Source of the DNA: Palaeococcus ferrophilus DSM 13482
GTDB taxonomy: Archaea > Methanobacteriota_B > Thermococci > Thermococcales > Thermococcaceae
Assembly: GCF_000966265.1 (NCBI RefSeq)
Contig: NZ_LANF01000007.1
Location: forward strand, 1-64,000
Direction of reading: 5' to 3'
Length of the DNA: 64,000 bases
Under the pieces are notes generated by a model. The model worked only from the letters and a program-made list of their open reading frames with translations. It did not search any database and was not told where the DNA came from. Position 1 is the first letter of the stretch, and each line of letters begins with the position of its first letter. The position numbers and the translations under genes are program-made. Positions 1 through 64,000 of this stretch are shown here, in pieces.

Positions 1-2
1 TG

Positions 3-917
3 CCTCCAGCGTGGAAAGCAAAACTCGAAGAATTAACACCCGACAAAACGGGAGAGAGTGACGATGCCGACGGTGACGGTGTTCCAAACCTCGTCGAGCT
101 GATGATTGGCAAGGATCCGGCAAAGAGGGACATTCTCGGGATTAGCCTCACTGTCTCCACAGAGTGGGCTTTGAGCGAGGAAGACAGGAAAAACCTGGTT
201 TACAGTATTAGAAAGGCTAGTGATTTTGTTCACGACTACACCGACGGGTACGCAATGATAACCAGCGTGAGAATATGGGACGGGAAAAGACACTGGGAAG
301 AAGCTAATATTTGGGTTAACAAGACATTTTTGGAAGTTAAATTCCTGGGAGATAATAAGAAGTGGCCACACGCCGCTGTTGGGGGCTACTGGACGGGGGG
401 AAGACTCGTGATGCCCTCCAAATTCCTGAGACTTACTCCTCCTGAGGGGACTGCCGAAATAGGCGATGTAAGATGGGCAAAGGCATTAGGACATGAGCTC
501 GGCCACTACGTCTTCTGGCTTGGAGATGAGTACATGGACTGGCATTGGAAATCTTACTATTGGGATTATATGGAGTGCGATACTTTCGGCCATGATTTTG
601 TGTGCCATTATGATAGGGAAGTGTACTACGCTGCTCCTGACTCGGTCATGAAGCACGAATGGTCCTGGAGCGAGCTGAGCACTCCCAAGGATTACGAACG
701 ATTCAAAGCAAAACTTAAAGAAAAATTCGGGGACAAATGGGAAAAACACATGACGTACCAGTGGGGAAAATTAGGGCACAAGGATTGTTGGTCAACTCTA
801 AGGAGTATTTTATATCAAAAGGCAGGTATTCAAACTTCCCCAGTAACATTAGATTTCGTTCCGAACACTGGTCCCTATACCAGCGTCGGTTACTTCATGG
901 AGGTGATCTGGGGATGA
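3..917 (+). CDS. secreted zinc metalloprotease, CLCA/M64-like (5' partial)
   Basis: The reading frame is open from the window edge, so the N-terminus is missing; 304 residues are visible. Residues about 15-30 hold an acidic SDDADGDGVPNLVEL stretch like a thrombospondin type 3 calcium repeat. About residue 163 begins HELGHYVFWLGDEY, the HExxH zinc motif followed by the DEY element of CLCA-type and M64 metalloproteases. A later SVMKHEW could supply a Met-turn, and QWGKLGHKDCWSTLRS resembles the CLCA Cys-containing segment. Together these suggest an extracellular calcium-stabilised protease. The stop overlaps the ATG of the next gene (ATGA). The family is inferred from motifs, and the third zinc ligand is not identified. 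Confidence 0.7.
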   Translation, partial: PPAWKAKLEELTPDKTGESDDADGDGVPNLVELMIGKDPAKRDILGISLTVSTEWALSEEDRKNLVYSIRKASDFVHDYTDGYAMITSVRIWDGKRHWEEANIWVNKTFLEVKFLGDNKKWPHAAVGGYWTGGRLVMPSKFLRLTPPEGTAEIGDVRWAKALGHELGHYVFWLGDEYMDWHWKSYYWDYMECDTFGHDFVCHYDREVYYAAPDSVMKHEWSWSELSTPKDYERFKAKLKEKFGDKWEKHMTYQWGKLGHKDCWSTLRSILYQKAGIQTSPVTLDFVPNTGPYTSVGYFMEVIWG

Positions 918-1879
918 GCCGTAAACTCCTCTCATTCATTTTTGTTTTTTTAGTGTTGTTCCTCTGGAGCATTCAAGCGTATAACGTCTACAAAACATTA
1001 TCGAACCCAAAAGAAGTTCTCAAAATTATCAATGATGAGAACGGAGATATTATTGCAGTTTATGTCAAAGGAAATTCGATAGACCCCATCTGGGAAATAG
1101 CTAGTTACAACTCGAGAAACAGCACACTCAAAGTCACAACACTAAGTGCCCTAAAATTCCCTTACCCTCATATCAGGGTTGTCTCAAAAACTGTAACTAC
1201 CCCGTATAATTACTCCAGAGTTTCAACAAATTACCAACAGATCATAGCGTGGCCCAAGAAGATACCGGCACTCCTCTTTAATGGGCGGTGGTACACCTTA
1301 GAGGATTTCCCTGTCAACAATCCAGAATTCAACAAAATTCAAGAATACAATTCAATATACGCGTTCTACTCAAAAAACGATCTCTGGATTGGCGAGGTTG
1401 AAATCAAAGCATCAGCAGATGCATCATTTGGCGAATTCTCCCCCGGAAAGGCTATCGTACCCCTTCTTTCAAACGAAGGAAAAGCTACGAATTTCTTCTA
1501 CATATCCGACGTAAATCTTGGGGATTTTCTTGTACTGCCAGATTTGCCTAAAAGTTATAACCCTACAGTATGGAGACTGGAAGAGCAAAGCGGCAATGTC
1601 TCCAGGTTCACTCTACTTTATCCCGACGGTACAAAGATTGAAGAATTGCAAGTGGGTAGAACTCCTTATCCATGTAAATTTAGATTGGACGGAAATCTAA
1701 CAAACCAAATGCCAAAAGTCATAGAGTACATCAGAAAATTCAATGCCATTCATGCTGGAATTGGCCTTTTCAGACCATGCAATAACTCAGAACTTATGTG
1801 GGTCTTGGTTGTGGACTCCAATAGTGGAGGGGTAGTCACAGGGGGAGGCATCACTCCTCAAGGGGTGACCTGGGGATGA
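914..1879 (+). CDS. membrane-anchored surface protein, tandem family member 1
   Basis: This 321-residue protein is of unknown function. Residues 5-20 form a hydrophobic signal-anchor, followed by an Asn/Ser/Thr-rich extracellular part. ATG 914 was chosen because GGAGGTGAT sits upstream and it overlaps the protease stop. It shares a layout with the next four genes: an anchor, an early segment describing a sequence like IAVY..G..W.IA.YN, a middle LVLP motif, and a late LLYPDG-type segment. No catalytic motif was recognised. AT-rich codons and a tandem arrangement suggest an accessory, rapidly evolving surface protein. It is probably co-transcribed with its neighbours. Confidence 0.7.
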   Translation: MSRKLLSFIFVFLVLFLWSIQAYNVYKTLSNPKEVLKIINDENGDIIAVYVKGNSIDPIWEIASYNSRNSTLKVTTLSALKFPYPHIRVVSKTVTTPYNYSRVSTNYQQIIAWPKKIPALLFNGRWYTLEDFPVNNPEFNKIQEYNSIYAFYSKNDLWIGEVEIKASADASFGEFSPGKAIVPLLSNEGKATNFFYISDVNLGDFLVLPDLPKSYNPTVWRLEEQSGNVSRFTLLYPDGTKIEELQVGRTPYPCKFRLDGNLTNQMPKVIEYIRKFNAIHAGIGLFRPCNNSELMWVLVVDSNSGGVVTGGGITPQGVTWG

Positions 1880-2880
1880 AGAGAGCTTTAACAGTCCTCA
1901 GCCTCCTTTTACTTTCCCTCCTGCTTTTCAGCTACTTTTACCTCCCTTCAGAGAGCATGAGCAACCTCTATCATCGGATTCCAGCTCAAGTTAGGGAAAA
2001 CTCGCAACTTGTTGCCGCTTACTATTACTCCCAAACAGGTTTTGATGGTTTTAGAGAGTACCAGTTCGCTTTGTACGATCCGGAAAACAAAACACTCAGC
2101 ATTTACACTTTCAAAACTTACAAACTCCTAAAAATCTGGCCGAGGATGAAGAAAAGCAAAATCACTTGCAAGACTCCCTTTAATTATTCAGTCCTAGCAA
2201 CAAGTCAAGAAAAGTTGAAGGATTTCAAAAACTGCGATAATTGCAGGGAACTTCTGTATAAGAGTAGGGTTTACAGGAATGAGGAGATTGAGAGCATTTA
2301 TCCGTCAATTAAAGAAGTAATCGAGGGCAAGGAAAACACTACTTACGTGAACCTTGTACTCGTCAAGGACAGCGAAATATCAACAGGCGGGATAAAAGAA
2401 AGAGTAGGGGACATGGGGATTATACTTGGCCGTTTTGGGTACAGGGGTTTGCTTCACTTGCCTTCATCCATGAGCGTTCCTGAGAGGAGTGTAATACTGG
2501 AGTTCATAGCTGGAGAGAACGGCACGATTAGGGTGATTGCTCATTACCCGGGAAATGTTACGCTCTCAACAACGGCGAAAGTCAAAGCTCCAGGTAACAA
2601 AACGTGGACGTTGGAGGAAGTTCCCTTGAAGGATATTGTTCAAAAATTAAAGTCGGAGGAGCTTGTGAGCAATATTAAGGGCTCTATCCGCTTTGAGTTC
2701 TCGATCACGAGAGAAGACGGGAGAATTGAAGCGTGGACAGCCTGGGTGAATCCTGCGAAAGGCGTCGAGGAGATTTGGAGAATATACCCCCAAGGAAAAA
2801 TCAAGCGCACAGAATTCAGCATATCCTGGGAGTATTCCTGCCAATGGCTTGAGACAGATAGCCTAAAGAAACTACCCTAA
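1876..2880 (+). CDS. membrane-anchored surface protein, tandem family member 2
   Basis: This 334-residue paralogue of the flanking genes has a signal-anchor at residues 4-22 and then a soluble domain presumably outside the cell. It starts within the stop of the previous gene (ATGA), behind GGGGTGACCTGGGG. Codons 19-89 are almost identical at DNA level to the same part of the next gene, while the remainder is strongly diverged. A CDNC motif about residue 117 has a counterpart CNNC in the next copy and could form a disulphide. Function is unknown. The sequence supports a surface protein shuffled by recombination. Confidence 0.7.
   Translation: MKRALTVLSLLLLSLLLFSYFYLPSESMSNLYHRIPAQVRENSQLVAAYYYSQTGFDGFREYQFALYDPENKTLSIYTFKTYKLLKIWPRMKKSKITCKTPFNYSVLATSQEKLKDFKNCDNCRELLYKSRVYRNEEIESIYPSIKEVIEGKENTTYVNLVLVKDSEISTGGIKERVGDMGIILGRFGYRGLLHLPSSMSVPERSVILEFIAGENGTIRVIAHYPGNVTLSTTAKVKAPGNKTWTLEEVPLKDIVQKLKSEELVSNIKGSIRFEFSITREDGRIEAWTAWVNPAKGVEEIWRIYPQGKIKRTEFSISWEYSCQWLETDSLKKLP
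1931..2143 (+). repeat. 213-bp near-identical repeat, copy 1
   Basis: This stretch matches 2950-3162 with a single mismatch (G at 2082, A at 3101). It lies in the same frame and position of two paralogous genes and ends abruptly at the codon after TGG-CCG, where the sequences diverge. It looks like a recent gene-conversion tract or a partial duplication. Confidence 0.9.
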
Positions 2881-2897
2881 CTGGAGGCGATCCGGGG

Positions 2898-3848
2898 ATG
2901 AAGGGAAAGTTGCTTGCCCTTGCTTTTTTGGTTTTTCTCTTCTTCTTTGGCTACTTTTACCTCCCTTCAGAGAGCATGAGCAACCTCTATCATCGGATTC
3001 CAGCTCAAGTTAGGGAAAACTCGCAACTTGTTGCCGCTTACTATTACTCCCAAACAGGTTTTGATGGTTTTAGAGAGTACCAGTTCGCTTTGTACGATCC
3101 AGAAAACAAAACACTCAGCATTTACACTTTCAAAACTTACAAACTCCTAAAAATCTGGCCGACAACAAGAAAGACCAAAATAACATGTAAAACACCCTTT
3201 AACTACTCTATTCTCGCAACAAGCCCAGAAAAACTAAAAGAGTTCACAAACTGCAACAACTGCAGAGAACTCCTCTACAGGGATAAGGTTTACAGGAATG
3301 GAGAAATTGAAAATCTTCAGCCGAGATTAAATGAACTTCTGAGACCTGACTTAAAGTACTGGAAGGTTACTGGAATAAAAAGCCAGGAAATTTCCATTGG
3401 GGCAGTTAGCATGTATTCGGGCGATACTATTCGAGACATAGGCTTCGAGGGATACCCCGGAGCACTTATCCTACCAGGCTGGGGAAAAGACGTTGAGAAA
3501 GCCACATGGATAACCATTTATTTGGACGATAAACCCAGAGTAGCCATACATTATCCCAAGAATGTAACGCTCCATTCCATTTATCAACTAGATGTCAATA
3601 ACAGTACACTATGGACGGCTGAAAACCCTGAGCTTCAGGATCTTATAAGGGGGATCAAAGAGTTTGGAGAGTACTCAGAGAAAGCGTGGAGGTTCAAAGT
3701 TTTTATATGGGATCCTGACACAGCGTGGATTGAATGGATAATCCCAGAAGAACGCACTTACGCTTACTTGAAAATTGGAAAAGACCCCCTCCCTCTCAGG
3801 AGAATACACTTCATGAGGGTTTACATAAGTCACTGTTCAATCAACTGA
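2898..3848 (+). CDS. membrane-anchored surface protein, tandem family member 3
   Basis: This 316-residue paralogue has a signal-anchor at residues 4-20. Its start follows GGAGGCGATCCGGGG, nearly the same junction as before genes 1 and 2 of the family. Residues 18-88 repeat gene 2; the C-terminal two thirds resemble it only in layout, including a CNNC pair, a GALILP segment and an AIHYP motif. No enzyme motif was recognised. It was probably made by tandem duplication and partly homogenised with gene 2. Confidence 0.7.
   Translation: MKGKLLALAFLVFLFFFGYFYLPSESMSNLYHRIPAQVRENSQLVAAYYYSQTGFDGFREYQFALYDPENKTLSIYTFKTYKLLKIWPTTRKTKITCKTPFNYSILATSPEKLKEFTNCNNCRELLYRDKVYRNGEIENLQPRLNELLRPDLKYWKVTGIKSQEISIGAVSMYSGDTIRDIGFEGYPGALILPGWGKDVEKATWITIYLDDKPRVAIHYPKNVTLHSIYQLDVNNSTLWTAENPELQDLIRGIKEFGEYSEKAWRFKVFIWDPDTAWIEWIIPEERTYAYLKIGKDPLPLRRIHFMRVYISHCSIN
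2950..3162 (+). repeat. 213-bp near-identical repeat, copy 2
   Basis: This is the partner of 1931-2143: same frame, one mismatch, offset 1019 bases. Both flanks are diverged, so the identity is confined to this tract. Confidence 0.9.
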
Positions 3849-3913
3849 GAGGGTAAGAAATGAGGACTAAGAAGACCTCGGTATCAAAACAACCAAAAGG
3901 AGGATAACCTAAG

Positions 3914-4810
3914 ATGAGGAGAAAGCTCTTTGCTGTCTTCATTCTTTCCCTCCTCTTCATCGGGTACTTAGCTTACCTCAACTCCCTTCCTCCAGCAGTT
4001 AGGGCTTACAAAATGGCGAGGATTCCAGAGAACGAGCAGTTGATCGCTGTTTACCACGAGGGTAACTTCTGGCAGTTTGCTACTTACAATGAGAAGACTA
4101 GTATGCTCAAGCTTTACACTGTTAGCCAGTCATCCCCCCTCTGGTTGAGGAGCAGGAGAGTTGAAAGCGCGAGAGCCCTTGTGAATTACTCTCAGGTAAT
4201 ACTGAACTTGGAGGCTTTAAAGGATTACAAACCCCACGAGAGGGCACTCCTCTTCAAAACCCTCGGATGGAAGTACGATGGAGAAATTTATTATCCAATA
4301 TCCCCCAAATTTAAAGCTGAGGATATGTACTTCATCGCTATCGGTACAACTACAAGCCGGCTAAATATTGGAGCTGGGGAAGAAGGTTCGAGCATTATTT
4401 CATGGCTTTCAGGAGTCAAAGGGGTTCTAACCCTTCCGACCTTGAACAACAGAGGCACAACCAAGGCACTTACTTGGATAGCAGTTCACGAATGTGAGTC
4501 TCACCTGGGAAAAACCGTCCAGGTATTCTATCCCGGGATAACTCTTGAGTCAGACATAACTGGAGTGTACGAGGTTCCCAAAAATATTTTCAATGGTTCA
4601 ACCTTTCAAAAGGCACTTTCGTATGCTCCCAATGAATTCAAAGAGCTAAGCATTGCTAAGCTTGTCATCTTATGGGTCCATGTTAAAGACGAGAAGCCAG
4701 TACTCGAAACCGTGTGGAAGTTGGGGGGAGATAAAGTTTGCCACGTCCTTGTGGATATAAACACAGGTAAAGTGGACGGGCCGGTCTGCTATGAAAAAGC
4801 GGTAGGGTAA
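3914..4810 (+). CDS. membrane-anchored surface protein, tandem family member 4
   Basis: This 298-residue protein has a signal-anchor at residues 4-21. A strong GGAGGA ribosome site precedes ATG 3914. It keeps the family layout: an early IAVYHEGNFWQFATYNE segment, a VLTLP segment near the middle, VFYPG later, and a C-terminal VLVDINTG comparable to VVDSNSG in member 1. It is the most intact diverged member. Function is unknown; a surface or envelope location is inferred from the anchor. Confidence 0.7.
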   Translation: MRRKLFAVFILSLLFIGYLAYLNSLPPAVRAYKMARIPENEQLIAVYHEGNFWQFATYNEKTSMLKLYTVSQSSPLWLRSRRVESARALVNYSQVILNLEALKDYKPHERALLFKTLGWKYDGEIYYPISPKFKAEDMYFIAIGTTTSRLNIGAGEEGSSIISWLSGVKGVLTLPTLNNRGTTKALTWIAVHECESHLGKTVQVFYPGITLESDITGVYEVPKNIFNGSTFQKALSYAPNEFKELSIAKLVILWVHVKDEKPVLETVWKLGGDKVCHVLVDINTGKVDGPVCYEKAVG

Positions 4811-4860
4811 CGCTATGTTGGATGGGTAGTGTATCAAAAACAGAGATAAGGGGGTTATGT

Positions 4861-5879
4861 ATGAACAGAAAATCCCTCGGAGTTCTAGCACTCATGACAA
4901 TCCTCCTCCTTTCACTTTTGGCCCACGACTACCGAGAGGAAACCTGCTTCAGTTCAGCATCCTGCGTGCTCCACCGTATAGGGGCGGAGAGGGGATTAGT
5001 AGTAGTGTATCGCGGATACGGAGAATGGAGAGTCATAACTTACGAGAACGGCACCCTCTCCGAGATAAAGGCCACACTAAAACGAAGCCCCGTTGTGAAG
5101 AGGATAACCGTTGAGAAAAAGGTGGTAAAAACGGGGCTCGACTACAGTCCAGTTTCTTTCACTGTGAACGATATCCCTACCCAGAATGGATACGAAACGG
5201 CAATGATCTTGAATGTCAACGGGAAAGTCAGGGCCCTCGAAGGGGAGGAAATCCCGGAAATCTTTGACCAAACTTGGGATTTCGCGGATCTTCTCAAAAA
5301 ATTCAACGGCGTTAGGTTCATCTTCGCGGACAGGGAATGAGAGCCTTCTGTAGACAGCAACCCGCTCGTCGGGGGCTACCTCGTATGCCCTCAACCTCAA
5401 AGTGCGCGTACTCCACATGGTTCTTGGCCCTCGGAAATCAGGAGAATACCACGCTTCTGGCATTATACCCAACATGGAACGCCTCAGGCAGAGTGGAAAC
5501 CCCCAGCGGCCCAGTAATCAACGTGACAGAAATCCCTGAGAACCTCACGATCCCCTGCAGTGCCCAGGAAATTCTCATAAACGCCTCTGGAATCACGGTA
5601 AACCCCTTTCCAGTGAAGCGCCTTGAAGAGTCCACTTTAGAGTGCCCAGTGGTTGAGAAAACGACGATACACTTCAATGGAGCCACGGAGACCCTCAGGT
5701 ACATGGAAACATGCATTACATCATGAGGGTGCAATTCAAGGGGAAATGCCCAATACACCATTAATTTCTTCTTTGAACGCCCCGTCATTTGGGGAGAGGA
5801 GGTCAGACCCTTTCCGCCGCTGAACGGGGATATGAATCTCTTCCACGCTATTCGAGAAGGAGCACCCCGAAGCCCATGA
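4861..5879 (+). pseudogene. decayed fifth member of the surface-protein family
   Basis: ATG 4861 follows an AAGGGGGT ribosome site and opens with a good signal-anchor (LALMTILLLSLLAH), then VVVYRGYGEWRVITYENG as in the paralogues. The frame meets TGA at 5338, yet continues past it with VDSNPLVGGYLVCP, matching the family LP segment. Around 5395-5425 homology moves to the third frame (STWFLALGNQENTTLLALYP, like the paralogue TWITIYL...HYP region). That frame meets TGA at 5724 and again continues as YTINFFFERPVIWGEEV to 5877. Two in-frame TGAs plus one frameshift indicate a pseudogene. Reading it as two overlapping genes is possible but leaves an unnatural second N-terminus. Confidence 0.65.
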
Positions 5880-6540
5880 ACTTCCTCTCAAAGACCTCCG
5901 GAACGGATGGATCGTACCGTTCGAGGTTGCCCTCCCTGAGCGCCCTCCTGCTCCTCAGTATCTCTTCCATCGTGCGGAGGAGCTCCTCCCTAACGGCCCT
6001 CCGGCTCTCCCACGAGAGGAGCGAGGGGTAGAGGAGCACAAAGGGGAGCAGTGCTGCTCCATAGCGGGGGACAAACGTCGAGAGAAGCGATGGTACCGCC
6101 CCGGCAGCGGGCAGGAGGGGGAGGATACGCCAGCCGCGTTCCTTCACTACGGCCCACGCCGTGAGGCCAAGGAGAGCGGTGTGGGTGAGGAGGAAGTAGA
6201 GGGCCTCCCCGTTCCCGTTAAGGAGGGCCATGATGTCAGCCGCGATTACAAACGACAGGAACATCGTCGAGGCGCGGAGGGAATAGCGGCGCGCCCACTC
6301 CGGAGTCGTGAGGGGGAGTGCCAGCGCGATAGCCGTCCACCAGAGGGAGCCGTTTTTAAGCAGGAACCCCGTAAGAAGGGCCGCGGTGCCCGTGAAAATT
6401 GGAGGATAACCTTCCGTGAGCTTCAGGGAGAACTCGAGCGTTCTGATTGCATCATCAACCTTCTCAAGGCTCTCCCGGACGTCCCTCTCCACCTCGACCT
6501 CCGAAAAATCCATGCGCTTTATGAAGTCGAACTCCTCCAT
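5848..6540 (-). CDS. multi-pass membrane protein of unknown function
   Basis: This protein of 230 residues has an acidic N-terminal helix of about 45 residues, at least four hydrophobic segments between about residues 50 and 155, and a basic Arg/Glu-rich cytoplasmic tail ending VFERKFMGFGVLLLE. ATG 6540 was preferred to GTG 6549 because a TATATAAA-like box at about 6569-6576 puts the transcript start next to it. No family was recognised. The 3' end overlaps the decayed pseudogene convergently. Confidence 0.65.
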   Translation of the reverse strand: MEEFDFIKRMDFSEVEVERDVRESLEKVDDAIRTLEFSLKLTEGYPPIFTGTAALLTGFLLKNGSLWWTAIALALPLTTPEWARRYSLRASTMFLSFVIAADIMALLNGNGEALYFLLTHTALLGLTAWAVVKERGWRILPLLPAAGAVPSLLSTFVPRYGAALLPFVLLYPSLLSWESRRAVREELLRTMEEILRSRRALREGNLERYDPSVPEVFERKFMGFGVLLLE

Positions 6541-6584
6541 GGGCCCCACGTCCCGATTTGGATGTTGGTATATAAAACGTTTCT

Positions 6585-6980
6585 TCAGTCGAGCTCCTCG
6601 ATGAGGTTGAGCTCAACGGACGTCTCTCCCCCCGGGTTGAGTATCACCAGGTAGTGCCTCCCCGCCGGAACGTCCACATCAACCTCAATGCTCGTCCCCT
6701 CCCACTCACCGAGGCTGTTGAAGGGCGCACCGCGCTTCATTGCATCGAACGAATCCCCGTCGAGCAGGTAAACATTGATGGGGGAAGGGGCGCTTAAAGT
6801 GCCCGAGAGGTGGGAGGAGGAGTGAAGGGGGATGTAGAGGGCGCTTCTCGCCCCAAGGGTCTGAGTCCCCCTGTAGGAGTACGTGCCGGGTGAGAGGAAC
6901 GAAAGACCCGTGTAGCCTATTATTGATGCCATCATGAGGATGATCGCGAGGATTGAGAGGCCCTTCTTTAACGCACCCAT
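6585..6980 (-). CDS. small membrane-anchored exported protein
   Basis: This 131-residue protein has one hydrophobic segment at residues 7-29 and a predicted beta-rich extracellular domain with Ser/Thr-rich stretches; residues about 100-127 (DVPAGRHYLVILNPGGETS) resemble carbohydrate-binding or pre-peptidase C-terminal beta folds. GGTGTGAA precedes the ATG. It lies upstream of, and on the same strand as, the gene at 5848-6540, so the two may be co-transcribed. Function is unknown. Confidence 0.6.
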   Translation of the reverse strand: MGALKKGLSILAIILMMASIIGYTGLSFLSPGTYSYRGTQTLGARSALYIPLHSSSHLSGTLSAPSPINVYLLDGDSFDAMKRGAPFNSLGEWEGTSIEVDVDVPAGRHYLVILNPGGETSVELNLIEELD

Positions 6981-7061
6981 GGTTCACACCGGAGAAGGCA
7001 CAACCTTTGAGGTAAAAAGGGTTCCGGAAGGCTAATTAGTCCCACCGTTGGAGACACTCAC

Positions 7062-7766
7062 ATGCCGAGGGAGAAGGTGGTGAGGATTTGGGACGAGCGC
7101 GAGGTGGTCTATTCGAGGGAGAGGTGGGCCACGCTCCGCGCCAAAAGGGAGAAGGCCCTAGTAATAATGGAGCGCCTGGGGGAGTTCGATCCCCACGTTT
7201 ACGGAAGCGTCGCGCGCGGCGACGTGAGGAGGGACAGCGACGTTGATATTTTCGTACCCTACCGCGTGCCCGCCTACCTGGTGGAGCTCGCCCTCGAGGG
7301 CCTCGTGAGGAGGAGAAAAATAGTTATGGCCACACCCTGGCACCTCATCAAAGGGGTCATAGAGGTGGATGAGGAAACCACGGTGACGTTCCCCCTCGTG
7401 AACCCAACGGACAGGGAGCTCGAGTTCTACCGGTGGGGGGGTGCGCTCGACATGGAGGGTCTCAAGAGAAGGGAGCGCGTCCCGGGGGTGAACAAAAAGC
7501 TCATCCTCATAATCCCGACGGAGAGAGGGCACATCGAGAGGGAGGTCGTTGGGAGGGAGCCTGAAGTCGCCAGAATCCTTGGAGTGAGCGTCGATATAGT
7601 TATGGAGCGCGTCCACGTGCTCACGAGGCGCGACAGAATAGGGCGGACGGGGATATACGTAGACGAGGAAGTGCCGGACTGGATGGCCTTCGAGGAGGCC
7701 CTGAAGGTCATCGCCGACAGAGACCCGAACGTTAGGAGAAAGGTGAGGGAAGCGGGGGGGATTTAG
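7062..7766 (+). CDS. nucleotidyltransferase of the DNA polymerase beta fold
   Basis: This 234-residue protein carries the minimal nucleotidyltransferase signature GSVARGDVRRDSDVDIF at residues 48-64, with the Gly-Ser and the metal-binding Asp-x-Asp (D60, D62). The family transfers nucleotide monophosphates to small molecules, proteins or RNA; the substrate cannot be read from sequence. The C-terminal part (IPTERGHIEREVVGREPEV) is conserved-looking but unassigned. It is transcribed alone and its stop overlaps the convergent cyclase gene. Confidence 0.75.
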   Translation: MPREKVVRIWDEREVVYSRERWATLRAKREKALVIMERLGEFDPHVYGSVARGDVRRDSDVDIFVPYRVPAYLVELALEGLVRRRKIVMATPWHLIKGVIEVDEETTVTFPLVNPTDRELEFYRWGGALDMEGLKRRERVPGVNKKLILIIPTERGHIEREVVGREPEVARILGVSVDIVMERVHVLTRRDRIGRTGIYVDEEVPDWMAFEEALKVIADRDPNVRRKVREAGGI

Positions 7767-8335
7767 AGAACCGCCACGGCCCTCACGGGACTTCCCGAGC
7801 CGCCTTTAATCCTCAGGGGAAAGGCTATAAAGGTGAACTCCCTCCCGAGGAGGGCATCAAGGTTGGTGAGGTTCTCGAATATCGGAATGTCGTTTGAGAG
7901 CAGAACCCTGTGCGCGCTCCCATCGCGGTCAATGCTTGGCGTATCTATCCCAACGGCCCTGACGTTCATTCTAACGAGCTCTACGGCAGCTTCCTTCGTG
8001 AGGAATCCCCTTCCATTGGTGAGAAAGAGCACGATGAACCCCTCAAGGGTGCCTGCTTCTCTAACGTGCTCCGCGGTTATGGGGCCCTCCACGCGCACCA
8101 CCTTTCCGGGACCGGTGAAGCGCTCGAGGGGGAGCTCATCAACCGTTTTACCGCCCTCTACGAAGTGAGCCGGGGCATCCACGTGCGTCCCCGTGTGCTC
8201 CCCCATGGAAATGGTGTTCATGAAGTAGCCGTCCCTCCCTATCGAGGCCCATTCCCGGATTTTCACCTCCGGGTCGCCGGGATAGACTGACATGCCGTCC
8301 TCTATCGCAACGCTCAGGTCAACTATCACGCTCAT
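7763..8335 (-). CDS. cyclase-family metal hydrolase (kynurenine formamidase-like)
   Basis: This 190-residue protein opens DLSVAIEDGMSVYPGDP and has HTGTHVDAPAH (H47, H51, D53, H57), the metal-binding signature of the cyclase/KynB family of amide or lactone hydrolases. The length fits the family. A tryptophan-degradation role is not implied, since no kyn partners are present. Its ATG overlaps the stop of the upstream lipoprotein gene (ATGA), so the two are translated together. Confidence 0.8.
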   Translation of the reverse strand: MSVIVDLSVAIEDGMSVYPGDPEVKIREWASIGRDGYFMNTISMGEHTGTHVDAPAHFVEGGKTVDELPLERFTGPGKVVRVEGPITAEHVREAGTLEGFIVLFLTNGRGFLTKEAAVELVRMNVRAVGIDTPSIDRDGSAHRVLLSNDIPIFENLTNLDALLGREFTFIAFPLRIKGGSGSPVRAVAVL

Positions 8336-10041
8336 CCCCCCGTGAAGAATCCCACCTCGAACTTTCTGTAGGATATGGCCTTATAGCTTTCGGCGGAGCG
8401 GAGCGAGTAGCTAATGATCACGTTCCTGACCTCCTCCACGGGGCCGACGATGAAGGTTATGTAATGCGTTTTATCCCAGGGGTTGCGCACCGTTTCGATT
8501 ACCACATCGTACTCGTCCTTCAGGGGCTCCGAGGGTACCATGAGGCCGTGGTCGTAGCGGTAGGCCATTATCCCTGGGCTTTGCGCCCTAAAAGTATCCT
8601 CAAAGGTTACGGGCAGGTCAAGCTCCCTCAGGAGCTCCGGAGTGCCTATAACCACGACGTTTCCCTTAAGGCCCTTGAAGTCCTCCGCCACCTCCACCTC
8701 CGGCGGGGTGACTCCCCGGTAGTCCCCCATCCACACGGCGGGGTTCTTTACCTTGCGAACGAACTCCTCCGGGGCGCCAACCGCGGTTAGCTTCCTCTCC
8801 TTCAGGGCGGAGTCAAACTGGAGAAACGTTGAGGGGAGGGTGTTCTCGATGAAAAATTCGCTCACATTTTCGGCGCTGGCCCAGGCCTTCATGTGCTCCA
8901 CGAGCGTTGGGAGGTAGTCCTCGAGGCTCACGTTTCCCATCGCCTCGAACTCCCTTCTAAGGGCCGGCACGAGGTAGTCGCCGCGGCCCATGTGGTAGAG
9001 CTCCTTTCTCTCCGCGTCCTCCGGGAAGTCCCGCGCCAGAACGTGGAGCGAATAGGCCTTGGCAATCTGGTCTGCGAAGTACTCCGGGAGCGAGAGGTTC
9101 ATGTAGGCAAGGCGTGAGGAGGCGAAGTCGTAGTAGTAGGAAACCTCCTCAAACTTCCCCACGTTCTTCCCGATCAGGGGGCGGAGGGAAACCATGGCGA
9201 ACCTGTAGAGCAGCTCGGCCCTGAAGTCCTGGAGCCTGAAGCGGTAGGGCCCGAGGAAGTCGTAGTAGTCGCTCATCTTGTAGAAGTACTCGAGGGAACT
9301 CCGCATTATGGGGTCACGGTACATGGAGGATAGGTAGACGGCATCAACCCCGAACTCGTTGAGCTTCGACTTGTAGGGAATCACCATGTAGAGCGTGTTC
9401 CCCCGCGGCACGCTGTAGGGGGGCACGTAGAGGGAGTAGGAGATGACCACATTGAAGCGCTCATAAACAACCCCAAAGCGGTGCTCTATCTCCCTGAGGT
9501 CTTCCTCACTGAATGCCTGCCTGAACTTGGTTATGACGGTGAGGTAGAAGTCGTTGTAGTGTTCGTCATAGAACTTCGAGAACTTCACGGCCCTTCCAAA
9601 GTCGCGGAGGGCAAAGAGAAGTGTTTTTATACGCTCCCTCTCGTCCCGGGACAGGCTGAAGGAGTTCAGACTCTCCTCTATCTCGGCATCGCTGGCATCT
9701 TCAAGGTAGGTGGTGTTGGCGAGAACCTTCATGGTGTTCTCCAACCTCTCCGCCCTCACCTGCGGAGGGAGCTCGCGGCTGAACTGCTCGCGTATGAGGT
9801 CAAACACCTCATGCTCCTCGTAGTCAACAAAATAGGCCCTGAGCATCTGGTAGTAGGAGGCGGGGGCTATTACAAAGTTGTCCGCCTTATGAAATGCCAC
9901 GATGTAGGCGGAACCAAAGAGTTCGAAGTTCCTGGGAATGCTCACCTCTATCATCGCGGGCTTTTTCCTCTCGCCGATGCAGCCGGAGGCAAGTATAAGA
10001 AGGACAAGCAGAAGCGCGACATACTTTCTCACTTTCCACAC
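8332..10041 (-). CDS. large lipoprotein of unknown function
   Basis: This 569-residue protein has a signal peptide and lipobox LILASGC, with Cys21 predicted to be lipidated and the mature chain outside the membrane. The body is rich in Tyr, Arg and acidic residues and looks helical (many YYxFxxSS, EFVRKVKNP segments). No family was recognised. GTG 10041 is taken as start: no ribosome site is visible, and a TTTAAG box near 10070 would give a leaderless message. It is coupled to the cyclase gene downstream. Confidence 0.65.
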   Translation of the reverse strand: MWKVRKYVALLLVLLILASGCIGERKKPAMIEVSIPRNFELFGSAYIVAFHKADNFVIAPASYYQMLRAYFVDYEEHEVFDLIREQFSRELPPQVRAERLENTMKVLANTTYLEDASDAEIEESLNSFSLSRDERERIKTLLFALRDFGRAVKFSKFYDEHYNDFYLTVITKFRQAFSEEDLREIEHRFGVVYERFNVVISYSLYVPPYSVPRGNTLYMVIPYKSKLNEFGVDAVYLSSMYRDPIMRSSLEYFYKMSDYYDFLGPYRFRLQDFRAELLYRFAMVSLRPLIGKNVGKFEEVSYYYDFASSRLAYMNLSLPEYFADQIAKAYSLHVLARDFPEDAERKELYHMGRGDYLVPALRREFEAMGNVSLEDYLPTLVEHMKAWASAENVSEFFIENTLPSTFLQFDSALKERKLTAVGAPEEFVRKVKNPAVWMGDYRGVTPPEVEVAEDFKGLKGNVVVIGTPELLRELDLPVTFEDTFRAQSPGIMAYRYDHGLMVPSEPLKDEYDVVIETVRNPWDKTHYITFIVGPVEEVRNVIISYSLRSAESYKAISYRKFEVGFFTGG

Positions 10042-10124
10042 CCAAGTTGGATTTGTGAAAATGAATACTTAAACGTTTTGATAACGCTCCACCCAAAAAG
10101 CAAAAATGTGAGGGGAGACCCTCC

Positions 10125-10895
10125 TCACCCTATCGTCGCCCTCTCGAACTCGAGCATGGCCAGACCCACTAAGAGGGCCGCCAGGACGGTTAGAACGCCC
10201 AGATCAACGCCGAGCGAGAACTTCGCTACACTCGCCCCCACGAGGAAGTGCCTCGCCCCGTCAACGGCGTAGGTAAGGGGGTTGAGGTAGGCCAGAGCCT
10301 TCATCCAGCCCGGCATCGTGTCTATCGGGTATATCGCGCCGCTCAGGAATGTCAGCGGGAGCATGAGGACCATCATAACCATCTGGAAGCCCTCCATGCT
10401 CTCCATCTTCAAAGCCAGGCTGACGCCAAAGCCAGAGAAGGCCATCGAGAGCAGGAAGCCGATGCCGAGAGCAGGAAGGAAGCCGCTCAGCTTGAGGCTC
10501 TCCGCGAGCGGGTAGGTGAGGGTGAGGATTATCGCACCCTGAGCCAGCGTCACGAGTGAATCGCCGATTATCCTCCCGAGGATACCCTCCTTCCTCGATG
10601 CGGGAGCCACGAGCATTTCCTTGAGGAAGCCGAACTGCTTGTCCCAGATGACGCTTACCCCTGCTATGAAGCTCATGTTGAAGACCGTCATGGCGAAGAT
10701 ACCCGGCGCGAGGAAGGTGAGGTAGTCAACCCCTCCGAAGATCGCCCTCGCCATCGGATTGTTGAAGACCTTGCTCCAGCCGAGGCCGAAAAAGACGAGC
10801 CAGATGAGCGGGTTGATTATCATCCCGATTACCCTCGACCTCGCCCTGCTGAACCTCTTGAGCTGCCTGTAGGCCATTGTCGTCAATGCCTCCAT
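10125..10895 (-). CDS. ABC-2 type transporter permease
   Basis: This 256-residue integral membrane protein has six predicted transmembrane segments. It has the ABC-2 pattern: an NPLIWLVFFGLGW segment near the N-terminus and LPLTFLSGAIYPIDTMP before the last helices. It belongs to the DrrB-like exporter permeases, which export drugs or lipids with a partner ATPase. It lies 4 bases after the ATPase gene and has its own ribosome site (GAGGTGAGGGG). The substrate is unknown. Confidence 0.85.
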   Translation of the reverse strand: MEALTTMAYRQLKRFSRARSRVIGMIINPLIWLVFFGLGWSKVFNNPMARAIFGGVDYLTFLAPGIFAMTVFNMSFIAGVSVIWDKQFGFLKEMLVAPASRKEGILGRIIGDSLVTLAQGAIILTLTYPLAESLKLSGFLPALGIGFLLSMAFSGFGVSLALKMESMEGFQMVMMVLMLPLTFLSGAIYPIDTMPGWMKALAYLNPLTYAVDGARHFLVGASVAKFSLGVDLGVLTVLAALLVGLAMLEFERATIG

Positions 10896-10899
10896 CCCC

Positions 10900-11886
10900 T
10901 CACCTCCCCCTCATCCTCATTCTCACGAATGAAACAATGGGATTCTCCGGCCCCTCGTCCCTTATCTCCCTGCCCGTCAGGTGGAGGAAGACGTCGTTGA
11001 GCGTCGGGCGGTGGTAAGTGACCTCCAGGATCTTGATCCCTTTCTCACTCGCGAGCTCGAAGAGCCCCGGGAGTGCCTCCGCTGCATTTTCCACCTCAAG
11101 CGCCACCCTACCGTCGGGGAGAACCCTACAGCCCCTGATGAAGTCACTTTCGAGGCACTTCAGCTCCTCGGGAGCGTCGAGTTTAAGATAAATCACGTCG
11201 TTTCCTACGAGCCTCTTCAGCTCCTCGGCGGTGCCCTCCGCTATTATCTTCCCGTGGTCTATGATGGCTATCCTGTCCGCTAATCCCTCCGCCTCATCCA
11301 TGTAGTGCGTTGTGAGGAAAATCGTCATGCTGTGCTCCTCCTTCATCGCCCTTATGTAGTCCCAGATGTGCGCCCTCGTCTGGGGGTCGAGGCCTATCGT
11401 CGGCTCGTCAAGGAAGAGAACCTCAGGCTCATGGAGGAGGGAGCGCGCTATCTCAAGCCTGCGCTGCATCCCGCCGCTGAAGGTCTTGACTGGTCTGTCC
11501 TTAAACTCCCAGAGCTCAACGAACGTGAGGAGCCTCTCAATCTTCTCCTTCAACTCGTTCCCCTTCAGCCCGTAAATCCTCCCGTGGATGTACATGTTCT
11601 CCCAGGCGGTGAGTTCCCTGTCGAGGCTCGGGTCCTGGAAGACTATTCCTATTCTTTTCCTGACCTCCATTGGCTCCTTAACCACGTCGTGGTCAGCGAC
11701 TATCGCCCTTCCGGAAGTAGGCCTCAAAAGCGTCGTGAGGACGTGCACCGTTGTCGTCTTTCCGGCTCCATTCGGCCCGAGGAAGGCGAATATCTCCCCC
11801 CTCCTGACCCTGAAGGAGACCCCTTTGACGGCCGCAAAGTCCCCGTACTTCTTGACGAGGTTTTCAACGAGAATTGCCTCGCTCAT
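10900..11886 (-). CDS. ABC transporter ATP-binding protein
   Basis: This 328-residue DrrA-type ATPase has Walker A GPNGAGKTTT (about 37-46), signature FSGGMQRR (about 140), Walker B VLFLDEPTIGLD and H-loop TTHYMDEAE. A C-terminal regulatory extension ends near VFLHLTGREIRDE, as in daunorubicin-type exporters. It energises the adjacent permease. Its ATG overlaps the stop of the PadR-type regulator gene, making a regulator-ATPase-permease operon. Confidence 0.9.
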   Translation of the reverse strand: MSEAILVENLVKKYGDFAAVKGVSFRVRRGEIFAFLGPNGAGKTTTVHVLTTLLRPTSGRAIVADHDVVKEPMEVRKRIGIVFQDPSLDRELTAWENMYIHGRIYGLKGNELKEKIERLLTFVELWEFKDRPVKTFSGGMQRRLEIARSLLHEPEVLFLDEPTIGLDPQTRAHIWDYIRAMKEEHSMTIFLTTHYMDEAEGLADRIAIIDHGKIIAEGTAEELKRLVGNDVIYLKLDAPEELKCLESDFIRGCRVLPDGRVALEVENAAEALPGLFELASEKGIKILEVTYHRPTLNDVFLHLTGREIRDEGPENPIVSFVRMRMRGR

Positions 11887-12353
11887 TCTCTCCCCTCCGG
11901 TATCTCACCGAGGAGGATGAGCCTGACCCGCTTCGTGAAGCCTGTGAACTCCCTCGCGAGAGCCCTCTTCTGCTCCTCCGTGAGGTCTTCGAGGGAATTG
12001 AAGGCGTCTCTCATAACCTCCGCCAGCTCCCGGCCTCCGAGTCTCGCGAACTCTCTGAATCTGGCGGCCATACGGGTTACCTCCGCCAGCTCCTCCCCGT
12101 GCTCCTCGAGGTACTCCCTCCCCTTCTCCGTGGCCCTGTAGAGCCTCTTGTCGCGTTTGCCCTCACCAATGGTCTCTATCAGGCCGGCTCGCTTGAGGGA
12201 AGCGAGGATTGGATAGATGGTTCCGGGGCTGGGGTGGGGCATGCCGTACCTCCTTTCCAGCTCCGCCATTATGCCGTAGCCGTGCATCGGCTTCTCGGAG
12301 AGCATCTTGAGGACGAGGAGTTTCAGGTGTCCCTTGTACCTGGGCCTCTCCAT
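11883..12353 (-). CDS. PadR-family transcriptional regulator
   Basis: This 156-residue protein has an N-terminal winged helix typical of PadR (LKMLSEKPMHGYGIMAELER, PSPGTIYPILASLKRAGLI) followed by a helical dimerisation tail. PadR proteins usually repress linked exporters and respond to the exported compound. ATG 12353 is preferred to upstream TTG 12365 and GTG 12362 because GGTGA lies five bases before it. A perfect palindrome at 12365-12382 directly upstream is a likely autoregulatory operator. It is first gene of the exporter operon. Confidence 0.9.
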   Translation of the reverse strand: MERPRYKGHLKLLVLKMLSEKPMHGYGIMAELERRYGMPHPSPGTIYPILASLKRAGLIETIGEGKRDKRLYRATEKGREYLEEHGEELAEVTRMAARFREFARLGGRELAEVMRDAFNSLEDLTEEQKRALAREFTGFTKRVRLILLGEIPEGRE

Positions 12354-12364
12354 ACATGTCACCA

Positions 12365-12382
12365 ATATATCGAACGATATAT
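12365..12382. promoter_or_regulatory. palindromic operator before padR-like gene
   Basis: The sequence ATATATCG-AA-CGATATAT is a perfect 8-bp inverted repeat centred at 12373/12374, immediately upstream of the PadR ribosome site. Its position fits autorepression of the PadR/ABC operon; binding is inferred. Confidence 0.6.
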
Positions 12383-12447
12383 CATCTTAAAAACGTTTGG
12401 GTAGAAAGTCATAAAATACCGTGGCGGGTAGGTAGAATGGTGGTGAT

Positions 12448-12879
12448 ATGCGGCTCGTGATGAGGCCCCTCTTTGACGCGCCCCTTCCCCCGGAGTTCAT
12501 CGAGGTTCTGCGGGAAAAGCTCAGCGGGAGGGAGGTGGAGGAGGGTGAAACCGTTGAGATTGAACTTCTGGGAAAGCGCCTCCCCTTCAGGGTAATCCAC
12601 GCCGAACCCTCGCCCCTTAGGGTGGGAAGGGGAACGGTGATTGAGATAACGAGGGAGGAGATATCGAGTGTAACTCTTGAGCTCGAGGGGGATATCAGGG
12701 ACGTTGTGCCCTTCGAGGAAGGCTTTGTGGTGGTGCTTGAGAACAGGGTTATCGCGGTGGATGGGAAAGGGCACAGGCTCTTCGAGAGAACTTTCGAAGG
12801 ACTTAAATACGTTAGGGCAACCAAAAAGGCTGTGGCGGTGGTGCACGATGGCGGGCTCACGGTCATTGGACTGGAGTAA
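12448..12879 (+). CDS. small protein with Cdc48/VAT N-domain-like fold
   Basis: This 143-residue protein is of unknown function. Residues about 45-75 (LPFRVIHAEPSPLRVGRGTV) resemble the second N-subdomain of archaeal Cdc48/VAT ATPases; no ATPase module is present. The last third is rich in beta strands (VVVLENRVIAVDGKG) and resembles a beta-propeller blade. A GGTGAT ribosome site precedes ATG 12448. Its 3' end overlaps the start of the endonuclease III gene, so the two are translationally linked. Confidence 0.6.
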   Translation: MRLVMRPLFDAPLPPEFIEVLREKLSGREVEEGETVEIELLGKRLPFRVIHAEPSPLRVGRGTVIEITREEISSVTLELEGDIRDVVPFEEGFVVVLENRVIAVDGKGHRLFERTFEGLKYVRATKKAVAVVHDGGLTVIGLE

Positions 12880-13573
12880 GGGGTTCACATTCAGCGAAAC
12901 CCCCGAGGAAAAAAGGGAGAGGGCGAAGAAGATAGTGGAAATCCTCATGAAAACCCACCCGAGGGAGAAGCTCCTTATAGGCGACCCCTACAGGACTCTA
13001 ATCCACTGCATAATCTCCCAGCGAATGAGGGACGAGGTTACCTACAGAGTGTGGGGGGAACTCTTTGAAAAGTACCGCGACATCGAGACGATAGCGAACA
13101 CCCCAATTGAGGAGATGAAGGCGTTTCTGAGGGAGCGGGGCGTCGGTCTCTGGAAGACGAAGGGTGAGTGGATAGTGAAGGCTTCGCGGATAATCCTTGA
13201 GAAGTACGGCGGCAGGGTGCCCGATAACATGGAGGAGCTCACGAAGCTGCCAGGTATAGGGAGGAAGTGCGCCAACATTGTCTTAGCATACGGCTTTGGG
13301 AGGCAAGCTATCCCAGTGGATACTCACGTAAACAGGATAAGCAAACGCCTCGGTCTGGCTCCCCCGAGGGTGGCTCCTGAAAAGGTAGAGGAGTACCTCA
13401 TGGAGCTGATTCCAAAGGACAAGTGGATATACGTCAACCACGCGATGGTTGACCACGGGAAGAGCATCTGCAGGCCGATAAACCCGAAGTGCGACGAATG
13501 CCCCCTAAGGGAGCTCTGCCCCTACGCAAAGGGGCTCGTCACGGAGGAGCATCTCAGGGGGAGGAAGGCATGA
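12848..13573 (+). CDS. nth: endonuclease III, DNA glycosylase/AP lyase
   Basis: This 241-residue base-excision repair enzyme removes oxidised pyrimidines and nicks AP sites. It has the helix-hairpin-helix LPGIGRKCANIVLAYGF (about 133), which includes the catalytic Lys, the catalytic Asp in VDTHVNR (about 158), and the [4Fe-4S] ligands in C-x6-C-x2-C-x5-C (CRPINPKCDECPLRELC). ATG 12848 starts inside the preceding gene; TTG 12866 is an alternative. The stop overlaps the ATG of the following TIM-barrel gene. Confidence 0.9.
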   Translation: MAGSRSLDWSKGFTFSETPEEKRERAKKIVEILMKTHPREKLLIGDPYRTLIHCIISQRMRDEVTYRVWGELFEKYRDIETIANTPIEEMKAFLRERGVGLWKTKGEWIVKASRIILEKYGGRVPDNMEELTKLPGIGRKCANIVLAYGFGRQAIPVDTHVNRISKRLGLAPPRVAPEKVEEYLMELIPKDKWIYVNHAMVDHGKSICRPINPKCDECPLRELCPYAKGLVTEEHLRGRKA

Positions 13574-14349
13574 GGCGAAGGGTGGGCCTCTCGATGACCG
13601 CTTTTAGAGGGGAGAGCCCAGGGGAATTTGCTGGATGGACGGCCAGGGTTGAAGGGCTTGGCTTCGACTTCGTTGAGCTCGTGAGCGAGTGGCCGCACTA
13701 CATAACGCCCGAGAACTGGCGGGAGTGGGCCGATGCCATTGAGAGCACGAACCTCGGCGTTACCCTGCACGCGCCCTTCATTGACATCAACATAGCCTCA
13801 TTCAACGCGGTCATACGGGAGACCTCGCTCAGGATTATAGAGGAGTCTCTCGACGCGGCTTCGCGCCTTGGGGCGGAGGTCGTTACGCTCCACCCGGGCC
13901 ACTGCTCGCCAATAAGCCGCGAGAGGCAGAGGGATTACCTTGAGATACACAGGGCCTCCCTGGAGAGGCTCGGAAACCTCGGTGAGGAGTACGGGGTCAA
14001 AATCGGCGTCGAGAACATGCCCCACTTTCCAATCCTCGATGGTCAAGGGTGCGACAGGCTGGAGGAGATACTCACGGGATTGAACATTGGGGTGACCTTC
14101 GACGTGGGGCATTTAAACACCACAACGGGGGCCTTTGAGCGCTTTATCGCGAGACTGGGGGAGAGAATCGTTCACGTGCACCTCCACGACAACTCCGGGG
14201 AAAGCGACGAACACCGCGCCCTGGGTAGCGGGACGATTCCGTGGGAGAGGGTTCTAAAAGCGCTTCCACCCGTGACGTGGGCCCTGGAAGTTCTGACCCT
14301 CGAAGACGCGGAGAAAAGTCTGGGGCTCATAAAGCGGTTTGGGGAATGA
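13570..14349 (+). CDS. TIM-barrel protein of the xylose isomerase/endonuclease IV superfamily
   Basis: This 259-residue protein shows superfamily signatures: LHAPF, VVTLHPGHCS, GVENMPH, TFDVGHLN and HVHLHDNSG, whose His, Glu and Asp residues form a metal site. The superfamily includes sugar isomerases and the AP endonuclease Nfo. The start overlaps the stop of the endonuclease III gene, so an abasic-site role is attractive but unproven; canonical Nfo is somewhat longer. Most automatic annotation would call it a sugar phosphate isomerase/epimerase. Confidence 0.75.
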   Translation: MRRRVGLSMTAFRGESPGEFAGWTARVEGLGFDFVELVSEWPHYITPENWREWADAIESTNLGVTLHAPFIDINIASFNAVIRETSLRIIEESLDAASRLGAEVVTLHPGHCSPISRERQRDYLEIHRASLERLGNLGEEYGVKIGVENMPHFPILDGQGCDRLEEILTGLNIGVTFDVGHLNTTTGAFERFIARLGERIVHVHLHDNSGESDEHRALGSGTIPWERVLKALPPVTWALEVLTLEDAEKSLGLIKRFGE

Positions 14350-14361
14350 AAAGAAAGGGCT

Positions 14362-14940
14362 TCACTCCTCCTCTTCCACTTCCTCTCCGGCCAGCTTTCT
14401 GAGCTTGTCGAGGTCGGAACCGACGGCTATGAGAACGTCCCCCTCCTCCAGCGTGTCGTCCTTTCCCGGGTTGTAGACGTACCTCGTTCCGCGCTTTATC
14501 GCCAGAATCCTCGTGCCTATCTTGCTGGGGAGCTTGAGCTGGGCCAGGGTCTTTCCGTGGAGGATCGAGCCCGGCCTCACTGTCACCCTCCCAAGCTCCT
14601 CCTCGGTGTCCTCCATAATCTTCCTGATTATCGGGTGAGGCTCAACATCGCGGAGCACTATCTCCGATATCTTGTAGGCGGCGTCGCTCATCTGCTCGTT
14701 TATGGTGGCGACCTCTATCACACTAAGGAGCTTCGTGGGCTTCTCCTCCTTTTTGGCCGCCTTGAGGGCGAGCTTCTTGACCTTGAGGGTGAGGTCGTCC
14801 ATGCGCTCCTCCAGCAGGTAAACCTCCTCGGCGATGTCCTCGCTGTTGTACATGACGGAGGAGAAGGCGAGGTCAACCATGAGGGATGAAAGGTCCTTCA
14901 TCTCCACGAGGCAGTTTTTAATCTCCTTGAGCTCACTCAT
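14362..14940 (-). CDS. PhoU-like/TrkA-C domain regulatory protein 1
   Basis: This 192-residue protein has an N-terminal four-helix PhoU-like half (about 1-100, with ALKAAKKEEK and NEQMSDAAYKIS) and a C-terminal TrkA-C/RCK_C half (about 110-185, GSILHGKTLAQLKLPSK..ILAIKRG...LEEGDVLIAVG). RCK_C domains bind ligands that gate cation transporters. No membrane segment is present. Its ATG overlaps the end of a paralogue upstream, and both lie divergent to an MgtE-type transporter. It is often annotated as a potassium channel family protein. Confidence 0.8.
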   Translation of the reverse strand: MSELKEIKNCLVEMKDLSSLMVDLAFSSVMYNSEDIAEEVYLLEERMDDLTLKVKKLALKAAKKEEKPTKLLSVIEVATINEQMSDAAYKISEIVLRDVEPHPIIRKIMEDTEEELGRVTVRPGSILHGKTLAQLKLPSKIGTRILAIKRGTRYVYNPGKDDTLEEGDVLIAVGSDLDKLRKLAGEEVEEEE

Positions 14941-15544
14941 TGCCCACCACCTTCATTATGCCCCTTGCGAGCTCCTTGAGGTAGTCTATCGACGTCTGCG
15001 TTCCCCTACCTATGAGAACGTCGTTCGCCAGTATCTTGAAGTCTCCGTCGGGGGCAAAAATCCAGCGCTTGCCCCTCCTGACGGCTATGAGCCACACCCC
15101 CGTGTTGCTCGCGAGGTCGAGCTCCTCCAGCGTCTTCCCCACGAGGACGGAGTGCGGGGCAACGATGAAGCGCCCTATGACCTCCTCGCTCTCCATGATG
15201 GCCTCCCTTATGACGGGATGTAGCTCAACGCCCTCGAGAACCATCTTGGCAAGGTCAGCTGCGGCGTTCGAGACGTCGTCTATGGCGTGTGCCATCTGGA
15301 GGATTGAGGTTATCTTCTCCGCATCTCGGGGATTCCTTGCGGCGAGAACGGCGTGAACCGTCAGGTGGTAGTTGAGAAGGTCGAGGTACTCCTCCAGCTC
15401 CAGCACTTCCTCCGCTATGTCCTCCTCATTAAAGAGAACGGATGAGTACGCCAGGTCAACCATAAGCTCGGCGGTGTTTTTCATCTCAATGAAAATCTCC
15501 TTGACGTTCTTCGGACGGTACTCGTACTCCTCCAGCTCCTCCAC
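14933..15544 (-). CDS. PhoU-like/TrkA-C domain regulatory protein 2
   Basis: This 203-residue paralogue of the next gene has the same order: a PhoU-like helical half with NTAELMVDLAYSSVLFNEED, then TrkA-C with HSVLVGKTLEELDLASNTG and ANDVLIGRG. GTG 15544 follows GGTGA at a suitable distance. The pair probably forms a heteromeric cytoplasmic sensor. The shared divergent upstream region with the MgtE-like gene (15545-15678) suggests that both are connected with divalent cation uptake; this is inference. Confidence 0.8.
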   Translation of the reverse strand: MEELEEYEYRPKNVKEIFIEMKNTAELMVDLAYSSVLFNEEDIAEEVLELEEYLDLLNYHLTVHAVLAARNPRDAEKITSILQMAHAIDDVSNAAADLAKMVLEGVELHPVIREAIMESEEVIGRFIVAPHSVLVGKTLEELDLASNTGVWLIAVRRGKRWIFAPDGDFKILANDVLIGRGTQTSIDYLKELARGIMKVVGNE

Positions 15545-15678
15545 GAGGTTCTCACCATTCCTTGGCTGCCCGCGAAAGTTTATTTAGTTTTCGGGCCATG
15601 ACGGGAAAACTTATATAGTACCTCGCAGACTATTTTCGGCAAAACGTGCAGGGGTGGCAGCGATGGAGAGTGATAGGG

Positions 15679-16854
15679 ATGGGGGCCCTTCAGGAGCTGA
15701 AAAACAGGGTTTTATCCGCCTACAGGACGACGCTACCCTCGCTCGTGCTCTCATTGATAATCGGCCTATTCGGCGGTACGTTTCTCGGCAAGTACTTTGA
15801 CAAGGTCCGTTCCTCCTACCCAGGCCTTCTCGTGATTCTGCCGGGAATAATGGGGCTCCGCGGAAACGTCTTCGGTTCCCTGGCCTCGCGCTTCTCCACG
15901 ATGCTCTACCTCGGTGAACTCGAACCATGCCTGAGGGACAGAAAAGTGCTCAAAAACGTGGTGATCGCGGTTATGCTATCCCTGATCCCCATAACCCTCC
16001 TTTGGGCGATAGGCGTCCTCCAGGGCATCAGAAAGAACGCTTTTGAAATCCTCCTAATAGTGATAAGCTCCACGATTCTGGTCTCCCTCATCCTCGGGTA
16101 CTTCAGTGCCTTCGTGACCATCTTCAGCTTCCGCCGTGGGAGTGACCCCGACAGTGTCGCGGCGCCCCTTGTGGCCTCTATGGGGGATTTACTCACCATA
16201 CCCTCCCTTATAATGTTCATACTCCTCCTGGAGCACTCCAAGGGGCAGTTCTGGACTTCCAACACGGCCCTCGTCGTGCTCTTCCTCTTCCTCATCGGGG
16301 TTGGCAGGGTCAGAAGGGCGGAGGTTCTTGAGCTGAAGGAGCTCTTCATAACCATAACGGCCCTCGCCCTCCTCTCGGTGGTCTCGGGCTCACTCCTCCA
16401 CCGCTACAGCGAAATAATAGGCAGAGCCCTCCTCCTTGGTTTCATATACCCGGCACTCCTCAGCAGCTTCGGGAACTACGGCTCGGTCGTGGCCGCTAAA
16501 ACCTCCACAAAGCTCCACCTCGGTGAGATTGAAGGTTACCTCTCCGGAGAGCAGATGCTCGAGATACTCGGCCTGTTCATGACGACGCCCGTTATAGGGG
16601 TGGCGCTGAGTTATCTCGGGGCGCTTGTGGTGAGGCTCACCACGGGGGCGAGCGTTGTGCCGCTCCGCACCCTTGTACTGACCTACCCCTTCATGGCGCT
16701 CTTCGTGATGTTCTACGCCTACACGCTCTCCTACTTCCTCTTCCAGAGGAACATAGATCCCGACAGCGTGGCGATTCCCCTGATAGCGAACAACAGCGAC
16801 ATACTCGGTACCATATACACGGTGATGCTCGCGAAGATGGCAACGGGCATGTAA
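15679..16854 (+). CDS. MgtE/SLC41-type magnesium transporter
   Basis: This 391-residue integral membrane protein has two repeated MgtE transmembrane halves, each with an acidic or Gly-rich signature (LPGIMGLRGNVFGSLASR near 55; FGNYGSVVAAKTSTKLHLG near 265) and each ending in an SD...DPDSVAxPL segment (about 155 and 365). It lacks the N-terminal CBS region of bacterial MgtE, as in SLC41-like archaeal forms. ATG 15679 follows GGAGAGTGAT; a TATATAG box at about 15611 drives it. The transported ion is inferred as Mg2+. Confidence 0.85.
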   Translation: MGALQELKNRVLSAYRTTLPSLVLSLIIGLFGGTFLGKYFDKVRSSYPGLLVILPGIMGLRGNVFGSLASRFSTMLYLGELEPCLRDRKVLKNVVIAVMLSLIPITLLWAIGVLQGIRKNAFEILLIVISSTILVSLILGYFSAFVTIFSFRRGSDPDSVAAPLVASMGDLLTIPSLIMFILLLEHSKGQFWTSNTALVVLFLFLIGVGRVRRAEVLELKELFITITALALLSVVSGSLLHRYSEIIGRALLLGFIYPALLSSFGNYGSVVAAKTSTKLHLGEIEGYLSGEQMLEILGLFMTTPVIGVALSYLGALVVRLTTGASVVPLRTLVLTYPFMALFVMFYAYTLSYFLFQRNIDPDSVAIPLIANNSDILGTIYTVMLAKMATGM

Positions 16855-16871
16855 AAAAAGTGGGAGAAGTA

Positions 16872-18068
16872 TCAACCGAGGCGCTTCCTCATGAATGCCT
16901 CGAAGTTGTCCATTGCCTCCTCAAGAACCGGGACCGGCGGCAGGAAGACTATGCGGAAGTGCCAGTCGCCTACCCTTCCGAAGCCGGAGCCGTGGACGAA
17001 TAAAACATGCGCCTCGTTGAGGACGTCGAGGACGAACTCCTTATCGCTCTTCCACTTGGAGCGCTCCTCTATCCGCGGGAAGATGTAAAAGGCTCCCTGC
17101 GGCTTCTGGGTGCTCACCCCAGGTATTTCAGTGAGGCGCTTGTAGATGTAGTCCCTCCTCTCCTTAAGCTTGGCCATGTACTCCCCGAGATAATCCATCG
17201 GGCCGGTTAGGCCTGCTATCGCCGCGAACTGGGCCGGAGTGCTCGGGCAGAGCCTTATGCGAGCGAGCTTGTCTATGGCTTCCCTCACTTCTGCCAGCTT
17301 GTTCTCCGGGTCAACGTAGTAGAAGTAGCCCAAACGCCATCCGGTGGCGAAGTAGACCTTGGACATGCCGTTCATCACTATAACCGGAACGTCCTTTGTG
17401 AGTGAGCCTGGAGAAACGTGCTCCCCCTCGTAGGTCATGAGGTCGTATATCTCGTCGCTTATGATCAGGATATCGTACTCTCCGGCGAGGTCAATTATCT
17501 CCTTCACCGTCTTCTTCTCGTAAAGCGCTCCGGTGGGGTTGTTTGGGTTTATGACCGCGATGGCCTTCGTCCTCTCGTCTATGCGCTTCCTCATGTCGTC
17601 TATGTCCGGCTGCCAGCCCTCCTCCTCAAGGGTGGTGTACTCGTTGGGGATTCCACCGTAGAACTTGACGAGGCCTGTGTAAGGCGGATAGCTCGGGCTT
17701 GGAACGAGAATGTTGTCCCCTGGATCGAGGATGCCGCCGAATATAAGCTGGAGGGCCTCGGTGACGGCCGTTGTGACGCGAACATCGTCGGGACTTACAT
17801 TAACGCCGTTCTTCCTCTTCTCCCGCTCCACTATGGCCTCCCTGAGCTCCGGAATACCTTCACTCGGGCCGTAGTAGTTGTGGCCCTCATTTATCGCCCT
17901 GCAGTAAGCTTCCTTCATGTGCTCCGGCGGCTGGAAGTCGTACTTCCCGGGATCGCCTATGTTGAGGCGGATAACCTTTATCCCCTTCTTTTCGAGCTCC
18001 CTTGCGGGGAGAACGACGTCCCTTATGGCGTACTCAACACCCATGGCCCTTTCAGATGGATGAATCAT
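16872..18068 (-). CDS. alanine aminotransferase, PLP-dependent
   Basis: This 398-residue fold-type I aminotransferase closely resembles the characterised Pyrococcus furiosus alanine transaminase (NIGDPGKYDFQPPEHMKEAY, GPSEGIPELREAIVEREKRK). It interconverts alanine and pyruvate with glutamate and 2-oxoglutarate, an outlet for reductant in sugar and peptide fermentation. The PLP-binding Lys is in MSKVYFATGWR. ATG 18068 is preferred because GGTGATTGAA lies just before it. It is monocistronic, with a promoter in the 18069-18130 region. Confidence 0.9.
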   Translation of the reverse strand: MIHPSERAMGVEYAIRDVVLPARELEKKGIKVIRLNIGDPGKYDFQPPEHMKEAYCRAINEGHNYYGPSEGIPELREAIVEREKRKNGVNVSPDDVRVTTAVTEALQLIFGGILDPGDNILVPSPSYPPYTGLVKFYGGIPNEYTTLEEEGWQPDIDDMRKRIDERTKAIAVINPNNPTGALYEKKTVKEIIDLAGEYDILIISDEIYDLMTYEGEHVSPGSLTKDVPVIVMNGMSKVYFATGWRLGYFYYVDPENKLAEVREAIDKLARIRLCPSTPAQFAAIAGLTGPMDYLGEYMAKLKERRDYIYKRLTEIPGVSTQKPQGAFYIFPRIEERSKWKSDKEFVLDVLNEAHVLFVHGSGFGRVGDWHFRIVFLPPVPVLEEAMDNFEAFMRKRLG

Positions 18069-18159
18069 TTCAATCACCACTGGACTGTTAAGACTTCAAC
18101 CATAAAAACTTATTCATGCGTGGGGCCAAAGCTTAAAAGTCCCGGGGAGGAATTCGCAA

Positions 18160-18226
18160 CAGGCGATGAAGAATAGCAAGCAAACTGAGAGCTCACGAAA
18201 TGATGACGTGAACACCCACTGAGCCT
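18160..18226 (+). ncRNA. C/D-box sRNA (2'-O-methylation guide)
   Basis: All four boxes are present in order: C-like GCGATGA (18163-18169), D' CTGA (18185-18188), C' ATGATGA (18200-18206) and D CTGA (18219-18222). GGC and GCC at the ends can form the terminal stem. D'-C' spacing is 11 bases, typical of archaeal sRNAs that bind L7Ae, Nop5 and fibrillarin. A TTAAAA box at 18132-18137 lies about 25 bases before the start. The two guides are the bases before D' (ATAGCAAGCAAA) and before D (GTGAACACCCA). Targets were not identified. The 3' end touches the convergent carbamoyltransferase stop. Confidence 0.75.
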
Positions 18227-19835
18227 AAACGTACACCGCGAACGGGGCAAGGATCAGCACATCAAGCCCCGCTTTTCTCGCGCTCTCGAGCGCGTCGGCA
18301 GGGGAGCACACTATCGGCTCTCCATGCATGTTGAAGCTCGTGTTGAGCACTGCCCCAATTCCCGCTTTTTTATTGAATTCTTCAATTGTGGAATAGTATA
18401 ATTCGTTAACCTTTTTCCTCACGGCCTGCGGCCTCGTGGTTCCGTCAACGTGGACAACGGCCGGGGCTGCCTCTCTAAACTCCTCGCTCGCGGTGTAGCT
18501 CATGGTCATGAACTCGTTGGGCTCTCCGTTCAGATCTTCGAGGTATTCTCCCGCCTTCTGCCAGAGCATCGAGGGCGCGAAGGGCTGGAAGACGTCCCTC
18601 TTCAAAGCCACGTTGAGCCTCTCCTTAACGCTCTCGTCTCTGGGATCAGCCAGAATCGAGCGGTTACCAAGGGCCCTCGGCCCGTACTCCATCCGACCGT
18701 TGAAGAGGCCCACGAGCTCCCCCTCCACGAGGGCATCGGCGACGAATCCCGAAACGTCGCTTACCTCCCCGTACTCAACGCCTTCCTCTTTGAGAATACC
18801 CTCTATTTCCTCCTCGGAGTACTCTGGCCCCAGATAGACGTGCTCCAGTTTAGAGGGCCTCCACTTTCCATCTAGCCTCTCGAACTGAGCTTTGATGAAT
18901 ATGGCAGCGCCAAAGGCGAGGCCGCCGTCGTCCATAGCAGGGAACACCCAGAGGTTGTCGTCTCCAAAAACGTGCCTCAGGACGGCGTTGGCCTTGACGT
19001 TTTGAGCTACACCGCCGGCGTAGGCCACCGGGAGGGAATGCTCATTGAGCCGGAGGCCCAGCTCCTCAACGAGCTTCTCAAGGTGGGCCTGGGCGCTCGC
19101 CGCTATCCCTATCGCCTTCCTCTGAAGTTTTCCCTCGAGCTTTCCGCGCTTCATCTGCATCGCTATCTCCTTCGCGTGCTTCAGCGGATACTTGAACAGC
19201 TCCGCGAGCTTCTTAGTGGCTTCAACGCCCACAACCTTTAGATGGTTCTCGAAGGTCAGGCCGTTTAACTCGATTATAGAGCTTAAATCGTAGGCCGGCC
19301 TCCCGTAGGCCGCTAAACTCATCACCTTGCCCTCGTGCCTCATCGGCTTGAAGCCGAGGAGCTCTGTAACGGAGGCGTAGAAGTCGCCGAGGGAATCTAG
19401 ATAGGTGCTCTGAGCCATCCTGATCATCTCACCGTCTCTCGCGACGTAGATGGACGAGCTGAGCCCATCTCCAGCCGCGTCTATGCTCAGAGCTATCGCA
19501 TCTCTCCAGCCGGAGGTGTAGTAGGCCGAGGCAGAGTGGGCAAGGTGGTGCTCGACGAAGATAACCTTCCTCTTAAAGTCTTTCCCAAAAATTGCCTTCA
19601 GGTTCTCCTCAAGAGCTATTAAGCGGCTCTGCTTCCGGAATATTCCGGCAACTGCTATGGCCTCAACTTCCTCTGGAGAAGCGTTGGCCATCTCAAGGAC
19701 TTTCCTCACGCTCAGCTCAGGGAAGCCGCGGTATTTTTTAACGCGGTTGAGTCTCTCCTCGTTAACCGCGAAGATTCTCTCGCCGTCTATCAGAACTACC
19801 CCCGCATCGTGACCATCGTGGACTCCGAGTATCAT
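18225..19835 (-). CDS. carbamoyltransferase (NodU/CmcH/TobZ family)
   Basis: This 536-residue protein has the N-terminal YgjD-like half with metal-binding HHLAHSASAYY (about 100) and SIDAAGDGLSSSIY. The C-terminal YrdC-like half has GRMEYGPRALGNRSILADPRD (about 385). The family makes carbamoyl-adenylate from carbamoyl phosphate and ATP and passes the carbamoyl to a hydroxyl on a sugar or natural product. HypF accessory domains (acylphosphatase, zinc fingers) are absent. The acceptor is unknown; no biosynthetic cluster surrounds it. Confidence 0.85.
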   Translation of the reverse strand: MILGVHDGHDAGVVLIDGERIFAVNEERLNRVKKYRGFPELSVRKVLEMANASPEEVEAIAVAGIFRKQSRLIALEENLKAIFGKDFKRKVIFVEHHLAHSASAYYTSGWRDAIALSIDAAGDGLSSSIYVARDGEMIRMAQSTYLDSLGDFYASVTELLGFKPMRHEGKVMSLAAYGRPAYDLSSIIELNGLTFENHLKVVGVEATKKLAELFKYPLKHAKEIAMQMKRGKLEGKLQRKAIGIAASAQAHLEKLVEELGLRLNEHSLPVAYAGGVAQNVKANAVLRHVFGDDNLWVFPAMDDGGLAFGAAIFIKAQFERLDGKWRPSKLEHVYLGPEYSEEEIEGILKEEGVEYGEVSDVSGFVADALVEGELVGLFNGRMEYGPRALGNRSILADPRDESVKERLNVALKRDVFQPFAPSMLWQKAGEYLEDLNGEPNEFMTMSYTASEEFREAAPAVVHVDGTTRPQAVRKKVNELYYSTIEEFNKKAGIGAVLNTSFNMHGEPIVCSPADALESARKAGLDVLILAPFAVYV

Positions 19836-19893
19836 GTTCCCCGCTTCCGCAAAGGTCTTTAAAAACTTCGCCCCAGTCTAAAGGGGTGAGATT

Positions 19894-20739
19894 ATGATAA
19901 TCTGGGACGACCACTTCCACGTTGACCCTTACCACGGGCTGTTTTTGGAGGCGGTGAAGGAGTTTCATAGGACCGGGGGAACGCACCTCGTGGTGGTCTA
20001 CAAGACGGCCCACGACTACGGCTTCCCGGGACTCAAGGCGGAGGACTTCATGAAGGCGATGGACTTCCACATCGAGCTGGTCGAGAGGATAAACAGCGAG
20101 ACACCGGTGAAGGCCTACGCCGTCGTTGGAGTCCACCCGGCGGAGTTCGACTACCTTGCGAGAGAGAAAGGGCTCGAATATGCGAAAAACGAGGTAATGA
20201 AGGCGTTGGAGTATGCCCAGAAGCTCTGCCTTGAGGGAAAGGCGATAGGCATAGGTGAAATCGGCAGGCCGCACTACGAGGTTCCAGAGGAGATTTGGAA
20301 AGCGAGCATAGAGCTGATGAAGTACGGGATGAGTTTAGCAAAAGAGGCCGACTGCGCCGTCCAGCTCCACACCGAGAGCTTCAACGAAGAGAAGTTCAGG
20401 GAGCTCGGGAAATACGTAAGGGAGGTCGGCATGAAACCCCATAAAGTTGTCAAGCACTTCTCGCCGCCGCTAGTAACGGTTGCCGAAGAGGTCGGCGTTT
20501 TCCCGAGCGTGATAGCGAGCAGGAAGAACATCAAAGCTGCCATAGAGCAGGGGAACCGCTTCATGATGGAGACTGACTACATAGACGATAAGAGAAGGCC
20601 GGGAGCGGTTCTGGGGCCGAAAACTGTTCCAAAGAGGACGAAGGCCTTCCTCCAGAACGGCATCTTCACCGAGGAGGACGTTTACAAGATACACGTTGAA
20701 AACCCGGAAAAGGTCTATGGGGTGGAGATTGGGGAGTAG
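19894..20739 (+). CDS. TatD-related metal-dependent hydrolase
   Basis: This 281-residue amidohydrolase-fold protein has N-terminal HxH metal ligands in DDHFHVDPYHG (about 5), a central VGVHPAEF, a GIGEIGRPH element with the bridging Glu (about 125), QLHTESF (about 155), a VKHFSPP (about 188) and a final METDYIDD with the catalytic Asp (about 228). TatD relatives are DNases or phosphoesterases, but this archaeal subgroup is uncharacterised. It is divergent from the carbamoyltransferase gene, sharing a 58-base promoter region. Confidence 0.8.
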   Translation: MIIWDDHFHVDPYHGLFLEAVKEFHRTGGTHLVVVYKTAHDYGFPGLKAEDFMKAMDFHIELVERINSETPVKAYAVVGVHPAEFDYLAREKGLEYAKNEVMKALEYAQKLCLEGKAIGIGEIGRPHYEVPEEIWKASIELMKYGMSLAKEADCAVQLHTESFNEEKFRELGKYVREVGMKPHKVVKHFSPPLVTVAEEVGVFPSVIASRKNIKAAIEQGNRFMMETDYIDDKRRPGAVLGPKTVPKRTKAFLQNGIFTEEDVYKIHVENPEKVYGVEIGE

Positions 20740-20769
20740 CCCCAAATTTTCACTTTTCGGACCGTGGAC

Positions 20770-21630
20770 TCAGAAAAGCCTGAGCTCTTCATCCGGTGCT
20801 ATGGGCTCCGCCTCGTAGCCAAGTCCATTTAAAATCCTCGCGAACTCCCTCGCGTGGCCGTAGACCGTCAGCACCTTCTCGGGGTTTACCTTCTCCACTA
20901 TCCGCATGAGCTCCCAGAAATCCGCGTGGTTGCTTAGCTTCAGCGTTCCAAAGCCGGAAACCGTAAGCTCCCACGGAGAGAAGGAGTTCTCAACCCTTGG
21001 GGAGCGGAAGGAGCGCAAGACCACCTCCCCATCCCCCAGGATGTTGCCGAAGGTTACCCCGAACTTGGAGTAGACCCTCGCCACCTTGAGCATCTCCCTG
21101 GACGGCCTGACCGTGTAGCCGTGGACGTCGAGTATCTTCATGACCTCCTGCGCCTTTCCCATCTGGTTAACGTAGAGCGTCGGCCTCTTCCCCCTGTCAA
21201 GGGCTTCCTCCACAAATGCCACGAGCTTCTTCTCCGCCTCTCTCGGCGAGGGAAAGGTGTGGTGGGGAACACCGAAGGTGGCTTCGATCACGAGGAAGTC
21301 CGCCCGCGGGAAGCGGCTTTTCTCCGCCGTCCGGAGCTTGTACCACTTCACATCTCCTGTGTAGAAGAGCGTGCCGTTCTCGAGCCACAGCTTTATTCCG
21401 GCCGAGCCGAGCATGTGGCCCGCGGGATAGAGCTTCGCCTTTATATCACCTATGTAAAAGGTTTTCCCAAAGGGAACCTCGCGGTAAAAGCCCCCCTTGC
21501 GGAGGTGGCTGAGGAACTTTGTGGCCCTCGTGGCGAAGATGACCTCCCCGCTAACGAAGTGGTCGGTGTGGGCGTGGCTCTGGAAGGCAAACCTCGTCGA
21601 GCTGTCGAGGCCTATGTTGCGCAATATCAT
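20770..21630 (-). CDS. metallo-beta-lactamase nuclease, archaeal SNM1/RNA 3'-processing type
   Basis: This 286-residue MBL-fold protein has SHAHTDH at residues 18-24, then PAGHMLGSAG, YTGDVKW and a C-terminal LSNHADFWE that supply the remaining metal ligands, with a late VYGHA. The beta-CASP-like insertion is short, as in archaeal exonuclease-type proteins. ATG 21630 was chosen because the TTTATAAA at 21668-21675 places the transcript start about 15 bases before it, although the frame is open further upstream with protein-like sequence (FINCQFDVYHNRG). Confidence 0.75.
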   Translation of the reverse strand: MILRNIGLDSSTRFAFQSHAHTDHFVSGEVIFATRATKFLSHLRKGGFYREVPFGKTFYIGDIKAKLYPAGHMLGSAGIKLWLENGTLFYTGDVKWYKLRTAEKSRFPRADFLVIEATFGVPHHTFPSPREAEKKLVAFVEEALDRGKRPTLYVNQMGKAQEVMKILDVHGYTVRPSREMLKVARVYSKFGVTFGNILGDGEVVLRSFRSPRVENSFSPWELTVSGFGTLKLSNHADFWELMRIVEKVNPEKVLTVYGHAREFARILNGLGYEAEPIAPDEELRLF

Positions 21631-21667
21631 CTTACGCCCCCGGTTATGATAAACATCGAACTGACAG

Positions 21668-21675
21668 TTTATAAA
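21668..21675. promoter_or_regulatory. palindromic TATA box serving two divergent genes
   Basis: TTTATAAA is self-complementary and is the only TATA-like element in the gap. It is about 38 bases from the minus-strand MBL start (21630) and about 30 bases from the plus-strand glycosyltransferase start (21705), as expected for either direction. Confidence 0.5.
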
Positions 21676-21704
21676 TATGGCACCGAAAAATATGCGGAGG
21701 AAAG

Positions 21705-23207
21705 ATGAAGGTAGAGACGGCCGTGTTAGTGGTCTCCGCGACACTCATATACCCGTTAATACTCTATTACCTAGTCCTAACTCTGAACGGGATACGCTAC
21801 TATCTGGGGTTCCAGGAAAGGGAGCCCCCTCATGAGCTCCCGAAGGTCACCATCATGATACCGGCCCGGAACGAGGGGTTGACCGTTGGTGAGACGCTCA
21901 GGGCCATGATGGAACTCGACTACCCCAAGGACCGTCTTGAGGTTCTCCTCCTGAACGATGGCTCCACGGACGAGACGGAGGTTGTGGCAAGGCGGTTCGA
22001 GAGGGAATATCCTTTCATCAGGGTAATAAACGTGGAGAACGGGGGAAGGGGTAAGGGATACGTTCTGAACTACGGGATGAAGTTCGCCCGCGGGGAGGTC
22101 ATAGCGGTTTACGATGCGGACAACAGGCCCGAGAAGGACTCCCTAAAGAAGCTCATCGCCCTTCTCAGCGAGGAAACACCCGTCGTTGTCGGGAAGGTGA
22201 AAACATTAAATTGGAAAACGAACGTTCTAACGCGCTTCATCTCAATGGAGTTCATGTACTTCCAGCTCGTCAGCCAGGGCGGTAGGAGCTTGCTGTTTAA
22301 GAACGCCCTTATTCCCGGCACAAACTTCGTCATAAAGCGCTCCATTCTTGAGGAGATTGGAGGGTGGGACGAAAAAGCCCTTGCAGAGGACCTTGAGCTC
22401 TCCTTCAGGATTATGGAGAGGGGATACCGGATACTCTACAACCCCCAAGCCACCTCATGGGAGAGCGAGCCTGAAGACTGGGGCGTGTGGTTCCGTCAGA
22501 GGGTTAGATGGGCAACGGGAAACGTTTACACTGCCCGAAAGTACCTCAGGCGGCTCCACAGCATCAGGAGCCCATTCGTGAGGGCCGATGTCATTGTGGA
22601 GGCCACTACGTACTACCTCTTCTCAGCGGCCGTGCTTGCCTCGGATATCCTATTCCTCCACGGGGTCTCCCTTGGAAGAGAACTTAACAGGTTCGCACTG
22701 ATGCTCTGGGCAGTTGTTTACGGGATATACCTCTTTAGCATCTACGCCGCTCTTGCACTCGAGGGAGAGCTCAGACCTTCCTACGTACTCCTTGCACCTA
22801 TCATGTACTACACCTACTCGCAGGCGTGGATCCTCGTCTCGCTGAAGGGACTCGACAACGTCCGCAGAGGAGCGGTTAGATGGTACAAGACCGTCAGAAC
22901 CGCGGTGATAAGGAGCGTATACTACCCGCTCTTCGGCCGGAGTGTGAACAGGGAAACCCTCCCCCTGGGCCTCCGTCCCGTTATCGAAGCGGAGAAGTTC
23001 GGGGCGTCCAGGCGAGTGGGGGAACTCTCAAGGAAGCTGGCCCGTGAGGAGGGTCTCTCCGAGGAGGACGCCCGTGCTATAGTGCTCTCCATTCTCTCAG
23101 GTGCCAACGTTGTGGTGGTCTCCTCCAGAAAGGCGGAGAGGATAGCTCTCAAGCTCGGACTGGTGCCGATTGAAAAGGAGGTGGTTAAGGTTGAGCCGCG
23201 AAAGTGA
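21705..23207 (+). CDS. membrane glycosyltransferase family 2 (cellulose synthase-like)
   Basis: This 500-residue processive-type GT2 has an N-terminal membrane helix (about 5-30), a catalytic domain with LLNDGSTDE, YDADNRPEKD (the DxD), LAEDLELSFR and QRVRWATGN (Q-x-x-R-W, about 265-270), then several membrane helices (about 300-390). It adds sugars from nucleotide donors to a cell-surface or lipid acceptor. GGAGGAAAG precedes ATG 21705. A C-terminal cytoplasmic tail with helical LARKLAREEGLSEEDA is unassigned. Confidence 0.85.
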   Translation: MKVETAVLVVSATLIYPLILYYLVLTLNGIRYYLGFQEREPPHELPKVTIMIPARNEGLTVGETLRAMMELDYPKDRLEVLLLNDGSTDETEVVARRFEREYPFIRVINVENGGRGKGYVLNYGMKFARGEVIAVYDADNRPEKDSLKKLIALLSEETPVVVGKVKTLNWKTNVLTRFISMEFMYFQLVSQGGRSLLFKNALIPGTNFVIKRSILEEIGGWDEKALAEDLELSFRIMERGYRILYNPQATSWESEPEDWGVWFRQRVRWATGNVYTARKYLRRLHSIRSPFVRADVIVEATTYYLFSAAVLASDILFLHGVSLGRELNRFALMLWAVVYGIYLFSIYAALALEGELRPSYVLLAPIMYYTYSQAWILVSLKGLDNVRRGAVRWYKTVRTAVIRSVYYPLFGRSVNRETLPLGLRPVIEAEKFGASRRVGELSRKLAREEGLSEEDARAIVLSILSGANVVVVSSRKAERIALKLGLVPIEKEVVKVEPRK

Positions 23208-23472
23208 ACTTCTTGAGAAATACTTTCAGATGACGAAGGATGGGGAGAAGGCCCTCGATATGCTGGAGAGGGCCCTTGAGGAGAAGGAGAGGAACATGTT
23301 CAGGGGCTTCCTCATGGTGGGGCTCGGGATATCCCTCCTGGTCAACGCCACCATAATGTCCCTCAGGGAGACCTCGCTTATATCGGTCTTTGGGAGCCTC
23401 CTCGGTGGCCTCTCCCTGGCGGTGGGCTTCTACTACGCGGCCAAACCCATAAGACTCAGGGAAGTGCGGTGA
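23191..23472 (+). CDS. small membrane protein downstream of glycosyltransferase
   Basis: This 93-residue protein has a charged N-terminal helix (about 1-35, coiled-coil-like) and two hydrophobic segments (about 38-57 and 65-84). TTG 23191 is chosen because AGGAGGTG lies 8 bases upstream, inside the glycosyltransferase gene, whose end it overlaps. The overlap indicates coupled expression, perhaps as an accessory subunit. No family was recognised. Confidence 0.65.
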   Translation: MSRESELLEKYFQMTKDGEKALDMLERALEEKERNMFRGFLMVGLGISLLVNATIMSLRETSLISVFGSLLGGLSLAVGFYYAAKPIRLREVR

Positions 23473-23479
23473 GGGCATC

Positions 23480-24193
23480 TCACACCTTAACCCCAAGCTC
23501 GCCCCGCTCGAGGACGATCCTCCCGTCGGGCAGGAGCGAGATGCTCAGGGCGTGGATTTCCACCCCTGCTTTCCTGGCTTCTTTCAAAAGCTCTGCTATC
23601 TCGGGATCGCCCTTCTTGTAGGGCCTGAACCTCTCAACGCCGGGCATCGCACCGATGAAGAATATCATAGCCCTCTTTCCAGCCTTTGACAGCTCTATCA
23701 GCTCCCTTATGTGTTTCTGGCCCCTCACGCTCGGGCAGTCGGGGTACATCGCGTACTCTCCCCTTTTCCCACCGCGGAGGACGGCGCTCTTCATCTCGGC
23801 GTAGATTTCACCGCCTGGACACTCGAAGAGGTAATCGAGGCGGGACTTTCCGACGGTGACTTCCTTCCTTTTTATGAGGCAATTTCTAAGCCATGGGACG
23901 AGGTTGAGCTCAACGGCCCTCTCGAAGGCCTTAGCCTGGGTTCTGGTGTCTATTATCGCGCCCTCCCCCTCCAGGTCTTCGAACGCAATTAAAACAAAGT
24001 CCGTCTTCCCTCCTCTCTTCGGTGTGCAGAAGGCCCTCCTCCCCTTAACCATGAACTCCTCTAATCGGCCGGTGTTTGTCACCAAAGCTTTCCTAATCTC
24101 GCCGTTTACTTCAACTAGGGCTACAAAGCGGTTGAGCCTTTCGATGAACCTGCACGGAACGACGTTGAGGGTCAGCAGTACGGGTTTCGTCAT
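23480..24193 (-). CDS. sfsA: SfsA-family DNA-binding/nuclease-like protein
   Basis: This 237-residue protein has SfsA hallmarks: VTNTGRLEEF (about 40), FECPGGEIYAEMKSA with the PD-(D/E)xK-like Glu-x-Lys (about 135), YPDCPSVRGQKHI and a final LLPDGRIVLERGEL. The family is named for sugar fermentation stimulation in E. coli and has a restriction-nuclease-like domain after an OB-like one. Its cellular role in archaea is unclear. ATG 24193 fits the family N-terminus. Confidence 0.9.
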   Translation of the reverse strand: MTKPVLLTLNVVPCRFIERLNRFVALVEVNGEIRKALVTNTGRLEEFMVKGRRAFCTPKRGGKTDFVLIAFEDLEGEGAIIDTRTQAKAFERAVELNLVPWLRNCLIKRKEVTVGKSRLDYLFECPGGEIYAEMKSAVLRGGKRGEYAMYPDCPSVRGQKHIRELIELSKAGKRAMIFFIGAMPGVERFRPYKKGDPEIAELLKEARKAGVEIHALSISLLPDGRIVLERGELGVKV

Positions 24194-24252
24194 GAAATAA
24201 ACTACACCGAAAGACGTTTTTAACTTTGAGGGCAAACTTAAACGGTGGTTCG

Positions 24253-24849
24253 ATGATACCGGAGGAGTTCATCAAATACGCCTTCGAGGAGAGGGTGGAA
24301 GGAATAAGAAAGCTCGCGGAGGGAAAGTTCGGGCCGGAGGCGCTGATAGGGTTCACGAGGCACAACCCGGCCGTAATAACCTGCGGAAGGGCCGGCCCGA
24401 ATGGGTCGATCAAGGGGATAGGGTTCATCCACAAGGATGAATATCTGGAGGAGACCCTTCAAAAACTGCGAGAAGAACTAAAGAGGCCCTACAACCCCAG
24501 AGAAGCCCTCGACTTTCTCCTCAACGAGATATACGTGAGGAAGAAGATGGACTTCACAAAGCTGGTGTCCCTCGAACTCGCCAAAAAGCACACCTGGGCG
24601 AACGTCACTGGAGGAAGCAGGGAAGCAACGGTGCTCTTCTTCACGCCGCCGAGCACATCCTACGAGGTCAGATGCGAGGTGGAGGTGCACAAGGGTGACG
24701 AGGTGTGGGAGTACACCAACGCCGTCCATGACGTCTTCCACAGGCCGGAGAGGCCGAGGGACTGGAGGGGAACGCCCGCGTACCTCTTCAAAATCAAAGA
24801 AATCTACGACAACGGCGAGAGGGCGATGGGAGTGAGGATTTATCCGTGA
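24253..24849 (+). CDS. conserved protein of unknown function
   Basis: This 198-residue soluble protein has no recognised family. Visible features are a conserved-looking GFTRHNPAVITCGRAGPNG (about 40-58) with one Cys and one His, and a central NVTGGSREATVLFFTPPST (about 118-136). The C-terminal half reads as an antiparallel beta domain. GGTGGTTCG precedes ATG 24253. It is divergent from sfsA with a 59-base gap and precedes the ATPase gene with its own promoter between them. Confidence 0.6.
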   Translation: MIPEEFIKYAFEERVEGIRKLAEGKFGPEALIGFTRHNPAVITCGRAGPNGSIKGIGFIHKDEYLEETLQKLREELKRPYNPREALDFLLNEIYVRKKMDFTKLVSLELAKKHTWANVTGGSREATVLFFTPPSTSYEVRCEVEVHKGDEVWEYTNAVHDVFHRPERPRDWRGTPAYLFKIKEIYDNGERAMGVRIYP

Positions 24850-24874
24850 GTGGGGGATTCCAGCACAAACTTTT

Positions 24875-24906
24875 TATCCAGTTTATGGATAATCCAATTG
24901 GTGGAT
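24875..24906. promoter_or_regulatory. tandem inverted-repeat operator before ATPase 1
   Basis: Two copies of ATCCA-N5-TGGAT stand head to tail with a 16-base period (ATCCA at 24876 and 24892; TGGAT at 24886 and 24902), ending 5 bases before the ATG at 24911. The first unit extends to TATCCA/TGGATA. Such doubled dyads are typical binding sites of dimeric regulators; the regulator is unknown. Confidence 0.6.
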
Positions 24907-24910
24907 AATA

Positions 24911-27593
<2,683 letters not shown>

Positions 27594-27682
27594 CCCCACA
27601 CCCACTGGGGTGAAGGCACTATAAACTTTTTGGGAGCAGGGCTTAAATACCTGGAGGACATAAATACATATGGCGAGGGATT

Positions 27683-27991
27683 ATGGAGCCGATAGACCCA
27701 GCCATATTTTTTGAGCTTCCGATACCGATCGAGCCCGATAAGAGGGATGTTGAGTGGGTCAAAGACAGGGTGGAGTTTATGGCGGACTACCTCTGGAACA
27801 AGCTTGAGCTCTACGATATACTGGGAAGCCCAGACCTCTATTACTCCGAATTTAAGGCCATCGTAAGAGGGAGGGGAAACCTCATAGAAGAGTGGCTCGA
27901 GTACGACTACCCGTGGGCGAAGTTCGTGGAGACTATACTCTTTGACCTGGCAGAGTACGTGAGGCTCAAGCAACAGGCGGGAGAACTTTAG
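27683..27991 (+). CDS. conserved hypothetical acidic protein
   Basis: This 102-residue soluble, acidic, aromatic-rich protein has LYDILGSPDLYYSEFKAIV and WLEYDYPWAKFVETI segments suggesting a small helical fold. GCGAGGG precedes ATG 27683. It stands 48 bases before the UMP kinase gene on the same strand; the gap has its own promoter-like TTATAAAC, so co-transcription is uncertain. No function can be assigned. Confidence 0.6.
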   Translation: MEPIDPAIFFELPIPIEPDKRDVEWVKDRVEFMADYLWNKLELYDILGSPDLYYSEFKAIVRGRGNLIEEWLEYDYPWAKFVETILFDLAEYVRLKQQAGEL

Positions 27992-28717
<726 letters not shown>

Positions 28718-28804
28718 GGTTTTCCCTTTGTTCTTCTTCATGATACTGTTTAATTTTAGGATATAGGGAGTATAGGATAAAAACCAAACCCCTTGAGCGG
28801 GGGG

Positions 28805-30784
28805 TCACGTGGATTTCCGGAGCCGGCAGGCGGTGAGCTTGAGCTCGGGGGTTCCCGCTTTGTTGAGGGCATCGTTAGTAAGTACGTTGGCCCCGAAGTG
28901 GAAGGGAACGACCACCGTGCCCTCCTGAACCCCACCGATAACGGCCTTCACGCTCACCGCCCCCCTGCGCGTCTCGATTATCACCTCGTCCCCGTCTTTT
29001 ATTCCCATTCTCTCCGCGTCGGCCCCGTTTATGTATGCCACCGGTTCCTCCATGAGCTTCACGAGGGAGGGGCTTCTCAGCGTCATCTCGCCCGTGTTGT
29101 AATGGCTCCCCGCCCTTACGGTTATCAGCGTGAGGGGATATTCCCTGTCTGGCGTCTCCCAGGGGAGTATCTGCTCCACGGCGTTGAAGAAGGCTTTTCC
29201 CCCAGGCGTCGGGAACCCCCAAGTGTACAGCCTCTTTCTCGGCAGGAAAAAGCCGTAGGAGTTCTTGAGCTCCTCAACGCTCCTCTCCTCGAGCTCGGGG
29301 AAGAGCTTGAAGTACTCCTCCGTCACTTCCTCTACCCTCCCGTAATCGAACCCAGGAAGCCCGAGGGCCCTGCCGAGCATTGTTATAATCTCCCAGTCCG
29401 GCTTCGCCTCCCCGGGAGGCTCGCAAACTTTGTGGCTCCACTGTATTCTCCTCTCGCTGTTCATGTAGCTTCCCTCCCTCTCGCAGAAGGCCGCCGCCGG
29501 GAGGACGTAGTGAGCATAGCGGGAGGTCTTCGTGGGGAAGATGTCCTGAACCACGAGGAGGTCGAGCTTTTTGAGGGCCTTCACCACCGCGTTGCTGTTG
29601 GGCTCGCTCACCACAGGGTTCTCACCCATTATGTAGAGGGCCCTCAGTTCCCCGTTCTCTATCGCGTCGAAGAACTCAGTGAGGTAAAGGCCGCGCTCCA
29701 TTGGGATGCTGCCAACCCCCCATATCCTCATGACCCTCTCCCTGAACTCCCCGTTGGTGAGCTCGACGTAGCCGGGGAGGTACTCGCTAAGCGCACCCAT
29801 GTAAGCGGCCCCCTGGACGTTGTTCTGGCCCCTGACGGGGTACAGGCCGCCCTTCTCGCCGATGTAGCCCGTGAGGAGCGCGAGGTTTATGATGGCGAGA
29901 ACGTTCTCGACACCGGAGACGTGCTGCGTAAGTCCCATCCCCCACATAAGCGCACCGCTCCCGGCGAGGGCGAACTCCCTTGCCACCTGCTCTATAAGCG
30001 AGGCCTTCACGCCCGTTATTCTCTCCGCGTACTCAGGGGTGTACTTCCTCGTGGCCATTGCGACCTCCATGAAGTCCCGCGTGTTCCTCTCGATGAATGC
30101 CTCGTCGTAGAGTTCGTCCCTTATTATCACGTGGGCCATCGCGTTGGCGAGGGTTATGTCCGTCCCGGGCCGGATGAGAAGCGCCAGGTCAGCCCACCTC
30201 GTCGTCAGCGTCTCCCTCACGTCCACCGCTATTATCTTCGCCCCGCGCTTCCGGGCCCTGTGGAGGTAGCTCATGAGCACGGGGTGTGTGTCCGCGGGGT
30301 TGTAGCCCCATATCAGGAGAACCTTAAAGCGCTCCAGATCCTCGTAGGGGTTCGTCTGGACGCCCATACCAAGGGCTTTCTTGAGGGCGTGGACGCTCGC
30401 CTCGTGGCAGAGACGCGCGCAGTTGTCTATGTTGTTCGTCCCGAGGATACGGGCGAGCTTGGCCAAGAGGTAGTTGTCCTCGTTGGAGCACTTCGAGGAT
30501 GCTATGAAGCCTATCGCCCCCGGCCCGTAGAACTCCCTTATCTCCAGCAGCTTCGAGGAAATTTCCTCCATTGCCTTGGCCCATGAAATCTCCCTGAAGG
30601 TGCCGTTCTCGCGTTTCAGGGGCTTCTTAAGTCTCTCGGGATGGGAGATAAACTCCGTGGCCCTCAGCCCCTTTGGACAGAGCAGTCCCCTGTTCACGGG
30701 GGAGTTCTTATCGGGACGCACCGTGAGGTTTTCCACAATGAGAGAGCATCCGAAACCGCAGTAGGGACATACCACCCGCTTCAC
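28805..30784 (-). CDS. fdhA: formate dehydrogenase alpha subunit, Mo/W-bis-MGD
   Basis: This 659-residue molybdopterin oxidoreductase has the N-terminal [4Fe-4S] ligands C6, C9, C13 and C36 (CPYCGFGC ... LLCPKG) and NCARLCHEAS, where Cys126 takes the metal-ligating place of selenocysteine in E. coli FdhF. Later come GYNPADTHPV, RPGTDITLANAMAH and a C-terminal dinucleotide-binding domain (VRAGSHYNTGEMTLRSP). It oxidises formate or reduces CO2. GTG 30784 follows AAGGTGGTAGC. Electron-transfer and hydrogenase subunits are absent nearby, so its partner must be encoded elsewhere. Confidence 0.88.
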   Translation of the reverse strand: MKRVVCPYCGFGCSLIVENLTVRPDKNSPVNRGLLCPKGLRATEFISHPERLKKPLKRENGTFREISWAKAMEEISSKLLEIREFYGPGAIGFIASSKCSNEDNYLLAKLARILGTNNIDNCARLCHEASVHALKKALGMGVQTNPYEDLERFKVLLIWGYNPADTHPVLMSYLHRARKRGAKIIAVDVRETLTTRWADLALLIRPGTDITLANAMAHVIIRDELYDEAFIERNTRDFMEVAMATRKYTPEYAERITGVKASLIEQVAREFALAGSGALMWGMGLTQHVSGVENVLAIINLALLTGYIGEKGGLYPVRGQNNVQGAAYMGALSEYLPGYVELTNGEFRERVMRIWGVGSIPMERGLYLTEFFDAIENGELRALYIMGENPVVSEPNSNAVVKALKKLDLLVVQDIFPTKTSRYAHYVLPAAAFCEREGSYMNSERRIQWSHKVCEPPGEAKPDWEIITMLGRALGLPGFDYGRVEEVTEEYFKLFPELEERSVEELKNSYGFFLPRKRLYTWGFPTPGGKAFFNAVEQILPWETPDREYPLTLITVRAGSHYNTGEMTLRSPSLVKLMEEPVAYINGADAERMGIKDGDEVIIETRRGAVSVKAVIGGVQEGTVVVPFHFGANVLTNDALNKAGTPELKLTACRLRKST

Positions 30785-30909
30785 GCTACCACCTTGTTTA
30801 TATGAAAACGTCAAAAATTTAAAAGGTTTCGGTGAATTTCAACGCCTAAATGCCAAAAATCTCCCCAAAACCTTTAGAGGTGGCCGGTAGAGTTAGTGAA
30901 GGTGATAAC

Positions 30910-32121
30910 ATGCTCCATCACGTTAGGCTTATTTACGCCACCAAGAGCCGGAAGCTCGTTGGTAAGAAAATCGTTCTGGCCATTCCAGGAAGCATAGCCG
31001 CTGTGGAGTGCGTCAAGCTCGCGAGGGAGCTTATAAGACACGGTGCAGAAGTCCACGCCGTAATGAGCGAGAACGCCCAGAAGATAATCCACCCATACGC
31101 CATGGAGTTCGCCACCGGGAACCCTGTTGTGACGGAAATCACGGGCTTCATCGAGCACGTTGAACTCGCTGGAGAGCACGAGAACAAGGCCGACCTCGTT
31201 CTGGTCTGTCCCGCCACCGCAAACACCATCTCAAAAATCGCCTGCGGGATTGATGATACGCCAGTTACAACCGTCGTGACGACTGCATTCGCCCACACCC
31301 CAATAATGATAGCCCCTGCGATGCACTCCACGATGTACGACCACCCCATCGTGAAGGAGAACATCGAGAAGCTAAAGAAACTTGGAGTTGAGTTCATAGG
31401 GCCGAGGTTCGAGGAGGGCAAGGCCAAAGTCGCCTCGATCGAGGAAATAGTCTACCACGTCATGAGGAAGCTCCACCCCAAGAGCCTCGAGGGGAAGCGC
31501 GTCCTCGTTACAGCCGGAGCCACGAGGGAGTACATAGACCCAATACGCTACATAACCAACGCGAGCAGCGGGAAGATGGGGGTGGCGATAGCGGAGGAGG
31601 CGGAGCTCCGCGGCGCGGAAGTGACGCTGGTGAGAACGAAGGGGAGCGTGCCCAGCCTCGTTGAGAACCAGATCGAGGTCGAGACCGTAGAGGAGATGCT
31701 TGAGGCGATAGAGAACGAGCTTAAGGCCAAGAAGTACGACGCCGTCGTTCTGGCAGCAGCGGTAAGCGACTTCCGCGTTAAGGAGAAGGCAGGAGCGAAG
31801 ATAAAGAGCGGTAAGAGCATAACGCTCGAGCTCGAGCCGACCCCCAAGATAATAGACCTCGTGAAGGAGCTCCAGCCGGAGGTTTTCCTCGTGGGCTTCA
31901 AGGCAGAGACAGGACTGAGCGAGGAGGAGCTCGTTGAGGCAGCCAGGAAGCAGATTCAGAGGGCGGGAAGCGATTTGGTCGTTGCCAACACGCTCAAGGC
32001 CTTTGGAAGCGAGGAGAACGAGGTTGTGCTCGTTGGCAGGGAGCACGTCAAGAAACTCCCAAGGATGAGCAAGCGCGAGCTGGCGGAGAGGCTCTGGGAT
32101 GAGGTGGTTGTCCACCTCTGA
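30910..32121 (+). CDS. coaBC: bifunctional phosphopantothenoylcysteine synthase/decarboxylase
   Basis: This 403-residue coenzyme A biosynthesis enzyme has a flavin-dependent decarboxylase half (LAIPGSIAAVECVKLAREL, catalytic His in GFIEHVEL, and APAMHSTMYDHP) and a ligase half from about 190 (VLVTAGATREYIDPIRYI, NASSGKMGVAIAEEA, and LVGFKAETG). ATG 30910 is chosen for its GGTGAT ribosome site rather than the upstream start at 30850. It is divergent from fdhA, with a promoter in 30785-30909. Confidence 0.92.
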   Translation: MLHHVRLIYATKSRKLVGKKIVLAIPGSIAAVECVKLARELIRHGAEVHAVMSENAQKIIHPYAMEFATGNPVVTEITGFIEHVELAGEHENKADLVLVCPATANTISKIACGIDDTPVTTVVTTAFAHTPIMIAPAMHSTMYDHPIVKENIEKLKKLGVEFIGPRFEEGKAKVASIEEIVYHVMRKLHPKSLEGKRVLVTAGATREYIDPIRYITNASSGKMGVAIAEEAELRGAEVTLVRTKGSVPSLVENQIEVETVEEMLEAIENELKAKKYDAVVLAAAVSDFRVKEKAGAKIKSGKSITLELEPTPKIIDLVKELQPEVFLVGFKAETGLSEEELVEAARKQIQRAGSDLVVANTLKAFGSEENEVVLVGREHVKKLPRMSKRELAERLWDEVVVHL

Positions 32122-32175
32122 CCCCCATTTTCCGAAAGCCTTAAAAACCTTCCATCTCTTCTACCTTGTGGACGC

Positions 32176-32252
32176 GGGCCGGTAGCTCAGCTTGGGAGAG
32201 CGACGGCTTCGCAAGCCGTAGGCCGCGGGTTCAAATCCCGCCCGGTCCACCA
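32176..32252 (+). tRNA. tRNA-Ala (anticodon CGC)
   Basis: Acceptor GGGCCGG pairs with CCGGTCC and includes the G3-U70 wobble that identifies alanine tRNAs. The D arm is GCTCAG..GAGAGC. The anticodon loop TTCGCAA (anticodon CGC at 32210-32212) sits on the stem ACGGC/GCCGT. The T arm is GCGGGTTCAAATCCCGC, and CCA is encoded. No intron is seen. A TTAAAAA box lies about 35 bases upstream. Confidence 0.97.
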
Positions 32253-32326
32253 TACATTCCTTCTCGAACCTTCCCTTGGGAATAAGCTTATTAATGACAT
32301 TTCTGGAGTAGATGTGAGGTGAGGGT

Positions 32327-32839
32327 ATGCTCGTTGGGATAATGAGTGACACTCACGACAACCTCCCGGCCATACGGAGGGCCGTGGAGCTCTTCAACCG
32401 GGAGAACGTTGACCTCGTCATTCACTGCGGAGACTACGTGGCCCCCTTCGTTAAGAGGGAACTTTCGAAGTTAAACGCCCCGCTGAAGGGGGTTTTTGGC
32501 AACAACGATGGAGAGAGGGAGGGTCTAAGGGAGGCCCTCGGGGTTGAGGACGAGATACTGGAGCTGACCGTTGACGGCTTTAAGGTGGTGGTTCTCCACG
32601 GTACGGACGAGAGGGTCGTGAGGGCATTTACAAGGAGCCAGGCATACGACGTAGTTGTGAGGGGGCACACCCACAGGTACGAGATAGCAGAAAACGGGAG
32701 AACCCTCCTCCTGAACCCGGGCGAAGTCAGCGGCTACGTGAGTGGCGTTAAGAGCGTCGCATTCCTCGACACGAAGAAGAGGGAAGTCCGCATAGTGGAC
32801 ATAGAGTCGGAAGAAATACTGGGTCTCATGAGTCTTTGA
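32327..32839 (+). CDS. metallophosphoesterase, YfcE/MJ0936 type
   Basis: This 170-residue calcineurin-like phosphodiesterase has SDTHDN (7-12), CGDYV, GNNDGERE (about 63), LHGTDE and GHTHRYE (about 104), the complete dimetal site. MJ0936-like proteins hydrolyse phosphodiesters; the natural substrate is unknown. It follows tRNA-Ala by 74 bases and is probably transcribed alone. Confidence 0.88.
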   Translation: MLVGIMSDTHDNLPAIRRAVELFNRENVDLVIHCGDYVAPFVKRELSKLNAPLKGVFGNNDGEREGLREALGVEDEILELTVDGFKVVVLHGTDERVVRAFTRSQAYDVVVRGHTHRYEIAENGRTLLLNPGEVSGYVSGVKSVAFLDTKKREVRIVDIESEEILGLMSL

Positions 32840-32893
32840 GACCTCCGGAAACTCTTTTATATCTTGACCTCCATTAGGTTACGGGGTTCGACT

Positions 32894-35097
<2,204 letters not shown>

Positions 35098-35202
35098 ACC
35101 TCGCTTCATGCTCTCCTGTGTTCTTTTGAGCATTTTACGGCCATGAAAACCCTTTTAAACTTTACAAACTACAACTCCACAGATTCCCCGAAGGTGGTCT
35201 TC

Positions 35203-36771
35203 ATGAGCATGGAAGAGAAGGTTAACGAACTGTATGAGAGGAAGGAGAAAATCACCCAGATGGGTGGCGAAAAAGCCGTCGAAAAGCAGCACGCCAAGGG
35301 AAAGCTCACCGCACGCGAAAGGATTGAGAAGCTCCTCGACCCGGGCAGCTTCGTCGAGATAGGCATGTTCGTCAAGCACCGCGGTACGGAGTTCGGCCTC
35401 GACAAGAAGGAGCTCCCGGCCGATGGAGTCATCACCGGCTACGGAACAATAGACGGGCGCTTGGTTTTCGTCTTCGCCCAGGATTTCACAGTCATGGGCG
35501 GTTCCCTCGGCGAGATGCACGCTGCCAAGATAAAGCGCGTTATGGAGCTCGCCATGGAGGCGGGGGCGCCGATAATAGGCCTCAACGATTCCGGTGGAGC
35601 GAGGATACAGGAGGGCGTTGATTCGCTCAAGGGCTACGGTGAGATATTCAAGATGAACACACTTGCCAGCGGTGTTGTGCCCCAGATAACCGTCATCATG
35701 GGGCCGTGTGCGGGTGGGGCCGTTTACAGTCCCGCCATAGGCGACTTCATAGTTATGGTGAACAACCCCTCAACCTTTATGTTCATCACCGGCCCGCAGG
35801 TCGTTAAGGCGGTAACGGGTGTGGAGGTCTCCTCCGAACAGCTCGGCGGTGGAATGGTGCACGCCCAGAAAGCGGGACAAGCCCACCTCCTTGCCTCAAG
35901 CGACGAGGAAGCCTTAGCCCTCGTGAGGAAGCTCGTGAGCTACCTCCCGCTCAACAACATGGAGAAACCCCCGCGCGTTGAGGTTAAGGACCTTCCCTTC
36001 AGGAAGAGCGACAGGCTCTACGAGATAGTTCCGGACGACCCGAACAAGGGTTACGACGTGAGGGAGGTCATCTACGAGATAGTTGACAGGGACGAGAACG
36101 GCAACCCAGACTTCCTCGAGGTTCTGCCCTACTTCGCGCCCAACGCCGTCGTTGGCTTCGCGAGAATGAACGGCCAGACGGTTGGTATCGTCGCCAACAA
36201 CCCCATACACTTCGCAGGAGTCCTCGACATTGACAGCTCGGACAAGATAGCGCGCTTCGTTAGAACCTGCGACGCATTCAACATCCCCATAGTTACGCTC
36301 GTTGACGTTCCGGGCTACCTCCCCGGCGTCCAGCAGGAGTACGGGGGAATCATAAGGCACGGAGCGAAGGTTCTCTACGCCTACGCCGAGGCAACGGTTC
36401 CGATGGTCACCGTAATCCTGAGAAAGGCCTATGGAGGGGCTTACCTCGCCATGGGAAGCAAGCACCTCGGTGCTGACTTCGTGTTTGCATGGCCCACCGC
36501 GGAGATAGCCGTTATGGGGCCTGAGGGAGCCGCCAACATCATCTTCAGGAAGGAGATAGCTCAAGCTGAGAACCCGGAGGAAGTAAGACATCAGAAGATA
36601 GCAGAGTACCGCGAGCGCTTTGCTAACCCCTACGTTGCCGCATCCAGGGGCTACATTGACGATGTGATTGATCCGGCCGAAACGAGGGGCAAGATCATCA
36701 TGGCCCTCGAAGCCCTCGCCAGCAAGCGCGTCAAGCTGCCCCCGAAGAAGCACGGCAACATACCGCTGTGA
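35203..36771 (+). CDS. mmdA: methylmalonyl-CoA decarboxylase alpha subunit (carboxyltransferase)
   Basis: This 522-residue carboxyltransferase moves CO2 from methylmalonyl-CoA to the biotin of the carrier subunit. Typical segments are QHAKGKLTARERIEKLLDPG, GGSLGEMHAAKI, LNDSGGARIQEGVDSLKGYG (oxyanion hole), GPCAGGAVYSPAIGDF and, in the C-terminal half, YGGAYLAMGSK. ATG 35203 was chosen because AGGTGGT ends 4 bases upstream. It is the first gene of the four-gene mmd operon, driven by a TTTTAAAC box at about 35153. Confidence 0.93.
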   Translation: MSMEEKVNELYERKEKITQMGGEKAVEKQHAKGKLTARERIEKLLDPGSFVEIGMFVKHRGTEFGLDKKELPADGVITGYGTIDGRLVFVFAQDFTVMGGSLGEMHAAKIKRVMELAMEAGAPIIGLNDSGGARIQEGVDSLKGYGEIFKMNTLASGVVPQITVIMGPCAGGAVYSPAIGDFIVMVNNPSTFMFITGPQVVKAVTGVEVSSEQLGGGMVHAQKAGQAHLLASSDEEALALVRKLVSYLPLNNMEKPPRVEVKDLPFRKSDRLYEIVPDDPNKGYDVREVIYEIVDRDENGNPDFLEVLPYFAPNAVVGFARMNGQTVGIVANNPIHFAGVLDIDSSDKIARFVRTCDAFNIPIVTLVDVPGYLPGVQQEYGGIIRHGAKVLYAYAEATVPMVTVILRKAYGGAYLAMGSKHLGADFVFAWPTAEIAVMGPEGAANIIFRKEIAQAENPEEVRHQKIAEYRERFANPYVAASRGYIDDVIDPAETRGKIIMALEALASKRVKLPPKKHGNIPL

Positions 36772-36781
36772 GGTGTGAGAG

Positions 36782-37171
36782 ATGGTCTCAATGGGAGCCT
36801 TCATTGAAGGCCTTTACATTACCATTTTAGGTGTTACCGTGGTCTTTGGAGTCCTCATAATACTCTCCCTGGCCATGTACGGTATAGGCTGGCTGGAGAG
36901 GCGACTCGTGGAGAAGGAGACTCAAGCGGTTGAGGCCCCGTCAGTCGCTAAGGCCGTTGAGAAGCCAGCGGAAGAGGCGCCAAAGGCGAAGATAGAGCCC
37001 AAGAAACTCGCGATAATAACGGCCGCACTGCTTGCCTACACCGCTGAGAAGAACGCCCAGCTCAGGCCACTCCCCTTTAAGAAGCTTCCCTCAAGGGAGT
37101 GGGGCCTTTACAGCCTTCAGAGCCAGATGGAAGAGGTTGAGAACTTTAACTACGAACTCGGAAAGTGGTGA
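36782..37171 (+). CDS. methylmalonyl-CoA decarboxylase delta-like subunit (OadG type)
   Basis: This 129-residue protein has one N-terminal transmembrane helix (about 8-37, GLYITILGVTVVFGVLIILS), a Pro/Ala/Lys-rich linker and a short conserved AAALLAYTAEKNAQ segment. OadG-type subunits anchor the carboxyltransferase and biotin carrier to the sodium-pumping beta subunit. GAGGTGTGAGAG precedes the ATG; the gene begins 10 bases after mmdA and overlaps the next gene region closely. Confidence 0.85.
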   Translation: MVSMGAFIEGLYITILGVTVVFGVLIILSLAMYGIGWLERRLVEKETQAVEAPSVAKAVEKPAEEAPKAKIEPKKLAIITAALLAYTAEKNAQLRPLPFKKLPSREWGLYSLQSQMEEVENFNYELGKW

Positions 37172-37176
37172 TAAAC

Positions 37177-37632
37177 ATGCCCGGAAAGGTTAAGGTCATC
37201 GTTGATGGTGTTGAGTACGAGGTTGAGATAGAGGAACTCGGTGGAGGACGCTTTAAGGTAAGCTTCGAGGGCGAGAGCTACGAGGTCAAGGCTAAGGACC
37301 TTGGAATACCAGTTGCCCTTCCGGCCCAGCCGGCTTCCGTGCCCACGCCCACTCCAGCCCCGGCTCCAGTGCCTGCCGCGCCGATTGAGACGCCCAAGCC
37401 CGCTGCACCTGCCGCCGGTGGAAACGCGGTAACGGCCCCGATGCCCGGAAAAATCCTTAGAATCCTCGTTAAGGAGGGCGAGGAGGTCAAGACGGGCCAG
37501 GGTCTGCTCGTCCTTGAGGCAATGAAGATGGAGAACGAGATTCCCTCACCGATGGACGGCGTCGTTAAGGCAATACACGTTAGGGAAGGGGAGACGGTTG
37601 ATACCGGCCAGCTCCTAATAGAACTCGGGTGA
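37177..37632 (+). CDS. mmdC: methylmalonyl-CoA decarboxylase gamma subunit, biotin carrier
   Basis: This 151-residue biotinyl carrier has an N-terminal beta domain (about 1-45), a Pro/Ala-rich flexible linker (about 48-85) and a biotinyl-lipoyl domain with EAMKMENEI, the central Lys (about 117) being the biotin site. It shuttles carboxyl groups from MmdA to the membrane subunit MmdB. ATG 37177 follows GTGGTGATAA. Confidence 0.92.
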   Translation: MPGKVKVIVDGVEYEVEIEELGGGRFKVSFEGESYEVKAKDLGIPVALPAQPASVPTPTPAPAPVPAAPIETPKPAAPAAGGNAVTAPMPGKILRILVKEGEEVKTGQGLLVLEAMKMENEIPSPMDGVVKAIHVREGETVDTGQLLIELG

Positions 37633-37638
37633 TGGAAA

Positions 37639-38766
37639 ATGGCGGGACTGGAACAGGCAGTCATTGACTTCTTCAACGGGATGGGGCTCCTCCACCTGAG
37701 CGTCGGCAACTTGGTCATGATACTCGTGGGCCTGACGCTCATCTATCTGGCCATAAGGTACGAGATGGAGCCGCTCCTGCTCCTGCCCATAGGCATCAGC
37801 GCCGTCATAGTCAACCTCCCCCTCACGGGGATTACGGAAGCGCCCCACGGCCTCTTTTACCTCATAAAGCACTACCTCATAGAGACCGAAGTGGTGCCGC
37901 TCCTCATATTCTTCGGCCTTGGAGCCATGACGGACTTCGGGCCGATGATAGCGGACCCGAAAACGGCCCTCCTTGGAGCGGCGGCCCAGATAGGCGTTTT
38001 CATCGCCATGCTCACCGCCATACTGCTCGGCTTCACGCCCCAGCAGGCGGGAAGCATAGGCATCATAGGCGGCGCCGACGGGCCGACGACGATATACCTC
38101 ACCACGCGCCTTGCTCCAGAGATACTTGGAGCGACGGCGGTAGCAGCGTACTCCTACATGAGCCTCGTGCCTCTCATACAGCCTCCCGTCATCAAGGCCC
38201 TCACCACGCCGGAGGAAAGAAGGATAAGGATGGAGCAGCTCAGACCCGTTTCAAAGAGGGAGAAGGTCATCTTCCCAATAGCTGCAGCGATAATCATCAC
38301 CCTCCTCGTTCCCGCAGCAAGGCCGCTCGTTGGCATGCTCATGATAGGCAACCTGTTCAAGGAGAGCGGCGTGGTTGAGAGACTCAGCAAGGCCGCCAGG
38401 GAGGAGCTCATGAACATAGTGACGATATTCCTCGGCCTTGGTGTGGGCTCCACCATGAACGCGGAGTCCTTCCTAAGGCTCCAGACCATCGAGATACTTG
38501 CCCTCGGTGTGGTGGCGTTCGCCTCAGCCACAGCCGGTGGAGTGCTCCTCGGGAAGCTCATGATGAAGCTCTCCGGCGGAAAAATCAACCCCATGATAGG
38601 AGCCGCAGGAGTTTCAGCCGTTCCAATGAGCGCAAGGGTGGTCCAGAGGCTGGCGAGCGAGGAAGACCCCGGAAACTTCATCCTCATGCACGCCATGGGG
38701 CCCAACGTTGCAGGAGTTATAGGAACGGCCGTCGCGGCCGGTGTGCTGCTCAGCGCTCTCGGCTGA
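37639..38766 (+). CDS. mmdB: methylmalonyl-CoA decarboxylase beta subunit, sodium pump
   Basis: This 375-residue integral membrane protein decarboxylates carboxybiotin and exports Na+. It has the family signatures FFGLGAMTDFGPMIADPK (about 92), GIIGGADGPTTIYLT (about 137), and NAESFLRLQT plus MIGAAGVSAVPMSARVVQ late in the chain; about ten helices. It begins 6 bases after mmdC and closes the mmdA-delta-C-B operon. The complex lets propionate-type metabolism feed the sodium gradient. Confidence 0.93.
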   Translation: MAGLEQAVIDFFNGMGLLHLSVGNLVMILVGLTLIYLAIRYEMEPLLLLPIGISAVIVNLPLTGITEAPHGLFYLIKHYLIETEVVPLLIFFGLGAMTDFGPMIADPKTALLGAAAQIGVFIAMLTAILLGFTPQQAGSIGIIGGADGPTTIYLTTRLAPEILGATAVAAYSYMSLVPLIQPPVIKALTTPEERRIRMEQLRPVSKREKVIFPIAAAIIITLLVPAARPLVGMLMIGNLFKESGVVERLSKAAREELMNIVTIFLGLGVGSTMNAESFLRLQTIEILALGVVAFASATAGGVLLGKLMMKLSGGKINPMIGAAGVSAVPMSARVVQRLASEEDPGNFILMHAMGPNVAGVIGTAVAAGVLLSALG

Positions 38767-38833
38767 GCCCTTTACTTTTTCTTTCGGGACAGATTTTTAA
38801 GGGGTGTCCCCCTACACCAGCGGGGGGAGTGGA

Positions 38834-42243
<3,410 letters not shown>

Positions 42244-42292
42244 CCTACCACCTGAGCTTAAAAAAGGGGGAAGGGATTTAACGTTTTCGCCC

Positions 42293-43192
42293 TCACACCA
42301 TGAAGTCAACGAGCACGTTGGAGGCCCTGCCCGAGACCTCAATACCACCCTCGCCAAAAATTATGCCTATCTCAAGCGGTCGGTAGGGAACGGCACGCCT
42401 CCTCACGAGTATGCCTATCTCATCCGGCACCGTCTGAAAGCCCACCCTAATGAGGTTCGAGTGAAGGAGGGTTAGGAAGTTCCTCTCGGAGTGCATCTCG
42501 TTCAGAAAATCCACCTGCTCGGGCGTCATGTGGGGCCTCACGTACCTGTGGAAAAAGCGCTCGAAGGCTCCAAGCCTCTGCAGGGCGGTGAGAAAAATCA
42601 GCTTGTACATGGCCTTGTTCTTCCTGCTGAAGAGCTCATCAACCCTCAGGATGGCGTCGTCGAATATCTCCACCAGGTCCATCTCCGAGACGTTCGAGAA
42701 GGCTAGGGCTATGCCGTCCGTGAAGTCGAAGGATACGTACCTCGCACCGGGGAACGTAAGGTACGCCTGGTTCCTGAAAACGATGATTTCCCTTGGTCTG
42801 AGCAGCGCGTTCCTTAGCACCTCACCCGTAAAGCGCTCAACCCTCTCAAGCATCCGCGGTTCTCCTATGAAGACGGTCTCGCTCCCCCCGATGGAGCCGG
42901 AGTAAACAGTGTCCCTACCCACATGGAACGGTATCTCCACGGCGTACGGGGGATAGCTGTACCTCGAGAGGGTTTTGAGCTCCTCAAGGGAGACCGCCAC
43001 CCTGCGCTCAACGTTGCCAAAGCGCTTTATGAGGATGAGAACGGCGTGTCTTCCCCGTCCGGGGTTTATTGGGGACAGCGGGTGCTCTCTGAGCTTCAGG
43101 AACGCGTTTATTATCTCCGCCACCCTGCCCCTATCCTCCTCGCCGAAGTAGTACGCAACATCGTCCAGCAGTCTCTCCATTTTAGGCGCCAT
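42293..43192 (-). CDS. conserved protein of unknown function
   Basis: This 299-residue soluble protein has no recognised family. It has a helical N-terminus ([22 protein letters not shown]), a beta-rich middle with [15 protein letters not shown], and a C-terminal region with [21 protein letters not shown] 43192 has GGGTGGG upstream (ATG 43180 is an alternative). It ends 50 bases before proS on the same strand and may share its transcript. Confidence 0.6.
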
Positions 43193-43242
43193 TCGTCCCA
43201 CCCGAGGAATTAGGGGATCTGTGGTTTAAATCCCTACCGCTC

Positions 43243-44604
43243 CTAAACTTTGATGTACTTCCACTTCCCACGTTTGAAGAGCCACCAGAACATGGCCGCA
43301 CTCGTGAAGGTCTCGAGCGTCATCGCAAACCACGCGGCTATAACCCCCATCCCGGGAATACTCAACGGTCCCAGCGTCAGCCCAAAGCCAAGGACGTAGG
43401 AGGGGACGAGCCTGAAGAGGAGCTTGCTGACGGCCGTCACGTACATGGGGCTCTTGGTATCGCCTGCCCCGCGGAGGGCACCGCTTAGCACGAAGAGCCA
43501 CCCGAGGGGAACCTCACTTATGCCGACGATTATGAGGTATATCGCCGCCAGACGCATTATCTCGGGGTAGTTGGGGTCGCTCCGGGTGATGAAGGGCATG
43601 ACGAGGTAGCGGGGGAAGACTATGAGTACAACGGCCATCACCGCCATAAAGGCCGTCACCATCTTGAGGGTCTCGTAAACGACCCTCTCCGCTTTCTCCG
43701 GGTTCCTCTCCCCCAGGCTCTGCCCCACGAGGGCCGAAGCCGCCACGTTGAACCCGAAGGCCGGCATGTAGGCGAGGCTTTCGACGCGCAGGCCCACCTG
43801 GTGGGCCGCTAAGGCAATCGTCCCAAAGCGCGTGACTATGCTGATGTATATGAAGTTGTAGAAGCTGAATATCACCCTCTCTATTGTGGCGGGGATTCCA
43901 ATGCGGAGGATGCGCTTTATTGTGTGGAAGTCGGGCCTGAACGTGAGGTGGAGGCCGAGCACAAGGCGGCCGCCAAGGAATAGGAAGAGCCCGACAAGGA
44001 AGGAGATGGTTATAGCTATCCCAGAGGCGAGGGCCGCACCGACGACCTCGAGGCGGGGAAAGCCGAAGTGCCCGAAGATCAGGGCGTAGTTGAGGAATAC
44101 GTTGAGCACGTTTGTTAGTACGCTGAGCTTCATGGGGGTTTTCGTGTCACCGGCACCGCGGAGGGCGGCGAAGGCCGTGAAGCTCATGAAGTTGATGGGG
44201 TAGAACAGGAAGAACGTCCTTATGTAGGAGTAGCCCAGCCGTACCACATCCTCCTCGGCCCCCATGATCCTCAGCGCGTCGTCCCCAAGGAACACTCCCA
44301 CGAGGAGAACGGGAAGGCTCATGAGAAAGGCGAGGTATATGCTCTGCTCAAGGGTCTTCTCTGCCGTGTCGAGCTCCCTGGCCCCAACGAACCTCGCGAC
44401 GAGGGCCAGCGTTCCCGTCGAAACGGCAAACATGAGGGGCATCATGAACCAGGAGAACTGGCCGCCCAGACCAACGCTCGCTATCGCGAGAGAGCCCAGC
44501 TGGCCCACCATTATCATGTCCACTAGGTTGACGAGCGTCCCCGTGATGTTGGCCAGTATTGCCGGCCACGCGAGCTCCCATATGCGTTTTTTCATGGGGT
44601 CCAT
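43243..44604 (-). CDS. MATE-family multidrug efflux transporter
   Basis: This 453-residue protein has twelve predicted helices in two halves. Typical MATE elements are WPAILANITGTLVNLVDMIMVGQLGSLA-like start, ALRGAGDTKTPM in the first half and GALRGAGDTKSPM in the second, the duplicated loop motif of the family. It exports organic cations or drugs using an ion gradient. ATG 44604 has AGTGAT upstream. A dyad at 44615-44628 near the transcript start may be a repressor site. Confidence 0.9.
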   Translation of the reverse strand: MDPMKKRIWELAWPAILANITGTLVNLVDMIMVGQLGSLAIASVGLGGQFSWFMMPLMFAVSTGTLALVARFVGARELDTAEKTLEQSIYLAFLMSLPVLLVGVFLGDDALRIMGAEEDVVRLGYSYIRTFFLFYPINFMSFTAFAALRGAGDTKTPMKLSVLTNVLNVFLNYALIFGHFGFPRLEVVGAALASGIAITISFLVGLFLFLGGRLVLGLHLTFRPDFHTIKRILRIGIPATIERVIFSFYNFIYISIVTRFGTIALAAHQVGLRVESLAYMPAFGFNVAASALVGQSLGERNPEKAERVVYETLKMVTAFMAVMAVVLIVFPRYLVMPFITRSDPNYPEIMRLAAIYLIIVGISEVPLGWLFVLSGALRGAGDTKSPMYVTAVSKLLFRLVPSYVLGFGLTLGPLSIPGMGVIAAWFAMTLETFTSAAMFWWLFKRGKWKYIKV

Positions 44605-44614
44605 GGGGATCACT

Positions 44615-44628
44615 TAGATAGTTATCTA
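44615..44628. promoter_or_regulatory. inverted repeat at the MATE transporter start region
   Basis: TAGATA-GT-TATCTA is a perfect 6-bp dyad 11 bases upstream of the MATE ATG. A TTATAA element at 44652-44657 predicts transcription beginning at about 44627, inside the dyad, a classic repressor position. No linked regulator gene was found. Confidence 0.45.
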
Positions 44629-44712
44629 CACGGTGAAAATCCAGTGGAACTTATAAGACTTTCTGGGCTAAGGTTATTAAACTTTCACGAAAAATTAAAC
44701 CGGGGTGTTAGC

Positions 44713-45222
44713 ATGGGTGCCGAGGAGCACAGGAAAAAAGCGCCGAAAAAGTTTAAGTTTGGGGTTGTGACCGTCAGCGACACCGCCAGCAGGGGAGAGA
44801 AGGAAGACGCCAGCGGGAAGTTCATAATCGAGGCCCTCAGCGGGAACGAGCTCGTTCACTACTCAGTTGTCCCCGATGAGAAGCTCGCGATAATAGGTGC
44901 CATCTTGGACGCCTTCGAGAAGGGGGCGGATGTTGTGATAACCACTGGCGGGACGGGAATAACGAGCAGGGATGTAACCATAGAGAGTCTCTCGCCCCTT
45001 TTCGACAAGGAGATTCCCGGGTTTGGGGAGCTCTTCAGAAAGCTTAGCTTTGATGAAGTCGGGAGCGCCGCCGTCCTCACAAGGGCCACCGCAGGGGTGA
45101 TAAGGAGCGGTGGAAGGGCCCTCGTGGTCTTCTGCCTGCCGGGAAGCCTCAACGCGGTGAAGACGGGCATCGGGATAATAAAGAAGGAAGCTTACCACCT
45201 CCTGAAGCACGCGAGGGAGTGA
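44713..45222 (+). CDS. moaB: molybdenum cofactor protein, MoaB/Mog family
   Basis: This 169-residue protein has the MPT-binding signatures FGVVTVSDTASRG (about 18), DVVITTGGTGITSRDVT (about 77-93) and FCLPGSLNAVKTG (about 140). It adenylates molybdopterin before metal insertion. ATG 44713 follows GGGGTG. It precedes moeA by four bases, and both would support the Mo/W enzyme fdhA in this window as well as the tungsten enzymes usual in Thermococcales. Confidence 0.9.
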   Translation: MGAEEHRKKAPKKFKFGVVTVSDTASRGEKEDASGKFIIEALSGNELVHYSVVPDEKLAIIGAILDAFEKGADVVITTGGTGITSRDVTIESLSPLFDKEIPGFGELFRKLSFDEVGSAAVLTRATAGVIRSGGRALVVFCLPGSLNAVKTGIGIIKKEAYHLLKHARE

Positions 45223-45226
45223 GAGC

Positions 45227-46417
45227 ATGCGCGAGTTCAAAAAGCTCACGCCCTATAAGGAAGCCCTTGAAACGGCCCTGAGGGATCTGGAGGAGCTCCC
45301 GGGTGTGGAGGAAGTCCCCCTCGAGGAGGCCCTCGGAAGGGTTCTCGCGGAGGACGTTAGGGCCACTTACAACGTCCCGCCCTTCGACAGATCGGCCGTG
45401 GATGGGTACGCGCTCAAGGCGGAGGACACCTTCCCGGCGAGGGAGTACAATCCCGTGGAGCTCACGGTGGTGGATGAGATAACCGCGGGCATTGAGAGTA
45501 AGAGCGAGGTCACTAACGGCACCGCGGTAAAGCTCATGACGGGCAACAAGCTCCCAAAGGGGGCCAACGCGGTCGTGATGCAGGAGATGGTCAAGCGAGA
45601 GGGCGACAAAATCCACGTCCTCCGGCCCGTTGCTCCCGGCCAGAACGTGGCCTTCGCGGGTGAGGACGTTAAGGAAGGGGAGATAGTTCTCAAAAGGGGC
45701 AGGGTTTTGAGGCCGGCCGACCTGGCCATGCTCAAGGCGTTTGGAATAAAGAGGGTCAAGGTGAAGCGAAAACCAAGGGCGGGCATAATAGTCACAGGTG
45801 ATGAACTCATAGAGGAGCCCGAGATGGAGGCCCTCGCCTCGGGCAAGATAGTGGAGACGAACTCCGTTATGCTGACCGCCCTCGTGAGGGAGCACTTCGG
45901 GGAGCCAGTATTCTACGGTGTAATCCCTGACGACGAGGAGGCGATAGGGAAGGCCATAGAGCGCGCCAAGATGGAGTGCGACCTCGTCCTCATCACGGGT
46001 GGCTCCGCCTTCGGGGAGAAGGACTACGCCCACCGCTTCGTTAGGCTGCTCTTCCACGGGTGCACCAACAAGCCGGGGAGGCCCATAGGCTACGGGGAGA
46101 GGGTCTTCGTCATGAGCGGCTATCCAGCGGCCGTCTTTGCGCAGTTCCACCTCTACGTCAAGTACGCCATTGCAAAGCTCGCCGGGGCGGACTACAAACC
46201 CGTCAAAGTGAAGGCGAGGCTCATGGGCAAGGTGCCGTCCTCCCTCGGGAGGCACGAGTTCGTCAAGGTCTACTACGAGGACGGGAAGGCGTGGCCCATA
46301 AGGAAGAAGGGGAGCGGAATAATAAGCGCTATCGTGGAGAGCAACGCATATCTGGAGGTTCCGGAGGACAGCGAGGGCTACCGCGAGGGCGAGGAGGTCT
46401 GGATAACGCTTCTTTAG
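45227..46417 (+). CDS. moeA: molybdopterin molybdenumtransferase MoeA
   Basis: This 396-residue enzyme inserts Mo or W into adenylated molybdopterin. Typical parts are the start region LEEALGRVLAEDVRATYNVPP with FDRSAVDGYALKAED (about 45-60), TGNKLPKGANAVVMQE, ITGGSAFGEKDY (about 258; the Mog-like loop) and a C-terminal beta domain. It overlaps the same operon as moaB. A run of six Ts follows its stop. Confidence 0.92.
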   Translation: MREFKKLTPYKEALETALRDLEELPGVEEVPLEEALGRVLAEDVRATYNVPPFDRSAVDGYALKAEDTFPAREYNPVELTVVDEITAGIESKSEVTNGTAVKLMTGNKLPKGANAVVMQEMVKREGDKIHVLRPVAPGQNVAFAGEDVKEGEIVLKRGRVLRPADLAMLKAFGIKRVKVKRKPRAGIIVTGDELIEEPEMEALASGKIVETNSVMLTALVREHFGEPVFYGVIPDDEEAIGKAIERAKMECDLVLITGGSAFGEKDYAHRFVRLLFHGCTNKPGRPIGYGERVFVMSGYPAAVFAQFHLYVKYAIAKLAGADYKPVKVKARLMGKVPSSLGRHEFVKVYYEDGKAWPIRKKGSGIISAIVESNAYLEVPEDSEGYREGEEVWITLL

Positions 46418-46432
46418 TCTTTTTTCCTTCAG
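46418..46432 (+). terminator. oligo-T transcription terminator after moeA
   Basis: CTTTTTTCCTT directly after the moeA stop matches the T-rich intrinsic termination signal of archaeal RNA polymerase. No hairpin is needed or seen. Confidence 0.5.
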
Positions 46433-46446
46433 TGCTGCCCATTGTG

Positions 46447-46686
46447 TTATTTCCGCTTTCTCAACCTCTTCTCCAGCTCGTTGGGGGTCAAGTATTCGAC
46501 TTTATCCGAACTGCCGATAATGTAGGGCTCTTTGTATTGCCGCGGCGTTTTAATAGTGTAGTGGATTATACCTAATAGCAACCCTACACAAATTACCTTC
46601 CCGCTAAGACCGCTATCCCAAAGCAAGGGAAAAGACATAATCCAAAGTAAAAACAATAGGAGAGATGATACCGGCTTTTTATTCAT
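46447..46686 (-). CDS. small membrane protein of twin-peptide operon (copy 1)
   Basis: This 79-residue protein has two hydrophobic segments (about 6-24 and 28-45) and a cytoplasmic-looking tail carrying YKEPYIIGSSDKVEYLTPNELEKRLRKRK. The tail matches the neighbouring small membrane protein at 46815-47075 (KEPYIxGxSxxxEYLTxxELExRLR). ATG 46686 follows GGGAGGGTT and stands three bases after the stop of a 33-residue peptide. It could be an immunity, carrier or partner protein for that peptide; function is unknown. Confidence 0.65.
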   Translation of the reverse strand: MNKKPVSSLLLFLLWIMSFPLLWDSGLSGKVICVGLLLGIIHYTIKTPRQYKEPYIIGSSDKVEYLTPNELEKRLRKRK

Positions 46687-46688
46687 TG

Positions 46689-46790
46689 TTAAACCCTCCC
46701 AAATAGCCTTTCAACATATCCAACAACTACCGTTCCCATCCACTGAAGGACAAAGCTTTTGGTGGAGCCAGCACTAACGCTCCCGCCCAA
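46689..46790 (-). CDS. short hydrophobic peptide of twin-peptide operon (copy 1)
   Basis: This 33-residue product reads as a Gly/Ser-rich start (GGSVSAGSTKSF), a hydrophobic GTVVVGYV stretch and a basic tail ERLFGRV. TTG 46790 has GGGGGAA six bases upstream; no ATG occurs earlier in the frame, which is closed by the stop of the upstream membrane protein. It is intimately linked to the downstream membrane gene (2-base gap). Composition recalls small pore-forming or signal peptides, but no family was recognised. The call is inference from frame, ribosome site and duplication. Confidence 0.45.
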   Translation of the reverse strand: MGGSVSAGSTKSFVLQWMGTVVVGYVERLFGRV

Positions 46791-46814
46791 TGAGCCTTCC
46801 CCCTGATCGTCAAT

Positions 46815-47075
46815 TCATGACTCCCCAGTTTTTCCATGCCTAAGACGTTGTTCCAGCTCCTCTTCTGTAAGATACTCAATTTCCTTTGAATCACCAAGGA
46901 TATAGGGTTCTTTGGATATCCTGATAGAATGTTTAATCCATCCTTTGGAGTCTAATAGATAAATAGCAAGAACACTTAAAAATGCTGGAATCAGTCCATC
47001 AACCAAGGTTTTCCAAAAAACACTCTCAAAAAGAAATATCGAAAAGAAGATTATTACATAAGTCCTCGCCCTCAT
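46815..47075 (-). CDS. small membrane protein of twin-peptide operon (copy 2)
   Basis: This 86-residue protein has two hydrophobic segments (about 5-22 and 26-43) and a tail with SKEPYILGDSKEIEYLTEEELEQRLRH, paralogous to the protein at 46447-46686. ATG 47075 follows GGGGGATGA and begins 4 bases after the stop of a 27-residue peptide. Low GC and duplication suggest an accessory locus. Confidence 0.65.
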   Translation of the reverse strand: MRARTYVIIFFSIFLFESVFWKTLVDGLIPAFLSVLAIYLLDSKGWIKHSIRISKEPYILGDSKEIEYLTEEELEQRLRHGKTGES

Positions 47076-47079
47076 CTAA

Positions 47080-47163
47080 TCATCCCCCTAAATACTGCTT
47101 AAGTAAATTATACGCTTCTACTATTATGCTTGTTACTGCTCCAACTTTTCCTGCTACTACCAC
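47080..47163 (-). CDS. short hydrophobic peptide of twin-peptide operon (copy 2)
   Basis: This 27-residue product (VVAGKVGAVTSIIVEAYN, then LLKQYLGG) starts at GTG 47163, with GAAGGGG five bases upstream. The frame is open upstream for only 17 further codons, back to a TAA at 47215-47217, without another start. It resembles the peptide at 46689-46790 in length, Gly-rich N-terminal half and amphipathic C-terminal half. It is first cistron after a strong TATA box. Confidence 0.45.
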   Translation of the reverse strand: MVVAGKVGAVTSIIVEAYNLLKQYLGG

Positions 47164-47246
47164 ACTCGCCCCTTCTACTAAAATGTCTGAATCCCGAAAA
47201 TTAAGGAACTGTTGTAATTAAACTCAATTTACAACTAGCGTTAGTG

Positions 47247-47257
47247 TTTAAAAATTT
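47247..47257 (-). promoter_or_regulatory. TATA box of the twin-peptide operon
   Basis: On the minus strand the A/T run reads ATTTTTAAACAC, a good archaeal TATA element. It predicts transcription from about 47225, some 60 bases before the first peptide. The 47164-47246 gap holds only this promoter and leader. Confidence 0.5.
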
Positions 47258-47391
47258 TTTGTAGTAAAACCAGCACAAGTTAAAGAACCCCCAATACTTG
47301 AAGAAAACACGGTTTTATTAAAATGGTTCATGAATATAACGAAATGGCAGCTCACAAAAACAGGCGGGAGGGGGCGTTAAATGGAGTGGTG

Positions 47392-47763
47392 TCAGCCCTT
47401 CCCATGCTTCTCGTACCAACCCCACTCCCTTTTGGGGCCAAAGCTCCTGACACCCCTCTCAGCGAGCTGAAGGCGCAGTCTCTCAGCGAGCTCGTGGGTT
47501 ATCTCGCCCCTATCCTCAAGCCAGTTTATAATCTCGAGGGCCTGCTCGTCCGTCTCACAGCGCTGGAGGTAGTCAAAAACGTTGGGGATGTACTCGTGGA
47601 GGTCAATGAGGTCTTCTTCCTCCTCATCCGTGGAGTAAGCGTCTATGACAACACCCTCCCCTTCAAGCTCCTTTGATAGGGCGGGAAAACGCTCTTCAAA
47701 CTCCTTCTTGTCGTATTCCTGCCAGGGGAACTCGTCCACGGGGCGTTTTTTCTTTCTGTCCAT
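47392..47763 (-). CDS. DUF2095-like acidic protein
   Basis: This 123-residue very acidic soluble protein (DEFPWQEYDKKEFEERFPAL; STDEEEEDLIDLHEYIPNV) has the look of the Thermococcales DUF2095 family. The middle (LQRCETDEQALEIINWLEDRG) and end (ELAERLRLQLAERGVRSFG) read as a helical hairpin. Function is unknown. It is divergent from the GIY-YIG gene, with a 60-base promoter region between them. Confidence 0.65.
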   Translation of the reverse strand: MDRKKKRPVDEFPWQEYDKKEFEERFPALSKELEGEGVVIDAYSTDEEEEDLIDLHEYIPNVFDYLQRCETDEQALEIINWLEDRGEITHELAERLRLQLAERGVRSFGPKREWGWYEKHGKG

Positions 47764-47823
47764 AACGTCACCTGGAGGGAGTCTCTGATAGAGCTTATAT
47801 ACCTTTCCGGTGAGGGGGCAAAC

Positions 47824-48309
47824 ATGAAGGGCTCGTACATCCTCGTCATAAGACTTCCCCGCGGGGGAAGCATAAAAACAAAGGGACGCTCCTTCGAGCT
47901 TGGTGGAGGGTACTACGTCTATGTGGGCTCAGCCATGAACTCGCTGGAAAAGCGGGTCGAGAGGCACTTCCGGAAGGACAAAAAGCTTCACTGGCACATA
48001 GACTTCCTTCTCGCGGAGGCGGAGCTTCTAGGGGCGTACCTTATCCCGAGCGAGGAGAGGCTCGAAGAGAGGATTTCCCTTGAGGTGGGGAAGTATGGAG
48101 AGCCCGTACCCGATTTTGGGGCAGGGGATGTAAGTGTCAGCACGAACCTCTACAGCTTCGAGGAGGCGCCCTGGAGAACTCTTGAGCGCATGCTCGATAG
48201 GCTTGGCCTGAGGTGGAAAAGGGTTAAAAACGTGGCGGAAATTAGAGAAGTTATACGGGAATGGGAGCGGGAAAATAAGACACACTGTTTCCCAACGCCG
48301 GAGGTGTGA
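47824..48309 (+). CDS. GIY-YIG domain protein (DUF123 type)
   Basis: This 161-residue protein matches the DUF123 branch of GIY-YIG nucleases: GSYILVIRLPRGGSI, then GGYYVYVGSAMNSLEKRVERH (about 28-48, the GxY..YVG core with catalytic Tyr/Arg) and KLHWHIDFLL. In some archaea and bacteria this domain is fused to endonuclease III. A DNA-processing role is inferred. The following GGGP synthase gene starts 4 bases after its stop. Confidence 0.8.
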   Translation: MKGSYILVIRLPRGGSIKTKGRSFELGGGYYVYVGSAMNSLEKRVERHFRKDKKLHWHIDFLLAEAELLGAYLIPSEERLEERISLEVGKYGEPVPDFGAGDVSVSTNLYSFEEAPWRTLERMLDRLGLRWKRVKNVAEIREVIREWERENKTHCFPTPEV

Positions 48310-48312
48310 ACC

Positions 48313-49077
48313 GTGAAACTCGAACTCGGTAAGGTTGAGTCTTACATTCATGAAAAGCTTGAGAAGGAAAAGCTTCATTTCGTTCTCCTTGATCCGGACG
48401 ATGTGAGCCCCGAGATGGCGGGGAAGATATCCGAGGAGGCGGAGAGGATAGGTGTTGATGCGATAATGATAGGGGGCTCCACGGGCGCGGAGGGAGAGGT
48501 TCTGGATGAAGTTGTCAAGGCCATTAAAGAGTCCTCCAGTTTACCAACCATACTCTTCCCCGGCTCCCACGGTGCGGTGAGCAAGTACGCTGATGCAATC
48601 TTCTTCATGAGCCTCCTAAACTCAACGAACCCGTTCTTCATCACGGGCTCCCAGGCATTGGGGGCCTTTACGGTGAAGCGCTACGGCGTAGAGCCCATAC
48701 CAATGGCCTACCTCATAATCGAGCCCGGCGAAACCGTCGGTTGGGTTGGGGATGCAAAGCCCATCCCGAGGCACAAGCCCAAGATAGCTGCCGCTTACGC
48801 GCTGGCCGGACAGTACCTCGGCATGAGGCTCGTTTACCTTGAGGCGGGTAGTGGAGCGCCCCAGCCGGTTCCCCCGGAGATGATAGCTATAGTGAAGCGC
48901 GTCATAGACGTCCCGCTGATAGTCGGTGGAGGAATAAGGACGGGAGAGCAGGCGAGAAAGGCTGTGGAGGCAGGTGCCGACATCGTGGTGACGGGAACGG
49001 CGATAGACAAGGCAAGAAGCATCGAGGAAGCCAAGAAAAAGTTGGAGGAACTCAACAGGGGAGTTAAGCTTCGGTGA
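48313..49077 (+). CDS. geranylgeranylglyceryl phosphate synthase
   Basis: This 254-residue TIM-barrel prenyltransferase makes the first ether bond of archaeal lipids by joining geranylgeranyl diphosphate to sn-glycerol-1-phosphate. Signatures are HFVLLDPDDVSPE, IMIGGSTGAEGE (about 52), LFPGSHGAVSKYADAIFFMS (about 82), YLEAGSGAPQPVP (about 175) and VGGGIRTGEQA with GADIVVTGTA (about 205-235). GTG 48313 follows GGAGGTGTGAACC. It is strong evidence for an archaeal host. Confidence 0.95.
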   Translation: MKLELGKVESYIHEKLEKEKLHFVLLDPDDVSPEMAGKISEEAERIGVDAIMIGGSTGAEGEVLDEVVKAIKESSSLPTILFPGSHGAVSKYADAIFFMSLLNSTNPFFITGSQALGAFTVKRYGVEPIPMAYLIIEPGETVGWVGDAKPIPRHKPKIAAAYALAGQYLGMRLVYLEAGSGAPQPVPPEMIAIVKRVIDVPLIVGGGIRTGEQARKAVEAGADIVVTGTAIDKARSIEEAKKKLEELNRGVKLR

Positions 49078-49303
49078 AGACTTTAAAGCTTATCTTGCCA
49101 CCCTTAACTATTTTGCGGAGCTCTGCAAGGAGCCTCTGGGCGTCTTCTACCCTCAGCTCCATCTTTATTTCGCTTACGCCCCTCTGGGTGGGCGGGAGGA
49201 AGTGGATGTCCTTAATTTTCCCCTTTACCTTCGAGCAGATTTTACTCAAAATTTCCCCCCTGCGCTCGTAGGGGAGTTTTATGTCGAGTTCGACAATTTC
49301 CAT
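49064..49303 (-). CDS. small conserved protein of unknown function
   Basis: This 79-residue protein reads as alternating beta and alpha segments (EIVELDIKLPYERRGEILSK, then SEIKMELRVEDAQRLLAELR), compatible with an ACT-like or ferredoxin-like fold. GTGGTGATATCT precedes ATG 49303. Its 3' end overlaps the GGGP synthase gene convergently. No ligand or catalytic motif can be named. Confidence 0.6.
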   Translation of the reverse strand: MEIVELDIKLPYERRGEILSKICSKVKGKIKDIHFLPPTQRGVSEIKMELRVEDAQRLLAELRKIVKGGKISFKVFTEA

Positions 49304-49452
49304 AGATATCACCACTCCATTCTAAAAAAGAGGCAATATATAACCTTTTTCATGAGCGGGGATTATATGCTTCTGGGAAGAATATTCCCGGCGGTTATGG
49401 GTTTTCCGTAAGGGTTATCTTTCAGCGACTCGATGTTGTTCTGGTGATACGG

Positions 49453-50295
49453 ATGCGTGCCTTCATATCCCTTGACCTCGAGGGGCTGCCTTACATCGTC
49501 AGCAGGGAACACCTCTTCGTGAAGGGGGCCCTCTACGAGGAGGCAAGACGGATAGCGACTGAAGTCGTGAAAGTCACGGCCGAGACGCTCCATGAGCGCG
49601 GTTTTGAGGAGATAGTTGTGGCCGACAGTCACGGTCCCATGGTCAACGTGCTGCCCCGTGAGATGCCCGAGTACGTCGAGCTGGTTCGCGGGTTCCCCCG
49701 GCCCCTGAGTATGGTTGCCTTTGCCAGAGAGAGCGACGCTGCCCTCTTCCTCGGCTACCACGCGAAGGCGGGAACGAGCCATGCCACCTTTGACCACACG
49801 TACAGCGGAGCGAGCATAGACATGCTGGAGATAAACGGGATAGAGGTGAGCGAGTTCCTTTTAAACGCGTATCTCCTTGGAAGCTGGGGCATCCCCCTGA
49901 TCCTCGTGGGAGGCGACAGGAAGCTCCTTGAAACAGACGTTAAAACCTTCGCTCCCTGGGCCGTCCGCGTCCCCTTCAAAGAGTCTCCCTCGCGCTATGC
50001 CGCCAAGAGCCCGGGAATGGGGAAGATACTGAATATGCTCAGGGAGGGTGTGTTGGAGGCCGTGGATAGGTTCAAGAAAGGAGAAGCAAAGCCGCTCATG
50101 ACGGAGGAGCCGGTTCATGTCAGAGTCCGCTTCCTTGGAAGCCACAGTGCAGATGCCGCTGAACTTTTGCCCTTTGTGAAGCGCCTCGATGGAAAGACGA
50201 TTGAGTTTCAGGTGGAGAGCATCGAAGAGGCTTACAAGGTCTTTGAGCTTTTGACCCTGGCTGCGGCGGGTGTGAGTGCGATAGTCTCGAGGTAA
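49453..50295 (+). CDS. M55-family D-aminopeptidase (DppA-like)
   Basis: This 280-residue zinc peptidase has the family ligands: the DLEG near the N-terminus (FISLDLEGLPYI), VADSHGPMVNV (about 58), LGYHAKAGTSHATFDHTYS (about 103) and INGIEVSEF (about 134). DppA self-compartmentalises into decamers and cleaves small peptides. Amino-peptide catabolism suits a peptide-fermenting Thermococcus. ATG 49453 follows GGTGATAC. Confidence 0.88.
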   Translation: MRAFISLDLEGLPYIVSREHLFVKGALYEEARRIATEVVKVTAETLHERGFEEIVVADSHGPMVNVLPREMPEYVELVRGFPRPLSMVAFARESDAALFLGYHAKAGTSHATFDHTYSGASIDMLEINGIEVSEFLLNAYLLGSWGIPLILVGGDRKLLETDVKTFAPWAVRVPFKESPSRYAAKSPGMGKILNMLREGVLEAVDRFKKGEAKPLMTEEPVHVRVRFLGSHSADAAELLPFVKRLDGKTIEFQVESIEEAYKVFELLTLAAAGVSAIVSR

Positions 50296-50324
50296 AGCTT
50301 AAGTCCAGAACCGCAGAGAAGGTA

Positions 50325-50395
50325 GTGCCCCCGGGAAACCGCGGCGGGCAAGCGGAAGGCGAGCCGTGAACCCGCTTCGCTCCCCGGGGGTACAC
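50325..50395 (+). ncRNA. candidate structured RNA 1 (possible H/ACA-like sRNA)
   Basis: A very GC-rich stretch between the M55 peptidase gene and the tRNA pair folds by eye: G25-G35 (GTGCCCCCGGG) pairs with 50383-50393 (CCCGGGGGTAC), and inside it GCGGG (50344-50348) pairs with CCCGC (50371-50375). ACA occurs at the 3' foot (50392-50394), as in H/ACA guides. A CTTAAG element about 25 bases upstream could drive it. It is non-coding in the sense that no protein-like frame crosses it. Identity is uncertain. Confidence 0.45.
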
Positions 50396-50433
50396 TTCTC
50401 CAAAAGGTTTAAATTGTTATGGGATGAGTGGTA

Positions 50434-50496
50434 TCTGCCCGGGGAGTACCTCCGAGGGAGGAGTCCATGAACCTGGGCGGGTTATTACCCCCTTTT
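50434..50496 (+). ncRNA. candidate structured RNA 2 upstream of tRNA-Ser
   Basis: TTTAAA at 50408-50413 predicts a start near 50435. The RNA would fold with CTGCCCGGG (50435-50443) paired to CCTGGGCGG (50472-50480), and an inner hairpin CCTCC/GGAGG (50449-50453/50457-50461). The internal loop has GA on one side and UGA on the other, compatible with a kink-turn bound by L7Ae. CCCCCTTTT at 50488-50496 could terminate it. A guide RNA or a Pyrococcus Hgc-type RNA is possible. Confidence 0.45.
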
Positions 50497-50549
50497 ATGC
50501 CGCATGCGAAAAGTTTAAATACCCTTCACCAGCCATGAATGTTGGACGT

Positions 50550-50635
50550 GCCGCGGTAGCCTAGCCTGGTATGGCGCCGGCCTGCTAAGCCGGTGGGCGT
50601 GGCCCTCCGGGGTTCAAATCCCCGCCGCGGCGCCA
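50550..50635 (+). tRNA. tRNA-Ser (anticodon GCT)
   Basis: Acceptor GCCGCGG pairs with CCGCGGC. The anticodon loop CTGCTAA (anticodon at 50584-50586) sits on a GCCGG-CCGGC-type stem. A long variable arm (GGGCGTGGCCCTCC) marks a class II serine tRNA. T arm GGGGTTCAAATCCCC and encoded CCA follow. TTTAAA at 50514-50519 is the likely promoter. Confidence 0.96.
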
Positions 50636-50651
50636 AACTTCTTGGGTTTAT

Positions 50652-50726
50652 GCCGGGATAGCCTAGTGGCGAGGCGGCGGACTGCAGATCCGCTTTACGG
50701 GGGTTCAACTCCCCCTCCCGGCTCCA
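50652..50726 (+). tRNA. tRNA-Cys (anticodon GCA)
   Basis: Acceptor GCCGGGA pairs with TCCCGGC, followed by discriminator T and encoded CCA. The anticodon loop CTGCAGA (GCA at 50684-50686) sits on GCGGA/TCCGC; the T arm is GGGGGTTCAACTCCCCC. The U73 discriminator is a cysteine identity element. It is 16 bases after tRNA-Ser, so the two are probably one transcript. Confidence 0.96.
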
Positions 50727-50814
50727 GCCTCTTCTAGGGAAAAGCTTTAAAATGGTCGAGGTTATTGGCTTAGTGATAATGATAATCGCTGAAAAACAAG
50801 CTGGAGGTGTGAAG

Positions 50815-51018
50815 ATGGGAAACATAAGGCAGGGCTTCATTAAGAGAACCGCGAGGGAGCTCTTTGACCGCTATCCCAACGAGTTCACCAGGGACTTCGA
50901 GCACAACAAGAAGAAGGTCGAGGAGCTCACCAACATCACGAGCAAGACCATAAGGAACCGCGTTGCAGGTTACCTCACGAAGCTCGTCAGGATGAAGGAA
51001 GAGGGTAAGATGCTTTAA
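50815..51018 (+). CDS. rps17e: 30S ribosomal protein S17e
   Basis: This 67-residue protein is the archaeal/eukaryotic small-subunit protein S17e: [20 protein letters not shown], then [18 protein letters not shown] and [20 protein letters not shown] 50815 is preceded by GGAGGTGTGAAG; upstream in-frame codons from 50752 are not part of the family. It follows tRNA-Cys and may share that transcription region. Confidence 0.95.
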
Positions 51019-51605
51019 AGTCCTCTTCTAACCCTTTTTATCTCTTCCAGGAGCTCTTTCGGCAGTTTGCTCTCCAGTTCTCGAAGCACCCTCTCGAACT
51101 CTTCATCGCTCTCCTTCGCGAGGCGTGTCATGAGGTTGTTCATGTAGCTCTCTATCAGCAGGCGAACTTCCTCAAGCTCCGCCTTCATGCGCAGGTACTC
51201 ATCTATGCGGCGCTCGATCTCCTCCAGGAACTCCGAGAGCTCCACCATCTTGACCTCTATTGGTTCCTGCGCCTTTATGAGCTCTCTGGCGTGCCGGTAC
51301 TCCCTGGTCTCCCTGGGCACCTTGGGCTCGTAGACCTCCGTTCCAAAGGCGTGCTGTGTGAGTAAAACCTCCAGACGGAAGCCCTTCTTTATTGAGTAAT
51401 ACTTCCTGGGCCGTCCCCTTGGGATTTTCTCTATCCTGCCCTCTATAAGGCCCGCCTCCTCGAGTATGCGGAGGTGCTCTAAAACGGCCTTCTGACCGAC
51501 CCCCAGCTCCTGAGAGAGCTCACTAACGAAATAGGGCCTTTTGGTGAGCATGAGCAGGATTCTCCGCCTCGTCTCATTTCCCAGCACATCGAGAAGTCTC
51601 CCCAT
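51015..51605 (-). CDS. ArsR-type winged-helix transcriptional regulator
   Basis: This 196-residue protein has a typical ArsR wHTH in residues about 1-75 ([52 protein letters not shown]) and a long helical C-terminus (about 100-190, [20 protein letters not shown]) likely for dimerisation. No metal-binding Cys pair is seen. ATG 51605 follows GGTGGAGAG. A dyad at 51647-51657 between its TATA and start may be its own operator. The stop overlaps S17e convergently. Confidence 0.85.
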
Positions 51606-51646
51606 CTCTCCACCGTAGGGCACTCCACCTCACCTCCTATTCTAAC

Positions 51647-51657
51647 CTTAAGTTAAG
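51647..51657. promoter_or_regulatory. inverted repeat upstream of the ArsR-type gene
   Basis: CTTAA-G-TTAAG is a perfect 5-bp dyad lying between a TTTAAG element (about 51668-51676, minus strand) and the gene start, the usual place for an autoregulatory site. It is short and AT-rich, so chance is possible. Confidence 0.35.
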
Positions 51658-51694
51658 AAAAAGGGAACTTAAATCTTTCGCTGGGTTCCGGAGG

Positions 51695-51982
51695 TCAGGC
51701 CTCTTCGGGGGGCACAAAAAACGGGGGGTGAAGATTGAAATCGCCGTGTTTCTCTGGTTTCATACCCACCCTAGCGTACTTTAATATCGCCCTCAGGGTC
51801 AACACATCGTCCAAGACGGCGTATTCCTTTGCGAGCTCTTCTGCGAGCTCTCTGGGGAGGCCGTTCTTTATCATCGCCCTCTTAAATGCTCTCCTGCTCC
51901 TCTTGAGGGTCCTTTTGATTCCGGCAAGCTCCCACAGGGTTCGGGGGAACAAAAGAAAAAGCCTCAAAAGGCCAATCAGCAT
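51695..51982 (-). CDS. small basic protein of the wHTH-linked operon
   Basis: This 95-residue protein has a short hydrophobic N-terminus (LIGLLRLFLLFPRTLWEL), then a strongly basic helix (IKRTLKRSRRAFKRAMIKNG) and a conserved-looking LAEELAKEYAVLDDVLTL. It could be a peripheral membrane protein. Its ATG overlaps the stop of the upstream gene as TAATG, so translation is coupled. Function is unknown. Confidence 0.6.
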   Translation of the reverse strand: MLIGLLRLFLLFPRTLWELAGIKRTLKRSRRAFKRAMIKNGLPRELAEELAKEYAVLDDVLTLRAILKYARVGMKPEKHGDFNLHPPFFVPPEEA

Positions 51983-52596
51983 TACAGCTCCTCCTCAAAC
52001 TCCTCCTCGACCTCAATGTGCTTCTTCTTGGCGCCCATGGCCTTTCCAAACTTCTCGAGTTTCTGAAAGTCAGCTACATTCCCTAACTTTTCGAGTTTCT
52101 GGAGGTCTGCCATCTTGCTCTGCATCATCGCGGAGATTATGGTTTTGATGACGTTAACGCTGTCCATGTACTCCCTCGTCAGCTCGAAGGCCTTGTCGGG
52201 CTCCATTCCAGCCTCCACAAGCTCCTTGTAGAAGTGGGCCACGTTCCTGCCGAGCTTCTCGGCCTTGTCCGGGTCGTAAACTTCGTTTAGGAGATCCTTG
52301 ATGGGGCCGAATATTGAGTCCATAATCTTCGGCAGGTGCTCGGAGACTGTCTCGAGAACCTCCTTGAGCTCCTCGGTGTCGTTACCTCCCTTCTCCTTTG
52401 GGAGTTCATCGAGGATGTCCTCGAGGGCGTCAATCTTGCGCTCTATCAGCTTTATGTCCTCCTCGCTTCTTGCCTCCTTGAGTTCCCTTGTGAGCTCCCT
52501 TATGGTCTCCTCCACGAACTTCCTTGCCCCTGCCTTACTCTCCATGGCCTCCATAACCTTCTTTCTGATCTCAGCCTCAAATTCCCTTTCGTCCAT
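51982..52596 (-). CDS. helical acidic protein of unknown function
   Basis: This 204-residue protein is almost wholly charged helix: long coiled-coil-like stretches (IRELTRELKEARSEEDIKLI, KIDALEDILDELPKEK), a middle LPKIMDSIFGPIKDLLNEVY, and near the C-terminus a duplicated unit ADLQKLEKLGN/ADFQKLEKFGK (about 163-186). CGAGGTGATTGGT precedes ATG 52596. It lies between a wHTH regulator and a small basic partner in one operon. It may be a sensor or effector for that regulator; no family was recognised. Confidence 0.6.
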   Translation of the reverse strand: MDEREFEAEIRKKVMEAMESKAGARKFVEETIRELTRELKEARSEEDIKLIERKIDALEDILDELPKEKGGNDTEELKEVLETVSEHLPKIMDSIFGPIKDLLNEVYDPDKAEKLGRNVAHFYKELVEAGMEPDKAFELTREYMDSVNVIKTIISAMMQSKMADLQKLEKLGNVADFQKLEKFGKAMGAKKKHIEVEEEFEEEL

Positions 52597-52616
52597 ACCA
52601 ATCACCTCGGGTATAA

Positions 52617-53060
52617 CTATGGTTGCTCAAAGTTGATGGGGATTCCGATTAATTCTAACCACCTGGCGACGAGTTCCCTGCTCAGGGAGTAAGTCTTTTC
52701 CCTCGAATTCTCCTGCTCCACAACCGCACCAAGCTCCACGAGCTCCCTTAGCTTTTCTCTAACTGTGTTGCGGGAGGCTTTGCCCCTACGCGCCTTAAGC
52801 TCGCGCGTTATCTGACTGATGTTAGCCTCCTTGAGGTCGAAGAGAATCTTAATGATCTCCCTCGCGATGTAGTCCCGCTTCACCTGGGGAACCATGATGT
52901 CTATGCTCAGGTCTCCGTACTGGGCGTAAACGTTGACGAGCTTAAGGTAGTTACTGGCCAGCTGGGAGGCTATCTCAAAGCTTTTCCTGAGCTCATTCAG
53001 GGCCTTTCGAAGACTCTGAACCTCCTGCGACAGCCTCTCGATTTCTTTTTCGTCCGCCAT
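52617..53060 (-). CDS. winged-helix transcriptional regulator with coiled-coil N-terminus
   Basis: This 147-residue protein has a coiled-coil start (EIERLSQEVQSLRKALNELR, about 4-35) and a C-terminal wHTH (IIKILFDLKEANISQITREL, RRGKASRNTVREKLRELVEL, about 88-125). The GKASRNTVREKL segment is the likely recognition helix. It heads an operon with the two following genes. A strong dyad at 53106-53123 and a TTTATAG box at about 53092-53098 lie upstream. Confidence 0.8.
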   Translation of the reverse strand: MADEKEIERLSQEVQSLRKALNELRKSFEIASQLASNYLKLVNVYAQYGDLSIDIMVPQVKRDYIAREIIKILFDLKEANISQITRELKARRGKASRNTVREKLRELVELGAVVEQENSREKTYSLSRELVARWLELIGIPINFEQP

Positions 53061-53105
53061 GTCCTCCCCTAATACCTAAGTCAGCTTTTATGCTATAAAG
53101 GGGTA

Positions 53106-53123
53106 GTGGTCAAAACTGACCAC
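53106..53123. promoter_or_regulatory. inverted repeat: operator or terminator
   Basis: GTGGTCA-AAAC-TGACCAC is a perfect 7-bp dyad overlapping the flippase stop and lying just upstream of the TATA box of the wHTH operon. On the minus strand it would form a hairpin followed by TACCCCTTTATA, so it might end the flippase transcript, or bind a regulator next to the TATA box. Confidence 0.5.
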
Positions 53124-54420
53124 GTAGGGAACGCCACGCTCCGAGGAGCTCCCCTCTGACAAGGAGGACGTAAACAATAACCGCTGGAATGAGGGAGTAC
53201 CTCGAAAGGAAAACCAGCGCCTGCAGGGGAAGGGCAATGATGACCGGCCGGTACACAAAGGCTCTAACTCCCAATCTTGAACGTGCAAAGAGCATAACCA
53301 CCCCAAAGATCAGCCCGTACCCCGCGAGAAGGCCAAGCATGGCCCCGTAGGCGCCCGTGGCCGGAACCAGAAGGAACCAGAGGAACAGCGAGAGGGCTAC
53401 TCCAAAAATTGACGCCGTGGTACCCTCGGCAACGTAGCGCGTGGATGAGAGGGCCACTATAGCGGGATTGTAGGCGACGTAGAGCTCTATGGCGAGAAGC
53501 GCTATGTAAAACTCCTCCCCTATTGAGAAGCCGAAGAGGTAGGTGAGCACTTCCCTACCGAGGAGCAGGCCGGCAAAGGTTATGAGAGCTATGACCACGC
53601 CGAGGATGGCAGTGGCCTTCTCAGCCAGCAGGCGAACGTACTCGAGGTCGTTTTTACCGTAGCGATAGGCGTAGAGGGGCATTATAGCCGACTGGAGCAC
53701 CTGGGGTAGGTATGTGAGCATGAAGGCGGCGCTCAGCGAGGCCGAGACTATCCCCGCCTCAACGCTCCCCGCGAGCTTCTCCGTCATGAAGTATGGCCCC
53801 TGGACGAGGAAGACCCCCGAGAGCGTGCCGAGAAAGGCTATGGAGGAGTAACCGGTGAGCAAACGGATGTCCTCCCTCCGCGGCCGCCCCAATGACCCTT
53901 GCCTCACAAGGTAAGCAATTCCAAAAACGCTTATTCCCCCGAGGAGGCCGAGGTAGGGTGAGTAAACGTTTCCCATGGTGAAGCCGAGCAGGAAGGCGAG
54001 AAATCCCACCGCAACGGAGTAGGCGTAAACCTCCCCCCTGTGGAGGCCGTAGAGGAGACTCCTCAGCGTGAGCTGGAGGGCGCGGAGGACGGCGATAAAA
54101 ACCCCGTAGAAGTTCAGGGGGAGAAGGACGAGCCCGACCAGAGGAAATGAGAGGCCCACCGTCGCAATGGACTTTATCCCCCTCTCATCGCCCCTCCCGA
54201 GAAACTCAGCGCCGTACTTTCCGAGTGCGACGGCAAAGAAGCTCAGAGGGATTGCCATAAGAAAGGCCTGGCTTATAAGGGAGTTTGCACTGCCGAGGGT
54301 TTCAACACCGTAGCGCCTGGATACGATGACGCTGTATATGAAACGGCTTGCCCCAAAAAGGGCCAGCGCCACGACGCTCGCAATCGAGTGCTTTACCATG
54401 ACCTTCCTTTCGTAGCTCAT
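53110..54420 (-). CDS. polysaccharide/lipid flippase (Wzx/MurJ-like, MOP superfamily)
   Basis: This 436-residue integral membrane protein has about twelve hydrophobic segments. It begins VKHSIASVVALALFGASRFIYS-like with RRYGVETLGSANSLIS (about 33-48), the usual N-terminal signature of oligosaccharide flippases. It likely flips lipid-linked sugars for surface polysaccharide or protein glycosylation. It lies 24 bases after the FUN14-like gene on the same strand. Confidence 0.8.
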   Translation of the reverse strand: MSYERKVMVKHSIASVVALALFGASRFIYSVIVSRRYGVETLGSANSLISQAFLMAIPLSFFAVALGKYGAEFLGRGDERGIKSIATVGLSFPLVGLVLLPLNFYGVFIAVLRALQLTLRSLLYGLHRGEVYAYSVAVGFLAFLLGFTMGNVYSPYLGLLGGISVFGIAYLVRQGSLGRPRREDIRLLTGYSSIAFLGTLSGVFLVQGPYFMTEKLAGSVEAGIVSASLSAAFMLTYLPQVLQSAIMPLYAYRYGKNDLEYVRLLAEKATAILGVVIALITFAGLLLGREVLTYLFGFSIGEEFYIALLAIELYVAYNPAIVALSSTRYVAEGTTASIFGVALSLFLWFLLVPATGAYGAMLGLLAGYGLIFGVVMLFARSRLGVRAFVYRPVIIALPLQALVFLSRYSLIPAVIVYVLLVRGELLGAWRSLRGQF

Positions 54421-54444
54421 GGAAAAAGGAAACCACAGGGGGAT

Positions 54445-54744
54445 TTAACCTTTGTGGAAGCCGAGGTAGAATCCCGCTATGAAGGCCCCTCCTCCGGGCA
54501 GGATAGCAAGCACCTTGTCGCTGAGGCTCAGCGCCTTACCGGCCGCCTCCTGCGTGAGGTTGAATAGTGCGTCAGTGTTTATGCTTATTACACCCTTTTG
54601 CTGGAGCCAGAAGAGGCTCAATACGTAGGCACCTATGAGGGCCAGCACGATTTGAATGAACTTCTTGAGTGCGTAGCCCGTTATGAAGCCGACCACTCCT
54701 CCAACGCCCACATCACCGGCGAGGTTGCCAAAGTTGATGTCCAT
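54445..54744 (-). CDS. FUN14-family membrane protein
   Basis: This 99-residue protein has the FUN14 pattern: VGGVVGFITGYALKKFIQIV (about 14-33), a second hydrophobic segment (LIGAYVLSLFWLQQKGVIS) and a Gly-rich C-terminal helix GGGAFIAGFYLGFHKG. The role of archaeal members is unknown. GGGGTGATGAA precedes ATG 54744. It heads a likely two-gene transcript with the flippase and is divergent from the oxidoreductase gene. Confidence 0.85.
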   Translation of the reverse strand: MDINFGNLAGDVGVGGVVGFITGYALKKFIQIVLALIGAYVLSLFWLQQKGVISINTDALFNLTQEAAGKALSLSDKVLAILPGGGAFIAGFYLGFHKG

Positions 54745-54837
54745 TTCATCACCCCTACCGTTTTAGGCTTTTTTCTGATAAAATCTTTTCGTTAGCCTTT
54801 TATACCCGCAAAATAGTTTTCACGTTGGTGGTAGCTC

Positions 54838-56154
54838 ATGAAGATTGTGATAGTGGGTTCCGGTACCGCCGGGAGCAACGCGGCGCTATTTGCGCGCAAA
54901 GCCGATAGAAAGGCTGAGATTACAGTTATAGGAAAGGAACCAACGATGCAGTATTCACCCTGCGCCCTGCCGCACGTCATAAGCGGCACCATTGAAAAGC
55001 CAGAGGACGTTATCGTCTTCCCCAACGGGTTCTACGAGAGGCAGAAGATAAACCTCATGCTGAACACCGAAGTTAAAGCCATAGACCGCGAGAGGAAAGT
55101 TGTAATCACGGATAAGGGCGAGGTTTCCTACGACAAGCTGATTCTAGCTGTTGGTTCAAGAGCCTTCGTCCCGCCGATTAAGGGCGTTGATAACGATGGC
55201 GTCTTCACGCTCAAGAGCCTCGACGACGTGAGGAGGATAAAGGCCTACATCGCCGAGAGGAAGCCGAAGAAGGCCGTAGTAATCGGCGCTGGACTGATAG
55301 GCCTTGAGGGAGCTGAAGCCTTCGCCAAGCTCGGCATGGAAGTCCTGGTTGTTGAACTGATGGACAGGCTCATGCCCACCATGCTCGATAAAGATACGGC
55401 GAAGCTCGTCCAGACGGAGATGGAGAAGCACGGCGTTTCCTTCCGCTTCGGGGTTGGAGTTAGCGAGATAATCGGAAGCCCCGTTGAGGCCGTTAAGGTA
55501 GGCGAAGAGGAAGTTCCAGCGGATATGGTTCTCGTTGCCACCGGCGTCAGGGCAAACACCGACCTGGCAAAAGGGGCCGGCCTCGAGGTGAACAGGGGAA
55601 TAGTCGTTAACGAGCACCTCCAGACGAGCGACCCGGAGGTCTACGCGATAGGCGACTGCGCCGAAGTTGTGGATGCGGTAACCGGCGGCAGAATCCTCAG
55701 CCAGCTCGGAACCTCAGCGGTGAGAATGGCGAAGGTAGCCGCCGAGCACATAGCGGGTAAGGACGTCTCCTTCAGACCCGTCTTCAACACGGCAATAACA
55801 GAGCTCTTCGGCCTTGAAATAGGCACCTTCGGAATCACGGAGGAGAGGGCCAAAAGGGAAGGCATCGAGGTAGCGGTCGGCAAGTTCAAGGGCTCAACCA
55901 AGCCCGAATACTACCCCGGAGGAAAGCCCATAACGGTCAAGCTGGTCTTTAGAAAGGCGGACAGGAAGCTCATCGGCGGCCAGATAGTCGGCGGCGAGAG
56001 AGTCTGGGGCAGGATAATGACGCTCTCCGCTCTGGCGCAGAAGGGAGCGACGGTTGAGGACATCGTTTACCTCGAGACCGCCTACGCCCCACCGATAAGC
56101 CCCACGATTGATCCCATAAGCATAGCCGCGGAAATGGCTCTCCGGCGCCTCTGA
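54838..56154 (+). CDS. NAD(P)H oxidase/CoA-disulfide reductase-like flavoprotein
   Basis: This 438-residue pyridine nucleotide-disulfide oxidoreductase has an FAD motif GSGTAGSNAALFARKA (8-23), single redox Cys42 in YSPCALPH, an NAD-binding GAGLIGLEGAEAFAKLG (about 151) and a second FAD element VYAIGDCAEV (about 272), with a C-terminal dimer domain. Thermococcales relatives reduce O2, polysulfide or CoA disulfide. A TTTATAC box at 54800 and a GGTGGT ribosome site precede ATG 54838. The precise substrate cannot be decided from sequence. Confidence 0.85.
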   Translation: MKIVIVGSGTAGSNAALFARKADRKAEITVIGKEPTMQYSPCALPHVISGTIEKPEDVIVFPNGFYERQKINLMLNTEVKAIDRERKVVITDKGEVSYDKLILAVGSRAFVPPIKGVDNDGVFTLKSLDDVRRIKAYIAERKPKKAVVIGAGLIGLEGAEAFAKLGMEVLVVELMDRLMPTMLDKDTAKLVQTEMEKHGVSFRFGVGVSEIIGSPVEAVKVGEEEVPADMVLVATGVRANTDLAKGAGLEVNRGIVVNEHLQTSDPEVYAIGDCAEVVDAVTGGRILSQLGTSAVRMAKVAAEHIAGKDVSFRPVFNTAITELFGLEIGTFGITEERAKREGIEVAVGKFKGSTKPEYYPGGKPITVKLVFRKADRKLIGGQIVGGERVWGRIMTLSALAQKGATVEDIVYLETAYAPPISPTIDPISIAAEMALRRL

Positions 56155-56221
56155 TGCTTCCATTATTTCTTTACGCAATTACATAATTCGATAATTGTGC
56201 AGGATGGAAAAGGCTTTATAG

Positions 56222-57259
<1,038 letters not shown>

Positions 57260-57266
57260 TTTATTT

Positions 57267-57318
57267 TTGTCCTTTTGTAAGAACGAAATGCATGCATATT
57301 GTCCTTGCGCGAGGACAA
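57267..57318. promoter_or_regulatory. operator with dyad and spaced half-site before ATPase 2
   Basis: TTGTCCT-TGCGCG-AGGACAA (57299-57318) is a 7-bp perfect dyad directly abutting the TTTATAAA box at 57321-57328. A further TTGTCCTT half-site lies 32 bases upstream (57267), three helical turns away on the same face. Together they suggest cooperative binding of a dimeric regulator. Confidence 0.55.
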
Positions 57319-57350
57319 GGTTTATAAAGATGTAACTCGAAGATAAGAGC

Positions 57351-58523
57351 ATGGACGGGAGGATACTCACATCCCTCATAGCAACGAGCAGACGGGTGAT
57401 GGCGTGGGCCAGGAAGTTCCCAAAGAGGCGCTTCCTCTTCCATGAGCTCAAAAGCATAGATGAGGAGTACTACGTTGGTGTCAAAGGGATTCGCGGCGTT
57501 GGCAAAACCGTTCTTTTACTTCAGCTGGCAAACGAGACTGGAAAAAGTGTCTATTTTTCCGCGGATTCTACGCTTATCAAGCCCTTCTCGCTCTATGAGG
57601 TTGTGAAAGCTCTCGCAGAGATGGGATACAGGAACGTCTTCGTGGACGAGATTCACAGGAAACCTGGTTGGGCCGAGGACTTAAAGACGCTCTACGACGA
57701 GCATGAGGTGAGAATCTTCTTCTCCGGCTCATCGGCCATTGACTTGGTGCATTCTGGGGCTGATCTATCAAGAAGGGTCGTTCTGAAAGAGCTTCCCCCA
57801 GCTTCTTTCAGGGAGTGGCTCAATATCAAGAAGGAATTTGATGTTCCAAGATACAGTCTAAAAGAAATCCTCTCAAAAGCCTTTGACCTGACAAATATGT
57901 ACACTGAATTCCACGCACTCTGGCGGGAGTACATGCGCGAAGGCGGCGTACTCTACCCGCGGAGCGGCTTTTACGATGCTCTTGACAACTCCATTAGAAA
58001 GGTTATCCTCGATGACCTCTCCGCGCTACGAGAGGTAAGCGTGAAGTACGAGACAGACGCGTTCAAGCTCCTCTACTTCATCGCCCGCTCGGCACCCTTT
58101 GAAGCGAACTACTCAAGGATAGCCAGGCACCTTGAGGTTTCGAAGAACATGGCGATTCGGCTCGTGGAAGACCTTTCTAAGGCAGGCCTTCTGGTTCCAG
58201 TGAATCCATGTGAAAGCCCCAGAAAGGAGCCCAAACTCTACCTAACAGTTCCTTTGAGGGAGTTCTTTGCCAAGAAAGGATTTGAGGTAAACAGAGGGGC
58301 CCTGAGAGAGGAGTTCTTTGTCAACCACCTGTGTCACTACGGCCTCTGCTACCTCAAGGGTAAGAGGGGTGAGAAAACGGCCGACTTCAAGGTTGGCGAA
58401 TGGGTCATCGAAGTGGGGGGTGAATCTAAGGGCCGCTACCAGAGGCCTGACTACATCGCCGTTGATGGCCTGATCACAGGAAAAGGCAGAGTCCCGCTGT
58501 TCCTCTTTGGGTTGCTTTACTGA
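57351..58523 (+). CDS. archaeal loner ATPase 2 (AAA_14/DUF4143 type)
   Basis: This 390-residue protein has Walker A GIRGVGKTVLLL (about 46), Walker B NVFVDEIHRKPGW (about 97), sensor IFFSGSSAIDLVHSG (about 121), RR at SRRVVLKELPPASFREWL, and a C-terminal DUF4143-like part with a winged-helix (YSRIARHLEVSKNMAIRLVE, about 248) and a nuclease-like end (EKTADFKVGEWVIEVGG). A TTTATAAA box 23-30 bases before ATG 57351 implies a leaderless message. It is regulated in all likelihood through the dyad immediately upstream. Confidence 0.85.
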   Translation: MDGRILTSLIATSRRVMAWARKFPKRRFLFHELKSIDEEYYVGVKGIRGVGKTVLLLQLANETGKSVYFSADSTLIKPFSLYEVVKALAEMGYRNVFVDEIHRKPGWAEDLKTLYDEHEVRIFFSGSSAIDLVHSGADLSRRVVLKELPPASFREWLNIKKEFDVPRYSLKEILSKAFDLTNMYTEFHALWREYMREGGVLYPRSGFYDALDNSIRKVILDDLSALREVSVKYETDAFKLLYFIARSAPFEANYSRIARHLEVSKNMAIRLVEDLSKAGLLVPVNPCESPRKEPKLYLTVPLREFFAKKGFEVNRGALREEFFVNHLCHYGLCYLKGKRGEKTADFKVGEWVIEVGGESKGRYQRPDYIAVDGLITGKGRVPLFLFGLLY

Positions 58524-58589
58524 GTTACGATACTCCTTGTTAGAGATCCTATTGCAAATCAAACCAGTTTGTGTCTATGGCGAGGGTGG

Positions 58590-59246
58590 CTAGGCACTTA
58601 CTGGAGGGGGCAGTAATATAAACAAAACCATCCCAATGCTGAAGGATACCAGATAAGCAATCATGCCGGCGTGAGATCTGAGACTCTTTCCAAGGAGATA
58701 AAACGATAGTACCCAAACTCCTATGACAAAAAAACTTTCGATTCCACGCCTTAAATATACAGGAAGGTATAAGTAGTCAACCACCCGGATCATCGTTATT
58801 ATCCATCCTGTGTATAGAAGAGGAAATAGGGAGGGTACCGGGTCTATCTCATGTTTGTTCAGCTTTAAAATACGGAGCGTTGGCTTGATTCCCAGTACCC
58901 AGAGGAAAACCCTAAAAATCACGCTTATTATCAAAATTACGGGCATCTCATAGAACCCGGCAAGCTCGAGGGCGAGCATGTGGGGGGTATAAAGGAAAAC
59001 GGCAATAGTAATGATCCTGGAGAATGTGAGGGGGGAATAAAACACCTGAAATGCCTATAACAGGAGCAGTACCATGAACCCCAAGGTGTTTTTTGAGTAC
59101 CCCTTTTCACCCACAATTAACGCGAGTGAGAGGGAAAGGAAAAGCAATATCGCCAGTGAAAGGGTAAGAACATTAGACATGACTCCGGAGTTCGGTCTTC
59201 TTTCCTCTTTAATTCGGTCATAGAGGTACTCCTTAACTGCCTTCAT
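58590..59246 (-). pseudogene. integral membrane protein interrupted by an in-frame TAG
   Basis: ATG 59246 opens KAVKEYLYDRIKEERRP and two hydrophobic segments, reaching LGFMVLLLL and then TAG at 59055-59057. The same frame continues without gap as AFQVFYSPLTFSRIITIAVF and four more hydrophobic segments to 58590, giving a 218-residue protein if the stop were sense. GTG 59045 could start the second part but has only a weak ribosome site. The stop interrupts what reads as one membrane helix region, so a nonsense mutation is the simplest view; two separate small genes are the alternative. Confidence 0.55.
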
Positions 59247-59257
59247 ACTTTTGTTCG

Positions 59258-59395
59258 CTAATAGGATCCCATCACCGAAATTATAGGGAGTAAGATATGA
59301 GGGGGAAATCCCGATTTGATTAAATACGGAGCAACAAAAATAAGTAAGAGGAGCGTTTGAAACAGAATAGAAGCCTTGAGTGTTCTGCCTTCCAT
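59258..59395 (-). CDS. small hydrophobic membrane protein
   Basis: This 45-residue product (EGRTLKASILFQTLLLLIFV, then a second hydrophobic stretch ILLPIISVMG) has an excellent GAGGTG ribosome site before ATG 59395 and a TTTAAAT promoter element at about 59452-59457. It is the first cistron upstream of the interrupted membrane gene. No family was recognised. Confidence 0.5.
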   Translation of the reverse strand: MEGRTLKASILFQTLLLLIFVAPYLIKSGFPPHILLPIISVMGSY

Positions 59396-59401
59396 AATTT
59401 A

Positions 59402-59441
59402 CACCTCAGCCTCATGCTTCTCCACCACTTTTTCTGAGGTG
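59402..59441. promoter_or_regulatory. inverted repeat covering the ribosome site of the small membrane gene
   Basis: CACCTCAG (59402-59409) and CTGAGGTG (59434-59441) are perfectly complementary. On the minus strand the second arm to be read contains the GAGGTG ribosome site of the gene at 59258-59395. If transcription begins before 59441 the site could be masked in a hairpin; if it begins near 59430, as the TTTAAA box suggests, the repeat would rather be an operator. The rest of 59442-59635 shows no gene. Confidence 0.35.
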
Positions 59442-59635
59442 ACACAACCAGATTTAAACATAACCCCTCAGCTTATCCTGACAGTATTTCCTTATATTTG
59501 GTCGGCTCTATGAGCATTTTTTACCCCCTCACAGACCTGCATTTATTGATATTTAGGGTATTCCCCGGTTGCCAACCCACGACTCACTTCATCTACTCTC
59601 CCTTACTAAAAAACGTTTTCGAACGACCGGAGAGT

Positions 59636-61039
59636 TCACATCACCGGGCTGCCCCCCAAAATGTCCTCCAAACCCCACACCAGGTGGCCTTCCCCTCTAA
59701 GCCCCTCCTTTCCCTCAACGCTTTTAGCTACTAATCCGTAATACTTCTCCCAACCGTCCAGTCCAACAAGCTCCGCTTTCCTCTCAAGGTCTTTCAGAAT
59801 TCCCCTCGCCTCTCTGTCACTCAAATCCTTCCACTTTACCTCAACGAACAGCGCCTTCTTTTCGCGCTCGTTTAGAGCAACGAGATCAATCTCCTCGCCC
59901 CTGTGCCACCATCTTCCAATCTTGGTGAACCCAAAGCCGGTCAGCTTTGTGAAGACCTCCGGCTTCCTCAAGAGGCGTTCAAAGACCGCCCCCATGTACT
60001 CGTTGAAGTCCTCCTTGGAGCGCTCCCAGACTTCCCTACTCATTCCGGCCTCAAGGTAGCTCCTGTTCGGGAGAACGTAGCGGAACCAGAAGACGAGATA
60101 GTTGTCCGTTATCGAGTACCGGCCCCGTTTTAAGGCCTCCTTCCTTGAGGCGGTAACCGGAACCTCCCGTTCCACCATTCCGAGTTTTTCAAGGACATTC
60201 AGGTACTTCGACACAAGGCTCTTCTCAAGTCCCGTGGCGTTCACTATCTCCCCGAACCTGCTTCTTCCGCTCGCAACCGCCTGGAGTATGGCGAAGTAGT
60301 TCGCCGGCTCCCTAACTTCCTCCTTCAGGAGTATCTCCGCCTCCTCGTAGAGGAAAGCCCCCTTGGAGAGAACCCTCTCCACTACGTTTTCATCGAAGCC
60401 TTTCCCCGGGTTGAATCGGAGGAGATAGGCAGGGATTCCCCCGAGGACGCCGTAAACCTTCACGAGCTCCTCGGTAGAGTAGCTTGGGAAGAACTCCCTC
60501 AAGCTCCAGAATGGCAGCTCACCAACCTTCCACTGGCCTGTTCTCCTGCCGTACAGTGGACTTTTATAGCCGAGAACTTCGGTCTCCATTGAGGAAACGC
60601 TCGACCCGCAGAGGATCAGCATCAGGTCGCCCTTCGAGAGCTCCATATCCCAGGCCCTCTGGATAAGAGAAAGCACCGGCTTATAACGCTCGATGAGGTA
60701 TGGGAACTCGTCAATTATGAGAACCACCCTTCTCCCATTTACCCTCTTTGAAAACTCGATGAGGAGCTCGTCTACCTCGCTGAACTCTATCTTCGGAAAC
60801 AGTCTATCTCCCAGAAAGTCACCCATCATCCTCTGGAGCTCGCGGAGATTGTCCATGTAAGGCTTCTCGCTCGCCAGAAAGTAAACGTGCTCCTTGTCCC
60901 TGGCAAAGTGCAGAAGAAGCTCGGTCTTCCCTATTCTCCTCCTGCCGTAGATTATCAGAAGTTCCGCATCTCCGGAGGCGTATCTCTCCTCAAGGAAGGC
61001 CAACTCCATCTTCCTGTCCACGAACTTTTGTCTACTCAT
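59636..61039 (-). CDS. archaeal loner ATPase 3 (Arch_ATPase plus DUF234-like)
   Basis: This 467-residue paralogue of the ATPase at 24911-26266 begins FVDRKMELAFLEERY, with Walker A YGRRRIGKTELL (about 30-41), Walker B VVLIIDEFPYLIE (about 104), sensor ILCGSSVSSME (about 140), RR in GYKSPLYGRRTG, a winged helix (IVNATGLEKSLVSKYLNVLE, about 265) and a nuclease-like EIDLVALNEREKKALFVEVKW near 385-405. The ATG is preceded directly by a palindrome and a TTAAATAG element, so the message is probably leaderless. Confidence 0.85.
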   Translation of the reverse strand: MSRQKFVDRKMELAFLEERYASGDAELLIIYGRRRIGKTELLLHFARDKEHVYFLASEKPYMDNLRELQRMMGDFLGDRLFPKIEFSEVDELLIEFSKRVNGRRVVLIIDEFPYLIERYKPVLSLIQRAWDMELSKGDLMLILCGSSVSSMETEVLGYKSPLYGRRTGQWKVGELPFWSLREFFPSYSTEELVKVYGVLGGIPAYLLRFNPGKGFDENVVERVLSKGAFLYEEAEILLKEEVREPANYFAILQAVASGRSRFGEIVNATGLEKSLVSKYLNVLEKLGMVEREVPVTASRKEALKRGRYSITDNYLVFWFRYVLPNRSYLEAGMSREVWERSKEDFNEYMGAVFERLLRKPEVFTKLTGFGFTKIGRWWHRGEEIDLVALNEREKKALFVEVKWKDLSDREARGILKDLERKAELVGLDGWEKYYGLVAKSVEGKEGLRGEGHLVWGLEDILGGSPVM

Positions 61040-61052
61040 GAGTATAATACTC
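61040..61052. promoter_or_regulatory. palindrome at the start codon of ATPase 3
   Basis: GAGTAT-A-ATACTC is a 6-bp dyad touching the ATG (61037-61039), and the start itself sits in the smaller palindrome ACTCATGAGT (61034-61043). The transcript start predicted from TTAAATAG (about 61061-61068, minus strand) falls here, so a protein bound here would block transcription. Confidence 0.45.
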
Positions 61053-61152
61053 GCGCTTCAACTATTTAAGGATTCCGGTCATCGAGGGATGGGAATAGAT
61101 AAAACGCCTCTCAGAGGCCACTTGCGGGACGTCCTTAGGGCCTCAAAAAAGT

Positions 61153-62427
61153 TCACAAGAGCTCGAGAATCTTATCCTCCCCTCCCTGCAGCACAAGTGG
61201 CCTCGACAGGTGCTTCCTCGCATCGGGTGGGACCTCATAGATTTTCCTTTCAAGATCGCGCGGCACCTCGACGGCGATCAGCTTTTTCGGCATCTTGTAG
61301 CCACAGCGCTTGCACTTGAGATAGTCGCCCTTGCTCTTCATGGTTCCACCGCACTTCGGGCAGCGCGGCTTCTGATACTCCACCTTCGAGACGAGCTTGA
61401 CCGGATAGAACTTCTCGAGGTTGAGCGTTAGAACGCCCTCGTGCTCCTTGACACCGCCGGCAGCTATGATTTCATCCCCGGGAAGAAGTTTGCGCACCCA
61501 GTTCCTGAACTTCTTGGTCGGCTCGAAGGCTGCCACCCTGATCTTCCCGGTTTCGTCCTCAAGCTCGAAGAACACGTGCCTCCCGCGCTCCCAGTATGGC
61601 GAAGCGACCCTTCCCCTAACCACCGCGCTGTCGTAGAGCCTCAGCTCGCCGATCTTCTTGGGAGTGAGGTGGTCGTCGGTGTTCTGGTTCGTCTTGTAGA
61701 GCTGGTAGAAGGCAAAGGGCTCCCCGAACTTCACCATCTCGAAGACCTGGAGGACTTTTGCCCTGTCAACCCCGCGGATTCCAACGAGGACAGGGTCCTT
61801 GCCGTGGGGTGTGATGAGAACACTCCTCTTGTAGGGGTCAACGTTGTCGTAGCTGAAGGGATAGGCCCACCTATCGGCCGAAAAGACGCTCTCCTCGTTT
61901 ACCCGCCTGGGGGTTCCGAAGTTCTCAGGCTCCCTGTAAGCTAAAAGCTCGTAGGTGAACTTTTCCAGCGGGTAGCCGATGGCCGCGAGCGAGCCGATAA
62001 CTCCCCTCCCGAGCTTGAACTTGAAATATTCAGCCCCAACAATTCTCGCAACTTTCTCTGCCTCCCCTATGGTCACATGCTCCCTTAGGGCCTTAAGGGA
62101 GAACTCCCTAAGCTTATCGGGAACTTCTCCCTCAAGGAAAACCACACCGGGGTTCGTGTTCTCGTGCTCAAAATCCGAGAGCTCCTTAACATAGGAGAGA
62201 ACCGTGTCCTTGATTTCGGGGATGGTCTCCTCGTCCGCCTCGAAGGTCATAACGACTGCCCCGTTGCCGCGCGTCTTGTAGGGAATGTTCGGGTTGAGGC
62301 GGATGAGCCTTGGTAAATCCACCGGCTCCGCTACCTTGGACAGCTCACGGTAGAGGAGGGCTCCCAGATAGGTGGTGCACATGCCGTCCGGTGAGTCTGT
62401 GTCGTCAATCGCTATGTGGAGTCTCAT
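61153..62427 (-). CDS. tiaS: tRNA(Ile2) 2-agmatinylcytidine synthetase
   Basis: This 424-residue enzyme attaches agmatine to C34 of tRNA-Ile(CAU) so that it reads AUA. It begins [20 protein letters not shown] and includes the ATP-binding regions ([18 protein letters not shown], about 42), [13 protein letters not shown] (about 140), an OB-fold ([17 protein letters not shown], about 275) and a C-terminal zinc ribbon [20 protein letters not shown]. The enzyme is archaea-specific and supports the host assignment. Confidence 0.93.
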
Positions 62428-62457
62428 GGTTGGAAGCTGGGGGAAGGCGTTAAAAGC

Positions 62458-63003
62458 TTATCCCCTCCACTCCTCCCTGAGGATGTCGTAGAAGAGTTCG
62501 TCAACGTAGCCGTAACCGGGAACGTGGACGTTCTGGCGCAGCTTTCCGACGAGCTTGAATCCGTTCTTTTCGAGCACCTTTCTTGAGCCCACGTTGGGTT
62601 CGTAAACGCGCGCGTAGACCTTCCTCAGGTTAAGCTCCTCAAAGGCATACCTCAGTGCCAGGCCCACCGCCTCGGCCATGTAGCCCCTCCTCCAGTAGCG
62701 CTTCCAGAGGAAGTAGCCGAGCTCGGCCTTGCCGTTCTTCGTGTCTATGTTGTGGAGCCCTATAACTCCCATGAGCTCGTTGCTCGTGTTGTTCACGATG
62801 GCGAAGACCTTGTGCCTCTCCTTGTTCTTACGGAGGTTCTCGTACCACTCGAGCTCGTCCTCGAAGTAGAAGACTTCCTCCGGCGCCTGAAGGAAGCGTC
62901 TAACTTCCCTGTCGTTGAACCACTCCCACAGCTTCGATAGGTCCTCCCTGAGGAGCAGGCCGAGTGAGACATTGTCCCCCACTGCTATAGCGGGCCGCCT
63001 CAT
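62458..63003 (-). CDS. GNAT N-acetyltransferase (RimJ/RimL-like)
   Basis: This 181-residue protein has the GNAT layout: LREDLSKLWEWFNDREVRRF at the start, LMGVIGLHNIDTKNGKAELG (about 88), the acetyl-CoA loop FLWKRYWRRGYMAEAVGLAL (about 107) and NVGSRKVLEKNGFKLVGKLR (about 142). Members acetylate protein N-termini or small amines. ATG 63003 is preferred over GTG 63012. It lies 31 bases upstream of tiaS and may be co-transcribed with it. Confidence 0.85.
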   Translation of the reverse strand: MRRPAIAVGDNVSLGLLLREDLSKLWEWFNDREVRRFLQAPEEVFYFEDELEWYENLRKNKERHKVFAIVNNTSNELMGVIGLHNIDTKNGKAELGYFLWKRYWRRGYMAEAVGLALRYAFEELNLRKVYARVYEPNVGSRKVLEKNGFKLVGKLRQNVHVPGYGYVDELFYDILREEWRG

Positions 63004-63095
63004 GCGCACCACGGTATAACATCGCTCCCATCGTAATTAAACTTAACCGTTCCACCGGCGAAACTTTTAAACCCCTATGTGCGTATATTGGTTTG

Positions 63096-64000
63096 ATGGA
63101 GAAGGAGAGACTTATGCGGATAGTTGAGAGCACGTTGCGTGCCACGGGCTTCAAGGTGGCCCGGATGGAGTTTAAGGGGTCGTGCTTCGACCTAGTTGCC
63201 AGTAGGATTTTTGCCCTGCTCTTCATAAAGGTGCTCCAGAACATTGACTCGATAAGTGCGGAGCAGGCGGAGGATTTAAAACGCCTCTCCAAGTTCTTCA
63301 GGGCGACGCCGCTGATAGTCGGGCTCAGGACAAAAAACGAGGAGCTTGAGGACGGAGTTGTGTACGAGCGCTTCGGGGTCTACGCCATAAACCCTCCCAC
63401 GCTCTACGACATGCTCGTGGAGAACGAGATGCCGGCAATCTTCGCGGAGAGGGGCGGCTTCTACGTCAACATTGATGGCGAGCTCCTGAAGGCCTTAAGG
63501 GAGGAGAGGGGATACAGCCTCGGGGAACTCGCGAACCTCCTTGGAGTCTCGAGGAAGAGCCTCCAGAACTACGAGAAGGGGAGGAGCGCGGTCAGCCTCG
63601 AGGTGGCCGTGAGGCTCGAACAGATTTTCGATGCACCAATAGCGAGACCTATAGATATTCTGAGCGCGAGGGTGGAGGCGAACCTTGAGAGCAAGCCCGA
63701 AACGCCCCTTGAGAGGGAGATTTTCGAGAGGCTTCAGGAGCTTGGAATGGGCGTCATAAAGGTCAAGAGGGCGCCGTTCAACGCGGTATCGAGGGAGGAC
63801 GAGTTCAAGATACTCACGGGAATTGACGCCAAGAAGACCTCCACGACGGTAAAGAGGGCCCGTATGGTGGACGAGGTCAGCAGGATAATCAACAGCGACG
63901 GCGTCTTCATACTCGAGCGCACCAAGACAGAGGTGGTTGGAGAAATACCCCTCATCCCCAAGGAGACGCTGAGCGAGCTCAGGGACGCGGACGAGCTCAT
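63096..64000 (+). CDS. archaeal HTH transcriptional regulator, COG1395 type (3' partial)
   Basis: The gene runs off the window after 301 codons. Its first half has a restriction-nuclease-like segment (FKGSCFDLVASRIFALLFIK, about 27-47); the middle has a Cro/C1-type HTH (LREERGYSLGELANLLGVSR, LQNYEKGRSAVSLEVAVRLE, about 135-175), and the C-terminal part follows. The layout fits the conserved archaeal HTH-type regulatory protein family of Thermococcales. TTTTAAA at about 63065-63071 puts the start of transcription at ATG 63096, so it is probably leaderless. Divergent from the acetyltransferase. Confidence 0.8.
   Translation, partial: MEKERLMRIVESTLRATGFKVARMEFKGSCFDLVASRIFALLFIKVLQNIDSISAEQAEDLKRLSKFFRATPLIVGLRTKNEELEDGVVYERFGVYAINPPTLYDMLVENEMPAIFAERGGFYVNIDGELLKALREERGYSLGELANLLGVSRKSLQNYEKGRSAVSLEVAVRLEQIFDAPIARPIDILSARVEANLESKPETPLEREIFERLQELGMGVIKVKRAPFNAVSREDEFKILTGIDAKKTSTTVKRARMVDEVSRIINSDGVFILERTKTEVVGEIPLIPKETLSELRDADEL

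Follow-up and report, generated by a model that had tools for sequence, protein, structure and literature searches.

A minus-strand block of two short frames and two small membrane proteins, found in a 64,000-nucleotide stretch of the Palaeococcus ferrophilus DSM 13482 genome (the window), is almost certainly the remnant of a VARTIG gene, an assignment that we make through its architecture. We consider it likely that the block is an orphan, decayed array of VARTIG cassettes, whose membrane proteins, B1 and B2, would be immunity-like and still be expressed from a VARTIG promoter. Makarova et al. described VARTIG in 2021 as hypervariable, of unknown function and with no identifiable toxin; it is a Thermococcales-only module that combines a large secreted Ig protein, whose C-terminus is hypervariable, with smaller C-terminal copies and with matched small membrane proteins (PMC8416519). 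New here is the apparent joint exchange of the segment that follows the Ig domains with the membrane half of protein B. The features of the block are as follows.

46447-46686, minus strand: B2, 79 aa from ATG, two transmembrane (TM) helices, tail like that of B1 and matching many copies
46689-46735, minus strand: rest of peptide 2, presumably a C-terminal end, TVVVGYVERLFGRV; homology breaks at 46736
46689-46790, minus strand: peptide 2 frame, 33 aa from TTG
46736-46800, minus strand: CARDB/Ig-like fragment opening peptide 2, inside a 176-bp, 90% match to the G068 array
46815-47075, minus strand: B1, 86 aa from ATG, two TM helices, EPYILGDS...EYLTEEEL tail
47080-47163, minus strand: peptide 1 frame, 27 aa from GTG
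47080-47190, minus strand: peptide 1 remnant, about 36 codons, C-terminus of a VARTIG gene; its upstream homology limit is approximate
47228-47446, minus strand: copy of a VARTIG 5' region and promoter, with an A/T-rich TATA-like box at 47247-47257

At the level of layout, the sequence-only reading was right: the four minus-strand frames, their order and their close spacing (2-24 nt, with G-rich ribosome sites) were confirmed from the sequence, as was the AT-richness of the block (GC 37-49%, vs. 60% for moeA and 55% for the window). The common tail of the two membrane proteins also held, since B1 as query retrieves B2 from the same genome (E=2e-6), chiefly via the tail.

The two peptides are better explained by a large gene. 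The closest relatives of B1 have a long frame that abuts or overlaps B; in G024 it has 975 codons, in G044 and G063 about 250-270, and among relatives the Ig-domain genes placed in this way span 250-989 codons. The long frames of G024, G044, and G063 terminate in ...AEVSISAGISAAEVGAVTSVIVEVYNILKQHL or near variants, and the DNA of peptide 1 also matches these three. We searched a 412-residue C-terminal piece of the G024 large protein against the window's own genome (G000, with C18 and C6 among its contigs), and window positions 47083-47166 were 61% identical to residues 385-412, the last 28 of the query. Judged by this homology, peptide 1 is the C-terminus of a large surface protein with Ig domains.

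Peptide 2 opens with SGSVSAGSTKSF-type sequence that aligns to the CARDB-like Ig region of intact proteins. The match to the G068 array ends at about 46736 and is followed by a different C-terminal end, of a type that weakly resembles the L115 end. Peptide 2 would be a CARDB-like Ig fragment joined by deletion to a C-terminal end, and a comparable collapse precedes B in G090, where an Ig fragment is fused to the last 16 residues. From these alignments, both peptides are deletion remnants.

The earlier proposal, in which the 27- and 33-residue peptides are functional genes (for a bacteriocin, a toxin, or a signal) and the membrane proteins their partners, we regard as very improbable. In its favour, neither frame is interrupted before the ribosome site of B, where both end; peptide 1 is hydrophobic (GRAVY 1.08); and the substitutions against relatives are mostly synonymous. 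But the synonymous constraint may date from the large gene, and the codon-substitution test on peptide 1 does not separate selection before truncation from selection after it. The putative starts (GTG and TTG) are codons of the ancestral frame and do not count as independent evidence for genes, because both frames descend from a longer reading frame; moreover, the peptides have no export signal. The note asked whether a frame of 25-40 codons always precedes the membrane protein. Many B homologues lack one: upstream they have a large gene, a two-TM gene of a different kind, or a further B copy, and some have no partner that could be recognised. Pfam and NCBIfam gave nothing useful for either peptide. 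Class II bacteriocin/immunity and small toxin-antitoxin operons share with the window a short, hydrophobic, Gly-rich peptide beside a small membrane protein, but here there is no leader, exporter, or family match, and the peptides are parts of a large protein. The duplicated unit and its likeness to bacteriocin/immunity pointed the right way, but the peptides are not genes in their own right.

The promoter proposed at 47247-47257 is backed by homology: an intact gene elsewhere in this genome has a matching 5' region. Window positions 47228-47446 are 91% identical over 219 bp to contig C18 (L125 6369-6587), and the match ends 12 nt short of the ribosome site and ATG of a VARTIG gene that is intact there and opens with a hydrophobic, signal-like stretch. 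At 928 codons, it exceeds the 500 aa expected of the large VARTIG protein. Downstream of the C18 gene lie membrane proteins and an Ig protein of 375 codons that is an orphan. At the window locus itself the large VARTIG gene is absent, and about 45-80 bp with no assigned homology separate the promoter copy from the C-terminal homology. Given the match to an intact gene, the window's promoter would once have served a large gene that is now lost but for its last 36 or so codons. Like VARTIG elsewhere (arCOG07710 and partners), the window's genome has an intact copy of the large Ig/CARDB-like gene, but the window locus, unlike VARTIG elsewhere, keeps only those codons and the promoter. The lost large gene, the C-terminal remnants, and the promoter copy together point to a decayed, orphan VARTIG cassette.

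Two further observations concern this genome. The upstream end of the promoter copy spans the last codons of an adjacent 123-aa gene; the repeat at window 47392-47446 and L125 6369-6420 holds the end of this gene, as if the 5' border of the VARTIG island on C18 had been copied from the window site, or the two sites had recombined. Besides, a further VARTIG-type N-terminal region is found at G000:C6:67591-68250, with an open frame of just 387 codons.

We propose that a full VARTIG gene once stood at the locus, with a signal peptide, a conserved N-terminal region, several Ig/CARDB-like domains, and a variable C-terminal segment. About 900 codons would have been deleted, leaving peptide 1 ahead of its partner gene B1, and a second, orphan Ig/C-terminal fragment would have collapsed into peptide 2 ahead of B2. 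One could go further and read the whole block as non-functional debris in which the B genes have yet to decay, a reading we find doubtful. That both peptides are deletion remnants speaks for it, as do the stops or frame breaks in several related loci, but both B frames are intact, with ribosome sites, and the copied promoter shares 94% identity with that of C18, which looks active. Against its relatives B1 has mostly synonymous differences (dN about 0.2, dS about 1 or more), which suggests that it was maintained, at a time that these values do not date relative to the deletion.

At the family level, the C18-type N-terminal region is present in 51 of the 94 Thermococcaceae genomes. There are 33 B copies that share a contig with such a region: 25 lie downstream of it, on its strand and no more than 20 kb away, and the 20 kb upstream hold none. 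The large proteins gave sub-threshold Ig-like Pfam matches alone (I-set, DUF11). VARTIG proteins should have two conserved cysteines in the distal Ig domain, along with a GN motif; the alignment has one invariant cysteine column and a second cysteine in most rows, and a model of the Ig region plus the C-terminal segment predicts, at moderate confidence, a mostly beta Ig region. By eye, we also spotted a candidate GN motif (YGNNNP or FGNSNP) before the Ig region.

Searching the same 94 genomes with B1 and B2 gave a family of about 45-50 copies, commonly several per genome and in some genomes in tandem arrays. The family build is two TM helices followed by an EPYIIGxS...YLTxxEL tail; in a 14-row alignment the tail (EPYIIG.S....YLT..EL) is nearly invariant and the hydrophobic half in front of it is divergent. 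The predicted structure of B1 has helices at residues 3-20 and 24-43, a small strand pair, and a short helix (pLDDT 74, moderate). B1 is 66% identical to the G024 copy that comes after the 975-codon gene. For B2 the best overall identity is 45%, and its membrane half had no close relative in the 94 genomes. B was not detected in 21 genomes of other families of the class, the viral contigs searched held no relative of it, and a scan of named genome contigs gave matches solely in Thermococcaceae; Pfam, NCBIfam, and PADLOC returned nothing useful for it.

Several genomes have orphan B copies and partial remnants. Solitary B genes occur at G044:C1:588438, G070:C1:857094, G092:C1:1191361, and G014:C1:1438013, hundreds of kb from detected VARTIG N-terminal regions, so the window is not alone in its orphan state. 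A second B subfamily (L063, L071, L081, L084, L085, L091, L093) stands behind a different small multi-helix membrane protein and not behind an Ig protein. In L090 and L096, the B tail lies mid-way in a longer membrane protein of about 140 aa, with more hydrophobic stretches after the tail.

The C-terminal segment of the large protein and the membrane half of B very probably form one exchange unit between conserved flanks. Between L111 and L109, identity is 89% in the last Ig domain, 17% in the next 50-65 residues or so, 17% in the B membrane half, and 74% in the B tail; the same four parts give 95, 31, 31, and 77% between L111 and L113. In the DNA of L109 and L103a, identity is 95% as far as the end of the Ig domain (YVEK); some 375 bp then have no match, and from the EPYI tail onwards identity is 84%. 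This sandwich pattern is independent of the permutation test, in which, with segment borders set by hand and ancestry ignored, the similarity of C-terminal segments predicted that of B membrane halves over 19 pairs (r=0.88, p=5e-5) and among 10 divergent representatives (r=0.71, p=5.5e-4). The C-terminal segments of L118 and L112b were read through a frame break or stop. Similarity in the B tail correlated weakly when all pairs were taken (r=0.15, p=0.01) and not at all among the 10 divergent representatives (p=0.88). According to the VARTIG paper, variability resides in the distal Ig domain and the C-terminal motif may be a sorting signal (PMC8416519), whereas the unit exchanged here starts after the Ig domain and extends into the B membrane half.

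A polymorphic toxin is expected to have a variable C-terminal domain that is swapped jointly with an adjacent partner, and orphan modules; all of these were found. By analogy, a unit and partner exchanged between constant borders, with orphans downstream, would be the signature of toxin/immunity cassettes. In the bacterial CDI and Rhs systems, the orphan cdiA-CT/cdiI and rhs-CT/rhsI modules are, as in the window, detached C-terminal fragments with an intact partner gene next to them, and, as at VARTIG loci, C-terminus and partner are exchanged as a unit (PMC3150448). Orphan toxin fragments of CDI usually lack initiation signals, and the orphan immunity gene can be expressed (PMC3150448). Unlike these, the system in the window is archaeal and its partner has a constant tail; the likeness noted is one of organisation. 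The break points, where identity is lost right behind the last Ig domain and regained at the constant tail of the following gene, point to the short C-terminal segment as effector and to B as its partner, an assignment that makes the conflict hypothesis testable with small constructs.

On balance, we lean towards B being an immunity protein, and take the peptides for truncated C-terminal domains that probably act at membranes. The VARTIG protein would be exported, given its signal-like start, its Ig domains might reach another cell, and the hydrophobic C-terminal segment could act at the target membrane. The B membrane half, as the covariation suggests, would recognise and neutralise the cognate C-terminal segment, from its own cell or from neighbours, and in the window the protective half alone would remain. 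We give even chances to the wider proposal that VARTIG is an archaeal polymorphic toxin system whose short, membrane-acting C-terminal segments are weapons, each with a two-TM immunity protein. There, the constant EPYIIG tail would be the downstream border of an exchangeable toxin/immunity cassette, and Thermococcales genomes, including this one, would retain orphan immunity genes after deletion of the weapon.

Any two matched components, for instance an anchor with its partner, could also give rise to the covariation. The C-terminal segment may anchor or display the Ig protein, with B as a dedicated anchor, chaperone, or signalling partner, and the window would then keep leftover partners; we hold this possible but unlikely. 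A matched pair for adhesion or self/nonself recognition fits the same covariation and exchange data, and the alternatives named in the VARTIG paper include adhesion/self-recognition and a complement-like role (PMC8416519). The C-terminal segments are moderately hydrophobic (best 19-residue Kyte-Doolittle mean 0.95-1.75), and no toxin fold was recognised in them by Pfam or in a structure model whose confidence there was not usable; the fold search was uninformative, and solved structures searched by sequence held no credible match. But such a pair by itself leaves unexplained the tandem B arrays and the solitary B genes, both those in the window and the four in other genomes. The readings overlap, as a matched non-toxin pair could be decaying too, and their probabilities need not add up to one.

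Finally, a G-rich ribosome site lies 8-21 nt before B, at or beside the end of the upstream frame, in all 20 cases examined. We propose that one reason at least why the C-terminal remnants persist is that their last codons supply the ribosome site of B and keep B behind the VARTIG promoter. The C-terminal Gly-Gly(-Asp/Glu) of VARTIG proteins, which belongs to the motif seen in the 2021 paper as a possible sorting signal, overlaps the ribosome site of the next gene, GGAGGTGAT in frame encoding Gly-Gly-Asp (L109, L110, L112, L113, and window 47080-47090), and the conservation of that motif may partly be a DNA-level constraint.
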